DNA from: Mimachlamys varia | Lineage: Eukaryota > Mollusca > Bivalvia > Pectinida > Pectinidae | Reading direction: 5' to 3' | Assembly (NCBI GenBank): GCA_947623455.1 | Contig: OX392542.1 | Span: 7,137,625 to 7,201,624 of the forward strand | Length of the DNA stretch: 64,000 nt | Shown here: piece by piece, positions 1 to 64,000 of the stretch | Position numbering within the stretch: the stretch's first letter is position 1 | How the letters are laid out: each line of letters opens with the position of its first letter | The notes under the pieces: model-generated | The model's database searches: none | Seen by the model: the letters and a program-made list of their open reading frames with translations, nothing else | Told to the model about the DNA's origin: nothing | Translations under genes and position numbers: made by a program

Positions 1-1690
1 ATTTTGCATAAATGGTGACTCTGACCCTAAAGGGGCCAGAGGGGCGGGGCCCAATAGGGGAAATAGAGGTAATTCTTTAAATCTCTTCTTGTCAACAAGT
101 CCTGATTGGATTTTGACCAAATTTAGTCAGATACATCCTTTGGGGAAGGGGAACAGATTTTGCATAAATGGTGACTCGGACCCTAAAGGGGCCAGAGGGG
201 CGGGGCCCAAATATGGAAAATAGAGGTAATTCCTTTAAATCTCTTCTTGTCAAAAAGTCCTGATTGGATTTTGGCCAAATTTAGTCAGAAACATTGTTGG
301 GGGAAGGGGAACAGATTTTGCATAAATGGTGACACTGACACCCAAGGGGCCAGAGGGGCGGGGCCAAATAGTGAAAATAGAGGTAATTCCTTTTAATCTC
401 TTCTTGTCAAAAAGTCCTGATTGGATTTTGACCAAATAAGGTCAGAAACATCTTTTGGGGAAGAGGAACAGATTTTGCATAAATGGTGAATCGGACCCCA
501 AAGCTGCCAGAGGGGCGGGGCCCAATAAGGGAAATAGAGGTAATTCCTTTAAGTCTCTCTTGTCATAAAGTTATGAATAGATTTTGTTCAAATTTTGTCA
601 GAAACATCGTTGGGGGAAGGGGAACAGATTTTGCATAAATGGTGACTCTGACCCTAAAGGGGCCAGAGGGGCGGGGCCCAATAGGGGAAATAGAGGTAAT
701 TCTTTAAATCTCTTCTTGTCAAAAAGTCCTGATTGGATTTTGGCCAAATTAGTCAGAAACATTGTTGAGGGAAGGGGAACATATTTTGCATAAATGGTGA
801 CTCTGACCCTAAAGGGGCCAGAGGGGCGGGGCCCAATAGGGGAAATAGAGGTAATTCTTTAAATCTCTTCTTGTCAACAAGTCCTGATTGGATTTTGACC
901 AAATTTAGTCAGAAACATGGAAAATAGAGGTAATTCCTTTAAATCTCTTCTTGTCAAAAAGTCCTGATTGGATTTTGGCCAAATTTAGTCAGAAACATTG
1001 TTGGGGGAAGGGAAACAGATTTTGCATAAATGGTGACACTGACACCCAAGGGGCCAGAGGGGCGGGGCGAAATAGTGAAAATAGAGGTAATTCCTTTTAA
1101 TCTCTTCTTGTCAAAAAGTCCTGATTGGATTTTGACCAAATAAGGTCAGAAACATCTTTTGGGGAAGAGGAACAGATTTTGCATAAATGGTGAATCGGAC
1201 CCCAAAGCTGCCAGAGGGGCGGGGCCCAATAAGGGAAATAGAGGTAATTCCTTTAAGTCTCTCTTGTCATAAAGTTATGAATAGATTTTGTCCAAATTTG
1301 GTCAGAAACATCGTTGGGGGAAGGGGAACAGATTTTGCATAAATGGTGACTCTGAACCCTAAGGGCCCAGAGGCATGGGGCCAATTAGGGGAAATACAGG
1401 TAATTCTTTTAAAATCTCTTCTTGTCATAAAGTTATGAATGGATTTGGCCCAAATTTGGTGAGAAACATTCTTGGGGGAAGGGGAACAAATCTTGCATAA
1501 ATGGTGACTCTGACCCCTAAGGGGCTAGAGGGGCGTGGCCCATTAAGGGAAATAGAGGTAATTCCTTTAAATCTCTTCTTGTCATAAAGTTATGAATAGA
1601 TTTTGTCCAAATTTGGTCAGAAACATCGTTGGGGGAAGAGGAACATATTTTGCATAAATGGTGACTCTGACCCCTAAGGGGCTATTTTGG
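1..1690. repeat. Satellite array of ~156 bp units with a 704 bp higher-order duplication
   Basis: About ten tandem copies of a ~156 bp unit. The landmark AGAGGTAATT recurs near 65, 222, 379, 535, 691, 847, 926, 1083, 1239, 1396 and 1554, so the spacing is ~156 bp with one shortened unit at 847-926. Each unit also has TTTTGCATAAATGGTGA and GGCCAGAGGGGCGGGGC. The block from ~213 to ~660 is repeated almost base for base at ~917 to ~1364, a 704 bp offset that points to a recent multi-unit duplication. Related units lie at 35996-36340. Short open frames inside the array recur with the units and are not genes. The array probably continues left of the window. Confidence 0.93.
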
Positions 1691-1735
1691 CACTTAAGGG
1701 TTACAAGTCAGAGATTAATTCCTGGTGAGCGATGC

Positions 1736-1750
1736 AGGCCCATTGGGCCT
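1736..1750. repeat. Short perfect hairpin at the end of the satellite
   Basis: AGGCCC-ATT-GGGCCT is a perfect inverted repeat just past the last satellite unit, followed by TCTTGTTT. A tandem array ending in a short GC-rich hairpin is how Helitron/Helentron-derived interspersed elements of bivalves are built. That assignment is inference; the other end is outside the window. Confidence 0.5.
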
Positions 1751-2124
1751 CTTGTTTGGCTTTACTCCATACCTAGATGGGGTAATTCTATTGTGTTCAA
1801 TTAGAAAGATAAGCAGCTTCAGTAAATGTACTTGATCTGGTAAGGCTGTCTCAATTCCTGAGTAAATCATGTTATTACATTTTCAGATAGATAATTATAA
1901 AATGTGATTGATCATTGTAACAGAATGGAATTGTCTGTCCATATATCTCTCTATCAATACACAAGTGTACAGTCAGTGCATGGTTACACGAACACTCATG
2001 TTACAGTATATCTCCTCCATTCAGACACCTAAGCCACAATATATATTAATTAAGATTCACACCTTCATATAATCTCTGTCTGGCCCTCTCCATCATACAC
2101 CGTATAGTATATGCTGTATTTAAC

Positions 2125-2151
2125 CACGGACTTAAAGAATCTAAGTCCGTG
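2125..2151. repeat. 10 bp perfect hairpin upstream of the first gene
   Basis: CACGGACTTA (2125-2134) and TAAGTCCGTG (2142-2151) form a 10 bp perfect stem with a 7 nt loop. It could be a MITE remnant or part of the upstream region of the gene at 3.8 kb. No function can be assigned. Confidence 0.6.
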
Positions 2152-2561
2152 ATTTAACCTATACTAGGGCACCCGCCCATGGCCATATTAGCACACTTTA
2201 CCTTTTTCTGGGAAAGAGGATGAGTGTGTTCATTTAAACTTATAAAAAGTTCCTTACCCTACTGATCTGCCAATACAATGTTCAGCCTTTTGACCAACGA
2301 CTGTTATAATAAAAAAGTGTTTCAGGGAAAAGAAAACACACTTTTATTTTAAAGATTTCAAATGGACACTTGAAAATTTTCTCTGTACATGGTTTAATTA
2401 AGTGCATCCCTTTGGGTGTTTTTGTAAGCGACTGTGGGTTTGTCTGGTCAAATATAGGTATTGGCATTTCAAGTTGAAATTCTGTTAGTATACAAATTGA
2501 ATAGTTGTTGTGAGATTTTGTGTGTGATGTTCTAATGAGATGACAATTTTATATTTTTCAG

Positions 2562-2611
2562 ATGGATGCACTGAGGAGATTTACGTGTGTGCTGCGGAGT
2601 AAAACATAAAA
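2562..2611 (+). other. Candidate 5' untranslated exon of the 3.8 kb gene
   Basis: A 50 nt stretch is bounded by a good acceptor (T-rich tract then CAG at 2559-2561) and a donor (AAAA|GTAAGG). It opens with ATG but meets a stop after 15 codons, so it cannot join the coding exon in frame from that ATG and would be 5' UTR with a small upstream ORF. The rest of 1754-3845 shows no coding potential I recognise. Only the splice-site match supports this call. Confidence 0.3.
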
Positions 2612-3853
2612 GTAAGGGCTAAATTATTAATAGTCTCACTTTATCTATATATGTTAATTGTCAAAAATAACACGGACACATTAGCGCTTTCACTCCTGAT
2701 ATTATCAATGTAACCTACACAATTTGAACCTTGTAAGTTTTTTCTGGTATGTAATGGATTTTCCTTACATTAATTAACACCATTGTTAAACAGTTGTTGG
2801 ATAATAAATCAAGATGATTTTAAGATCAGTAGAAGGTGTTCAATTCATTGAAATAATTCAATATTTAGTCGATTCAAACACACAGAAAAACTTGAAAAAG
2901 AAAATGTTCACTTAATCATTTGCAAGAGTTATCTCCCTTCTATTCAGAGATATAGTTACAGCTGTATAAAAACCACCTTTAATATCTACTAAAACAAAAA
3001 AAAAATCCTTTAGTTGAAATATGGTACAATTATAAAACAATGGTGCGATTTCATAGGATAGCAGGACAATAGGTTTGCCCTGTGCACTTACAGGAGGCGC
3101 CACAAGGTGCTTGATTTTGTAAAGGAGGCATTTCCTGTACGTCTGATGAATGAATGAACTCACGTACTCAGTGCGAAAGATTCATCCACAAATTCTCTGT
3201 TACATTGTGTGTTTATACAAACGTTAATTTTAGTGTATCTATGCAGTTGTCACGTACTAACATTAACAGTGTGCTGAAGCAGTTTGTTGGAATTGATCAG
3301 GCGAGTTTACGTACAAAATATTAAGGTAATCCTTTCATTTGCTATATACTTGTATGAGTGGATATATAGGGATGGGTGATTAACACTTTTCACTCAAGCT
3401 ACTGTTTTAACCTATTGTTTTGGGGTCATTAAAAGTGCTGATCTATTAAGTGTCAAGCGTAATTACAATATTTCATTCATCAATCTGCGTCAGAAATTAT
3501 CCTGGTGAAAATGTTCCGAGTTTTCAGTATAATTTGTCAATCAAAAATCACTAAGACCCAAACCTTTGGCTGGTTTTCACAGTTGTCCGGTTTGTAGAGG
3601 TAGGGTAAGCTAACATAGGGACCAAGCGGTAAGCCGAAATATACAGGATTTGTGATTAGACAGGAGCTGTTGTTGAAAGATTATATTATATACATGTAGG
3701 TTGGGCTAGTAGAAAATCTTTAAATCATGCTATCTATCTCTTTATACATCCATGTCTAAACATCAACATTTTTCATTTATCACTATTGTTTAGTGCGTGA
3801 AATGTGTTTGATTAGAAGCTGATTCCCTAATTTCTGTACTTTCAGAAACAAGA

Positions 3854-4585
3854 ATGGGACATGTCCAGTCCAAAAAGAAGAAAACCAAGAAAGTCAGTGA
3901 TATCAGTTACAGTACCCAGGGCATGCTCACAGGAGATGTGGATTCTTTACGTCAAATCAAGTTCAATCGCCTGTCCGCAGATATAGAACACCTTTCTCTC
4001 AGCAGCGGATATCACTCCCGCGATTCTTTGTTGGGGCCAGACTTCAAGCAAAAAACCATGTCGTTAAATCGTAATAACAATGTCGCAAAGGACTTAAATC
4101 TCATGAAGGATTCATTTAGCTATGAAAAATTAAATGTGGACGACCATCCAGCTTTAACTAAGTTACAAAATGAACAAAACAGACGTTTAGAGAAAATGGA
4201 GGAACGAATGTCCCAGATTCGTATACATGCTATGCAAGAAGCTGAACGTAGGAAATATGCTCATTTGTTTAAGGCGAAAAAGAAAGAAAGTCCCACACGA
4301 GAACTGTTATGTAAGGCTAAGGATAAACTCAAGTTAACTAACTGTGATACTTCCTTGGATATTACTTCTAAAAACACTTCCCTCAATGAAGAGGTGGACA
4401 AAGGGGAGATAATTCCTGTAACTGTAGCCACAGACACTCAGTCAGTTGATACAGAAGAGGTTGACCCGCCGAACTATTTACAGAATCTCCCTGCACTAGG
4501 TGCTGTTAATCTTAGTAAGTATCAATATAAAAAGTTGATCTTTGCAACCGTAGTTATTGTCATTTTTGTGAAATTCCTTTCATGA
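3854..4585 (+). CDS. Putative N-myristoylated, C-terminally membrane-anchored protein, read-through isoform
   Basis: This is a 243-residue frame starting just after an acceptor (ACTTTCAG at 3838-3845; exon from 3846). The N-terminus MGHVQS fits the N-myristoylation pattern (Gly2, Ser6) and is followed by a lysine-rich run (KKKKTKK), a usual membrane-targeting pair. Residues ~95-135 are charged and helical, probably a coiled coil. The last ~20 residues are hydrophobic (KKLIFATVVIVIFVKFLS), giving a tail-anchor-like end. A strong donor (A|GTAAGT, intron from 4515) lies inside the frame after codon 220, so this version arises only if the intron is retained or transcription ends early. I do not recognise the family and assign no function. 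The start is supported by the preceding acceptor and by the lipidation motif at residue 2. Confidence 0.75.
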   Translation: MGHVQSKKKKTKKVSDISYSTQGMLTGDVDSLRQIKFNRLSADIEHLSLSSGYHSRDSLLGPDFKQKTMSLNRNNNVAKDLNLMKDSFSYEKLNVDDHPALTKLQNEQNRRLEKMEERMSQIRIHAMQEAERRKYAHLFKAKKKESPTRELLCKAKDKLKLTNCDTSLDITSKNTSLNEEVDKGEIIPVTVATDTQSVDTEEVDPPNYLQNLPALGAVNLSKYQYKKLIFATVVIVIFVKFLS

Positions 4586-4675
4586 TGACAAAGGATTTCT
4601 CCCTTATATATGTGTGTGTTCTATTTGTGATGCATTCATGAAAAATGTTGTTGACGTAGATGATGTATGTTACAT

Positions 4676-4834
4676 GCCTAGTGTTACTGACAAGGGTACT
4701 TCTGTTTCCACCGGTCACCCCTGGCCTATGCCTAGTGTTAATGACAAGGGTACTTCTGTTTCCATCGGTCACCCCTGGCCTATGCCTAGTGTTTCTGACA
4801 AGGGTACATCTGTTTCCACCGGTCACCCCTGGTG
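4676..4834 (+). repeat. 54 bp tandem repeat, three copies
   Basis: Three head-to-tail 54 bp units share TGACAAGGGTAC and CCGGTCACCCCTGGCC. The unit length is a multiple of three, so several frames stay open on both strands (4560-4845), but these follow from the repeat and are not genes. The array lies in the intron of the 3.9 kb gene, or in the 3' UTR of the read-through isoform. Confidence 0.9.
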
Positions 4835-5493
4835 ACACATTTTAACGCCTCTAAAGGTATTACAGTAGGCCTTTATGGTATTTCAGGGAGTAAATAAGTT
4901 AGCATGTTCGTATGGACCTTAATGTGACTGTTAATTAATAAGTAGCAATATATACTTGTACATAAGTGAAGTATAGTTCCTACAATTGAAACTGTATGTA
5001 CCACTTTTTCTCTCAGGTTGTATACACTAGCTAGTCTATATAATGTACAGTATTTGTTTATTTAAAGCCTATATACCATCTTGAATTAATTAAATAATGA
5101 TCAATAATAATCATCATCTTGTTTTGGATTGGTCAGCAGTGAAGTCAAATGCTACTATAAAACATATATTTATTTTAATGATAAATGGAAATAATCAAAG
5201 ATTTTTTAAACAGATCTATTGAAGAAGATTTCCTGTATGACCATTGTTGACATTTATAATGTACTTAATACTGTCAGGGAAAACCATTAGGATTATTAAT
5301 TTCTAAGTCGTAATTTATAGCTTTAAATGTATATAATTTTTATGAAATTGGATGGATATTTGACATAATTCTTTTCTTTAGAAATACAAAAATGTGTATT
5401 GCATTACAATATATAATACTTAAATGGCATTACAATATATATAATGCTATGTAGTATACATGTACTAAACATTTGATATTTTGATCTTTTCAG

Positions 5494-5630
5494 ATGACCC
5501 AAAGTCAATATTTTTCCTACCCTTTTTATTTCCAATATTCATCTTCATGATCCTGGTACGGAGCGTTTCACAATCGGAGGTGTGGCAGAGAACTGGCCAC
5601 ACACCTACTCGACAGAAAAAGAGGAACTAA
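5494..5630 (+). CDS. Alternative terminal exon of the 3.9 kb gene, encoding a different membrane tail
   Basis: The exon begins after ATCTTTTCAG (AG at 5492-5493) and ends at TAA 5628-5630. Joined to the donor after 4514 it keeps the phase (one base carried over) and gives 45 residues. These start NDPKS, run through a hydrophobic segment (IFFLPFLFPIFIFMILV), and end in a basic tail (..RQKKRN). The spliced protein would have 265 residues (220 + 45). The frame stays open across the junction, the acceptor has a good pyrimidine tract, and a second transmembrane segment sits where the read-through isoform has its own. Together these make the exon convincing. The intron is 4515-5493. Confidence 0.72.
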
Positions 5631-5654
5631 AATACTCAGATGTATACATACCAG

Positions 5655-6060
5655 TCCCAAAGGTCATCAGTATATACTCAAGGTCGTCACTCAAGGTCAT
5701 CAATCAAGGTCACCATCTACCACTCAAAGACATCACTTATTTGTGTCATTAGTGCATCTTCTGTGATTCAAAATGACCATGAGAATGTCAGTAATGTATT
5801 CAATGACCTCTCATGAAGGTTATTACATTTAATTAAGGTCAAGGTCATCACTCAGTGTCCATGTGCTCTTCATGTCATCACACGACCTTGACTCTTAAAA
5901 GGCTATTCAAGTATACTCATTGGCCTTTGACAGGTCATCAACAAATAGATATATTTTGTGACCTTTAATTGCTATCAAGGTCATCAAACAGTGATCTCTA
6001 AGTATCTACAAACTATCTTTGATCCTAAGATTTTGTGTAGCAAGGTCGACCCAAGTGTAC
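5655..6060 (+). repeat. Degenerate cluster of AAGGTCATCA motifs
   Basis: About eight loosely spaced copies of (TC)AAGGTCATCA and variants follow the stop codon of the spliced 3.9 kb gene, probably in its 3' UTR or just beyond. TCAAGGTCA is also the monomeric nuclear-receptor site used by ERR/FTZ-F1 proteins. The pattern could be a decayed simple repeat. From here to 6578 I see no gene. Confidence 0.6.
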
Positions 6061-6578
6061 ATGTTGTTCTTAATTTTTTCTCCTGCTCAGTTCTGAAACA
6101 TCTGTTTTGTGTTTTAAATTTACCATATTGGTGCCAGTTAAGGAATCTACACAATCAAATCTTGCCAGAGTAATTTTTCTTTTATTTATATCATTGCATT
6201 TGTGCCATATGTTCACAAAGCAGAGAAGTCTGAATTATTGTACAATTAATGATCTATGTTTCGATGTCACTAAATTTATTTTTCTTCTGAATACATATAA
6301 TCTGATTATTGGGTAGATCATTTGTATCTCTTTATACTAAAGATCTGTTTTTTTGATTTTGAGCATAAAATTGGGATTTTATTTAATTGCTCAAATTGAA
6401 GTTTGTTTGTCAACTTTTTCATTACGAATGGGTTAACAGTACTTATATATGTTAAAGGTTAATAATGTGAATCCTTTTTTTTTTAACTTGGAATTTTTAC
6501 GACAAGAAAGTATGGATGTTACAGTGATCAATGCAATATATCCAATTAAAATTGTAATACATGTACATAATTACATTA

Positions 6579-7905
6579 CAGTAGACTCCGCTTAATATCA
6601 CTTCTCATTTGTCCGGGGAAAACATGATATTAACCGGAACGTGATATTAAAAGAAAACGTATTTTCTGACATTTTTCAGTCCTCAGGCTCAAAACCGGAA
6701 GTGGACTTGGTTAAATGTCGTAGTGCTGTGACTCAACAGAGAAGATTGTTGAATAAAGATATTTTATCACTAACAATGTTTTTTTACTCCGGTGACAGTA
6801 TATTCTTTGGTTTTATTCTGGAATGCACACATTTTCATATATATATTATTCGTACGTAATATTATCAGTAGGCTAGCTTCACACGAAACGTACTACGATT
6901 GTTTACTACAGTAGTGATGTAAAGTTAGGCATACAAGTGGCTGGTATTCTGCATCAAAATCGTGTTTTAAAATCATGACACTCTGTTAATATTTACCGTT
7001 ATCTTGATATGTATACTGGTTTTTCGCTTGTGAAATCTGTTGTTTGTTTAATTTCTTTAGATATTCGCTGCAAGTGCGACATCGTTTTCACAGAGTTTGT
7101 CAGTTGTATACCGCTACCGCGAAATGAACTTTTACCTTTGAAACGTGACGTTTCATTGGATGACCTCTATGCAAATAAAGCAACCACGCGATAATATTTA
7201 GTCTCGGCACTTAGGCCTATTCACCAGCCGGCCTAGAATCACGGCATGTCGGCGTCGTACTTCGGCTATTTAAAAATCAAAACAAAGACGATATCTTCGC
7301 ATTTTACGTGAACATTAGCTTACCCCGGTAAATTAATTAATTGGACATTTATTGTTTAAAAGACACTTTTTATTTTTATTTCAATCAATATTTCGTCATG
7401 TTTACGGAAGACCATCCACTTGTAAGCCTTCTTCCACGACAACGTGAATTCAATCTTAGACGAGCTGAAATGAAAAATAGAACTCGTGTTAGGAACACAT
7501 GGCGTAAGACTTCTAGATAAGATTACAAAAGTATGGGTTCCCTCACCCAAAGGTGTAATCTTTGCTCCGGTAATTGCAAAGTCAATCTATTGTTCGACTA
7601 GTACTGCAGTGATCAGGTAGGTGTGAAAAAGACGCAGCTGACCACGGTGTTGTTTACATAGCGAGTTCAGGTGTTTAACTCGGGTCCCCGGGGCATTTAT
7701 ATGAAATTATTTCTAACATTTACCTGTAATTTTTGTATGACAGTGGCCAAAAAAAAGTGATATTAACCGAAATCCACCTGGAAACAAGTGATATTAAAGG
7801 AATGGCATTACATAGATTATATAGCAGGAAAAACGGTGCATGAAGAAAACGTGATAATAACCGAAAAGTGATATTAACCGACGTGATATTAAGTGGAGTC
7901 TACTG
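6579..7905. mobile_element. Non-autonomous Tigger/pogo-type DNA transposon (1.33 kb)
   Basis: The ends are inverted repeats: CAGTAGACTCCGCTTAAT... on the left and its complement, one mismatch in 23, ending GGAGTCTACTG on the right. The flanking TA (6577-6578 and 7906-7907) is the expected target duplication of the Tc1/mariner/pogo superfamily. GTGATATTAACCG-type motifs recur in sub-terminal positions at both ends, as in Tigger elements. The interior has no transposase and only short frames, so movement would need an enzyme in trans. A decayed Tigger transposase lies at 35590-36505. Confidence 0.85.
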
Positions 7906-8223
7906 TATTATGCTTTTACAACAAATTTTCAGAGCAAAGTGCTATGGTATATGTTGTATGACAATAACTTGGTGTTGAAATCACAACGTTAGAATAGATT
8001 CATACTATTGTTATCAGATGGGCGTAGATTTATACTTACTGTTATACTAAAACATTACATGGTTAAGATTTACTCCAAGTTTATATAGTTCAGATTTGAT
8101 TTTTTGTTCAAATTTTATATAGCTCGGATTTAAGATTTACTCCAATTTTATTCAGTTAAGATTTACGCATCATGTTATAGTTATGATTATTATCGGATAA
8201 AACCCTGATGCAAGGCTAGATGT

Positions 8224-8460
8224 TAGGGCTTTTCCATAATTAATCATTGGGGGGGGGGGGGGGGGGGGTAGCAGAGGTGGCCATGGGGTTATCACCTTTA
8301 TAAATATATAATTGGTGGTAGGGTTTCAACCAGAGATGCCTACCATTCATTATATGTTACACCACTTTTAATATTTCATGAGTGGTGACCTAGCTAGGGC
8401 ATCTAATAAAGTATCCTTGCCCCCCCCCCCCCCCATATAGTTATTTCTGGAACAGCCCTA
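8224..8460. mobile_element. MITE with homopolymer G/C arms
   Basis: The terminal inverted repeats are TAGGGCTTTTCCATAATTAA..ATTGGGGG on the left and CCCCCATATAGTTATTTC..GGAACAGCCCTA on the right. The left arm runs into about 20 G and the right arm starts from about 14 C. No coding content. The homopolymers are likely to vary in length between individuals and to trouble sequencing. Confidence 0.75.
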
Positions 8461-11400
8461 TTCAGTTATACTTAAATAATAAATATACTTCAGATAACTA
8501 AATCAGTTTTGTTCCAAATGATATAACAGAATATGTGTGTGAGATATAGAAACTCCTACGTAGACAGTATTGTTTTGAGGTTTGACATGGTCTTTACAAG
8601 TACGTACTTGTGAGCTCTCTTCTTGGACAGGTGGGGATTATATACTATTTTAGGTAAGTTCAAATTTATTTTCGACACATTTATCCATCTTGGTCTGTGA
8701 CCTTTAAGAAATGTATTATAATATTATGTTACAGGACTGTCAGGTGAAATAGTGCTCCATTGTTGTCTTCACCTTACACAGTATAAGTCTGTCTCACAAG
8801 TGTTGTTACCTCCCTTTGTTTGTTTGTTTGCCATATCATGTCTATATGAAGTGTTTTTGAAACGAATTTGCTCCATGGAATTATGATGTCATAATGGGAA
8901 TTATGTCATCCAATTGTCACATGGTGCCAAATCATCACAAAAACACTTCCCGGAAGTCAAGTCCATCTTGTACCATGGTTGCCTGTCAAGGTGAATAACA
9001 ACACTTTTGGGAAAGGGCATATACTATCCATATGACTGTGTTTGTGTTGTTGTACATCTCTTTTATGTGATAAACACAAAACTTGTTACTCCACTGAGTT
9101 GAGAATAACGTATCTCTTCAATTAATGTAAATATCTGCTCATGATTTTCTGTATATTTTGTTCGTTTTATATAACATGTGTATATTATACCAGGTAGATT
9201 TTTTTTAATCTCCATAATATTACTCATTTGTATCAATCTTTTGTTCAGTTGATATTATAAAATGCATTTGAGTTTTATGCATGTATATGTGTCGGACATA
9301 CTTTTGACACAAGTTGAAGCATAATGAAATTGTACTCAGTTGAAAAATTCACTGTATATGTACAGTTGGTAATGTGATTAGTTGATTATGACTTTAAATG
9401 AAACAAATTTTCCTATATCATAATTTCATAATTATACAGTACTGTAATCAATAACGCAAAAAAATTTGGCTTTTTCACAGGTATAATTACCATGTTGGCA
9501 GGTTTATAGTGTGGAGGATCTATGATTAAAACCAGTTGATATCTGACTTACATTTGTTAAAATTTCCACTTTCTGCAAAATACAGCATTGTCTAATTGCA
9601 AAATCAATTGACTAGTTGTATTGATAGAAAAATGTGCTAGATTGTTGCCCAGATGTGCAGCGTTGACAGGTTACACTGTTGCATTAATTTAGAGTTTGGT
9701 ACCTACAAATAAAAAGTACCACATGCAGTGTACTGCAATATATAGTAAAATACTGTGGTAGGTACCATGGTATACCACGGTAAATCATTATTTTTTAGGC
9801 AGTGAAAAGTTTCTGGCTATGTTTTGTTTTGATGCCAATCAACAAGGTACCTGTTCTATTTGTTTCTCATTGTGTTAGTTTGAGTAAAGCTATGTCTGCT
9901 CTAGTTGATCAGCAAAAGTGGATGGAATTATCATTGACCCATGTTGGAATTTCAATATTGACCCATGTTGGAATTTCAATTAATTTATGTAACAAATATA
10001 GGGCTTTGACAATTTGAAATAATTTATGAAAGTTCCCAAAATACTTGTACCGCTGTATGTACTGTTACAAATGTTCACTGTGGTATATTGGTAATACCTC
10101 CAACCTGAAATGATCATGTGACTGTCTTACACACATTGCGTTGTTGACTGGCTAAACAACTGACCAAATTAGTGTAAATAGAGAATCAAAACAAATTTCA
10201 ATGTTGATTGTTGACAAATACTTGACGAGTGCCTTTTGTATCGATGTACATCCATCCCAGACTCCAGAAAAATGACGGGGAACTCTGCAATATATAACCA
10301 CACTTTGTACGTATCTGTAATATTTTACAATGACATGTCATGTGTTGTGTAGTCATGTGCAATACTTTCATTTATACATTAATCTGTTCATAACTATGTT
10401 TCAATTTCTCTGTATTAATTATTCTGAAAACATGATGAAATTGATTGATGTGTTACCCTCTTGTTCATCAAATATGATATGTACTCATTCACAATATATG
10501 TACTTTATCACTTCATTTTATAGCAAACTTCATTACACGATTGTGTAACATTTATATTCTTTTTCATTTTCTTTTCTCTAGATCTTATAACAATGAGGGA
10601 GGGGAGGTAACTCTGTTGTGGACATCATATAACATAAGTGTCATGGTTGCACTTATTATGTAAATCAACACCATCCTAGTTGTTTGAACAATGTGTACGT
10701 TTTCAGCATTATAAAATCTTATACATTGCAAATTTATGTACAAACTATAAATGAGGGATACACTTTGCATCACAGAAAGTCAAGGTATTCAAAATTAGAG
10801 GTCTCTGAGAGTAATTAAGTGCTATTCCAGTTAGTATGTCTTGTAATAGTTTTAATTGTATGCTTGTGTGTTTTTAACACTCCAGATTCTGACATATACA
10901 AATCAGTTATATTTATTAAACTGTCCTTTGACCTGCCCTTAAATGCTTTATCTAAAATTACACCTGAAATTATTTGACCTACACATACACTTCTAAATAT
11001 CACTTTTACTTTATGTAATTAAAGATGTTTAGATTTAAAGTTTGAATTATTGATATGAGAAATGTTGATATTATTGTGTAGCTGTATAATTACAATAAGT
11101 AGGAAAGACAGAAATCTAGAGGTACAGAGTGTACACGGTGTTATTTAATTAGTAGCGATAAAAAGAATGGAGAAAAAAAAAATATGTGACATGTCTTACA
11201 ACGAAGAAATTCTAAAAATACAGTACATATCACTTTTCCTGTACAGTACAATTAATCTTTTTATATCTTTAATATTCCTCTTCTTTTTGAAATGATACGA
11301 ATTACATGTATTAATTGTGTATATGTGTTCTTCTGTACTTTTGTATTGCTCTGCTCCAACATTGACTTCTGCTACTGTTTAGGTTATTTTAGCCGTATAT

Positions 11401-14290
11401 GTATACATCATTAATTCTCTCGGGAGTTTTACACACAGACCTTGAACACAGTACTTGTCCATTTGTTTTGAAGCATTGCAATAACATATACACACATTGT
11501 TGTTTGTTTAAACACCATAGATACATTTGTTTTGGTCAGATTAATTTTGTAACTTTTCACCACAGAAATATGGTTATTGGTTGTGTTAAATATTTTTGTC
11601 CCTGAATTTAAATATGAGATATAATTAAGGTATGATATTCATCTCTGCTTTTCATTATATGCAATCATCAGTAATATTGTGGAATATATTTTTTACTTTC
11701 TGAACCCTATACTTTCCATATGATGGCTTTATTTGAGTTTTCCTACATGTATCTACTGCAGACATAGATTTTCAAGCCTGATGAAAATCCCTGTGAATGT
11801 CTGTTATTGACAGTCCTTGTTTAAAGAGAATTAGCTAGTGACCATATAGCCGTCATCAAACTTATGTAGTAAATTTTAAGATTTGAAATACTTTTACTAA
11901 ATACCATCAATGCCACATGACAAGCTGTCCTATCCAAGACTTACTACTGTCCCAGTATCCCAGATAATGTTAGTTTGGAGGCTTTCTGAACTCACTGGAC
12001 TATCAATCCCTATTCTGGGGAATACTCACTGGTTTTAGACTATCCAATCAGAGAATTGTAAGTGTTATGACATTCTATTCCCATAGCATCCGATTGGGGT
12101 ATTGGTTCCATAGTGGACGTACACTGTATACCTATAGTTTTATTCAACAGCTCTTACATGCATTCATGATAATAGGAAAGGAATGCAGCTAGCAAAGATC
12201 AAAGATCAACAAAACTTTTGAACACAATCAAGCCGTTTTATATTTGTCTTTATGAATGGTGAGTTTTCAGACTATCTTGAACAATTAATTTCTGGGTTTG
12301 TAGGCTTTTAGACGGTTAAATACCAGACTTTTACTTGGATTTGAAGTTTTCAGGCAGTATATTGAAATACTAGCAAGGTCTGCAGTAGAACTATAGTTTT
12401 AATCACAGGTACCTTACACGTTTAAACTGATTGATATACGAGTACATATATACTTTTATATGAATTTGTTTATAACGTTTTCGGGGTACCTGTGGTTTTG
12501 ATGTTGTCGTAGAACTGACCATGGATTATGTTCAGGACATCTGTATATTGTTGACCTTTTCTGTGAAGAAATTACAGAAACAAATCTGATACAATATTTA
12601 TATTAAGTTGGATTGATGTAAATCTGTACCATTATATCTGTTGGATATGTTTTCCAAATCTCATTTATACACCTACACATTCAAATAAGACTGGAATTTT
12701 GTTCATTTAATGCAACTTTTCTGAGTACAGGAGTCAAATATTTCTTTAAATTAACTAATTTTGAAACAATTAGAAAAAAAAGTCTAAGAATTCAATATAG
12801 TAGTATGGCATAATGAGATTGCATCAGCTGAAAGTCAAGCTTCTACCGTGTATATCTTCAAAATACTAATATTCGTTTAAAAACTTTATAATAATATACA
12901 GAAGTTCAATATCTGCTGGGAAGAAATGATATTAAAAGTATAGATGGATTTTACAGTTTTGTCACAAAAAAACTCCTTTAAAAAGTTACATAAAGGACTC
13001 AACTGTAATTTTACAATAAATTATTCCCCAGTATGAATTGGAAGAGTTCAGATCATGAATGTGTTATGGGAACTCCAATTTAAACATTGAACAGATGGAT
13101 CCAAAATTTTACTCAATACCAAGAAAGAAGTGCTTGTTTTCATTTCATTTATGTTGAATATGTTTTCATGTATCTTGGAGCTTAATTGTTGTTTCACATT
13201 TTGAAAATTAATGATTTACCATTATACAAACAATTATGAACTGATGTTATTTAATTTGACCTACAAGTGTGTTCCGCGAGTTCACTGTCACGATCCCTCT
13301 AGTCATTTGATGTCCAATCTAGTCAGTGTATGATATATACACACACCCATGTTCTTCCCTGTAAAATGAACACCTTGCTTCACATTGCTGGAGTATATCT
13401 ATAGTATTATAGATTGACTGTATATATCTGTTATTATAAGTGGTGTATATTTTCTCTATTTTTGTGGTTATGTGTAATAAACCTATTACATTGTGCATCA
13501 AATATCGTATGTTTTATTTTAATCTTGATATTGATTTTGTTGGTTTTATATATCTTCATCAACCCAAAGTTTCAGAAAAAACGACATGTATAATGATATT
13601 TAGACTTTGGGAAGGAAGATTAGTAGAAGAGGATACATGTTGCTCTGTTTATTTAAATATTCCATTCACTAAACAAGAGCACCCGAGGGCATGAATCACT
13701 CAACCGAGATGTATCTACTAGTTTTGATCACGGCAAAACATCTTGCAAAAAGATCCTAGGAATAGACCCCAAGACCACATCTTTGTTGTATGGGGAGTTA
13801 CATAATGTTACTATTTCGACGTTGTGACTATGATACCATTATTGAAGTCCTGAACAGTGCATGGCCAGATCCTGATATCAATGCTTATATCATGATGGTG
13901 GTTATAAATCCTTTTTGCCAAGCAATTGTATACATTGTAGTATAATCACTATTGAGGTGGGGATCGCCATTGTTTCAAAGCTATGATTCATGTGTTAACT
14001 TTGCAAGGGTGTGTCAGACCCCTGGGATCAATTATAATATCAGGACGTGTTCGTCTCTTTATGCCCAGTAATTGCACATTGTATATATAGTTTTGGAATT
14101 GAGATCTTGATCATTATAAAGTTCAAACTGAATGGTTAAATCTATCTGCATGTTGTGGGATCCCCTGATATGAAAACTAATGCATGTACATTTGTATCGT
14201 GATTGCTTTCGTCTTTATACAGTGTACTTTAAGGGTGGGGATTTCAACAGTTTTAAAGTTATGACATAGGGATGAAGTCCCTATGATGGG
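8461..14290. other. Non-coding stretch with no recognised gene
   Basis: AT-rich DNA in which I find no exon-like frame, RNA gene or complete transposon. It contains a 23 bp direct duplication at ~9935-9982 (GACCCATGTTGGAATTTCAA twice) and scattered short inverted repeats. The few short frames (e.g. 11399-11605, 13440-13694) show no recognisable protein. Confidence 0.6.
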
Positions 14291-14299
14291 GGATCCTGC

Positions 14300-14650
14300 A
14301 CAACGCATATGCAAATCCATCATCAGATTCTGGGCTGTTCAAATCGCTCCACGTCCTTGGTTAATTGAAAAGTACCCGATGGTTCTTTCTCATATTTGCA
14401 TTTGTAGGTTCCCTTGGTCGTAGTTTGTGAAAACGATATGGCTGACAGTTGGTCGACTTCGATTTTAACATTGAAAGTTTAGTAATTTATCATTTTTCAG
14501 CCTATCATCATCGGATGGTGGGCTATTCAATTCGCTCTGCGTCTGTCATCCGTCCTTGAACAATTCTTGTGACCACTGATCAAGTAGTACTGAATGTACT
14601 CACTTTTCATATATGGGTTCCTCTAGGTGACAGTAATAGTTTGTATCGCC
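14300..14650. repeat. Two degenerate copies of a dispersed repeat
   Basis: The segments ~14320-14420 and ~14505-14640 share, in the same order, CATCATC..GA..GGGCTRTTCAA, TCGCTC(C/T)(A/G)CGTC, and a ...GGTTCC(C/T)(T/C)... stretch. The sequence resembles dispersed repeats common in bivalve genomes. No coding potential. Confidence 0.5.
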
Positions 14651-15068
14651 ACTTCTTGACAAGACTATATATACACAGGATTGATCGTTCTCAAAGTTCA
14701 AATGTAAGTTTCCATTGGTCCTTATTTGTGTGATAAAGATTTAATACATCTGAGGGAAAAGAAGGAGGGGGGGACCTTGCATTATCGTCGCTACCTAGGG
14801 GTGCTACTAGTGAAAGATAGTTGATATCCACTGCTTGGTTCCAGATAAGATGTTGATTATTAGAATCGCCAACATATATCCATTTATTGTCCAAACCTTA
14901 TATGATTAAATTCCATTGAATAGTTCTAGAGAAGTGTTGTTTATAGCAATTACAACGTAAGTGCCCCCTTTAGGTTTCACAACCAAGCTCTCCGGGGGTC
15001 AACCCCAACATTGGTGCAATTTTCCATCTCCGGTACGCACAAAAAAGTGTTTTATAAGTATTGGGAAA

Positions 15069-15206
15069 ACGATTCATCAGTTTGGTATGAATGATATATA
15101 CTGAGCATGTTTGTACACAAACAGGAATTGAAAACTTACTTTGCTAATTAAGTTAAATTAAGTTTTCAATTCCTGTTTGTGTACAAACAAACTCAGTATA
15201 TGTTTT
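15069..15206. repeat. Foldback repeat with 42 bp arms
   Basis: Left arm 15097-15138 and right arm 15159-15201 are inverted copies around a 20 nt loop; both hold CAGGAATTGAAAACTTA or its complement. The left flank (15072-15105, ATTCATCAGTTTGGTATGAA...) recurs as a perfect 34 bp inverted copy at 18316-18352. Part of the right arm recurs at 32786-32812 inside the decayed gypsy element. It behaves like a foldback MITE family. Confidence 0.75.
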
Positions 15207-16436
15207 ATAAGTAAAAAGGCATTGTGGGATAAGTATGACATCTTCAGAAATTATATATATTGCATGTACTAATATTTGTATGCTTATTCCAAAATACCTT
15301 TTATCTACAATCAGCCAATCTATTCGAAATGCCCTGTACAAATGATACAACAATTATATTAGTTTACTGTGTCAATTAAAATAGATCCATTCCTTGAGGA
15401 TAGGAGACTTCAATTTACCAGAAAATGAAACTGCATATTTGATTAATCATTTTACTGCAATTTTCCTTGGTAAGTTAAGTAAAAAAAGGGAGACCTAGAC
15501 CTAATATGATATACAATCCTAACTATCAATATATATCATACTTATAAAATGATTGTCCTGCAACTTATAATTCGATTAAGATTGTTCGCCCCAAATTTGA
15601 AATTGGTCGAAGGGTCACAACTCAGTATAAAACAAAATATACATTGTATGTAAGGGAACATGAAAGAAATTATAGAGAAAAAAATAACTTTCTCACTTAA
15701 AAATTGACCCCCCTGACTGACTATTCTATTTTATATGAACGTTCGTTTTAAACTACGATTTAATTTTCGTTATTTTTCATTCTTTTATATGATATGCCTG
15801 CTTACTTAAAACATGTTTTAATACATTTTTAATTTCCCGTACTCCTTTTGTTCCCTCAAAATCCTACTTTTGGTCGAACATGTACCTTAGTTTTTTGCAT
15901 GTTATAGTAATTTAAAGGACATCATTGAACATGTTGAGCAGATGAAAATTCGAATATATCGGGTCCCAAAAAGGATCTTATAGACACCAATCCTTTGGAT
16001 ACAAAACATCTGACGCATATCAGTCGCCAACCGTGAAGCGTTTTAAAATCTTTCTCGTTGACCTTTGCCCTTCAGCAATATGAACCACTGTAATGTGTTT
16101 TTTTGTTGCTAGTCACCCAGCACCAACAACATTATTTTAAAGCTTACAAACATTTCATTAGCATTATACTGACATGTAACAACAACGACAGAACCACACA
16201 GAGATCTATCTGTATATGTATCTGATAGTCATAAATGATCGGTGCTCCGTGCCCGGGGGATCACATATGTTCTACTCCACACTGATACAGATCTACATAC
16301 CACACGACATCGCCTTGGATCATAAACCTGTACCAAAGGGCCAAGGAAGAACTAATCAGGCTTAATTTGACCTTTTGTTATGTGTATAGAAAGTAGAATT
16401 CCGAAATGTAGCCAATATGAGTATTTTATTATAGCA

Positions 16437-16587
16437 CAGTTGCTTGAGTTTCTGTCAGTATATAAAAAAGTGTTTAAATATGGAGCCGCGGCCCATTACA
16501 AAATGTAATGGCCATTACATTACTGTAATGGGAGGCTCATTTCACACGTATATATTTATTATTTTCTGAAAGAAACTCAAGCAACTG
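16437..16587. mobile_element. Short MITE, TIR CAGTTGCTTGAGTTTC (copy 1)
   Basis: About 24 bp inverted termini: CAGTTGCTTGAGTTTCTGTC on the left and its near complement ending CAAGCAACTG on the right. The centre holds a second palindrome of CATTACAnnATGTAATG type. No target duplication is clear. A second copy lies at 56622-56710. Confidence 0.8.
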
Positions 16588-16838
16588 TAATTAGAGTGAC
16601 ATTATTTGTCTGAGATTTGAAATGTTGCATTCAAGACGTTCTTGTAGACATCTTCTCTAAAAGTGGAATTGTTCGCAAAGTATCCAATTTCAGCAAATAT
16701 ATCCACACTTGAATATAGTAAACAGTACTTAAACTATACAGCCTTAGTATTGTAGGCACACAGTACAAAAAGCACAACTGACAGGGGTAAAATGACCACA
16801 TCGCGAAGAGTGTGGAGGCTGACTAAGCGAAAATCTCC

Positions 16839-17275
16839 ACTCGCGAAAATATTGACGTTTACAGTAATAGGCCTAGGAATGGCAATGGACCGGGGAGGTG
16901 TGTACGGGTGGAAATAGAGACAGCGAAATGAGAAATGGAATCTAGGAGAGAAAATATTGACGTTTACAGTACATGTAATCAGAATGAACATGGCCAGAGA
17001 GATATGTACGGGTGAAAATAAAGACAGCAAAATGAGAAAAGGAATCTAGGAAAGACAAATATTGACTTTTACAGTACATGTAATCAGAATGAACATGGCC
17101 AGAGAGATATGTACGGGTGAAAATAAAGACAGCAAAATGAGAAAAGGAATCTAGGAAAGACAAATATTGACGTTTACAGTACATGTAATCAGAATGAACA
17201 TGGCCAGAGAGATATGTACGGGTGGAAATAAAGACAGCAAAATGAGAAATGGAATCTAGGAGAGTAAATACTGGG
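16839..17275. repeat. 105 bp tandem repeat, about four copies
   Basis: The landmark ACATGTAATCAGAATG recurs at 16971, 17076 and 17181, an exact 105 bp spacing, and the first unit is more diverged. Each unit carries ATATTGACGTTTACAGTA, which resembles the terminus of the MITE at 56851-57056. As 105 is divisible by three, the minus strand gives a 164-residue frame (16942-17436) of ~35-residue repeats; I take this as a by-product. Confidence 0.9.
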
Positions 17276-18105
17276 CGTAGGTGAAGAGAGGTGGATAGAT
17301 TCAGGGAAAGGGGAGAAGACAAACTATCCCCAAGCATTATAAACCGCTTTGATCTGTAAATGTGATTTAAAGTATATATAATAGTCATGTATCTATTTGA
17401 CAGTATCTTACGTTTGATGAACCACAGCAATTGCAAACAGAATGACTACACGGTGGCATTGTTATAATACACTTTCAATGAAACAAAACAGAACTATTCT
17501 GTACATTAATTCAGTGTACACATCTGTAATTAATACAATTTCTCCGGCTGATATACATGTATTATATTAATGTACTGAAGTAAACAAAATGATCGTATAT
17601 TGCATTCCTTTGTAATAATTTACATATATATACAGTGTGTATATGACAAATGACTTATCTTACTTTAAATATATACAAAGTTACTTGTATTCTAAATAAA
17701 ATTTCTTTATCTTTATTTCATTATTATAATACACAAAAGTATACGGAGCAAAATGGCTTATCACTATGCATTATAATAACCCTATAACAAAATACGCTGA
17801 ACACATAGCCGAATATTGCATAATTGTATGTAGACTTTGTACGAAATGATAAATCACAAAAAAATATCAATTGTTTGTATGTTTATTATATGTACAGTAC
17901 AACATTTTATATAACAAAAACAAAACTATTTTACAATATAGCACTTATGTGATGACAACTAAATGCACAATGAAAATATCAAATCAAACAGAAATGTCAC
18001 AAATTGTAATAGCCAATCGATGTCCATACCTACACTTTACACGTATATACATCCAAATGTTACCTATAAAATCAACAACGTTTTTAACCAATACATCCAG
18101 TACGA

Positions 18106-18238
18106 TTTCTACGTCCCAATTTTACCTAAGGTTACTTAAAACAACTTCTACATCTCAATTTACCAGTAAATACCAAATACAACTTCTACATCTCAATTTA
18201 CCAGTAATTATCAAATACAACTTCTACATCCAATTTGC
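18106..18238 (+). repeat. ~43 bp tandem repeat, three to four degenerate copies
   Basis: Units share ACAACTTCTACATC(T)CAATTTACCAGTAA. They lie inside an open frame at 17871-18251 that is low in complexity and has no recognisable protein. Between this array and 19850 I see no gene; a 33 bp duplication (GCTAAAGAGACATTGTTAAT) is at 19207-19255. Confidence 0.7.
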
Positions 18239-19850
18239 TCACCAACAGTAACAACCGAACATAAGTACATTGTATCCTGTCATACGGTAATCGAAAAACA
18301 ATCTCTAGTATACGAAACAAACTCAGTATATATCATTCATACCAAACTGATGAATCTTATTCCTAATTTTACGTCTAAAGTTTGCCTGCAATTAGTAATA
18401 GACGTTAAAACTCAGTATTGAGAAAACAAGTTTTATCAAGTAATTACAGATAAATTGGCGACGTATCAAACATCATGTTCGAGTTACAGATGCACCTTCT
18501 CAGTGTAACCTTACGCTGTATTTGCCATATGTTACTCTTACGTCTTAATATTTCCTAAAATTACCAAATACAAAACTTTCTTGTAATTACCAGATTAAAC
18601 ACTTCATGCATCTAATAAATCTCAACGCAAGAACTAATAGAACACAGAACTACAATAAATGCCAGTTTCCTGGTATATATAGCTTTGGTTCTGACTTTTG
18701 GCATAATTACGTTTGATTTGTTGATATTTTTAAACAGCAAAAACAGTCTTATTATATTGTCAACTCTTTAGTGTTTAACATACCACTACTACACAATAAT
18801 TAAAAAATAAATAAATAAAAGGATGGATTTGATTTTTCCAAAGTCTCTCTGAGCGAGTATTTCTGCCCGTTAGCCTACCACCTACCTACCGCCTGCAGTG
18901 ATACAGCGAGCCCTTTAGTTTCAGATGCATTGCACCACAGGCCTCTTCTGCTGAATGAAACTATACGTGGACGTTATTTTCATTGAAGCTTTTGTATTTT
19001 ACAAAAACTGCCGTAGGGTACGATGTATATCTGAGTATAGTCTGTGTAATAAAGGTACCTAGGTGCGAACAATTAATGTGAACTCATCAGATTGTATCAC
19101 TAAAACATTCGTACTCAGACTTGTTTTGTTTCCTTTTTTTAAACCGAAATCAATCAATACCAGCAATGTATTTTACATAGCATTGAAATGGCGAAAATTC
19201 GTATTTTGCTAAAGAGACATTGTTAATTACTATGCTAAAGAGACATTGTTAATGACGAAAGAAATCTATTGTTGTATTGAAAGTTTATATACGATGTTTT
19301 GCTTGTCTGATTAACTGGATAAACAGTGGGAGGATTTACTCTACAAAGGATAATATTTACGTAGATACATCTGATTTCCGTTTTGTGTACATTTTCTGTT
19401 TATTATGGATCTGTATTTCCAATACCCCATTTCACGTTTTACATCGTATATGCAAAAGATACACAAGGTGACTCTTCCATGAATGATACAACATTTTGCA
19501 TACCATTTAGTCAATAGTCAGGCGCCATATCAACTTTAATTTTTACAAACGAAAAATTCGATTATACGAACATGCGCCAATGATATCTTCATGAATTTTA
19601 TCTCTTAAATTCCAGAACCGCCAGTCAAAACGGCAAACGTCTTCCTGGCTTACCTAAATGTCACCAAACCGTTAATGGAACCTCAATTTAGACCTGAATA
19701 TTGCACTTTAAACATTGAAACCATATTCACAAGTCAAAGTTGATGTACTATATACATATAACCTTAGGCTAAACAAGCCGCTATGATTTGGGGCTTCCTC
19801 CCAATTTTAGCGTATAGAAAAAATGGTCACATTTTTATTTCCGAGTTCCA

Positions 19851-20023
19851 GGCCCTGGTTCCATCAACGTTCCTTAACTTAAGGAAATCCATTAACTTAA
19901 AAATCTCCATAGGAAAGCATTACAAAAGTTAAGGGGAAAATCCTTAGCTCAGGAACTTTCCTTAAATTCTGTAATGCTTCAGGAAATTCCTTAAGTTAAG
20001 GCACGTTGATGAAACCGGGGCCA
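19851..20023. mobile_element. MITE with TIR GGTTCCATCAACGTTCCTTA
   Basis: The left end (..GGTTCCATCAACGTTCCTTA.., with ACTTAAGGAA next) and the right end, read on the other strand (GGTTTCATCAACGTGCCTTA.., then ACTTAAGGAA), form ~35 bp imperfect termini of a 173 bp element. No coding content. It lies ~170 bp beyond the stop codon of the deacetylase gene, on its 3' side. Confidence 0.8.
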
Positions 20024-20190
20024 GTACTGTTAGCAGAAACTGTAACCCTTATACCAGAATAATCATCAACGTTTAATATGCACGATCGCGATGTGAGAAT
20101 CTACAATCCAACGGTAAACACCTACTGTATCAGGAGACATTGTGGCATCAATTTACGTTTCTCTGAACATGCTATACACATTTGTTTTCT

Positions 20191-23100
20191 CTATTTGACC
20201 AACTGAATCATAAAATATGCTAGAAGAAGCACTATGTATATTCCAGGGAAAGAAATGCTATGACCTTTGTTTGTCTCGCCGTCTGTTATGGAGGGCCACC
20301 ATGAATCATCGCCAACCCATTTACAATCCCAAGGTGCAAAGTCTGAAATATTTTGGAGTTTCTGAGGGCGCTTCATCCACTGTAACAGTTGCTGGTAATT
20401 AATAAAGTACACGTCATCATAGTAATGCAGTAATGTTAACAGAAAGTAGTCCAACGCCTGGAAGTTCTTTTCTTCCATCAGCCACGCGGGATGCATTGTG
20501 AAGAAAAGAGGGGATCGAGTTGTCGTGTAGTGACTGTGGAAGTTAGACCAGAAGAGTTGGAACGTCTCGTCAACTGTCGTTGGTCTACACGAGTCGGTAT
20601 AGAGACAACCGAACGTCCCTGCGGGGTTTTCAAGCATCTGTACAGGGAGCTCCCAGAATCCCTTGTACTTCCCGCGGGGACATGGGGGAATGTTACATTC
20701 ATAGTTCCAGCCAAAGTCAAGAGTGCTCGGCCAGACTCTACTGCTGTTTCCATCTTTTGTTGAAACTGTAAATGTTGAGTCATACTCGAAATTCTCTTCC
20801 TTAAGGATGGAAAACTGTTGGTCTCCCGAAGGTTGCAGAAACGGGCTTCGCCATCCCTTGATGTCTGTCAAAGGTATGCCAGATCTCTCAGACAGATATT
20901 TTCTCTGCTGGAGGATCTCGAAACTAAGCGTATCATAGGTGGCGAGTTTCCAGTAGGTGATCGGCACTCTGTGTGTGACGCTGTGCACCGCCACCTCCAT
21001 TCCTCGCCGATAGAGGGCGCGCACGCTGTCGTAGTTGGTGAAATTATCGGATACAAACATGGTCATGCTTATGGGGCAGCCATGCGGGTTAAGTCTATTT
21101 GGAGCAAACAGTTTATCGTACATGTCTTTAATATCGTCGGTAACAGCGTCGTCAAAAGAAAACAGAACCATCTGGGGAATATCGGATGATTTCGCGAAGT
21201 TGCCTGGGTCGATCGTGCCGCCACAGAAGCAGTCCGGTAGGACGCAGTTTACACCTTGGTTACAGACCTCACTCGACATCACTATGGGTAGTATGTGAAG
21301 GGACGCAAGCAAGATCACCACATTCTTCTTTGATGTCTGAAATTCATAACAAACAATGTGTAAAATTAGCACATGGCGTATTTCGTTCATGTATCATAAT
21401 ATTATTATGGAAAGAGGAACATTTTATCTCAACCTATCTTCCATTTCATCATAGATCTATAGTGCTTTTTATCATTCTTTCACACTGTCGCTATCTAATC
21501 TAGCGAATATATATATTGTGTTCTGTATGAAAGCCATGCCCACCCGTGTTATCATTATCATGACATCATAACTTCAATGTTAGATTCCTTTAAGGTAGTT
21601 ATTGTATCGATTTATGAAACAAGCTAAAACGATACATGTAAGATGACGTAGCACACACATATGCTGCACCTTTTAAATTTAGTAATAGATACAGTATGCC
21701 GAAAACATGAATTAAACTGCATCATACATCTGTTTCGTCCTCCTAGGACTCTTCAGTGATGCTAGGGGCCAAAAGGTGGGAATCCATTTCTAAACTAATG
21801 TAGAAGCAGGAAGGTCAGGTGCGTAAAACCCCTTTAATTTATGAATTTAGAAGTAAAATTAAACTAGTTCTGTATAATTTCAAATCGTGTACTACGAAAA
21901 TGTGTGTATTATGTACCGTGCCACCACTCAAATGAGATAGCATTTCCTTTGAAACTCAATAGTTCTAGGGAAATGTACAGTATTGAACAACTTTCAATCA
22001 GCTTTTACAATCGATATGAATGCAACCTAAAATGTGACAAACATGTGCAAGTGCGTTTTACGGATTCGTCACGTTCCTGATGACATTTATATCTACTATG
22101 CATGCCATACGAAAATAGATCAATGCTTTTAATTGTGCGGTGTTCATTTTATAGGCATACACTATTTCCAGTTCTTAAGTCATTATTTATTGATACATTG
22201 GTAATCAATTCGATAACTTAAACACAAAAATGCTTAAAAACTATTATCTTTATTCTAAAAAATGTAAATCAATTTATAAAATGTGTTTCTAATGTTGCAA
22301 AACTTCATATTGTGATTTGTATTCGTGTTGTTTGTAACCTTTATAATTATTGTGGTGATTTTAGGGAAACTATTCAAAACTATATAATTATGTTCTATCT
22401 AAGATGCCTCGGTTTATTTGAAGGAAGAACATACTATATATTGTATCAAGAGGTCATGAGGGATTGCTATCGATAACTCAATGTGATCATATTATTATCT
22501 TTGTGTTTCAGATTAAAACCAATCCGAAGCAAGTTTGATATAAGACTTTGATGTATAGTTTTACAATGGTTTTGAGACAATGAATTAAACAAGAGTACGG
22601 TGATCTATTTGAATTTACTTATGCGATCAGCAGATTTAAAAATGAAATAGTTACTATTAGATATTAAAAACTAATTAACAAAGAGAGAGAGAAAAATACT
22701 CAGTTAGCAAGTGTGTAAATGTTAAGATAATATACATTTTATTTTATGGTACATTTATGGGCTTCGGGATTTACTGTCTTTTAGCATACGCCAAGAACGG
22801 ATATTCTAAGCAGCAGTCTATTTATAGTTTATATCAGAGTTACAGATTATTTACTTTGACTGTTTAACAAAAGCTAGTGAAGGGGCTGGCGGAATCTTGG
22901 GCAAATTAAGTCTTGGATGTTACCTATATTTAAATAACTGGTGTCGTCGATGAAGCAGAAAACCTTTACTCTTCCGGAACACGTGGTCGTGTATTCATAT
23001 TCTGTCCCTAGTTTAATCGTTTTAGAATACGGATTATGGTTTTATTGATGCTTCGGTATTCTCAGTGAGCCAATGCCAAATGCTGGTCATTAGAAGGAGC

Positions 23101-24634
23101 TCAACATAAAAGCCTCCAAGTCTGATGTAAGACAAGGAAATATAATAGTATCACACGGGTTACAGTGGAAGATGCCGTAATACACAGCGACACACATGCT
23201 GCATCTAATAAAGTTAGTAATAGATACAGTATGCAGAAAAAATGAATTAAACTGCATCATACTGATACAGCCGTTTAGTCCTAGTTTTCTCTAGTTTTCG
23301 TCTGGAGAACTATAGGGTATGTTTCCCTTTAACGATTTAAAACTAACGGCACAGAAAATATTTTCCCGAAGACATTGCACAAGTGCCTACATCGGTACAT
23401 GCAGCACTCGTATTTGAAAACAAGTAATGCTAAATATACGCGAGTTTTTTTGTCTTTGATGAACAGAAGAGAATGATTGTTTAAAACCTTTATAAATTTC
23501 CCAATACATGTAAGAACAGCGTCGATAGGCATAATCTCCTTGATGAATGGCAGCGTAAACAAGAATGGCTCTTGATAAGGTAACATGTATGTAGCTAGAT
23601 ACAATTTCTATAAGCATTAACGTTAAAAAACTATTTTACAGCATGCAGTGTCCATGTATAGCGATGGAACTTGTAAAACACACGTTCAACACTTATCTAA
23701 GAGGACCTGAAACTCAGTACCGTATATTTAAGCGGAAACAATCGTCTTCCTCAGTAGCAGGGTTTGGTACTGATCAGATATATTTCCCTCATCATGATTA
23801 ATTCAACCTCATATCTCGAATTGCTTCAAAGATGACGTAACACACACATATGCTGCACCTCTTAATTTTAGTATTATATACAGTATGCCGAAAAAATGAA
23901 TTAAACTGTATCATACAACTGTTTCGTCCTCCTAGGACTCTTCAGTGATGCTAGGGGCCAAAAGGTAGGAATCCAAACTTTCTAAACTAATGTAGAAGCA
24001 GAAGGGTCAGGTGCGTAAAACCCATTTAAATTATGAATTTAGAAGTAAAATTAAAGTATTTCTGTATAATTTCAAATCGTGTACTATGAAAATGTGTATA
24101 TTACGTACCGTGCCACTACTGAAATGAGATTAATTGTGGCTATGAAGGCTCCAGCAAACTTAAACTCTGCTGAATTAGGGAATAACTATTTTCTCAAGTT
24201 TAACTATAGCCATATTTGTTTGTAAAAATGATGTTATAGAAGCCACCGACTGTATCACTGCAAACAGGTGCTTTCACTTTAAAGGCTGATGATTTGTTAA
24301 GAACGGTTGCAGTTAATCGTTGTTTACACAGGTGCCTGATAATTTGTTGCAGTTTGTTGTAGACCTAAACTATGATACAAAACTGTTTTGATTGAATCTG
24401 TCGATAAAAATGCACCGACAATCAACGCTCATTGTAGGGGATGGAGTTTTATCGACAGCTGATGTAAACTCAATAAACACCTACGTTTAGGACGAAAACA
24501 TATAAGATGACTCTGATTCTTCATACATGTTTAAGTAAAAACATTGTATTATCACAAATTTGTTTCCAAGGCATGTCGACAAAACAATTGCAATTCTGTG
24601 ATAAACGTAATAAAACAAATTCTCCTACCGTCAT
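20191..24634 (-). CDS. Polysaccharide (chitin) deacetylase-like protein, CE4 family
   Basis: Main exon 21336-20191 (382 codons with stop) follows an acceptor (ATTTCAG). The only fitting first exon I see is 24634-24629 (ATG ACG then GTAGGAG), joining in phase 0 to give 383 residues. CE4/NodB enzymes remove N-acetyl groups from chitin-type polymers. In the 383-residue numbering: a signal peptide (NVVILLASLHILPIVMSS, ~7-24), then a cysteine-rich lead ending LPDCFCGGT as in animal chitin deacetylases. Motif 1 is SFDDAV (Asp64/65), motif 2 is HSVTH (metal-ligand His120 and His124), motif 3 is RSPF (Arg165), then WELP (Trp231) and TMH (His284). All key CE4 residues are present, so it is probably active. 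The hydrophobic C-terminus (~364-379) suggests a membrane or GPI anchor. The upstream ATG in the same frame (21390) lies in the intron before the acceptor and is probably not used. Main exon: high confidence; the two-codon first exon is inference. Confidence 0.85.
21640..21938 (-). repeat. Hammerhead-bearing direct repeat, copy 1
   Basis: This ~299 bp segment is repeated in the same orientation at 23829-24130 with high similarity along its whole length, small indels aside. Both copies begin at AGATGACGTA and end at AAATGAGAT. Each carries a 44 nt hammerhead ribozyme on the minus strand. Such paired repeats are known from retrozymes and from the pseudo-LTRs of Penelope-like elements; which class this is cannot be settled here. 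Confidence 0.88.
21719..21762 (-). ncRNA. Hammerhead self-cleaving ribozyme, copy 1
   Basis: Read on the minus strand from 21762. Stem I strand GCATCA, then the core CTGAAGA (the C3-A9 pattern CUGANGA), stem II GTCCT-AGG-AGGAC closed by the canonical G-C pair, GAA (G12-A14), and stem III ACA-GA-TGT with A15.1-U16.1. H17 is A (cleavage triplet GUA), then the stem I partner TGATGC. Stem I pairs 6/6, stem II 5/5 and stem III 3/3, and every invariant core base is present. The very short stem III is typical of retrozyme and Penelope-type hammerheads, which often work as dimers. Predicted cleavage is between the complements of 21725 and 21724. Confidence 0.85.
23184..23262 (-). repeat. Partial, decayed third copy of the hammerhead repeat
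   Basis: It matches the start of the 300 bp repeat: CAC..CACATGCTGCA, TAGTAATAGATACAGTATGC and AATGAATTAAACTGCATCAT. It stops where the ribozyme would begin: the bases after ACTGCATCATA no longer fit the hammerhead core. It lies between the two full copies, in the same orientation. Confidence 0.75.
23829..24130 (-). repeat. Hammerhead-bearing direct repeat, copy 2
   Basis: Same orientation and extent as 21640-21938. The 1.9 kb between the two copies has no long open frame, so the pair would flank a non-coding or heavily decayed body. If 24634-24629 is exon 1, the whole assembly sits in intron 1 of the deacetylase gene, in sense. Confidence 0.88.
23908..23951 (-). ncRNA. Hammerhead self-cleaving ribozyme, copy 2
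   Basis: Same architecture as copy 1: core CTGAAGA, stem II GTCCT-AGG-AGGAC, GAA, stem III ACA-GT-TGT, H17 = A. The stem III loop differs (GT for GA) while its pairs are kept. Stem I has one mismatch (GCATCA against TGATAC). Predicted cleavage is between the complements of 23914 and 23913. Activity may be weaker than copy 1. Confidence 0.8.
24629..24634 (-). CDS. Proposed two-codon first coding exon of the deacetylase gene
   Basis: On the minus strand, AAAATGACG is followed at once by the donor GTAGGAG, phase 0, matching the phase 0 acceptor of the main exon at 21336. It turns TSKKNVVILL... into a normal signal peptide with a start Met. The upstream leader holds a short upstream ORF. Only position, phase and the sensible product support it; another first exon could exist. 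Confidence 0.45.
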
Positions 24635-24639
24635 TTTAG

Positions 24640-27600
24640 TTTTCCAACCTTGACTGCTTTGAAACGTAATAATTTCCTCGTTACGTTACACAATTGTTAG
24701 ACGACATCCTTCTGTTACCATGGTTGTTTACATATTTATTCAGGATAGTGTCCAGTTATGTCCCGAAGTGGTCAGCGCGTGTGGATGGTCTGTGGACAAA
24801 GCGGTGGCCCGAGGCAACAGAATAAGGTCAGGTGACCACGTTTTACAGCAAATGCCTTTCTCACTGGCGACTGTAGATGTTTATTTAGATGGCGACTATG
24901 TTTTAGCAATAAAGACGTCGTTGTCTTTTAGGATAAAAAAGTAAAATGACAAACGTACTCCAAGTGACTGCGTTATATATGTACAACATACTTGTACTTA
25001 GTAACCCAACAGGCCGATTTGAGAGGGTCAAATGGGGAGAATTTCAAAGCCCAGTTAAATAGAAAAATAGTATGATGATAAAAGCCGCATACACTGAGTG
25101 AAAAACATCGCATTTTGTTTATAGATAATATGTTCTAGTTGGATCTTTTCCTGTGTAAAATAAAGCATATCAAATTCATATCCATCGGTTTTTTTGATAA
25201 ATAAAGTCCAATCTTATATCTAATTTCATGCCTTATTCGGATGATGAATTTCAGATTGCAATCATTCGGAATGCGGCTTGCTTTATCGTCGGATCGAATA
25301 ATTAAACACATGCCCGCAAGGTCAAAGGATTTGTAAATCGTCAGAGGTCGGCAAGCCGTTACCGACACAGGTACCTTTCGAGGAGATATTACAAAATGTA
25401 ATATTCTATTGTCCGTTATATAGACCTAATAAAGAGTTTGTTTAAAAATAACTCATCTCAACACCGAAATCAAAATAAAATGATAAAACAAACACCATTA
25501 ATTACAGTTTTAGCACCACATCAGCATTAGATTAACAGCCTATGTGGTCACAAACCAGCGATACGTGTATAACATGTAATGATACATTTTTCCCACCTTT
25601 TTCATTATAAAACCCGTTACTGTGGATTTTGCGACTGATTTAATATCTAAGGGTTATCATGATTGATTGTTAAGTAAGCGAGGATCTCAGTTGTTATTAA
25701 CAAAGCACTTATTTACAAACATTACTTTGTTGAGAAATAAAACATTAGTTCATTCGTTTGTACTAGACAATTGAAACTGGGAATACATGTATAAAGCATA
25801 TCTGTAGATGTTTTACAAGCTTATTAATCACTATTTCGGACAAAATAAACAGTAACTTTATTAATCGTCGATATGTCAAGGCTAGCCATGGACCTTGCCT
25901 TTACCAAGGTGTTTGTTAATTTTGGCAAAACATGCGAGAATGACAATTAGCTCACGTAGATTATACATGTCACACAAACCAACAATGCCGTTGTACTCTC
26001 AAACGTCTATAGCACACGATAGGGACATTTGCTTGTCTGGATATGGCTCTATCAAAGCATGCACTTTGATTCTGTTTTTACCTTGAGTTGCAAATGGCGA
26101 CAATAAAACGTTTTACTCAATATATGCATGCATAGAGGTATTTTAATTATTAAAAAGGTTCCTATTGGATACTATTAAGACTTCCGAACAACGTGAGAAG
26201 ATTGTTTTCAAGACAAATATTAAAACTGTGGAGTTTAAAGCTCTTGTTTTATGAAATTTGCATTTTTTTACCTTACTGGTCATTAAAATAGGCAAATTAT
26301 ATTGAATTTTAAAACATCATAAAACATCACAAGTATGGCACAAATATAGTCATGTAATATACCAAAATGTTTGTGATCACATACACTATGTTAATATATC
26401 CAAGCATAAGGTGTATATGGTAAGAGATTCTCGAATAAAGTGACTTTGTGGCAAGATACTGAATGGAATAATTTTAAGTTTTACAATATATGAAACCAGA
26501 AAAACAACAATGTCATTGTACTCTCAAATGTCTATAGCACACGATAGAGAAATTTGTTTGACTGGATATGACTCTTTCAAAGTGTACACATTGATTTTGT
26601 TTTAACCTCGAAAATAGCACTAAAGGGAGGTATTTCAATCATCAAAAATGTTCTTTTTAGACTTTGATAATATAATGGGAACGCAATACTACTAATAACA
26701 TCTAACCAACGTTTATACTAAGGAAATATGGGCATTGATAGTAAGAAGGACATAGATAACAGTACAAATTTATCACGCTCATTTCTTGTAACATATGAAT
26801 ACATGTACAAGGGTTATATGATTTGAGGCAAATATTGTAATGAGCCATACAGCAGGTATGTCAAGTCATATATACACTGTAAAAAGCATTGGTTTCTTTA
26901 CTAGTCAAAATTACACATTTGTATTATGTTAAATGAAATCGGAACATTTATAATTTTAATATCCATTACACTTTTTCACATGTCATGTGTATTTCATAAA
27001 TATGAAACTATGTCAGACATGTTCTATGTCATTTCAAATATTTGATACAATTATGTAACCATTACATAATAATAATTAAATAATGGTTTGAGTACCTTTC
27101 AATTTTTAACGGCAATGACCTGATGCTAGTAATGGTCATGAATATAAAAAATAAACTATTAATTGATTTAAAAAAAAATAAAAACCATTAAAACTGCCAT
27201 TAAAATATATTGCCAAATTAAAAAAAAACATTAATGGCATTTTCGAGGAGTTAATTGTATTTTGATATGCTTTTAATGGTATTTTAATATCATATGCATC
27301 AAGTAGTGAAATTAGATTTTTTTCCATATCCTCAAGAGCACAAAATTGGGGAATATGTTATTTGTTTTTACAACATCATGAGTAGTAACATACATAAAGC
27401 TTCAAGTACAGTTTATGACTTCCATACGAGTTATGTGGCTTAATTGGCAAGGTCATATATTAATAGGAAAAAAAGCTTGCAGAAAAAAAAATTGTTGATC
27501 AGCTCGTGGACATTTTTCCCGTGTTGTGCAAAATATGCATGGGATGGAGTTCTTACCTTCAAAGCTTGGAAACTTTGGTTAAGTAATATAATCTTACCAA

Positions 27601-28375
27601 AATAAGTGAATATATATGCGATGCTTTCATTCATTTTGCTTGTCTTTTTTCAAAGATTACAGATTTCAAAAATAAGTGTATTTTGATTTTGACGTAAATT
27701 AAAAATATCATCAATTGGTCAATTATATGTTTTACATTTTGTTGATATACTGTACTGAATTGGTCCTGATGTAAATAAAATCAAATGTCATGTTTTAAGA
27801 AATTGAATAAAATTGATATAGAGACTAATGCTAATTAACATCATTGTCTCGTCCTATTGGATACCGAAATTACACAAGGATCCTATTAGCAACGTTTAAT
27901 CGCGGGCTCTGCTAACTGCTCGACCCAGCCTTTATCAACGCATCTTACTATTATTCTTAGTACACGTACCATTAAATCTACGTCTTAGATATCTCGTTAT
28001 GAGATATTGCTTTTCCAGAAATAAGGTAGTGAGTTACCTTAGGACACAAGAAAACCCGAGATATACTATAGTACGAATGATTGAATTCCTGATTAACAAT
28101 GCTTTTGTTGAGTTTGGAGTAAAGATTCTCCAGCAGCACATTGTTGGCATAACCATGGGAAAAGGCTGAGCCCCACTCTTCGCTGACTTGTTTTTTGCTG
28201 GGGGAAAATGGTTGGTCTGCTAACGTATCAAGAAAATAAAGTAAATCACACATTTAACCACATTTAATGTATACCTTTGGTGTAAATCATGAAATGCCAA
28301 TTTAACAATATGGTAATACCAACTAACAAAGATAACATATTTGCTGAAATCTTCCACCAAAGTTGTATTGCAAAA
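24640..28375. other. Non-coding stretch with one ~105 bp direct duplication
   Basis: I find no exons here. The segment 25981-26085 (GTTGTACTCTCAAACGTCTA, TAGCACACGATAG..) is repeated in the same orientation at 26503-26610 at roughly 80-85 percent identity. The region 27100-27330 is rich in A/T runs and CCATTAAA/TTAATGG words. The frame at 27978-28253 (minus) matches nothing I know. Confidence 0.55.
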
Positions 28376-28379
28376 TAAA

Positions 28380-28560
28380 ACCCCAAACATTTGGAAAATT
28401 GAAATCGTCACATGTATCGTATAGATTAGTAGTAATCTCTCCATTTTGGTCATAGTTTGATCATGGTAAGCTGTTGCGTCTTTTATTTCAAGCTAAGAAA
28501 AATATATACGATCGACGTGGTCAGCAAACTTCCTGTTTTGTATAGACCACACATCGTCGA
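28380..28560 (-). pseudogene. Decayed reverse-transcriptase fragment (YDKRDDFNF family)
   Basis: Minus-strand reading gives LEIKDATAY and further on YDTCDDFNFP. This is the same order of motifs as in the better-kept relative at 47549-48165 (ELEIKDTTDS..., YDKRDDFNFPIV...). Stops and gaps break it up. It abuts the start of the gypsy element at ~28.56 kb. Confidence 0.65.
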
Positions 28561-28564
28561 TATA

Positions 28565-29424
28565 TCTGAAAGTGAAATTAAAAGATTTGGCAATGATTTT
28601 GTTACCTATCAAAATGAGCCAAGATTTGATGCAAGAGGAAATGAAATTTCTAAGATGCTAGAGCTTATGAAGAAATGAAAGTGACACCAAAGCTAGACTC
28701 TGAACAAGAATTTATTCACTTGATGGCAGAAGCGGCTAACAACTACGATATAGAACAGAAGCGATACGGATCATGGTAACAAAAGGAGTGCAATTTCAGT
28801 GTCTAAGCTCCAACATTTTCCAAAAGTGTCCCAGTTTTCTGGATATGGAAAAGGAGTAGCATATGACATCTGGAGACAGGAAGTTCTGTGCTTAAAAGTG
28901 AAGTCCACAACCAGTCAACATTCCGCCAATCCATAAGTACTTCCTTGAAATGATCAGCGTTAAAGATAAGAATGGATACTTGTTCTGATTGGTCTGTAGA
29001 TGATATCTTACAGAAACTAAATGCAGTGTACGGGATTATACAGCCGAAGGATATTCTATTGAAGAAATTTTATAACGCTACTCAGGAATCTGGAGAAGAT
29101 GTAGCTACATGGAGTATCAGACTACAGGAACTCTATGATGAAGCCATGAACATGGGAACATCGTCAGTGACAGATGATGAAGTTCAGACACTACGAACCA
29201 TCTTCTGGAGTGGACTTCAACAGTCATTGAAATATGTCAACGGCCACCTATTTGAAAAACAAACAGAATATGAAGAATTGCTCAAAGCTGCCAGAAGGGC
29301 TGAGCAAGATAGGAAACACAGGAAATCAGAGACAAAAGCGATGACCAAGGCAGCTGTAGATGTAAAGAAAGAGAGTGATTTGTGTGCCACAGTGCATAGG
29401 ACGGAAGCGATGTTGAGTATATAG
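28565..29424 (+). pseudogene. Ty3/gypsy gag region (decayed)
   Basis: The readable frames are 28565-28678, 28677-28780, a middle piece with KLQHFPKVSQFSGYGKGV and YDIWRQEVLC (28800-28895), and the longest frame, 28972-29424. That frame has the capsid-like helical pattern of metazoan gypsy Gag (DILQKLNAVYG, FYNATQESGEDVATWSIRLQ, FWSGLQQSLK). Frame changes and stops separate the pieces, so it is not functional. A glutamine-rich linker (29425-29590) follows, and the expected zinc knuckle is missing because a LINE has been inserted there. No long terminal repeat is visible on the left. Confidence 0.82.
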
Positions 29425-29596
29425 TGGAATGGCAACAGCAGCAACAGCAGCAGCAACAACAATGTCAATAATATAACACGACGTGGGTTTGATAGACGTG
29501 AGTATTCTTCAAGAGGGGGAGATAAGTATCATCGAGACAATTCCACAACACAGCAACAACATCATCAGCAACATCAACGTGCAAAAAAAAGAAATA

Positions 29597-31310
29597 AGAT
29601 TTGTATTTTGTGATGGTAGTAAGGCGTTTGATAAAGTTTGGCATGAGGGTATACATTTTGAATTAGAATCATATGTATAGCATGTCGAAGCTGGGCTACC
29701 CCAAGGCTCAGTCCTCGGACCGTTTCTCTTTTTAATTTATATTAATGATATTACTGAATGTGTTGAAGTAAATTATTTGTTTGGCGGATGATACCTCTCT
29801 GTATGAAGTAGTAGACAATTATCAAAATGAAATTGCAGTAAAAGTAACTAATGAATATTATTTTTTGGATCTCAGGACATACCAGGTATGTTATATGTAC
29901 ATCTTTAAGTGTTGTACTAGACTGGTAAGGGGATGCAGCCCCCGTAAGCCATTTTTGTATGCATCTTTCATGCGTATCGTAACACTCTATCCAGGAAGTA
30001 ATTATTCCGCTTCAGAAACCTATATATATATTCGCCTTTGTGGGGGAAGTTGTGTTTAGCTTCTAGACAGTTATACACACTTCTGTGGTGGATTTTTACA
30101 TTCTCCACTAGGGCGAAATTTTATATAATCTACTTGTTGGGAAAAACATTTTACTTTGAATTTATGTAATGGCTTTAATTTCTCTATGAATATTAAATGT
30201 CACCAATGGTGGCCATTTTTAATGTCTATATGTATTTTGTTATTTTTGAGTTTGAGAAACATAAATGATATTACTGAATGTGTTAAAGTAAATTATTGTT
30301 TTGGCGGATGATACCTCTGTGTATGAAGTAGTAGACAATAATTAAAATACAATTGCAGGAAAACTAACAAATGATCCGGGTTCTATTAAAGTTTGGGCAA
30401 AAAAGCTTGATATTAAATTTAATTAATTGAAACTGAATAAGTATTTTTTTCAATGAAAAGGGAATCATATCCAGATTTTCTATTTGGTAATGAAAGTGTA
30501 AATAATAAACAAATTCACAAACATCTCGGATTAAATTTGAGTAGTGATAGGAAATGGACACACTACATTGATATTATTTATAAATTAGCTTATAAAAGAA
30601 TGAATATACTGAGAATGTTGAAACATAAATTAGATAGAAACATTCTTACAACAATATATACTTCTTTTATTAGACCAATACTTGAATAGGCATTAGACTT
30701 ATCACAGGATGGCGTAGAGGGACCTCGCACAGTAAGCTTTATGCAGAAACTGGGATTGAAACACTCAAAAGAAGAAAAATCATAAATTATTTCTTATGTT
30801 CAAAATTTCGAATAATGAGTCGCCAGATATTTAGAAGACATCGATGAGTCATAACTTTTCAATAATGCTAATTTAAGTTTTGCTCTAAGAAATAGTCGTG
30901 TTTTTAATCCCCCACACTATAGAACAGAAAATTATTTGAATAGTTTTTTCCCTCAATGTGTAGAGAGTTTAATCTTTTACCAACAGAAACTGTTATCTGT
31001 AAACTGTAATCACCACGAATGAAATTTCTAGCACATTTAAATACAAAGATTCAAGAAAGTGTAATATTATCATCTATCACCTTTGAAATCTTGCTAGTAA
31101 TTTGAACAATGATTAATATATGAATTAATTAATGACACACCAGCATGTAGATGTGGGCATGAAAATGAAATTGCTTTTCATTTTATATTTGAATGCCCGC
31201 TCTATAGTGACACTCTCTTAAGTGGGTGCAAGATATGTAGCGATGATACCGATAAATACATCTTACAAAATATATGCGATTTTATTCGAAAAAACAAATA
31301 GACTAAATAA
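29597..31310 (+). mobile_element. LINE (Jockey/CR1-like) fragment nested in the gypsy element
   Basis: Plus-strand reading shows reverse-transcriptase motifs: DGSKAFDKVWHEG (29610-29650), [20 protein letters not shown] (29690-29755) and [12 protein letters not shown] (29783-29820). HLGLNLSSDRKWTHYI follows in the frame 30453-30689, then ITGWRRGTSHSKLYAETG (~30695-30755) and a C-terminal CRCGHENE..FHFIFECP (31150-31200). The 5' part of the element is absent and there are many stops. A ~110 bp stretch around the ADD motif occurs twice (29745-29855 and 30264-30372) with ~400 bp of unrelated DNA between. Confidence 0.8.
29745..30372 (+). repeat. ~110 bp duplication flanking a 400 bp insert inside the LINE
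   Basis: 29745-29855 and 30264-30372 are near copies (AATGATATTACTGAATGTGT, then GGCGGATGATACCTCT). The LINE reading resumes only after the second copy. The insert has no coding content I recognise. Either an insertion with a long target duplication or an unequal-exchange scar would explain it. Confidence 0.75.
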
Positions 31311-31890
31311 GTAATCTCACTTTCAACTCAACTAACTAAAATTGATACTATATTCAAAGTGTCATTTTATTGATAATAATTGCTATGGGTGTAATTTATT
31401 CTATATATTAAAGTATACCTTCAGAACACCTCTGGAATTTGACTGGACTGAATTGGATCTCGTGATTATTACTGCTTTTAAATTTTAAGAGAACCAACAC
31501 CAATAATAAATCCTTATATCTGCAGTCTCCATCTCGAATCAATATCATATTCTGAATTACTAAAAACTTGTATATTCCTTGGTAACCTACCCTACATATC
31601 CAGTGGGTGGATGGCCGACGTGTTGATACACAATGACTTTTGGGACTGTATCTGTTGGATTTATCTGGGATGGGTTGTCAACAAATGTACATGATTTTAA
31701 TAACGGATATTATCTAAAACATTAACAGAAATGATTGAGTAATGATTAATAAAGAATATTTATTTCATGAACTAAATTGAAGATATCTCCCTTCCAACTG
31801 TGTATATGGATTGCTTTGACAGAATATGTGTATTATTGTAAATGTAAGTATAGAAAGGACCTAAATAGGCATTGCCTGGTGTCCAATCTA
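31311..31890 (+). other. LINE 3' flank and unassigned DNA before gypsy resumes
   Basis: AT-rich, with no frame I recognise. It lies between the last readable LINE motif and the return of gypsy sequence at ~31.9 kb, so it is probably the LINE 3' UTR plus later insertions. Confidence 0.5.
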
Positions 31891-31891
31891 A

Positions 31892-32158
31892 TTGACATAT
31901 CTAAAGGCAATAAAATCTGTTCAATTTGAAGGTCTTATGCAGAAGCATCCCATAGCACCAGACTTGGTAGGACCAGCCAATGAGATTGATCTTGTAATTG
32001 AATTGATATCAGCCAGAGCTTTACTAGATACAGGAGCGACAGTATCGAATGTAAACAGGACATTCTATGAGGAACATTTTGCAAATATTCACTTGCAGTC
32101 CCTACATACCGTTTTGAAGGTGGAATGTGCAAATAGAGAGATGCTTCCTTATATATGA
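31892..32158 (+). pseudogene. Ty3/gypsy aspartic protease fragment
   Basis: The frame carries ARALLDTGATVSNV, the retropepsin active-site loop (D-T-G-A). Its position after gag and before RNase H/integrase fits gypsy order. Beyond 32158 only scraps of the reverse-transcriptase region remain (to ~32850), so most of RT is lost. Part of a foldback repeat (ATTAAGTTTTCAATTCCTGT) sits at 32786-32812. Confidence 0.8.
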
Positions 32159-32859
32159 TGGAATGGTCAAATTGGAGCTGGATATCAAACTGTACCGATG
32201 GTGGATAGCTGCTGTGTGGAACCAGTTACCGGACTATTTAATGTAGTACCACCACCTCACTACAAGTATAATGTCCTGATACTACCAATAGCATATCTAC
32301 ATTTATAAATGGTGCTAAACCTGTTCATGGAGCATTTTTTCTACAGACAGCAAAGCCTTTGTGTATGGCTTTCCGCTGCATAGATCACAGAGATAGAGAG
32401 ATATAGAGGAGTAAGAGGGGATGAGCTGTTGTAAAGCTGGCAGGACATCAACTAATGACGATCATACTCAATACCGAGGTAATTGCCGATGGTCACTTGG
32501 ATAAGGATTTACCATATCCAGCAGTGTGTGATCTGTTACTTGGACTTGGACATTACCCGTACAGTTGTACATTATAAGGGGCGGAATAGGTAAACATCTT
32601 ACCCGTCCCTCTGTCTACATGTACCTGTAGTATTAGAGTATATTTGGACGAAATGTCGCGCTACGTTTTTGACCTCTCTAACTCGCCCTATTTTGGGTAG
32701 TGAGCGGATTTCAGCGGTCAGAACACCGGCACTCGGTTATTGTACTCTTTGCTTGACAAAGGAAACAGACGTTTTTAAAAGCTCGCAAATTAAGTTTTCA
32801 ATTCCTGTTTGTGTAAAAAGAACCACGGTATATATTACTAACATATGCATCGTCTTCTG

Positions 32860-32990
32860 CCAAGTTAGATGCTTCTTCACAGAAGTGGGTTGCAGCACTT
32901 GCAGCATTTGATTTTGACTTGATTTACAGACCAGGAAAGACGAACAGCGATGCTGATGGTATGTCCCGTCATCCTGGACTCAAAGCAAGA
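32860..32990 (+). pseudogene. Ty3/gypsy RNase H C-terminal fragment
   Basis: The reading KWVAALAAFDFDLIYRPGK followed by NSDADGMSRHP is the conserved end of gypsy RNase H (usually YRPGK-N-ADALSR). It is directly preceded by SS and follows a large deletion that removed most of RT. Confidence 0.85.
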
Positions 32991-33234
32991 TCCGAGGAAT
33001 TGGATTGGATAACAGAAAGCTGTCAGGGAAATCTGCATTGCTGCAAGTAGGATACCTTATGTGGAGACTTTATCGATGTCAGATGATACTACTGATGTTT
33101 TAAACCATGAGTGTGTTAACGTTGCTCGTGCAGACATGGGATATTAGATGGTATTTACAGGCAGTAGAAAACAACCAGAAGCCACAAGAAAAACATACCT
33201 CAAACCAAGACTAGTCTGGCGTTACTGCGAAACT

Positions 33235-33720
33235 TTGATCGTCTACAGGTGAAGAAGACAGGGTTACACAGAGTTACCAACACTGATGAGGGTGTCAAGG
33301 AATAAGTCGTTTTACCAAGCAGCTGTAGATCGACTGTTCTTAAGGCGAAATGCGTCTTACCAGCATTTCATTACGCACTATGGAATTCCAAAACGAATCC
33401 ATACTGGCAAAGGGAGGATTTTTGAAAGTAACATCATCAAAGAGCTTTGCAACATCACTGGTATGAACAAGACCAAGACAACACCTTACCACCCAATGGG
33501 AAACGGCGCAAGTGAGCGATTCAACATGATTTTGTTGGGAATGCTTGGAACGTTGGAGGATGTACATAGGAAAGACTGGAAAGCTCACACATCAAGCCTT
33601 GTACATGCTTACAACTGTACACAACAGGAAACAACAGGACGGAAACCTTACTTTTTAATGTTTGAGAGAGAGCCAAATTTACGAAAACAGCCTATAGACT
33701 TGCAAGAGAGCATTCCATGA
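33235..33720 (+). pseudogene. Ty3/gypsy integrase core fragment, catalytic Asp lost
   Basis: The frame 33286-33720 carries HFITHYGIPKRIHTGKGRIF, TPYHPMGNGASERFN and a LVHAYNCTQQETTG stretch, all typical of the integrase core. The second catalytic Asp, normally in HTDQG/HSDQG, is Gly here (HTGKG), while the Glu of ASERFN is present. The zinc-binding region before it is decayed. The element cannot make an active integrase. Confidence 0.87.
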
Positions 33721-33772
33721 AGGAAAACACGAGTCAAAAACCAGCTATGATCGTCGCATTAGTGGAGCTGTA

Positions 33773-34510
33773 TTGGAGGAGGAGACATTGCTTGTAAGGC
33801 TTGCTGTGTTTGCGGAAAAGCATAAACTGGCAAACAAATGGGAAGAAGATCCGTATATCGTCACTACTAGACCAAACAAGGATGTTCTAGTTCATGTAGT
33901 GAGGAAAGAATCGGGAGAAGGACGTCAACGTACACTACACAGAAATTTGCTTCTTCCTATTAGAATGATTGGGACCGATAACAACTCTTCTGCGCTAAGA
34001 AAACCTTACCGGCAACATGATCATCACTCAGACCGAAAACCGCCGAACTATCATCGGATACGCAGGATGTGGATGAGGATGAGTCCGAGTCTGCAATTTT
34101 AGTTGGATATACAACTGATACCTCATTGGTAGATTACGAGATTTTAGAGACGGATGACCCGGGCTACATCGAAGAGTTACTCTCTATAGATATCTGCCAA
34201 TGAAGGAGAACCCGAACAGGAAGATGAGCAGGGAGTGGAAGAAGCGGAACCGGAAATAGCAGAACTGGAAGTGGAATAGGAAATACAAGAACCTGAACCG
34301 GGAACTAGGGATTCCCCACGCCACGTTGCAGAGGAGAGACGCACTAGACCAGTGCGAAATCGGAAACCACCGACTTGGATGACTACTGGTGAGTTTGAAA
34401 TATCTCAGCAGCAAGGAGGTCGAGATTGGATGGTGCGAGCAATTTATCTGCGGGAATTATCTGACAAGGTGCCAGGTTGTAAGACGGATATTTGTTCGGC
34501 AATATGCCGT
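33773..34510 (+). pseudogene. Ty3/gypsy pol C-terminal region
   Basis: Frame 33773-34102 carries KHKLANKWEEDPYIV and RTLHRNLLLPI, the integrase C-terminal module of bivalve gypsy elements. Further frames to ~34500 are acidic (..EEAEPEIAELE..) and then basic with RPVRNRKPPTWM, also usual at the end of these polyproteins. No right LTR is recognisable. Confidence 0.78.
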
Positions 34511-34535
34511 ATTGTGACAACTTAAACCCCCTTCT

Positions 34536-35520
34536 CCATATTCAAGAATCATTTAATTTTATCTGGTTTGTATCCCCATATGAATCTAAAGAAAACTGAA
34601 TTAATATCACTTAGCAATTTTTTTACTTGGGTTTGGAAGTGAATACAGTAAATGTGTAATAAAAGGTAAAGCAAGTGTTTTAACCACCGTGATTTTTCCT
34701 AAAAGAGTCAAATTTCGTTAAGACCACATTCCTAGCAATTTCCTTATTTTGATAACTTTTCTTTAAAATTAAATTCAATGATTTCAGATAACCCCAAAGA
34801 AAGTTCTATGCCAAGAAGTTTGAACTGTTTTGCAGACCGGTCAAATTTATGTTCATGACATAAAATTTCTTCAGAATATTTCTTGTTTCCAATCTATATC
34901 AATCGACACTTATTAATGTTTAATTTAAGTCCAGATACTGTAGAAAATATATTGAACTCAGCTATAGTATTTGATAGTGACTTTGAAGAACCATCCAAGA
35001 ATAGAAAAGCATCATCTGCATATTGACCAAGCAAATATTCTCTATTGTGTATATATGAACACCTTTTATATATGGTGAAATGGGATCCCCTTGTCTACAT
35101 CCACGTTGTATATCAAAAAAGGAAGAAAAATATCCATTGTTAATAATTCGGCTTTTTGCATTATGATATAAGATATTTATCCACTTTATTAAAGATTCGC
35201 CAAAATTGAAAGATTTTAGAGATCTATGAATAAAAGCCCATTCTATCGAATCGAATGCCTTTTCAAAGTCAACAAGGAGTCGTAAACCAGACATGTTTTT
35301 TCTTCCAATTCATGCATCATATCATATAGTAATCTTGTATTATCACAAATAAATCTATTTCTCAGAAAGCCTTTATAATTGAGGGTAGTACATTTTTAAA
35401 TCGGTTTGCTATTGCAGAAGACGCAAGTTTATAGTCAGTATTGAGTAATGTTAAAGGTCTCCAGTTTTGTATAAATCTTCTATCTTTAGACTCCTTTGGA
35501 ATACATGTTATAATGCCTTG
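34536..35520 (-). pseudogene. LINE reverse-transcriptase fragment (L1-like), minus strand
   Basis: From the right on the minus strand: IPKESKDRRFIQNWRPLTLL (35400-35510), then LLVDFEKAFDSIEWAFIHRS (~35220-35280), INNGYFSSFFDIQRGCRQGD, QYADDAFLFLDGS (34985-35028, the catalytic YADD), and LKLNINKC with weaker similarity to ~34790. Domain order is right but frames shift, so it is a dead 5'- and 3'-truncated copy. It points the opposite way to the gypsy element next to it. Confidence 0.85.
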
Positions 35521-35589
35521 GTTCTGAAAGTCTGATAATTAGCCATGATTATATGCATAATTTATAGATCTACATACAAAATATGTATG

Positions 35590-36505
35590 TAAACGTCAGA
35601 GAAGTGTACCGTGTGTTTCCGACGATGACCTTTGCACGATTCTCTCATTTTCGATAATGTTTTGTTGGGAAGTGCACGGAAAAATAGCCAATTGTTTCGT
35701 CACAATTAAACAATTTCAGGCAGTCGTCTTTTGTAAGTGTCTACAATATCATCATCTACATCGGCACTTTCACCAGATATCTTAAACAAATCCAATGTTA
35801 TTTTTATGTTTGAAGCTATCAAGTTTGAAATCAGTTAGCCCAAGTTGTTGTGCAATTTGTAAAGCTTTTTCGTGTATTATTGGTCCACTGAGTGAGAGAT
35901 TTTTATCACGTGTCTGCTCAAACCATTTTAACACAAGTGTATTCAAATCAGGCCGTCGTCTATCAACATTTGCGTCAAATCACTGCTAGTCAAAAAGTCC
36001 TGATTAGATTTTGACCAAATTTGGTAAGAAACATTTTTGGGAAGGGGAACAAATTTTGCATAAATGGTGACTCTGACCAACAAGGGGCCGGAGGGGCGAT
36101 GCGCAATAGAGGAAGTAGAGGTAATGATTTGAATATCTTCTCTCCATCAAGTTATGAATGGATTTTAACCCAATTTAGTCAGGAACACCCTATCGGAAAG
36201 GGGAACATTTTTTGCATAAATGGCAGCTCTGGTCAGAGGGGCGGGGCCCAATAGGGGAAATTGAGATAATTCCTTAAAGACGCCACTAGTCATAAAGTTA
36301 TAAATGGATTTGAACCAAATTTGGTGAGAAACATCCTTGTGAGAAAAGGAACAGACACTGTTGACGTACCGACACCATATGTGTTTGACAAGTATTTTTG
36401 AGTCGGTTTTGGAAATGATTTCGAACTCTTGATTAATTCCATTTTTTCCAAGTCAAGTTCCTTTCTAGACCTCTTCAGGGATGGCGTTTCATGTAAATCT
36501 AACAA
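35590..36505 (-). pseudogene. Tigger/pogo transposase pseudogene, split by satellite DNA
   Basis: On the minus strand 36505-36365 encodes a psq/CENP-B N-type helix-turn-helix (KRSRKELDLEKMELIKSSK.., then QKYLSNTYGVGTSTVS). After ~350 bp of satellite (35996-36340) the reading resumes at ~35970 with NTLVLKWFEQTRDKNLSLSG and EKALQIAQQLGLTDFK (CENP-B-type second DNA-binding domain). KISGESADVDDDIVDTYKRR (35700-35790) follows, then, after a frame shift, LFFRALPNKTLSKM before ~35600. The DDE catalytic core is mostly absent. Frame breaks and the insertion make it dead. Confidence 0.85.
35996..36340. repeat. Two to three units of the ~156 bp satellite inside the transposase pseudogene
   Basis: It has the same landmarks as the array at 1-1690 (CAAAAAGTCCTGATTAGATT, TTTTGCATAAATGG, GAGGGGCGGGGCCCAATAGG), but more diverged. 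The array interrupts the Tigger transposase frame between its two DNA-binding domains. Confidence 0.85.
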
Positions 36506-37084
36506 TAATTTTTTTCTGTTTTGATGGTGTACATTCCATTCTGACTAAGAGTACGTACGTGACACAACTGAGCTTGAGTCCTCGAAAGATACGCGTGTGG
36601 CTAGTTTAAAAAAATATCCGTGAAAAGTAATCACGATATGTTATATGATATTCCATGTTTTAATGTTTTGTCGACTATAGAATGAAATTGGTTTCAAATA
36701 ATGAACTTCAGTATAAAATAATTGCACAAGGTTTACTTTTTACATAGATAATGTAGTTAAGAAAGATGATGGAAGCTCTCAAAGGCGGTAACACATTAAA
36801 AATGTGTAAATAGGCACAGTATACAAAACAAAGTTAAAAAAAAAAAATACACAGCACCAGAGTTATATGTAGTCGTTTATAATTCTGTATAAGCCACACA
36901 ATGTGTTTGCACTTGAATACTGGCTCTATTAAAATGACAAATGCTACAACGAAACATTGTATAACTCTTATAGGCAGAAAACAATAGGATAATAATCTAT
37001 TGTTTGCAGTCTAGTTAGTTATATCTTCAATAGTATTAACATAAAAGTACAGGTACATCATATTACATCTATACAGGTAAAGAC

Positions 37085-37255
37085 ACAGGTAGGCATGGAC
37101 ACTCCCATTACATTCATAGGGGTTTTTATGGTCAAACCTGGCTGGACGTAGTGCACTACTAGCTTACCTGTAGTTTAAATGAAGTGCACTACTAGTTTAA
37201 ACGTAGTGCACTCCTTGTGCACTAGGTGTAAAGGTTAGCTAACACTCGATTGTCT
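37085..37255 (+). repeat. Dispersed repeat with AGTGCACTA words (copy 1)
   Basis: It shares ACCTGTAGTTTAAATG, AGTGCACTACTAGTTTAAA and GTGCACTAGGTGTAAAGGTT, in order, with 45772-45960 in the same orientation. Each copy holds several palindromic GTGCAC sites. From 36510 to 37080 and from 37260 to 38065 I see only AT-rich non-coding DNA. Confidence 0.85.
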
Positions 37256-38071
37256 ATCCAGAGGATCTGTGGTAGATAAAATGTATGTAAGGGAGATAAA
37301 TCAGGAAAAAAATACAATATAAAATATGCCCAATAGACCGGGTATAATTATTATATATTGCAGTTTTAATATTTCATTCACAGTATAGAAATTATTATAT
37401 TCAATACTAAAACAAGAAAAGTTAAAGTCTATTAAATAGCAGCCACAACCTTGGTTTACTTGGAGGTATATCAAGTGATTTCTGCTCTACATTAGAGTGT
37501 TTAAAAATTAATTTTGAAAATGATGCATTGCAATGTCATCAATGTGTTGGCACAGATTTATATGAATTCACTGTCCAGTGTAATTAAGATTGGTGTAATA
37601 AAAATCTGAATGTTCAACTCATTTCATTCCAAAATAATATTAGTCTTTTATCAAAATCGATGTTTTATTTTATAATTTACTCAAATAACAGTTTCCATAT
37701 TAAATGAAGCTGGTATGTTTTAGGTCTAATAAAAATAAGTCATAATACGTAAATTATACAGAATGTCTTGTGGAAGATTATAGTGTTTGTACTAAACATG
37801 TTAACCTCAATAAATAAAGATTTTATTAATTTTATTATTACTCATTCTTTATGCAAAGATTTTTGTTAACTTCAATGTATAACATCTATATTTCTAACCA
37901 TTTCACTCCTATGTAGCTTTATTTTAATCTTCCATCCAGTGATCTTGATGATTCCATTATGGTTCTGAGTGGTAAAGGTCAATAATCATGATCTAACCTG
38001 ATCGGTACATCTATTTGTACATACATTGTAGGTTTGATTATTTTATTAACAATGTCTGTATCATTCATTAA

Positions 38072-38456
38072 AGGCCCAATATAGGTAACTTTCAGCAAAA
38101 CATGAAACGAAAATCAAGCCTAATAAATTTTATATTTATAGATTTAGTTCCGATTAACTGATATCAGCAATATTCAAGATGAATTATTATGCGTTTTAAC
38201 GGAACAGCAGCAGTTGAAACTCAGTATTTGCACACACGCGTCCATTTTGAACAGTCTTCTAACTTCGGTTTGTTGATGAAGTGGGTCCCACCTGAATTAT
38301 TTTCAATTCTTTGGATTTTTCTGTCAAGAGTTTCTTGTTAGTTAACGCTCAGGTTTACTTCGTTTAAGGCTAATTTTTGCATGGTTATCAACTGGATTTT
38401 TTTCCAGATTTTTTCAAGATCACGAAAAATTTCCTGCAGTTACGTATATTGGGCCT
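38072..38456. mobile_element. piggyBac-like non-autonomous element with TTAA target duplication
   Basis: The left end AGGCCCAATATAGGTAACT and the right end AGTTACGTATATTGGGCCT are inverted copies, flanked on both sides by TTAA (38068-38071 and 38457-38460). TTAA target sites mark the piggyBac superfamily. There is no transposase inside 385 bp. Confidence 0.85.
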
Positions 38457-38460
38457 TTAA

Positions 38461-40223
38461 CAATCAATATATAGAAATTATAATATCAGATGAAACTTCT
38501 TGACTGATGCTGACAATAATGTAAAACAAAGACTCCATGCGAGAGAGTTTCAGAAATAATGTAATTTATAACCCTTCCTATTTAAAGACAACAAAACATA
38601 AAGTTTCATTGAAATTAAGATACTCACTATTCAATTTGAAAATTTAATTAAAAATTTTCAATGCAAATATATGAGTAATATGAACATATCTGACTTGATA
38701 AATACATGAATTGTAAAATTTAATAAAAGAAACTATTGCAAATAAATCATATACAAGTGTAATTTTATCATAAACAGCAATCATACTAGTAAATTCTACA
38801 TGAGACTATTATCACTCATTCATACACACCAGTCTGTTGTAAACAGTCAATAATAATATATAAATGTTGATTTTACTTCTGCTTCTGGAAATTTTGTAGG
38901 AAAGTAAATATTCAGTTGAAACCAATCATCATCTGTTTCTGCAAAAATAACAATACAGCTTATATATATATATACAAACTTTGTAGCATGTACATTTTTG
39001 AATGTTTAAATTTTATTACAGGTAGTTTTCTTTATTTTAATGTTCATGAGTAGTCATGCTATAGGTAACATTAATACCTGGTTCTCTACAGCATTTAACA
39101 CAGTTTTGTATAAAACTAGCAGCTTTCATCCTTGTATAACTCTATATCTGGAAACAGCCACATGTAGGTCCATATTTATGTCTTTCCTGTACTAAATTTA
39201 ACTGTTTCACAAGGACATATATTCTTTTTATTTAAACAGTATTCATAAACACATTAAAAAGGCCTAGATAACATTTCGAAAATAACTTCTTTGGTATTCA
39301 TTACTTTAATTCATATCAATTAAAACATTATTTTTATATGCCTAGAATTCATCATTAAGCTCTGTATAAAAGCATATATTTCCATGAAATATGCAAAACT
39401 GAATAGAAATATTCACACAGTTAAATTTATAAATTTATCCTGATAATATCCAAGCATCTCACTCTCTCACTGCTAGACTGGCAACCAGCCCCAAATCTTT
39501 GGGGAAGAATTTCTAAACTGAATTTTACTTCTGGCTTACAATTATCTCCCCTTAGTTTGGAAATTGGAATCAGACATCCAAGCTCCAAATTTATTAAAGC
39601 TATTTCCTTTTCTCAGTAGTTTGATATCTATATAGTATTCCAGAGACAGGGACCAGTTTAGCAGTACATTGTAGCTCACTGCTCAAACAGACATTTATGT
39701 TTATTTTTACATTGTTCTTGCAGTTCAGTCATACATTTTGTACTCTCTCAGCAGGCTTCCATCATATGACAATATCTGTACAGAGGACTATTCCTGAAAT
39801 AACAGTGGAGAGGTGGGAGGAACTTTATCATTAGACCTTCTCCATCCAATAATAACAACAGTGATTTAATTTCAAATAACTTATGAAGCTAAATAATACA
39901 GGTTCCTCCCATCTCCCCCATGTAAGTAATAATTGGAACGTTGCAATGAGGATATTGCACACAAAAACCAATCTCCAATAGGGAACACTCTGTTCTGATT
40001 ACACTCTGCAGGAGTATACAAGATGGTCAGTGAAGGCTGTCACTCCACATTTCACAATGTATTGATGACAGATGTGTTGAATCGCGGTGACTGAATTTTG
40101 AAGGTTGTAAGTGTTAAGTATTTTTAGCACCATGAAATTTCAGCAACTATTCAAAAATGAATTGGCTTCAGGTCTTGTTGGCTGTTATTTCAGTTACTTC
40201 AGCAATGTCCAAACACAATGTTC
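38461..40223. other. AT-rich region downstream of LZIC
   Basis: No exon-like frame is seen on either strand. The part next to 40223 should hold the LZIC 3' UTR. TTTATT words (AATAAA on the minus strand) occur at several points, so the poly(A) site cannot be chosen. Confidence 0.5.
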
Positions 40224-43587
<3,364 letters not shown>

Positions 43588-44097
43588 TTACATGTGTACT
43601 AATTCAAAGGCACAGAAAGTTGAATCCAACTGAAACATTAAAAACGAAATTCTGATAGCCAGGACTTGGACTTTTTTTTATACAAAATGAGTCTTTTAAT
43701 GCAGCAATGTTACAAAAAAGGCTGAACTCTCTCAGATTTTAACAAAATGCAATTGGAATATGGTAAACTGCAATCCAATGGGAAAAAACTAGAAATTAAA
43801 ACAAATATGTTATTTTCAAGGGAGTGGGTCCAGTCACAAAACATGATAATGCATTATGTACATGTACACTGTGTAGCTCAGGGGTCATCAGTTTGAGTTT
43901 GGCATGCATATTTATATTTACATATAATACATATCCAATATACAATCATGTATATTTTTGTACATTGTGTATATATGCACATCTTTTACAACAGATACAA
44001 TGTACATGCAATTGCAACTTATTGATATATAAACTGTATTTATTTTACAACAATTATGAAACGAGTTATCCAACTTATACATTGTATAAAACACTCT

Positions 44098-44276
44098 TGT
44101 TGGCCCAGATGTTAGCGCACAAGGGGTCTTATCATTATTGTGGGAGGAAACTGGAGTACCCGGAGAAAACCCACATGGTCTGGCAGGTGACCCCATACTT
44201 TTTCACGTTCGGTCGGTGAATCGAACCCGGCCGCCTTGGTGAATAGAAAGTGCGATAATCACTGCACCACCCGACC
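44098..44276 (-). mobile_element. tRNA-derived SINE upstream of LZIC
   Basis: On the minus strand: GGTCGGGTGGTGCAGTGATT (box A region), then CCGGGTTCGATTCACC (box B), then a body that includes GTGGGTTTTCTCCGGGTACT and CCAGTTTCCTCCCACAATAA. It is in the same orientation as LZIC, ~530 bp upstream of its start codon. Confidence 0.75.
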
Positions 44277-44404
44277 ATCCATTTACTGATAAATTAAATG
44301 TTCCAGCACTCTCAGTCATCTATTAAAAATATCAAAAAGCCTGGGTCAAAGGAACCGCATCACTGGCTGCAGTGATCACTGGTGAGAGTACTGAGCACTG
44401 TACG

Positions 44405-44700
44405 TACAGTTGCTACAATAGTAATTAAGCTGGTTGTCAATCCAACGTTACATTATCTGATACATGTATAAGCCTACTGTATATGTAGGCCTATAGTGAT
44501 AGTACTGTACAATGTACGTAGATACAATAGTAAGCTGGTTGTCAATCCAACGTTACATTATCTGATACATGTATAAGCCTATGTATACAGTATATGTAGG
44601 CATATACACTGTAGCGATAGTACTGTACAATGTACGTAGATACAATAGTAAGCTTGTTGTCAATCTAACGTTACATTATCAGATATAGGCCTATATGTAG
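44405..44700. repeat. Tandem repeat of 105-118 bp, three copies, upstream of LZIC
   Basis: AAGCTGGTTGTCAATCCAAC starts at 44427 and 44532, and a variant at 44650. Each unit also has TACATTATCTGATACATGTA and TAGTACTGTACAATGTACG, rich in short palindromes. It lies in the presumed LZIC promoter region. From 44701 to 45770 I see no gene. Confidence 0.85.
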
Positions 44701-45771
44701 CTACATTGTATGGCACAGCAACACATGTACAGTACTACGTACTCTGGCCATGAGAGTACAAGTGTATAATTACGTACTGTACTGTACTGTAAAGTAATGA
44801 TTATGATGATGATGATCTCTTTGGTTATCACATAAATATGGCATACATTTAGCTACTTTTAATCATACTATTTCGTATTAATTGCTATGTCATTTACCGA
44901 TTATCATTTATTTCGGTGTTATTTCATAAAGATGTAAAATGCATCTCGTGTCTTATGTTTTACTTACACCGGTCCAAAGTTGACAGCTCGGTTTCAGTTT
45001 GAGTGAAGATCTCGTACAAGGGGAATAACTCTAACAATGTAAATTAAAGGACTCGCACAACTAAATAATTTATCATATGTTATTACCAAGCTTTCGAGCT
45101 TTTAACTTTAATATTTGAAGTTCAACACTACTGACAACTGCCTGGACTCACAGATACATACATGACAAATACTTCAAATGGCATTTTATCAGGAGTTTCG
45201 TGGCATTTTAGCTCACTACAGGCGTCTGCTTCGGACAACCGGTAATTTACATGTTAAACCAGTGAAATGGGGACGTCTCGGCACCTAGTGCAGTCGGCAC
45301 TTGGTCACCTCGGAACCTATATTTTCGGTACTTGGTCACCTCGGCACTTATATTTTAGACACCCCCCGAATATCTACAACGATAATTCCTTAACTTTATA
45401 GTGTCAACAGTTCCGCGAAATAAAAAAATCGTATAAAGGGGAACAACTCGTTTAACCTGATGCGTTTTCACCGAGTCATATTAAAGAGTAACTGTAGTGC
45501 AAATAGTTATTATTTCATATTTTAATTTTAACATAAATGAATAAAATGCGGATTAAAACCAATTAAGTTATTTTCTCATCTCATTTTCAAAAGATGAAAC
45601 ATTCCAACAGTAATTATCATAATTTCACAATTTCTAGTTTTGAAATGAAAGAAAAAATGCTATTTGAGAAAAATAACTACATAAGATGCATATATATATA
45701 TACATTAAAGTTATAAATATTAACTAATGATAAGGCCAGCTTCTAAGTACTAGCAGACGACAGAGGTGAGG

Positions 45772-45960
45772 TACAGGTAAAATTCACAGGTAGATGGATG
45801 GGACTGCCCATTTACCTGTAGGGATATTTGACCTATATGGGGTTCAGGGTTTAGTGCACTATAATTAGTTAATTAATTACCTGTAGTTTAAATGCAGTGC
45901 ACTACTAGTTTAAAACGTAGTGCACTTCTAGTGCACTAGGTGTAAAGGTTAGCTTACACT
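45772..45960 (+). repeat. Dispersed repeat with AGTGCACTA words (copy 2)
   Basis: Direct-orientation relative of 37085-37255; the two copies bracket the LZIC locus 8.5 kb apart. Similarity is best over the last ~90 bp. Confidence 0.85.
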
Positions 45961-46095
45961 TAACATGTCACTAATGTATATATTCAAACTTACAGGAATT
46001 GCTCATTAACAAAAACAATTTGGATGGTCATTATAGTAAATTTTCCTTGCTTTTTATAAAAAAATGTTCCTGATTCAATGCTACACAAAACGAAT

Positions 46096-46550
46096 ACAGT
46101 GCATTCTTCTCTATGTATCATGTTGCATTTATCAGACAAAATCATGAAGTTAATAGGAATGTGACATTGAAAGAAACATGTTTTTTCCCACTAAATCTAC
46201 GTACATTGTCGGAAACCCACGGTACACTTCTCTGAATTTTGCATAACGTGGGCCAGAATCAATTGAAACTCTCACCATCGTTTTCGTACTATAATATAGT
46301 AGCCAATCATATCGTTAGTTTCATCCGTGACTACATCCAGCCGGGGTATCCCGTTTAAGTTGGGGATTTTGGGGTATTTTATTTGATTAGTTAAAAAAAC
46401 ATGATATTAAAAAGAATTCACCTCAAAATCCATGATATTAACTCAATCAAATTATACAGATTAGGGGGAAATGGTGATTTGGAAAAACATGATATATAGA
46501 GGAATGTGATATTAACAGGGGTGATACTAACTGGAATCTACTGTATAGAT
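46096..46550 (+). mobile_element. Decayed Tigger-type element with internal deletion
   Basis: The left part (CAGTGCATTCTTCTCTATGT.., ..AATGTGACATTGAAAGAAAC) matches the left end of 6579-7905. The right part ends GGTGATACTAACTGG-AATCTACTGTA, matching its right end. Between them 46209-46350 resembles, as an inverted copy, 47083-47233, and its first 35 bp resemble the tail of the transposase pseudogene at 35590-35625. Confidence 0.65.
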
Positions 46551-46565
46551 ATAAACGTACCTAAA

Positions 46566-46709
46566 ACTATTATATTTACATTTGCGCTGCAACCCAATAT
46601 ATGAACATTACCAGCCGTTCCATCCGTATTCAGCATGAAGCCCTAGCGGGCTTCATTCAATATGGATGTAAGGGCTGATCTTTCATAGCACTATGGAAGT
46701 TAAAAAAAT
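46566..46709 (+). mobile_element. Deletion derivative of the 49.8-50.2 kb element
   Basis: It carries both ends of the longer element at 49762-50187 in inverted orientation (TATATTTACATTTGCGCTGC.. and ..CATAGCACTATGGAAGTTAA) but lacks ~280 bp from the middle. Its centre holds a hairpin, ATGAAGCCC-TAGC-GGGCTTCAT, extended by CATCCGTATTCA / TCAATATGGATG. Confidence 0.8.
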
Positions 46710-47082
46710 AAATCATACCTTATATAATAGCTAATATTCTTATGGTTTAAATTTCATAAAATAGGATTACGTGAGATAAAATATAATTCCTTTTAATAAG
46801 ATTTATTTTTCTTTATTAATTTTATGATATTACCAGGGACGTATATGTGAGTATATATACGTCCCTGATATTACCAATATGTCCTAAATAGATAGAACTT
46901 TATGTCATAAGCTTGCTTTACGTAGCCATGGACTGTGGTTACGTTCCAAAACTGATGTATTCGTGCCATGTATATAGACAAACTATGCCGTCAATACATA
47001 CAGGAGCTCACAATGCACCACATAAAGGACATTCAATGGTTTGCCGTTTAATATCAAATATATTTCACGCTACAAATGAAAC

Positions 47083-47233
47083 GGAATATCCCGGCTTGAT
47101 GTCCCGGCTGTATGTAGTCACGGATGAAACAATCGATATGATTGGCTACTATTTTAGTACGATAACGAGTTTCTTTTCATTTGAGCCCACGGGATGCAAA
47201 CGTCAGAGAAGTGTACCGTGGGTTTCCGACGAT
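47083..47233 (-). mobile_element. Inverted partner of 46209-46350
   Basis: On the minus strand it reads TACATCGTCGGAAACCCACG, then GTAGCCAATCATATCG and TTTCATCCGTGACTACAT, paralleling 46205-46350. The pair could be long terminal inverted repeats of a ~1.02 kb element (TA at both outer edges) or two transposase-coding fragments in opposite orientation. The frame at 46913-47239 runs antisense through it and is not a gene. Confidence 0.7.
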
Positions 47234-47548
47234 GTATAATAGGAGAACCTGTAATTGTGGGCTCGCATGTTAATTCATACTTAAAAAAGGGATTTTCTAT
47301 ATAAAGGTAACACCAATTTCTTGTGACACAAATGTAGAAATGCGAGATTCATCAGTACGGTATTTAAATCAGTACATACATGTACATATATGCATATTCA
47401 TTACCTAAATCACATGTTCCGTTAAAAGTATAACTTACAATGCAATATGAGGAAGAAAATGCAGGACTATTATCCGGGGATGCATGTAGCTATAACAACC
47501 TAGCTACAGATTCAAAAACGTCTATCTTCAACCCATACAAAAATACAA

Positions 47549-48165
47549 AATATTTCTCAATGAGACCAAGATGACAACCATAAAAGTTGCCCATAGTTCT
47601 GATCAACTTGCATCTCTCGAATCCTTGTGGTGTTAGCTTATTTGTCAGCAGTCGACATCGGTCGCGAAAATCACGATATTTAGAGTATGTCCTAGAATAT
47701 CGAATCAACTGCAACATGTAAACATCATATGTTGGAGAAGCAGGGATGTTACACAGGGACCTGAGAATTTGTTACAGCTAGTTAGATAAAAATGCCCCCT
47801 CAATGGTCATAAAAGCTATTTATGACCATTGAGGGGGCATTTTTATCGAAAATTGATCTTAACCCCCCAAATGTGTAAAATTACTCTAAACATCCTATTT
47901 TAGGTCCAAAACTAGCTGTAACAAATTCTCAGCTCCCTGTTGGATGTTACACTATCAAGGAATGGAAAGCTTACGATCGGAAAATTGAAATCATCACGTT
48001 TATCGTACATCACGTTTATCGTACAGCTTAGTATAAGCTGTTCATGTTGGTCGTACATTTTTGTAGTTTAAGTAGAGATCGACGTAAGCAGTTGATGTAG
48101 GAGAGTCTGTTGTGTCTTTTATTTCAAGTTCAGTCGGTTATACACTTGTATGATCGACGTGTTCA
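47549..48165 (-). pseudogene. Reverse-transcriptase C-terminal fragment, interrupted by a MITE
   Basis: Minus strand from the right: PTELEIKDTTDSPTSTAY (~48150-48090), YDKRDDFNFPIVSFPFLDS (~48012-47957), then the MITE 47754-47941. After it come NIPASPTYDVYMLQLIRYSR (~47748-47690) and YRDFRDRCRLLTNKLTPQGF to about LIEKY (47550). These motifs are the end of a reverse transcriptase common as 'uncharacterized protein' in bivalve, amphioxus and fish genomes. Its class (possibly Penelope-like) I cannot settle. In-frame stops and a small frame shift show it is dead. Relatives are at 28380-28560 and 57262-57475. Confidence 0.8.
47754..47941. mobile_element. Foldback MITE (hAT/Mutator-like) with target duplication
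   Basis: The ends CAGGGACCTGAGAATTTGTT and, on the other strand, CAGGGAGCTGAGAATTTGTT are inverted copies followed by ACAGCTAGTT. GGATGTTACA occurs at 47744-47753 and 47942-47951, a ~10 bp target duplication (two extra T at the right end). The centre is a perfect 29 bp hairpin (47785-47813 / 47819-47847, 5 nt loop) with CCCCCTCAATGG. The left half has lost ~95 bp that are still present in the right half and in the copy at 55056-55190. Confidence 0.85.
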
Positions 48166-49761
48166 GCAATGCTATGTTCAATAAAACTGTTAAAGATAGG
48201 TAAAATTAATTTGAAAATAGGTGCAATTAATTGAAAATACAAATGAATGTTAATTTGGCGTTCCATACAAACTATGCTATAATCTGTCAAAAACTCTCCC
48301 AAATCATCGGTTTTCATAGGTCACAGTACATGTACTAGATTGTGGACACACATCTATGATTCTGTATAACATACTATAAAATACTTCAATTCTGTGCATG
48401 TTTGTTCTTGTATAGGCTAGATCTTAAAGTACTTGTAATTCGTTTTCAAAGGATTTCAAACAAATATTAATATTACTGGTTAGACAAAATCAATGAATGA
48501 GTTTAATTGTATTCAGTTTTCATAAGTTATTAAGCAGGGCCTAACTTCGTATAAACTGTATTGATCAGCTCATGGTGACCACTAGTCGTACTGTATAACG
48601 GTTTAAATCTCAACAAAAGAACGTTCTAGTGGCAGGGCTACTCGATCGGTAGCCTCGGGGACCACTTGTTTATTTATTATAGTGAGACAACTCGGTATAA
48701 TATGTGTGTAAAGACACTGTTAGCTTGAAAATTATATTTGTTTTTCTAACAATTTGAACTATATTAAGGCTTTTGGTATTGTATTAGTTAACACTCAGAT
48801 ACATAAATTTAAAATATTTCATGACAAAATGCGATGAAATATGAAGAAGAATTTGAATATTTGCACCATAAGATGGTTGTGAACGGAATAACATAACGAC
48901 CTATATGTTATCCTTTTTGGTTCAGAAACGAAGACCTGTAGTTATTACTTTTAATTAAGCGCGAAACACTTTACATGTACATTTGTTTAGAAGTTTCTTT
49001 CTTTTACAATGTAGCTGAGCTCCATTCACTATGTAATAAAAATAGAATGTCTCGGACAAGCAAATTTAAACACTTTGTTTAAAAATATGGACCACTTTAT
49101 TGATAACTTATAAATATATTGCAATATGTTTTTTTCGGGTGTGAATTGAATATGTATGCTGTGTTCAAATTATTATTGTTTACATGTTGGTTATATGCTA
49201 ATTGTGTTGTTTTATTTGCGAATCTTCATTTGAGGGTGAAATTAAGAGAATCATGATTACGCTCCATGCTATTCTGTTTCGTTTAAAACAAAGAACTAAT
49301 AATTATATATTGGTAGCGACTTGTTTCTAAGTTAGCACTCATAGGAATTTATCGAATTTTCCTTAACATGGTAGTGTTATTTTTTTTATAGTTTGTGTAA
49401 AATACATTGTAGTAATAAAGGTTACAAACAAAATTCAGTAACAAATTTATTCGTTCAATTCAGTATGCGGTTTATGTTTACTAAACAAATCAGTTTTGCT
49501 ATGTTCGGTATCATTACTCGCTATAGCGATGTACATTGACCAGACAAAGCAGATAACGTAATATTCATCTACTTCTTTTGTTTGTTTATGATAATATTGT
49601 ACGTGTGAATATTGAAATATGCATTAATAGTGACACAGTTCATTTGATAGTATGCTTCAGGTTGAAGACACAATTTAAGTACAGATTATTTTACACAACC
49701 AATACCTGCTTCTACGTGATGTAGTACGTTATGTCACCTTCATCAAATAAGGATTGAAAGT

Positions 49762-50187
49762 CTTTTTTTTAACTTTCATAGTGCTATGAAAGGTCAGCCG
49801 TTACATCCATATTGAATGAAGCCCGCTAAATGACTTTCAATCCATATATTTACATTTTTACTATAGAACAATTGCTTAACTTAATTGATATTTTTTCAAA
49901 TTAATAGTTTATTACCAGCGTTTGTATATGTGTCGTCATTTAAACGACATGGGCGGAACAGCCCAGCTTGAATAAAATTGGCGCCAATGATAATAATTAG
50001 TCATTTGAGCGTTTGACGCAAGGGCATTCTCCATGTTGTGACAAGACTCTCGTTGAACAAGCTTGATCTATGACGTCATTATGAAATCACGTGCTAAGTC
50101 TCGAGAACCATTGCTTTCATAGTTTTATAAAAGGCATTTTTGCTGGTAATGTTCATATAGTGGGTTGCAGCGCAAATGTAAATATAA
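49762..50187 (-). mobile_element. 426 bp dispersed element (long form)
   Basis: Inverted relative of 46566-46709: starts TTTTTTTTAACTTTCATAGT and ends CAGCGCAAATGTAAATATA. A 12 bp inverted repeat GGATTGAAAGTC / GACTTTCAATCC (49751-49762 / 49832-49843) surrounds its first 80 bp. No coding frame. From 48170 to 49750 I see no gene. Confidence 0.75.
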
Positions 50188-50478
50188 GTGAAACATTTAT
50201 ACATGTTTCTATGTGATGTACGTTATATCACCTTCAACACAGATGAAACATTTACGCATGTTTCTATGTGATGTAGTACGTTATATCACCTTCATTACAG
50301 GTGAAACATTTATACATGTTTCTACGTGATGTAGCACGTTTTGTCACCTGCATCACAGGTGAAACATTTATACATGTTTCTCCGTGATGTCGTACGTTAT
50401 GTAACCTTCATCATAGGTCAAATATTTATACATGTTTCTACAAGATGTCGTACGTTATGTCACCTTCATCATAGGTTG
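50188..50478. repeat. 58 bp tandem repeat, five copies
   Basis: Each unit contains GTGAAACATTTATACATGTT then TCTACGTGATGTAG(T)ACGTTATGTCACCTTCATCACAG in variants, with the inverted repeat GAAACAT..ATGTTTC. A single diverged unit lies at ~49705-49745. From 50479 to 51200 I see no gene. Confidence 0.9.
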
Positions 50479-51210
50479 AATATTTATTGGTTTTATAATA
50501 TATGATGCTTACTCAATGTAACAAAATTTGTTATTCCATTCATGAAATGCACCACAAGACTATGTAATTTTCTGGCACAACTCACCTGAAATCACGAAAA
50601 ATGAAGACGCATTTTGAAATATTTTCTTTCTATTATTTATCAAATCAGGTTGTTATGGCTCTGTCTATGTAGTATTATAATTATTATACACAAACAACAT
50701 GTGATAGCACTATTAAGCAGCATGATTTCGTCATCATAAACTATCATGATGAACTATTAAACATCTTAATGCATATGATATTGAACGTAAAATTGACATG
50801 TTTTTATTTGAACGACACAAACCATTTAACAAATAATGAACTTAACAAGCGTACATGTTAGTATTTTTCAAGCTGACTATGCATCAATATCAATAACTCT
50901 GTACATATATGTGTATTACTACTACAGTCAGGTGTTGCTATATAAAGAAAGATATACACATGTCTCGTGACTTCAACTCGTTCACCCCTGATACTTAATT
51001 ATAAACTATTCCAACCTTTAAAATGGAAGAGTACAAATGTGTCGTCAGTGGTTAATAGTTTAAATAAATGCTGACTGGGCTTGTTACAACATGTGGTGCA
51101 ATCCGTTCAATGCACACAACGTTAATGATTTCCACTCCTGAGTCACGGTATTTACACCCTATGATACGACCTTAAACGATAACGACTTTATTACAAAGGC
51201 ACTGTGGTGA

Positions 51211-51234
51211 TGACGTATGCAACAGTATATAAAG
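51211..51234 (+). promoter_or_regulatory. CRE-like site and TATA box
   Basis: TGACGTAT (51211-51218) is a CRE-like site and TATATAAAG (51226-51234) a good TATA box; a start near 51257 would follow. The DNA just downstream turns GC-rich, which stands out against its surroundings, and ends in a clean splice donor. Confidence 0.6.
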
Positions 51235-51256
51235 CCGTGCGCTGATATTGAAAGTC

Positions 51257-51596
51257 GGGACCCACGACACAGCTCTTACGAAAGTCTGAGCGGGCCTCGC
51301 CTCTGGTCGGCAAAATGGTCGACTGGAAGCAGGTGCTGTCGAAATGCAAATAACACATCAGTTGATCACAAAGCTTACTTCGTAAATCTCTAGGTTTTCG
51401 CGCCTAGGGAACCGTTCCCGGTTTTTGGGCCCGTACCATAGCGACCCCGCCTTCGCTGGTAACAGCGCTATGGGGTAGGTGCGGACACCCGAAGACCACA
51501 CCAGCCTAGCCATCGACCCAGTGTGTAATATAGACTGTGGCAGAGGTTATGATGGTGTGGTCTTTGGTATGAACACCACCAAGTCACCCGACAAAG
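51257..51596 (+). other. Probable first exon of an unidentified transcript
   Basis: A GC-rich ~340 bp block between the TATA box and a strong donor (ACAAAG|GTAAGTGG, GT at 51597). It holds three small starts: ATG at 51315 in excellent context (12 codons, stop 51351-51353), an ATG pair near 51550 with a stop after seven codons, and ATG at 51569 open to the donor (MNTTKSPDK, phase 1). A hairpin CATAGCG / CGCTATG (51437-51443 / 51466-51472), extended by TAC/GTA, lies in the middle. No matching second exon is recognised, so the product is unknown; it could also be a 5' leader of the P450 gene 9 kb downstream. Confidence 0.5.
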
Positions 51597-51599
51597 GTA

Positions 51600-54500
51600 A
51601 GTGGATTTTTCTCAATCTCATTTTCTTTATCGTATGGACCCCGAGGTAGGCCTAATATAGCACAGTAAGTATAGCCATGTTTAATATTGGGAATGTGGTA
51701 GTTTCAAGATTAATAATTGGAAACAACACTGCTGTCTATTACAAAAACATGTTTGGGCTATAGATTTAATCGGTTGATTACTCTGTAGGCCGATGTAAGA
51801 CTATGCTTTATGAAATGGAATTTAATATTAACCACACGGAAGTTCCCTAAGCAACGTTATTACAGAGTAGCATGTATCCGTTGATATGTGTTCCATGTTT
51901 TATACCCGTTAGCCACATAATGTACCTCTAGTCAAGGCTTATCAATGTTGATTCACAGTCTTGTTGATATTGTTGCCTAGTGATAAAATACTTAGCTATT
52001 AAAGTTAGGTGATCGACAAACCTATATATAGACCCAGGTAGTGAACCAATTAGTGAATCGATAGGTGTATAGATAGGAATTATTCTTTGTGCGGTTTAAA
52101 GCCTATACAATGTACGTGATATGTCACAGAATGTTTATGATAATACGCTAACGCCCAGGTGTAGTATGGATATCTATGTATATCAATAAGACAAACAAGT
52201 ATGCATTTTATAGGTTACATCACTGAGAAAACTCAAATTAAATCGATTTGGATTTTCTTAAATATTTTGTTATTCTATTTACACTTTAAGGAGTGGGGGC
52301 TTAGTTCAGATTTTATATTTTTTATATCTGTTGAATAATAACATAGTTTCAAGTTTTGAGGTTGGCATACTCCTATGAAGAAGGGAGGGAATAACATTAT
52401 AACGTCCATATATGAGTTATCCCTACAGTGATCGGGGTGAATGAGATAAAGTTATAACGATTAGAGGTACATCTATGGTACGGTGGGTAACAAGTAACGT
52501 ACAGACAAAAATCAGAGAATACCAAAGCGCCAACAAACCCATAATCCAAACTCAATAATCGATTAAACTAGAGGCAAAATAGGAACAAATGAAACATTTC
52601 CATGGAGACCCTCGTAAAAGTACAAGGGAATAAGACCAGGTACAGACTGTGTGCATAATACATGGCAAAGTAAGTTGAAGGTAACGAATAATATATATAA
52701 TTATGAATACATTTATTGTGTTCTTTTACCTTTTCAACGAGCTTTACTTTTTAAAATAATTACTTGGATTAGATATAAGTCCATGCTGTCGTTATATTCC
52801 GTAAGCCTGAATGCTTATTGATGCTGTGTTGCCTGGAGTATTACTTCAGATACCATTAAAGCGGTAAGTAAGAACAGAATATATACCTGACGTATTACGT
52901 GATCGTCCAGTTTGAAGCGGTAAGTTACACCGGGAGATTTACTTAACAAGCTTTGATCAACAGAGTGATACTTGTCTTTCGGCGCCACATGTTACCTGTA
53001 TCGTCTCATTCTGTTGTCTAGGGGTGAAAAGGCACTCTGCAAGGAAGAAACAAACATATGTAAAATAAAAATATAACAATAGTTGTGTTCGACTTGTCTA
53101 TTCAGATGTTCATTTCTTTGTTTTTATTTACTTACTGATGTTTGTTTGTTGCAATTTTGGTCTTGTTATTGCTGACTAAAACGTATCATGTTATTAATAA
53201 TAATAACACTCTTAAAGATTTTATCAAATGTAATGATTTGAAGAAATTGTTTACAATGGAAAAATTTAGAATATATTTGTTAGTATGCTGTCATGATATA
53301 TTTCAATTTGATAAGATAGATATACCCTAAAATCTCGATAATAAGCCTGAATCGAAAATACAGAAGGCCGGTCTTGAAAATAAGCCTTGGATTTCTTGCA
53401 GTCAGATATATCTTGAAAATATGCCGGCTTCTTACTTGTAAGTAAGCCTTTGATTCCTTGCAGTAAAATATATGTTTTGCTTTAAATGACCATTTACTAA
53501 ATATTTGTTAACAAAATATGCAATAAAACAATCGACTAAGTGAAGCAGTGTTTTCTTCAAGGGACGTAAATGAATACCAACAACAAAGTAGTTGAACGTG
53601 CTAAACATAATATATTTTAATATAGAAAATTATAAAACATTTGTATATCATTTGGAATAGCCTCCCATTTGATATTGTAAATGCGATTTCAATATCACAA
53701 TTCGAATATGAACTTGATGGACATAAGAAAGATCAGCCACAAAAGTACTGTTTCAAGGAGAAAATCAAGCTGTGAACTTCACAGTTTTAATTATTTTAAT
53801 AAGTTTATTGCGAGCTGACTATCAAAGGATGTAAATCCTGTACATATTTTATGTATGTTGTCAGAGTAAATCTATGTTATTTATGTATTTATATCACTAC
53901 ACAAGTCAATTAACTCACATGGTTATCATCCAGCTGTTCCTATGGTTTAAGGTCAATTTCACAGGAAATAGTTTTCGTGCGTAACCATTGTTTCTACATT
54001 ATTTCTGGGACCTGCTATATTTACTTTATATTAAATATACTAAACATAAATTTTACTACTATATTCTTAAAGATAAAGACAAATCCATTTTAAATTGAAA
54101 TAAAAGACACAATAAGCATAACAGATGTATATTAGTTTTTCCTTGGGGCAGAATCTAGCATGTGGCAATGTCGACTAAGTATAACGTACAATGTAATAAT
54201 ATTTTAACAACTCTATTTTTTGTAACAGCTACTGGATATAAACAGGACAGTGTATTTGATTATAGCGATACAAAAGTAATTATTACAGATTTCAAGTACG
54301 ACTGTCAAAGATCAGTTTTAAGATTGTGCTTAAAATTCTGTAATGGAATACTGCCTTTAATTTCGCTTGGTATAGTATTCCATAAAACATCTCGAGAGTA
54401 ACTAAACGATTTTTCCCCTTACTCTGTATGAGGTCTGGGGAGTATGATAACTCCCCGTGAAACTATTTGATATTTCGTAAACATTTGATAAAACGACGAA

Positions 54501-55050
54501 AACCAGTTTTAGCAGTAGACCAGGCTTAGCAGTACCGATTACAGGGAGTGAGGACACACATACCAAATGACGTTCTTATTTTAGCAGCAAATTGACATGA
54601 ACGGCTCAGCTGTAGTCCCGGACACTCAGTATATACATGTATGGTTGGTTAAAGGGGCATCCCGGGGAAGTCTACAATGAAGTTCTTGAATGTACATGCT
54701 GTCTGCACTACCAGATACATTTTCCTGATATTTCAATATTCAAAGCGCACTCAAAATGTGTTTATTAGCCACTTGTAAAATGGCATTCCTTGGGAAAGCC
54801 CGATAAAAATAGCGCTGATCACGCGTCAATCACGTGACTATTTTGTCGCAAGTCGACGAGGGGCCCATAGGGAGGGGATACGTAATGTACAGGTCCGATG
54901 ATGAACCAGACACAAAGTCCGTGTATAAATTTATTGAATCACATTCACATTAATAATCAGACGTTAATTACACACGATATGCATATGAATAAATTTATGT
55001 CGACATCTCTGCATCATTTATCGACATCAGTACCTGACTGAAACCGATGC
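51600..55050. other. Non-coding stretch
   Basis: No recognisable exon. It contains a short set of AATAAGCCT words (53345-53465) and scattered AT-rich DNA; frames such as 53142-53330 and 54162-54401 are not recognised. It would be intron if the 51.26 kb exon belongs to a downstream gene. Confidence 0.5.
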
Positions 55051-55055
55051 AAATC

Positions 55056-55190
55056 ACAGGGACCTGAGAATTTGTTACAGCTAGTTTTGGACCTAAAATA
55101 GGATGTTTAGAGTAATTTTACACATTTGGGGGGTTAAGATCAATTTTCGATAAAAATGTCCCCTCAATGGTCATAAAAGCTACACTGCAC
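55056..55190. mobile_element. Half copy of the foldback MITE of 47754-47941
   Basis: It begins CAGGGACCTGAGAATTTGTT and keeps the full arm (GGACCTAAAATAGGATGTTT, ACATTTGGGGGGTTAAGATC) up to the hairpin strand ending CAATGGTCATAAAAGCT. The second half is missing. Confidence 0.85.
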
Positions 55191-56620
55191 TTTTACATTG
55201 TACGTTTACCAGTGTCATGTGGGTCTCCTACGATGACAACCATAGGGCAAACCTTAATTTCTGTAAAAAGTTATCTACACGAATCCTCATTTAGAACCAT
55301 TTCACAAACGTGTGCATGCATTGAAAAGTAAAACAATAAAATGAAATGATTCCGATTTTTTTTTTATACAACTCGATGTATTGAAGATTATTTTCAGACT
55401 ATCTATATAACCATCTAAAATCTATCCAAATTTCAGCGTCAACATACTTTAACACTTACAATTATATATATGTATCACGGAAGTCCGTGCACTCATATGA
55501 CGCACCACGCACTAAACATGTAGAATACATGTATAATATATATCTCAAATTTGGAACTAGTCGAGAAGATAATTGTCCAATACTTAATCCATTTATAAGT
55601 GTTATGATTCTTTACTTTTTTTATGTAAATTTAAAGGTTCGTTAACATTTTCAACACAACTGCAGACATGGGACATACAAATATATGATTTTTTTTTTTA
55701 TGAATTAATGACTTCACTTATATAATGCATATATTTTGGTTCATATCAAATTTAATACCGGGGTCCAAACCCGATAATATTTGTACAATCCGTATTTTAT
55801 AGATTAGGTATGACAAGATTTTTTTATTCGCACATGATGACATCAATTTATTCATTTTGTCCAAATTGAATCCGTATACATCAATCACCCGGGATACTGG
55901 CGTTTTATAACGTAACCCCCCCCCCCCATACGGGTTTTCTTGTATGTGAAAAGGTCTTTCTCTTCAGCAATATAATTCAATAATGCTGTTTTACTGGAAT
56001 ATTATAAAGGGAATATTACAATACACGCTTTCAAGTTTTACACACGCATTTCATGTAACAGAGGAATGGAAGAGTTATCCCTTGGGAGGCCCCAAAACCA
56101 AATAAAAACTGTGTCACCGGCTATCCAGAAGAAAACTGTAACAATGCAAACAATTGGGCTGTCAGTCTCTCCCTTGAATACTTCACATCCCTCATTATGC
56201 TTCCGTAATATAATCCTTACGTTAAAATTTGACCATTCGGCCACTTTTCGCTTGCAGTTACATGTAGGTCACGCGGATCGCCATTTTTGTTTACCGATGT
56301 AGCTTGTTATGCGCATGCGTTATCATATGTGATGCAAAAAATTTTACATGTCCAAATCGTTGATCAACGAATAGTGATTCCCTTTTTTAATTATTAATTA
56401 AAATTTTTGAGAACATATTTCAGCGTAAGTCGCCCATTAATTTTCCACAAGAGTATACATTTAATTCATATATACAATAATTCAAAATAAGCATACAAAA
56501 ATATAGTTTTACCGTGATGCCTCTTTAAATAATGAATAAAAAGTTGAAATATCTGTCTACAAGAACGAAGTGCATTCAAATCAATATCGGGTCTCAAGAC
56601 ATAGCAATCTTATTTTTACC
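55191..56620. other. Non-coding stretch
   Basis: No gene is recognised. The two overlapping frames on opposite strands at 56038-56302 resemble no protein I know. A run of ~11 C is at 55917-55927. Confidence 0.45.
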
Positions 56621-56621
56621 A

Positions 56622-56710
56622 CAGTTGCTTGAGTTTCTTTCAGTAATTAAAAACAAATGGAGTCTCCTTATACATGTATTTGTATTTACTGAATGAAAAC
56701 CAAGCAACTG
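56622..56710. mobile_element. Short MITE, TIR CAGTTGCTTGAGTTTC (copy 2)
   Basis: Left CAGTTGCTTGAGTTTCTTTC, right ending AACCAAGCAACTG. At 89 bp it is shorter than the 151 bp copy at 16437-16587 and differs in the centre. Confidence 0.8.
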
Positions 56711-56850
56711 TGTTTATACAAACCATAGCAGGTAAAAACAGACACTTAACTTGCTTCAATAAACCATCATGCATGTCTTCTCGAGGGTCGATTATTATTT
56801 CCGTTAGTGCCCTAAGGATGAAAAGTACAAAGAAAATATAACAACACATA

Positions 56851-57056
56851 CTGTAAACGTACTTAATTTGGCGCAATCAAATTTTAGCGCATTTTTAGTG
56901 TTTGTCATATTAGCGCAATGATAAATTCGCGCATCAGTGAAAATAACTATATAAGCAGTATATTAAAATCCAATTAGCGTAATCATATTTTAGCGCAAAA
57001 CTTTCAACGCGAAAAGCGCTAAAATAAGATTACCGCGAAAATATCTACGTTTACAG
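56851..57056. mobile_element. MITE with TIR CTGTAAACGTA and TA target duplication
   Basis: The ends CTGTAAACGTACTTAATTTG and, on the other strand, CTGTAAACGTAGATATTTTC are inverted, with TA on both sides. Several AGCGCAA/TTTCGCG-type words lie inside (ATTTTAGCGCA, GCGAAAAGCGC). The right end resembles the unit of the 105 bp satellite at 16839-17275. Confidence 0.83.
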
Positions 57057-57261
57057 TATACAAAACATTTGACCCCTATATTCACAACAATATGAAAATA
57101 TAACGTGTAAATAACAATATAATAATACATACTTAGAAGTGTATGTAAAGAAGAATAAGCGTCTTCTGCTTTATCGACGACACCTGCCATGTCACATTCA
57201 CGTAAACATGAATCCTCAAAATGAGAATCGAGTCATCATTGTCAAAATATTTAAGATTATA

Positions 57262-57475
57262 AATCACCGATTACATGTCCAGTTGATTCGTAATTCTTGG
57301 GCTTTCTCTGAATATCTAGATTTTCGTGATAGATGTCAGCTGCTAACAAACAAACTTACGGCTCAGGGATTCGCGAGATGCAGGTTGATTAAGACTCTGG
57401 GCAAGTTTATGGTCGCCATCTTGATCTCATCGAGAATTATTCTGTATCTTTGTGTGATATGAACCTGGTCTTGTT
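57262..57475 (+). pseudogene. Reverse-transcriptase fragment related to 47549-48165
   Basis: It reads VQLIRNSWAFSEYLDFRDRC and LLTNKLTAQGFARCRLIKTL, then GKF. A one-base deletion follows; the next frame continues YGRHLDLIENYSVS. Only the last ~70 codons of the family are kept. Confidence 0.78.
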
Positions 57476-57479
57476 CTCT

Positions 57480-60400
57480 TGTAATTTTACGAGCGTCTCA
57501 ATATAAATCTTTCCTTTATTAATAATTGCCACTTATTTAATCGATTTTGAGTTCGGATTATGGTTTTGTTGACGTTTTGGTATTCTCTATGTTTAACCAA
57601 TCTGAAACCATGGATAACCAATGAGACAATATTGAACATCATAAATCAGCAAACAAATTTAGAAAAGGGCAGTTAAAAGGACAGACGCTTCTATTTTCCA
57701 GCCATTACATAATTAACAGATACATTATTAGCTAATAGATCGTGACTCAACCTATATCAACCATCTAGCCAGCCCTACTTACATGGTAGCCCTGAATAAG
57801 CTCAACGCAACTATTTACAATTTATATGCGGACCGAAACAGGCATATGTAAATGTCGGAAGTGAAAATAACCAGTGTTATTATCTAGCACGTAACTCGAC
57901 TGACATGTGGTACACTTGTGTAACACATCCTTGATATCATCGCAACAACCGAGGAACTTTGCGATATCATTTACTGTTGTCGTCGTTGTCACTGGCATAT
58001 AGCAAGTAACTTATATGTAGTATATCTAAAGCATTGTATTGCGTAGCGGGAACAGACCGAGACGAAGCTATATGAAGGTAAATGTGAAATTGATTACAGT
58101 ACATTGCGCCAGGTCGTACTAGTTAAATTTAAAATGCAAATGTATGCAAGTATATACATGTATATCATGTAAATAACATTCAAGGTCTAAATATGTAAAT
58201 ATATCCTCTGTCGGCTATGTGATTTGAAGGCGATACATTTTTAATATTACAATTATGCGTATGAAAATTGTAAACTCCTGGAATGTTTACAAATCAATAT
58301 AATTCTTGTTACTGTGAGTATATAAATATAACTATAATGTTTGATAACGTCAAATCACCTTGGTGATGTTCATACTGTACTAGATGACGTAAGAAATGCA
58401 TACATATTTGTGCTATAATTAAACAAGATACAGAGATACTATTTTGAATGATAAGGAGTAAACATAAATCTTCGTCAATTTATCTATTGATATCGCGATA
58501 CAACACATATCACGATATTTTGGTCACGATGCGTACCAAATAAAAAACCCGTTACAGCCATAAGTGATATACTACGAGTATAGATGGCGTTTCATTAGAT
58601 ATACGGCGAGTAAAATCAGATTGTTATTTACGCAGGGTCTTTTTCTAGTAACGACAACCCGAATGACGTAAATAGGATGACGAAAACGTAAAAACTCTAG
58701 GCACAACCTTAAAACAATATAATCTTTTTTATCTGATGGTCGGCTCTTATCAAGATATTTTCGACCAAAACTGAAATATACATACACCAAAGTATATAAA
58801 AAAACTGAACAGTGATATGCACCAGAGGGGCAAAATTAACATACATCATTTATTGTTTAGTCGCTTGAAGGTACATTATGAACTTATGACCGCCATGACA
58901 CTTCCAAATATCTATATACAAGGGTAAACAATGAATTTCATTCCGGATTAACGTGAGTGTTTACAGATAAAGGTCGCCGAGAGTATGTATACTTAACCTA
59001 AATGTTCCATATCACCTTAAATTCCGTTATTTACAATCAGGCCTCAGATAATGGGTAAACTTCAACGTTTGATCACAAACGCAAATATCTATTGTGAATG
59101 GGAGGACGGACAAAGGCATACCGGTACTGTTTATTATCGAGTTACTTCATATTTCACTTTAGCTTTTCTGAGCCATTTAACTATGCAAAGGAACACACCG
59201 GTATCGTTTGGGCAGTAAAGATTTGTTTTTAGGTTAAATCGATGTATCAAACAGATGTCATGTTACATGTCTGCTTAGTACTCCACGTTCGTTTGACTTG
59301 TTTGGTGTGATTTATTTTGTTTTACGTCCTATTAACAGCCAGGGTCATTTAAGTTTTTTTACTGTCATGGTGCACTGGGTTAGAATTGTAAGGTTATCAC
59401 TTGTACATATTATGACATAAATATTTAAAGAAAGGAAGGCAATATGTCTGTTTAATGTTCGAAAAAGCTGCTCCTCAATTGAGACACAGAAAAAACCCTA
59501 GTTCTAACTATTACACAAAAGGATAGGTGTATGCGCCATTCATGAAGCCATACTTTTCTGAATCTAGTATAAATTAAAAATGCAATAGAATTATTATTTC
59601 TGTCTATTAATGTGGGCGACGCAACAAGGGCGTGTTTTCGCGGGGAAACATAAAATGTCTGTTTGATTTGGTTTGATTGTTTCTACGTGCTATGAACAGC
59701 CAGAGTCATTTAAGGACGGCCTACCAGTGTATGCAAGGTGGGAGTGTGTGTTGATTTATGTGTATCTGGGAGGGCGCGGTATGGTCGTGAAAGCTTACTT
59801 GCGACAGGCCGGTTCTTTTGTCGATTTAAAGTGCTACCATCCTGTCTCGACCAGAGGACAGAACCAGATGCCTTTCTCACAGACGCGAACGCCAAACTAA
59901 AGGCCAAAAGGGAAATAGTGCCAAAAAACACATAAGGAAAAGAAAAGATAAGATCCGAAATTTAGTCGCCTCTTATGATCAGGCAATGGGGGCAGCCGGT
60001 ACAAGCTGGAGATTTAACAAGACCATGTAATTTAAACAAAAAAGATTAAATGTGTTTGTGAAAATTCAAGACGTATGTTTTTAACACAATTTAAATAGTT
60101 ATTTGAGCTTTAAAGCCTATCAAATAATGTTAAATAGCATTTCATTATTTCATAACAAAACTACATCTATGGCAGTCTCACAGCGGTGATGAGGACACAT
60201 GTGTATTGCAAAAGTGAATATTATTTTGCCAATAAGTATTAGCATACAAACTGCAAATATAAAAGTATAGCTTATGATTGAAATCAATTGAGATTATGAC
60301 CACATCGTAGATCATAGATACTATACATGTACATGGAGAATACTGATATGAATTAGCGATTAGCAATGCTATAAGCTTTATTGTGAAGTAAATATGGGAT

Positions 60401-60480
60401 TCGGCGTCGGATCGATAGTATGAGTTTAAAATGCATGATTTGTTCATTCCAGTTTTTAGGATATTAATTCTCGTTCTATA
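57480..60480. other. Region upstream of the P450 gene, with SINE/repeat ends
   Basis: 59306-59356 (TTATTTTGTTTTACGTCCTA, TTAACAGCCAGGGTCATTTAA) and 59662-59995 (a similar start, and GTCGCCTCTTATGATCAGGC, AATGGGGGCAGCCGGTA near its end) are minus-strand ends of bivalve dispersed repeats. A donor-like GAAG|GTAAATG at ~58078 after a TATA-like stretch could end a P450 5' UTR exon, as an acceptor (CCAGTTTTTAG) lies at 60450-60460. This is speculative. Confidence 0.5.
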
Positions 60481-60489
60481 TAACAAAAC

Positions 60490-63400
60490 ATGGAGGGTAT
60501 ACAAGAAAAACTGCTAGACGGTTTCGAACAGCTTAAGGATACGCTCGGACCTATGCATGAATACGTCACACCTACTTCCGCTCTGGTCGGACTGGGGGTC
60601 GGACTGTCTGTCTATTGGCTGATAAAACGGAGCAAGTACAACCTTCCACCAGGACCTACACCAATACCTCTCGTCGGCAACTACAGTCGTAAGATTATAA
60701 TTATAAAGATTTAAAAAAAACAAGCTATAGGTTGAACATTTTCAGGGCTTGCCATTTGTTCACATTTAGTTTTGTTGAAAAGAATAAGGTTTTAAAGACG
60801 TAAATACGGTTGTTTGATTCCATTTATGTGCAATATAAACGAAGCGTATTTATTGGGTGTTTAAGTCTCAAAATGTATTTATAATACAAAATACCTTTGA
60901 CTCCAATAGCTTTTTTTTTTATCGGCTACTGTATTTCAAATGTCTGTCATCATCAATACACTATAGCTAACGAACATATTGTATTGAAGTGTTGGGGGAC
61001 AGGGACATGCACAAGAACTGTATGAAACTGTCACAGAAGTACGGTCCTGTCATCACAATATACCTGGGTAAGTATAACCTATGATTTAAATCCAGTTAAA
61101 TCTTAAGTAGACATAAAATGTAGCTACTTTATTCGATATGTAACATTATCGCCTTGATTTCATAACTCGTGGGTCCTTGAATGGTTTAGTATTACAATAC
61201 ACCTGACATATTTCTATTGGTATCTGATAGCATAAAAGACCAATCAGAAAATGTATAACCGTGATTTAAAACTTATTGAACAGAAACTACAAAACTCTAT
61301 ATTATTTTTCTATCATGTCAGCTTTACTTACTTTGACACCCTGATCCCACTATATTATTTTTCTATCATGTCAGCTTTACTTTCTTTTACACCCTGACCC
61401 CATCTTTATTAGCACATACAAAATCGGATGCTGTAAGATAAAACTGTATGCAGCTGACCGTAACGCTGGCACCCTCCTTTGTCTAAAGTGTCTGAGGACG
61501 TAGTGATTTACATATATACATCAAGCATATATATGTAGTAACGTACATAACAATAACTTTAACTTACATTCTAACATGCATATTGTGAGGCAATCGGAAT
61601 TCAATTTAATTCAAACACATTTTGAAATGGACAGGAAATGAAGTAAACCTGATTGCCGTTTAAAGATCATGTTTTTTTCTTGGCTCCGTGATAAATTTAT
61701 CCCCAATAATAAATCCTAAAGCGTTTTCTCCGATTCTCCTGTCTGCATTGTGATAATACATCTGTTGCATTACAATGAGGGGAATGATTGAATTAAGCAT
61801 TTTATTAACTGCTAATATGATTAAGGATCCTATTAACTGCTCATGGGATTAAGCATTTTATCATCTGTTAATTTGATTAAGCATTTTATCAACTGCTAAT
61901 TTGATTAAGGATCTTATCAACTACTCATGGGATTAAGCATTTTATCCACTGCTGATTGGATTAAGCATCTTATCAACTGCTAATTTGATTAAGGATCTTA
62001 TCAACTGCTACTGGGATAAAGCATCTTATTAATAGCTTAAAGGATTTAGCATCTTATTTACAGTTAAGGGGGTTTTTGAATCTTATCAACTGCTAATGAG
62101 ATTAATCGTCTTATAAACTGATAATTGGATTAAGCATCTTATCAACTGCTAAAGGGATTATGCATCTTATTAGCTGCTAACGATACTAGTATCTAAAACG
62201 TGTTTCATTGTGTGGGTAACGTTTGCCCTGGAAGTGGCATGTTTGAGGATTGGTCTCCTTGTTTAAGAACGGGTCTGAATCTGACGTTGGACAGCTACCT
62301 CACTGAAACATCGAACATAAGGCATAACATGTACACACAATGTCCGACTCCGGTAACTTTAATTTGCTTGTATATTTATTGTAGATACGTTTGACTTTAT
62401 AATACATTTATGTAATATCAACATAACTTCATACGAAGCATAACTGCATAGACGCATTGAATATGATAAAACAAGTTACTGGGCATGCTAATTTTTTCCT
62501 TAATAGGACCGGCTCCAGTGATCATTTTAAATACAATAGAAGCTGCAACGGAGGTGCTGGTTAAAAGTAAAGCGGACTTTGCAGATCGTGTAGAATTTCC
62601 ATCAGGTACAGTATATATTCTCGCTGGTTGGCTGAATTGAAAATATCATCTATAATGATTGGCTGACAACTTGTATTCTAATAAGTTGCTTGTTACTAGG
62701 TCGTTGATAAATGTTACGTATTTCACATACTTACTGTCTTTTTTGCAATTGTTTTCTTTGAATTGTATCGTTGTGATGTAAAAAAAAAAAAAAAGAATTT
62801 ATATTAGCATTGTTCATTGGAATATCTGATGGAATATTAATCTTGTAACATATTAATTTATATATGAAACTGAATGAATTTGAAGACAAGCTCGCATTTT
62901 CATACGTGGAGGCACAGTGGTCTAGTGGTAGGATGCCGGGCTCGTGATCGAAGGGTTGCGAGTTCGAGTCCCGGTCACGGGTTGTGCTGTATCCTTGGGC
63001 AGGATACTTTACTATGCTTGTTCTAGTCTACTCAGCTGTAAATGAGTACGTGGTTGGGTAGTGCTAGAAATTGTAGAATGCTAGCTTTAAGCACCGATAT
63101 GGCAGCACCGATTGTATTCTCCCCAGGTAGTTGAGAACGTTACTGACTGGTTGCTAGGGTCCTATAACCACGGATAATAATTTGTGAACCGCTTTGAGAC
63201 GTCGTTATGGGTGGGATAAAGCGGTATATAAAAACCTCGAACTATTGTTATTATTATTATGTTTCAGCTTTGTCTTGTATACTATTGTACTGTCATTGCG
63301 TTTGCACGGCATACCACGTAATGTCATCGTATTTGCTTTTTAGCCGGGGATATCGTTGGACTCCTAGCTTTCCCCTTCTATATAAAGCGTTACTTTTCTA

Positions 63401-63635
63401 CGCATAATCCCGGGATACCTGTTTATTTGAACTATGCAGAATCAAAGCGGGATAAGGATGTCTTGTTATATTATGTAACATGTAAATTATAAACATAGCA
63501 AGCTTAATTACTGAAATCTGAATATCTATGTTTTAATCAAGGAATGAAATTTTCTGAAGGCGGCAAGGACATTGCGTTTGCACAGTATACACCTACATGG
63601 AAACTTCACCGGAAGATCGCTAGTTCGGCTCTTAG
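60490..63635 (+). CDS. Cytochrome P450, clan 2 (CYP17/CYP1-like), 5' part
   Basis: Four coding exons: 60490-60688, 60990-61067, 62507-62605 and 63542-63635, all with GT..AG borders, phases 1,1,1,2; 156 residues before the window ends. The N-terminus has the microsomal anchor (TSALVGLGVGLSVYWLIK, ~31-48), then the basic and proline-rich hinge (KRSKYNLPPGPTPIPLVGNY). Exon 2 has SQKYGPVITIYLG, exon 3 PAPVIILNTIEAATEVLVKS and ADFADRVEFPSG. Exon 4 has EGGKDIAFAQYTPTWKLHRK, the helix C WxxxR motif whose Trp and Arg contact the haem propionates. Haem-cysteine, ExxR and PERF motifs lie beyond the window. The GGKDIAFA and WKLHRK words point to the CYP17A/CYP1 group; the substrate cannot be told. Exon 2's acceptor has a weak pyrimidine tract. 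Confidence 0.92.
61290..61395 (+). repeat. 54 bp duplication in P450 intron 2
   Basis: CTATATTATTTTTCTATCAT followed by GTCAGCTTTACTT.CTTT.ACACCCTGA.CCCA occurs twice in a row. Confidence 0.85.
61790..62185 (+). repeat. ~28-29 bp tandem repeat, about 14 copies, in P450 intron 2
   Basis: Units follow GATTAAGCATCTTATCAACTGCTAA with small changes. The array is intronic and has no coding role. Confidence 0.9.
62907..63260 (+). mobile_element. tRNA-derived SINE in P450 intron 3
   Basis: The tRNA-like head has box A (TGGTCTAGTGGTAGG) and box B (GGTTGCGAGTTCGAGTCCC). A body with ATCCTTGGGCAGGATACTTTA and GCTGTAAATGAGTACGTGG follows, then a tail with GCTTTGAGACGTCG, AAAGCGGTATATAAA and a TTATTATTATTAT end. 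The head keeps the polymerase III boxes best of all SINEs here, so this copy is fairly young. It is not a tRNA gene. Confidence 0.88.
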
Positions 63636-64000
63636 GTGAGTTCAAATGTTATGTATTATAATGAGTATACATTGGCTCAGTACTCGTACTTCTCTAGGCC
63701 ACCCTCTATATTGATAACGTTGTAGTGAGGATTTCGTTTTGTCTTTGTAAACAAACGCGTTCAGATACATTTCTGTCATTTCGTTTCAGATAAATGTATT
63801 AAACTGTCCATTGGAAACAAATGCATAAACTTTAGTTTGGCCTGTTCGGTGTCAATTAATAATTATACGATACAAATTAAAGATGGCACATAATGTTTAA
63901 AATACCAGGTATTACTACAGCAATTTCACGTCAGTGATTAGTATGTACACACTAAATATAAAGGCATGGTCTGCAAATATGTGGCCTAACCGTTCATTAG

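Follow-up and report, generated by a model that had tools for sequence, protein, structure and literature searches.

In the mussel Mytilus galloprovincialis, about 5,000 type I hammerheads lie in 350-390-bp repeats (PMC7229834), and the criterion applied to metazoan non-LTR retrozymes is that target-site duplications, where present, are longer than 4 bp. Retrozyme RNA is given as above 70% paired in the available part of PMC4918200. Reverse transcription of a Penelope-like element of Anolis starts at an internal site, as described in the accessible sections of PMC7761336 and PMC11167929, and the amniote C10orf118 hammerhead lies in a first intron, before the start codon, according to excerpts of PMC3088659 and PMC6155905. 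Here, we analyzed two hammerhead motifs in a 64,000-nt stretch of DNA (the window) from the scallop Mimachlamys varia. Because the family copies show the anatomy of non-LTR retrozymes, we consider it very probable that the pair arose from two separate insertions, each 5'-truncated, of a non-autonomous, non-coding retrozyme-like retroelement with a monomer of ~381 nt and thousands of hammerhead copies.

Both motifs lie on the minus strand, at 21719-21762 (repeat copy c1) and 23908-23951 (repeat copy c2), and both have the invariant core and three stems in type I order, as the initial annotation described. Its finer details also hold on re-checking: the stem III loops differ (GA versus GT), stem II is the same in both copies, and the second copy has a single mismatch in stem I, a C.A, giving pair counts of 6/4/3 for c1 and 5/4/3 for c2. 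The stem III octamers are ACAGATGT in c1 and ACAGTTGT in c2. Predicted cuts fall between 21725 and 21724 and between 23914 and 23913, so the distance of ~2,189 nt given for the two ribozymes agrees with cut sites 2,189 nt apart. A strict descriptor, demanding CTGANGA, a four-pair stem II, GAA, A15.1-U16.1 with three stem III pairs, H17 and four inner stem I pairs, recovers exactly these two sites in the window and has no matches in 300 dinucleotide shuffles of it. The Rfam check that had been proposed gave a divided answer, since RF00163 aligns with both motifs over model positions 1-45 of 45 but scores 30.8 bits (c1) and 31.8 bits (c2), below the gathering score of 34. The corresponding E-values are 5.8e-5 (c1) and 2.8e-5 (c2) when a 3-kb stretch is searched, and rise to 0.0012 and 0.0006, respectively, when all families are run on the whole window; they are not decisive by themselves, because weak miRNA-model matches in the same window, likewise under their own cut-offs, have E-values from 0.00031 upward.

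These sub-threshold scores, together with competing folds that are more stable, are what would be expected if the motifs resembled hammerheads by chance and no ribozyme were present. In neither motif is the hammerhead fold the computed minimum, and the probability of stem I within the whole copy is about 0.45 in c1 and 0.0 in c2. However, chance is hardly credible given the empty shuffles and the abundance of the core: its A7 pattern has 5,132 exact matches in the 975-Mb host genome and its T7 form has 122, with 0 in the control for each (reversed in the case of A7). Moreover, one of the five single-copy family loci run against Rfam (L032) exceeds the cut-off, at 34.3 bits. Both motifs are confirmed, at the level of sequence, as genuine hammerhead motifs, and self-cleavage is predicted for them.

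Around each motif lies one copy, ~300-330 nt long, of an interspersed repeat. Searching with the family monomer (nhmmer) places c2, the upstream copy on the transcript, at 23830-24161 (monomer 48-380, 282.4 bits) and c1 at 21641-21939 (monomer 78-380, 266.5 bits), both on the minus strand; the pairwise match of c2 to c1 alone spans 23829-24130. Between them lies a third, decayed copy, c3, on the same strand at 23170-23299 (monomer 259-380, 48.7 bits, E 9.3e-16), whose hammerhead is ruined. With c1 and c2 alone as the query, homology of c3 starts 3 nt before the cut; a truncation of c3 exactly at the ribozyme cut site was ruled out, as the family profile runs through the decayed hammerhead. The window copies are single units with GC contents of 0.368/0.341. 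Two A-box-like matches to Pol III boxes are present per copy, each with two mismatches, and c2 has one B-box-like match with two mismatches.

The copies c1 and c2 have the same orientation, are 92.4% identical over 302 columns and lie 2.19 kb apart, and could accordingly be read as the direct repeats (LTRs or pseudo-LTRs) at the two ends of a single ~2.5-kb element, for example one that is Penelope-like or resembles the LTR retrozymes of plants, with a 1.9-kb body between them. Minimal type I hammerheads are indeed found in Penelope-like pseudo-LTRs, as far as the consulted portions of PMC7761336 and PMC6155905 describe them. However, six-frame translation of 21500-24500 yields no Pfam domain at cut-off, and with it neither the RT nor the GIY-YIG match of the frame that lies between the pseudo-LTRs of Penelope-like elements. 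The two copies also start at different monomer positions while both having the family 3' end, their outer flanks do not match, and the older c3 sits inside the supposed body. In addition, copies at the sampled loci stop at CATCTT, after which comes either the next unit or unrelated sequence. A single element with c1 and c2 as its LTRs is therefore disfavored, and we regard it as improbable.

The anatomy of the family points instead to two separate insertions. We examined 75 copy blocks, from the window and from 68 loci that were picked for an intact core and are all on one contig (C1). Most blocks (61/75) end at monomer positions 377-380, a shared 3' end, while their 5' ends are ragged. Single pieces make up 59 of the 75; 13 of the 15 two-piece blocks are arranged head-to-tail, with junctions of <=17 nt and a period of ~381 nt, and the sole four-piece block also has a head-to-tail junction. 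The full monomer is about 381 nt with a GC content of 0.383. Thus, the family has a type I hammerhead in non-coding, high-copy, head-to-tail repeats within the 150-450 bp and below the 50% GC described for retrozymes. Their high self-pairing (>70%) is a different matter: a natural 380-nt monomer (L021) is 59% paired and, unlike published retrozyme circles, not unusually structured (z -0.65; other hammerhead pairs give z -1.58, -0.07 and -0.03), and the window units are 55-60% paired by computed fold. We use the term "retrozyme-like" because this trait, which is reported rather than defining, is absent. Among the 61 blocks there is one long target-site duplication, of 13 nt in L026, and duplication lengths at the remaining blocks are close to those of permuted flanks; none was found at c1, c2 or c3. 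What counts for the insertions is the number of cores against the control, the common 3' ends and the lack of shared flanks of c1 and c2 in the flank comparison, and what counts against them is the lack of target-site duplications at c1-c3, the ordinary fold of the L021 monomer and a hammerhead fold that is not the minimum. No covariation was seen among 35 copies (29 distinct), in which only stems I and III are informative because the search patterns fixed most core columns. Specific patterns found no relatives in viral and prokaryotic contigs, and a loose hammerhead pattern found there two viral contigs with hammerhead-like motifs that are under the Rfam cut-off and by eye unrelated in sequence to the family outside the motif.

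In the mechanism we propose for these insertions, head-to-tail copies would be transcribed by the host, and the hammerhead would cleave the RNA to ~381-nt monomers, which would then be circularized. A reverse transcriptase borrowed perhaps from a Penelope-like element or a LINE would start at the fixed CATCTT end and copy the circular or multimeric template until falling off. New copies would then have one common 3' end and ragged 5' ends, and some would be longer than one unit. Because the predicted cut precedes the fixed DNA 3' end by about 85 nt, copying of a cut linear monomer from that end would stop after about 85 nt. Copies extending through the hammerhead and over unit junctions speak for a template that is either circular or an uncut multimer; the anatomy described here, with its constant 3' end, variable 5' ends and 1.x-mers, thus bears on the template of reverse transcription.

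Downstream of both motifs is an open reading frame for a CE4 polysaccharide deacetylase (20191-21393, minus strand; PF01522, 23.6 bits against a cut-off of 23.1), 87% identical to a Mizuhopecten protein. Both hammerheads are on the same strand and therefore in sense, as the initial annotation stated, and its placement of them in the first intron of this gene is plausible. The closest scallop homologue starts MATSMKKV, where the alignment has FQ|TSKKN in the CE4 frame, and a 3' splice-site-like TTTCAG ends at 21337, before TSKKN, so that a CE4 exon probably starts at 21336. The candidate coding part of exon 1 proposed earlier, at 24629-24634 (minus strand), reads ATGACG|GTAGGA, and no other M-A or M-T codon pair precedes GTR in 6 kb upstream. 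However, the evidence for a first intron is weak because an uninterrupted CE4 frame with its own ATG reaches 21393. The non-coding DNA around the copies is likely intron 1 of the CE4 gene, the copies are probably passive passengers in it, and hammerhead cutting of CE4 pre-mRNA is possible.

A functional intronic device would go further: the ribozymes would cut CE4 pre-mRNA and release a 2,189-nt RNA that may circularize, with a cis dimer through the near-palindromic stem III perhaps being the cutting form. The sense orientation, the plausible intron, cores that are both intact in copies 7.6% apart, and stem III octamers of c1 and c2 that can pair with each other would fit such a device, and mammals have first-intron hammerheads, as stated in the available part of PMC3088659. 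However, thousands of further copies are present in the genome, and 2 differences in 44 nt versus 23 in 302 columns give no sign of conservation in place. In the computed folds, the dimer hammerhead (-15.9 kcal/mol) is much less stable than the minimum for the dimer (-30.1). The RNA between the predicted cuts folds like shuffled sequence (z -0.62), and no Pfam match at cut-off lies between the motifs. We rate such a device as highly improbable, and the proposed special pair freeing a ~2.19-kb circle is unsupported, the motifs being two copies of a thousands-strong family. The intronic pair is most likely a by-product of mobility. It had also been presented as undescribed, which does not apply to first-intron hammerheads as such, known from C10orf118 (PMC3088659, in the excerpt consulted).

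As a side finding, two loci carry 45-nt tandem arrays of 22.4 and 3.4 copies in which the unit is the hammerhead itself: L041:1664-2671 (G000:C3), with 22 cores spaced exactly 45 nt, and L083:2319-2473, with about three. The units read as type I hammerheads, and at the left edge the junction of two units can in addition be scored as a type III hammerhead, in which an AAA loop closes stem I and an 8-nt palindromic stem III is shared with the neighbor. We tentatively suggest, as a possibility that the present sequences leave rather doubtful, that the hammerhead may be an independent repeat unit, a self-cutting minisatellite shedding 45-nt RNAs or mini-circles. If so, reverse transcription round a 45-nt circle could itself have built the array. 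These units are far shorter than the described 150-450-bp retrozyme units; should the arrays be active, we know of no smaller self-cutting satellite.

With this family, the scallop joins the animals that have a large retrozyme-like hammerhead family. Like the amniote intronic hammerheads of RECK and C10orf118, described in the accessible parts of PMC3088659 and PMC6155905 as thought to be repeat-derived, the scallop motifs are type I and in sense, but the amniote ones are described there as conserved across species, whereas the scallop pair consists of two copies from a high-copy repeat. A minimal type I hammerhead, weak stem III and partial tandem copies are shared with Penelope-like elements and Terminons, as far as the consulted sections of PMC7761336 and PMC11167929 go; unlike Penelope-like elements, the scallop family has a ~381-nt non-coding unit, and the window copies have no RT/GIY-YIG frame between them or next to them. 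Compared to mussel retrozymes, the scallop blocks differ in being mainly single pieces with ragged 5' ends. By description, however, they resemble the mussel non-LTR retrozymes (PMC7229834) in having a type I hammerhead that lacks clear contacts between loops 1 and 2 and a non-coding monomer of similar length and low GC, and the scallop family, known from DNA alone, shares with them head-to-tail copies and a number of thousands per bivalve genome.

Both minus-strand hammerhead motifs described in the initial annotation, at 21719-21762 and 23908-23951, are present in the window DNA exactly as written there, and a strict descriptor matched only these two in the window and nothing in 300 dinucleotide shuffles of it. 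Each covers the whole Rfam type I hammerhead model, but their scores of 30.8 and 31.8 bits lie under its gathering score of 34, with E-values of 5.8e-5 and 2.8e-5 in a 3-kb stretch and 0.0012 and 0.0006 window-wide. In stems I, II and III, the first motif keeps 6, 4 and 3 pairs and the second 5, 4 and 3.

Searching the scallop genome (975,302,275 bases in 71 contigs, the window being C16:7137625-7201624), we found that the motifs belong to a large repeat family. The exact pattern CTGAAGAGTCYN{4,30}GACGAAAC occurs 5,132 times (2,459 + 2,673) and its reversed control not once in the same genome, while the form with T as the variable core base (CTGATGA) occurs 122 times (control 0). These counts cover intact cores with A or T at that base. 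We sampled 68 loci of the A form (30 minus 2 repeating the sites of other loci, plus 40 further regions), all from the first 100 places listed and all on contig C1, and also inspected eight T-form loci. At another locus, L082 (G000:C8:35111001-35121000), two identical hammerhead-like motifs are separated by 6,247 bp, and further places are listed at 6,247 and 13,721 bp, a spacing that suggests a large tandem duplication. Hammerhead-like motifs under the Rfam cut-off were also seen in two viral contigs (L001:10431-10462, plus strand; L002:11526-11556, minus strand), by eye between or beside reading frames.

The family monomer is 381 nt long; its hammerhead occupies positions 258-301, and the cut is predicted after 295. 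The 68 loci and the window hold 75 copy blocks, 61 of which end at monomer 377-380 on the 3' side; by number of pieces, 59 blocks consist of one, 15 of two and one of four. The second piece begins at monomer 2-8, no more than 17 nt from the end of the first, in 13 two-piece blocks (L015, L020, L021, L027, L028, L030, L045, L057, L060, L063, L067, L070 and L079), the exceptions being L012 (second piece from 173) and L055 (internal gap); the four-piece block, L058, has one such junction too. The two hammerheads of L021 are 380 nt apart. Many copies extend beyond position 1 of the window repeat by a common stretch of about 80 nt on the upstream side, which in several loci adjoins the end of a preceding copy. 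In a search of 61 blocks for target-site duplications, the longest common flank words barely exceeded those of permuted flanks, except at L026, the sole long duplication, where a 13-nt exact word stands on both sides within a stretch similar by eye over a greater length. Covariation was absent among 35 aligned copies (29 distinct), and family copies decay after insertion.

Three minus-strand copies lie in the window. The first (c1, 21939-21641 by monomer, 78-380, or 21640-21938 by pairwise match to c2) and the second (c2, 24161-23830 by monomer, 48-380, or 23829-24130 by pairwise match to c1) carry the intact motifs and are 92.4% identical over 302 columns (20 substitutions, 3 gap columns); the 44-nt hammerhead accounts for two of the differences. 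Between them is a weaker match, c3 (23299-23170, monomer 259-380), with a ruined hammerhead. Since the 5' starts of c1 and c2 differ, their 3' end is that of the family, their flanks have nothing in common and a decayed copy lies between, we argue that they are separate insertions and not the paired ends of a single element. Between the predicted cuts lie 2,189 nt, envisaged in the initial annotation as a released RNA; this stretch folds no better than its shuffles (circular minimum -457.7 versus -450.7 +/- 11.4, with 11 of 39 shuffles equally low or lower). Six-frame translation of 21500-24500 gave no Pfam domain at its cut-off, the sole entry listed being a zinc ribbon (15.5 bits versus 24). 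Elsewhere in the window are retrotransposon pieces (28954-29421 and 33253-34102, plus strand; 34965-35309, minus strand), among them a PNMA/gag-like and an RVT_1 match; the frames of 33253-34102, the first of which has no Pfam match, resemble an integrase by eye. A tandem array of 156-157 bp period occupies the left edge (1-1682), and hairpins at 15098-15196 and 47781-47851, matching miRNA models below threshold on one strand or both, are probably inverted-repeat elements.

The motifs had been proposed to lie in the first intron of a polysaccharide deacetylase (CE4) gene, a position that is plausible, though not proven. The minus-strand ORF at 20191-21393 (PF01522, 23.6 bits versus a cut-off of 23.1) has its best matches in scallops: Mizuhopecten yessoensis (87%), Ylistrum balloti (83%) and Argopecten irradians (83%), which places the host among the pectinids, by inference as a species other than these. 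The intron is plausible because the homologue N-termini MATSMKKV (M. yessoensis) and MATFLKKV (Y. balloti) both align at EFQ/TSKKN of the ORF, where the DNA reads TTTCAG (last base 21337), and because, of the five Met-x/GTR sites within 6 kb upstream, just one has Ala or Thr as its second codon, ATGACG/GTAGGA at 24634-24629. The A. irradians homologue begins MTGPSTKM. Hammerheads in first introns have been published (PMC3088659).

Of the 71 hammerheads sampled (68 loci and the window, five-base loop II only), 50 are complete by the rule used, and 47 have the perfect palindrome ACAGCTGT as stem III octamer; the octamers of the window are ACAGATGT and ACAGTTGT. Earlier work noted such palindromes and took them to indicate that the ribozymes act as dimers (PMC3088659). 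The computed hammerhead folds (-8.4 and -5.3 kcal/mol versus monomer minima of -13.6 and -10.6; -15.9 for the c2/c1 dimer versus -30.1) and the stem I probabilities within whole copies (about 0.45 in c1, 0.0 in c2) count against dimer action, as weak evidence, since the program lacks two-base loops and ignores core contacts.

The hammerhead also occurs by itself as a tandem repeat unit. At L041:1664-2671 (G000:C3:14920000-14928000), 22.4 copies of a 45-nt hammerhead unit, 97% matching, hold 22 cores spaced exactly 45 nt; four units exceed the Rfam type I cut-off (34.2-34.4 bits), the left edge exceeds that of type III (50.9 versus 48.5 bits), and the right end continues into family tail sequence. 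A second array, L083:2319-2473 (G000:C10:37196001-37201000; 3.4 copies), lies inside a family copy, with family sequence on both sides. Unequal exchange or slippage could have made these arrays without ribozyme action. Among the papers searched, nothing relevant turned up on hammerheads in minisatellites or in tandem arrays and satellite DNA.

The kind of repeat described here is already published: a mussel, also a bivalve, carries type I hammerheads, about 5,000 of them, in repeats of 350-390 bp (PMC7229834), and minimal type I hammerheads are dispersed in non-coding DNA of animals (PMC7761336). What we rate as new is the scallop family, unreported in the titles and abstract openings of the scallop, bivalve and mollusc literature on hammerheads and retrozymes, which included few subscription papers. 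In the published retrozyme cycle, the hammerheads cut their RNA, a host ligase circularises it and a borrowed reverse transcriptase copies it (PMC7229834, PMC7761336, PMC4918200), and family RNA is predicted to pass through the same three steps. Retrozyme RNAs are reported to be more than 70% paired (PMC4918200), whereas pairing in the L021 monomer reaches 59% (z -0.65), which counts against full membership. Some 85 nt separate the predicted cut from the DNA 3' end of family copies downstream of it, so that copying of a linear cut monomer from that end could extend no further than about 85 nt; our sample, selected for an intact core, says nothing on the frequency of such copies. Copy anatomy points to a circle or an uncut multimer as template for copies that cross the hammerhead and unit junctions. 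An uncut template would liken the family to the Penelope-like element of Anolis, for which unprocessed RNA is the main substrate in vitro (PMC11167929).
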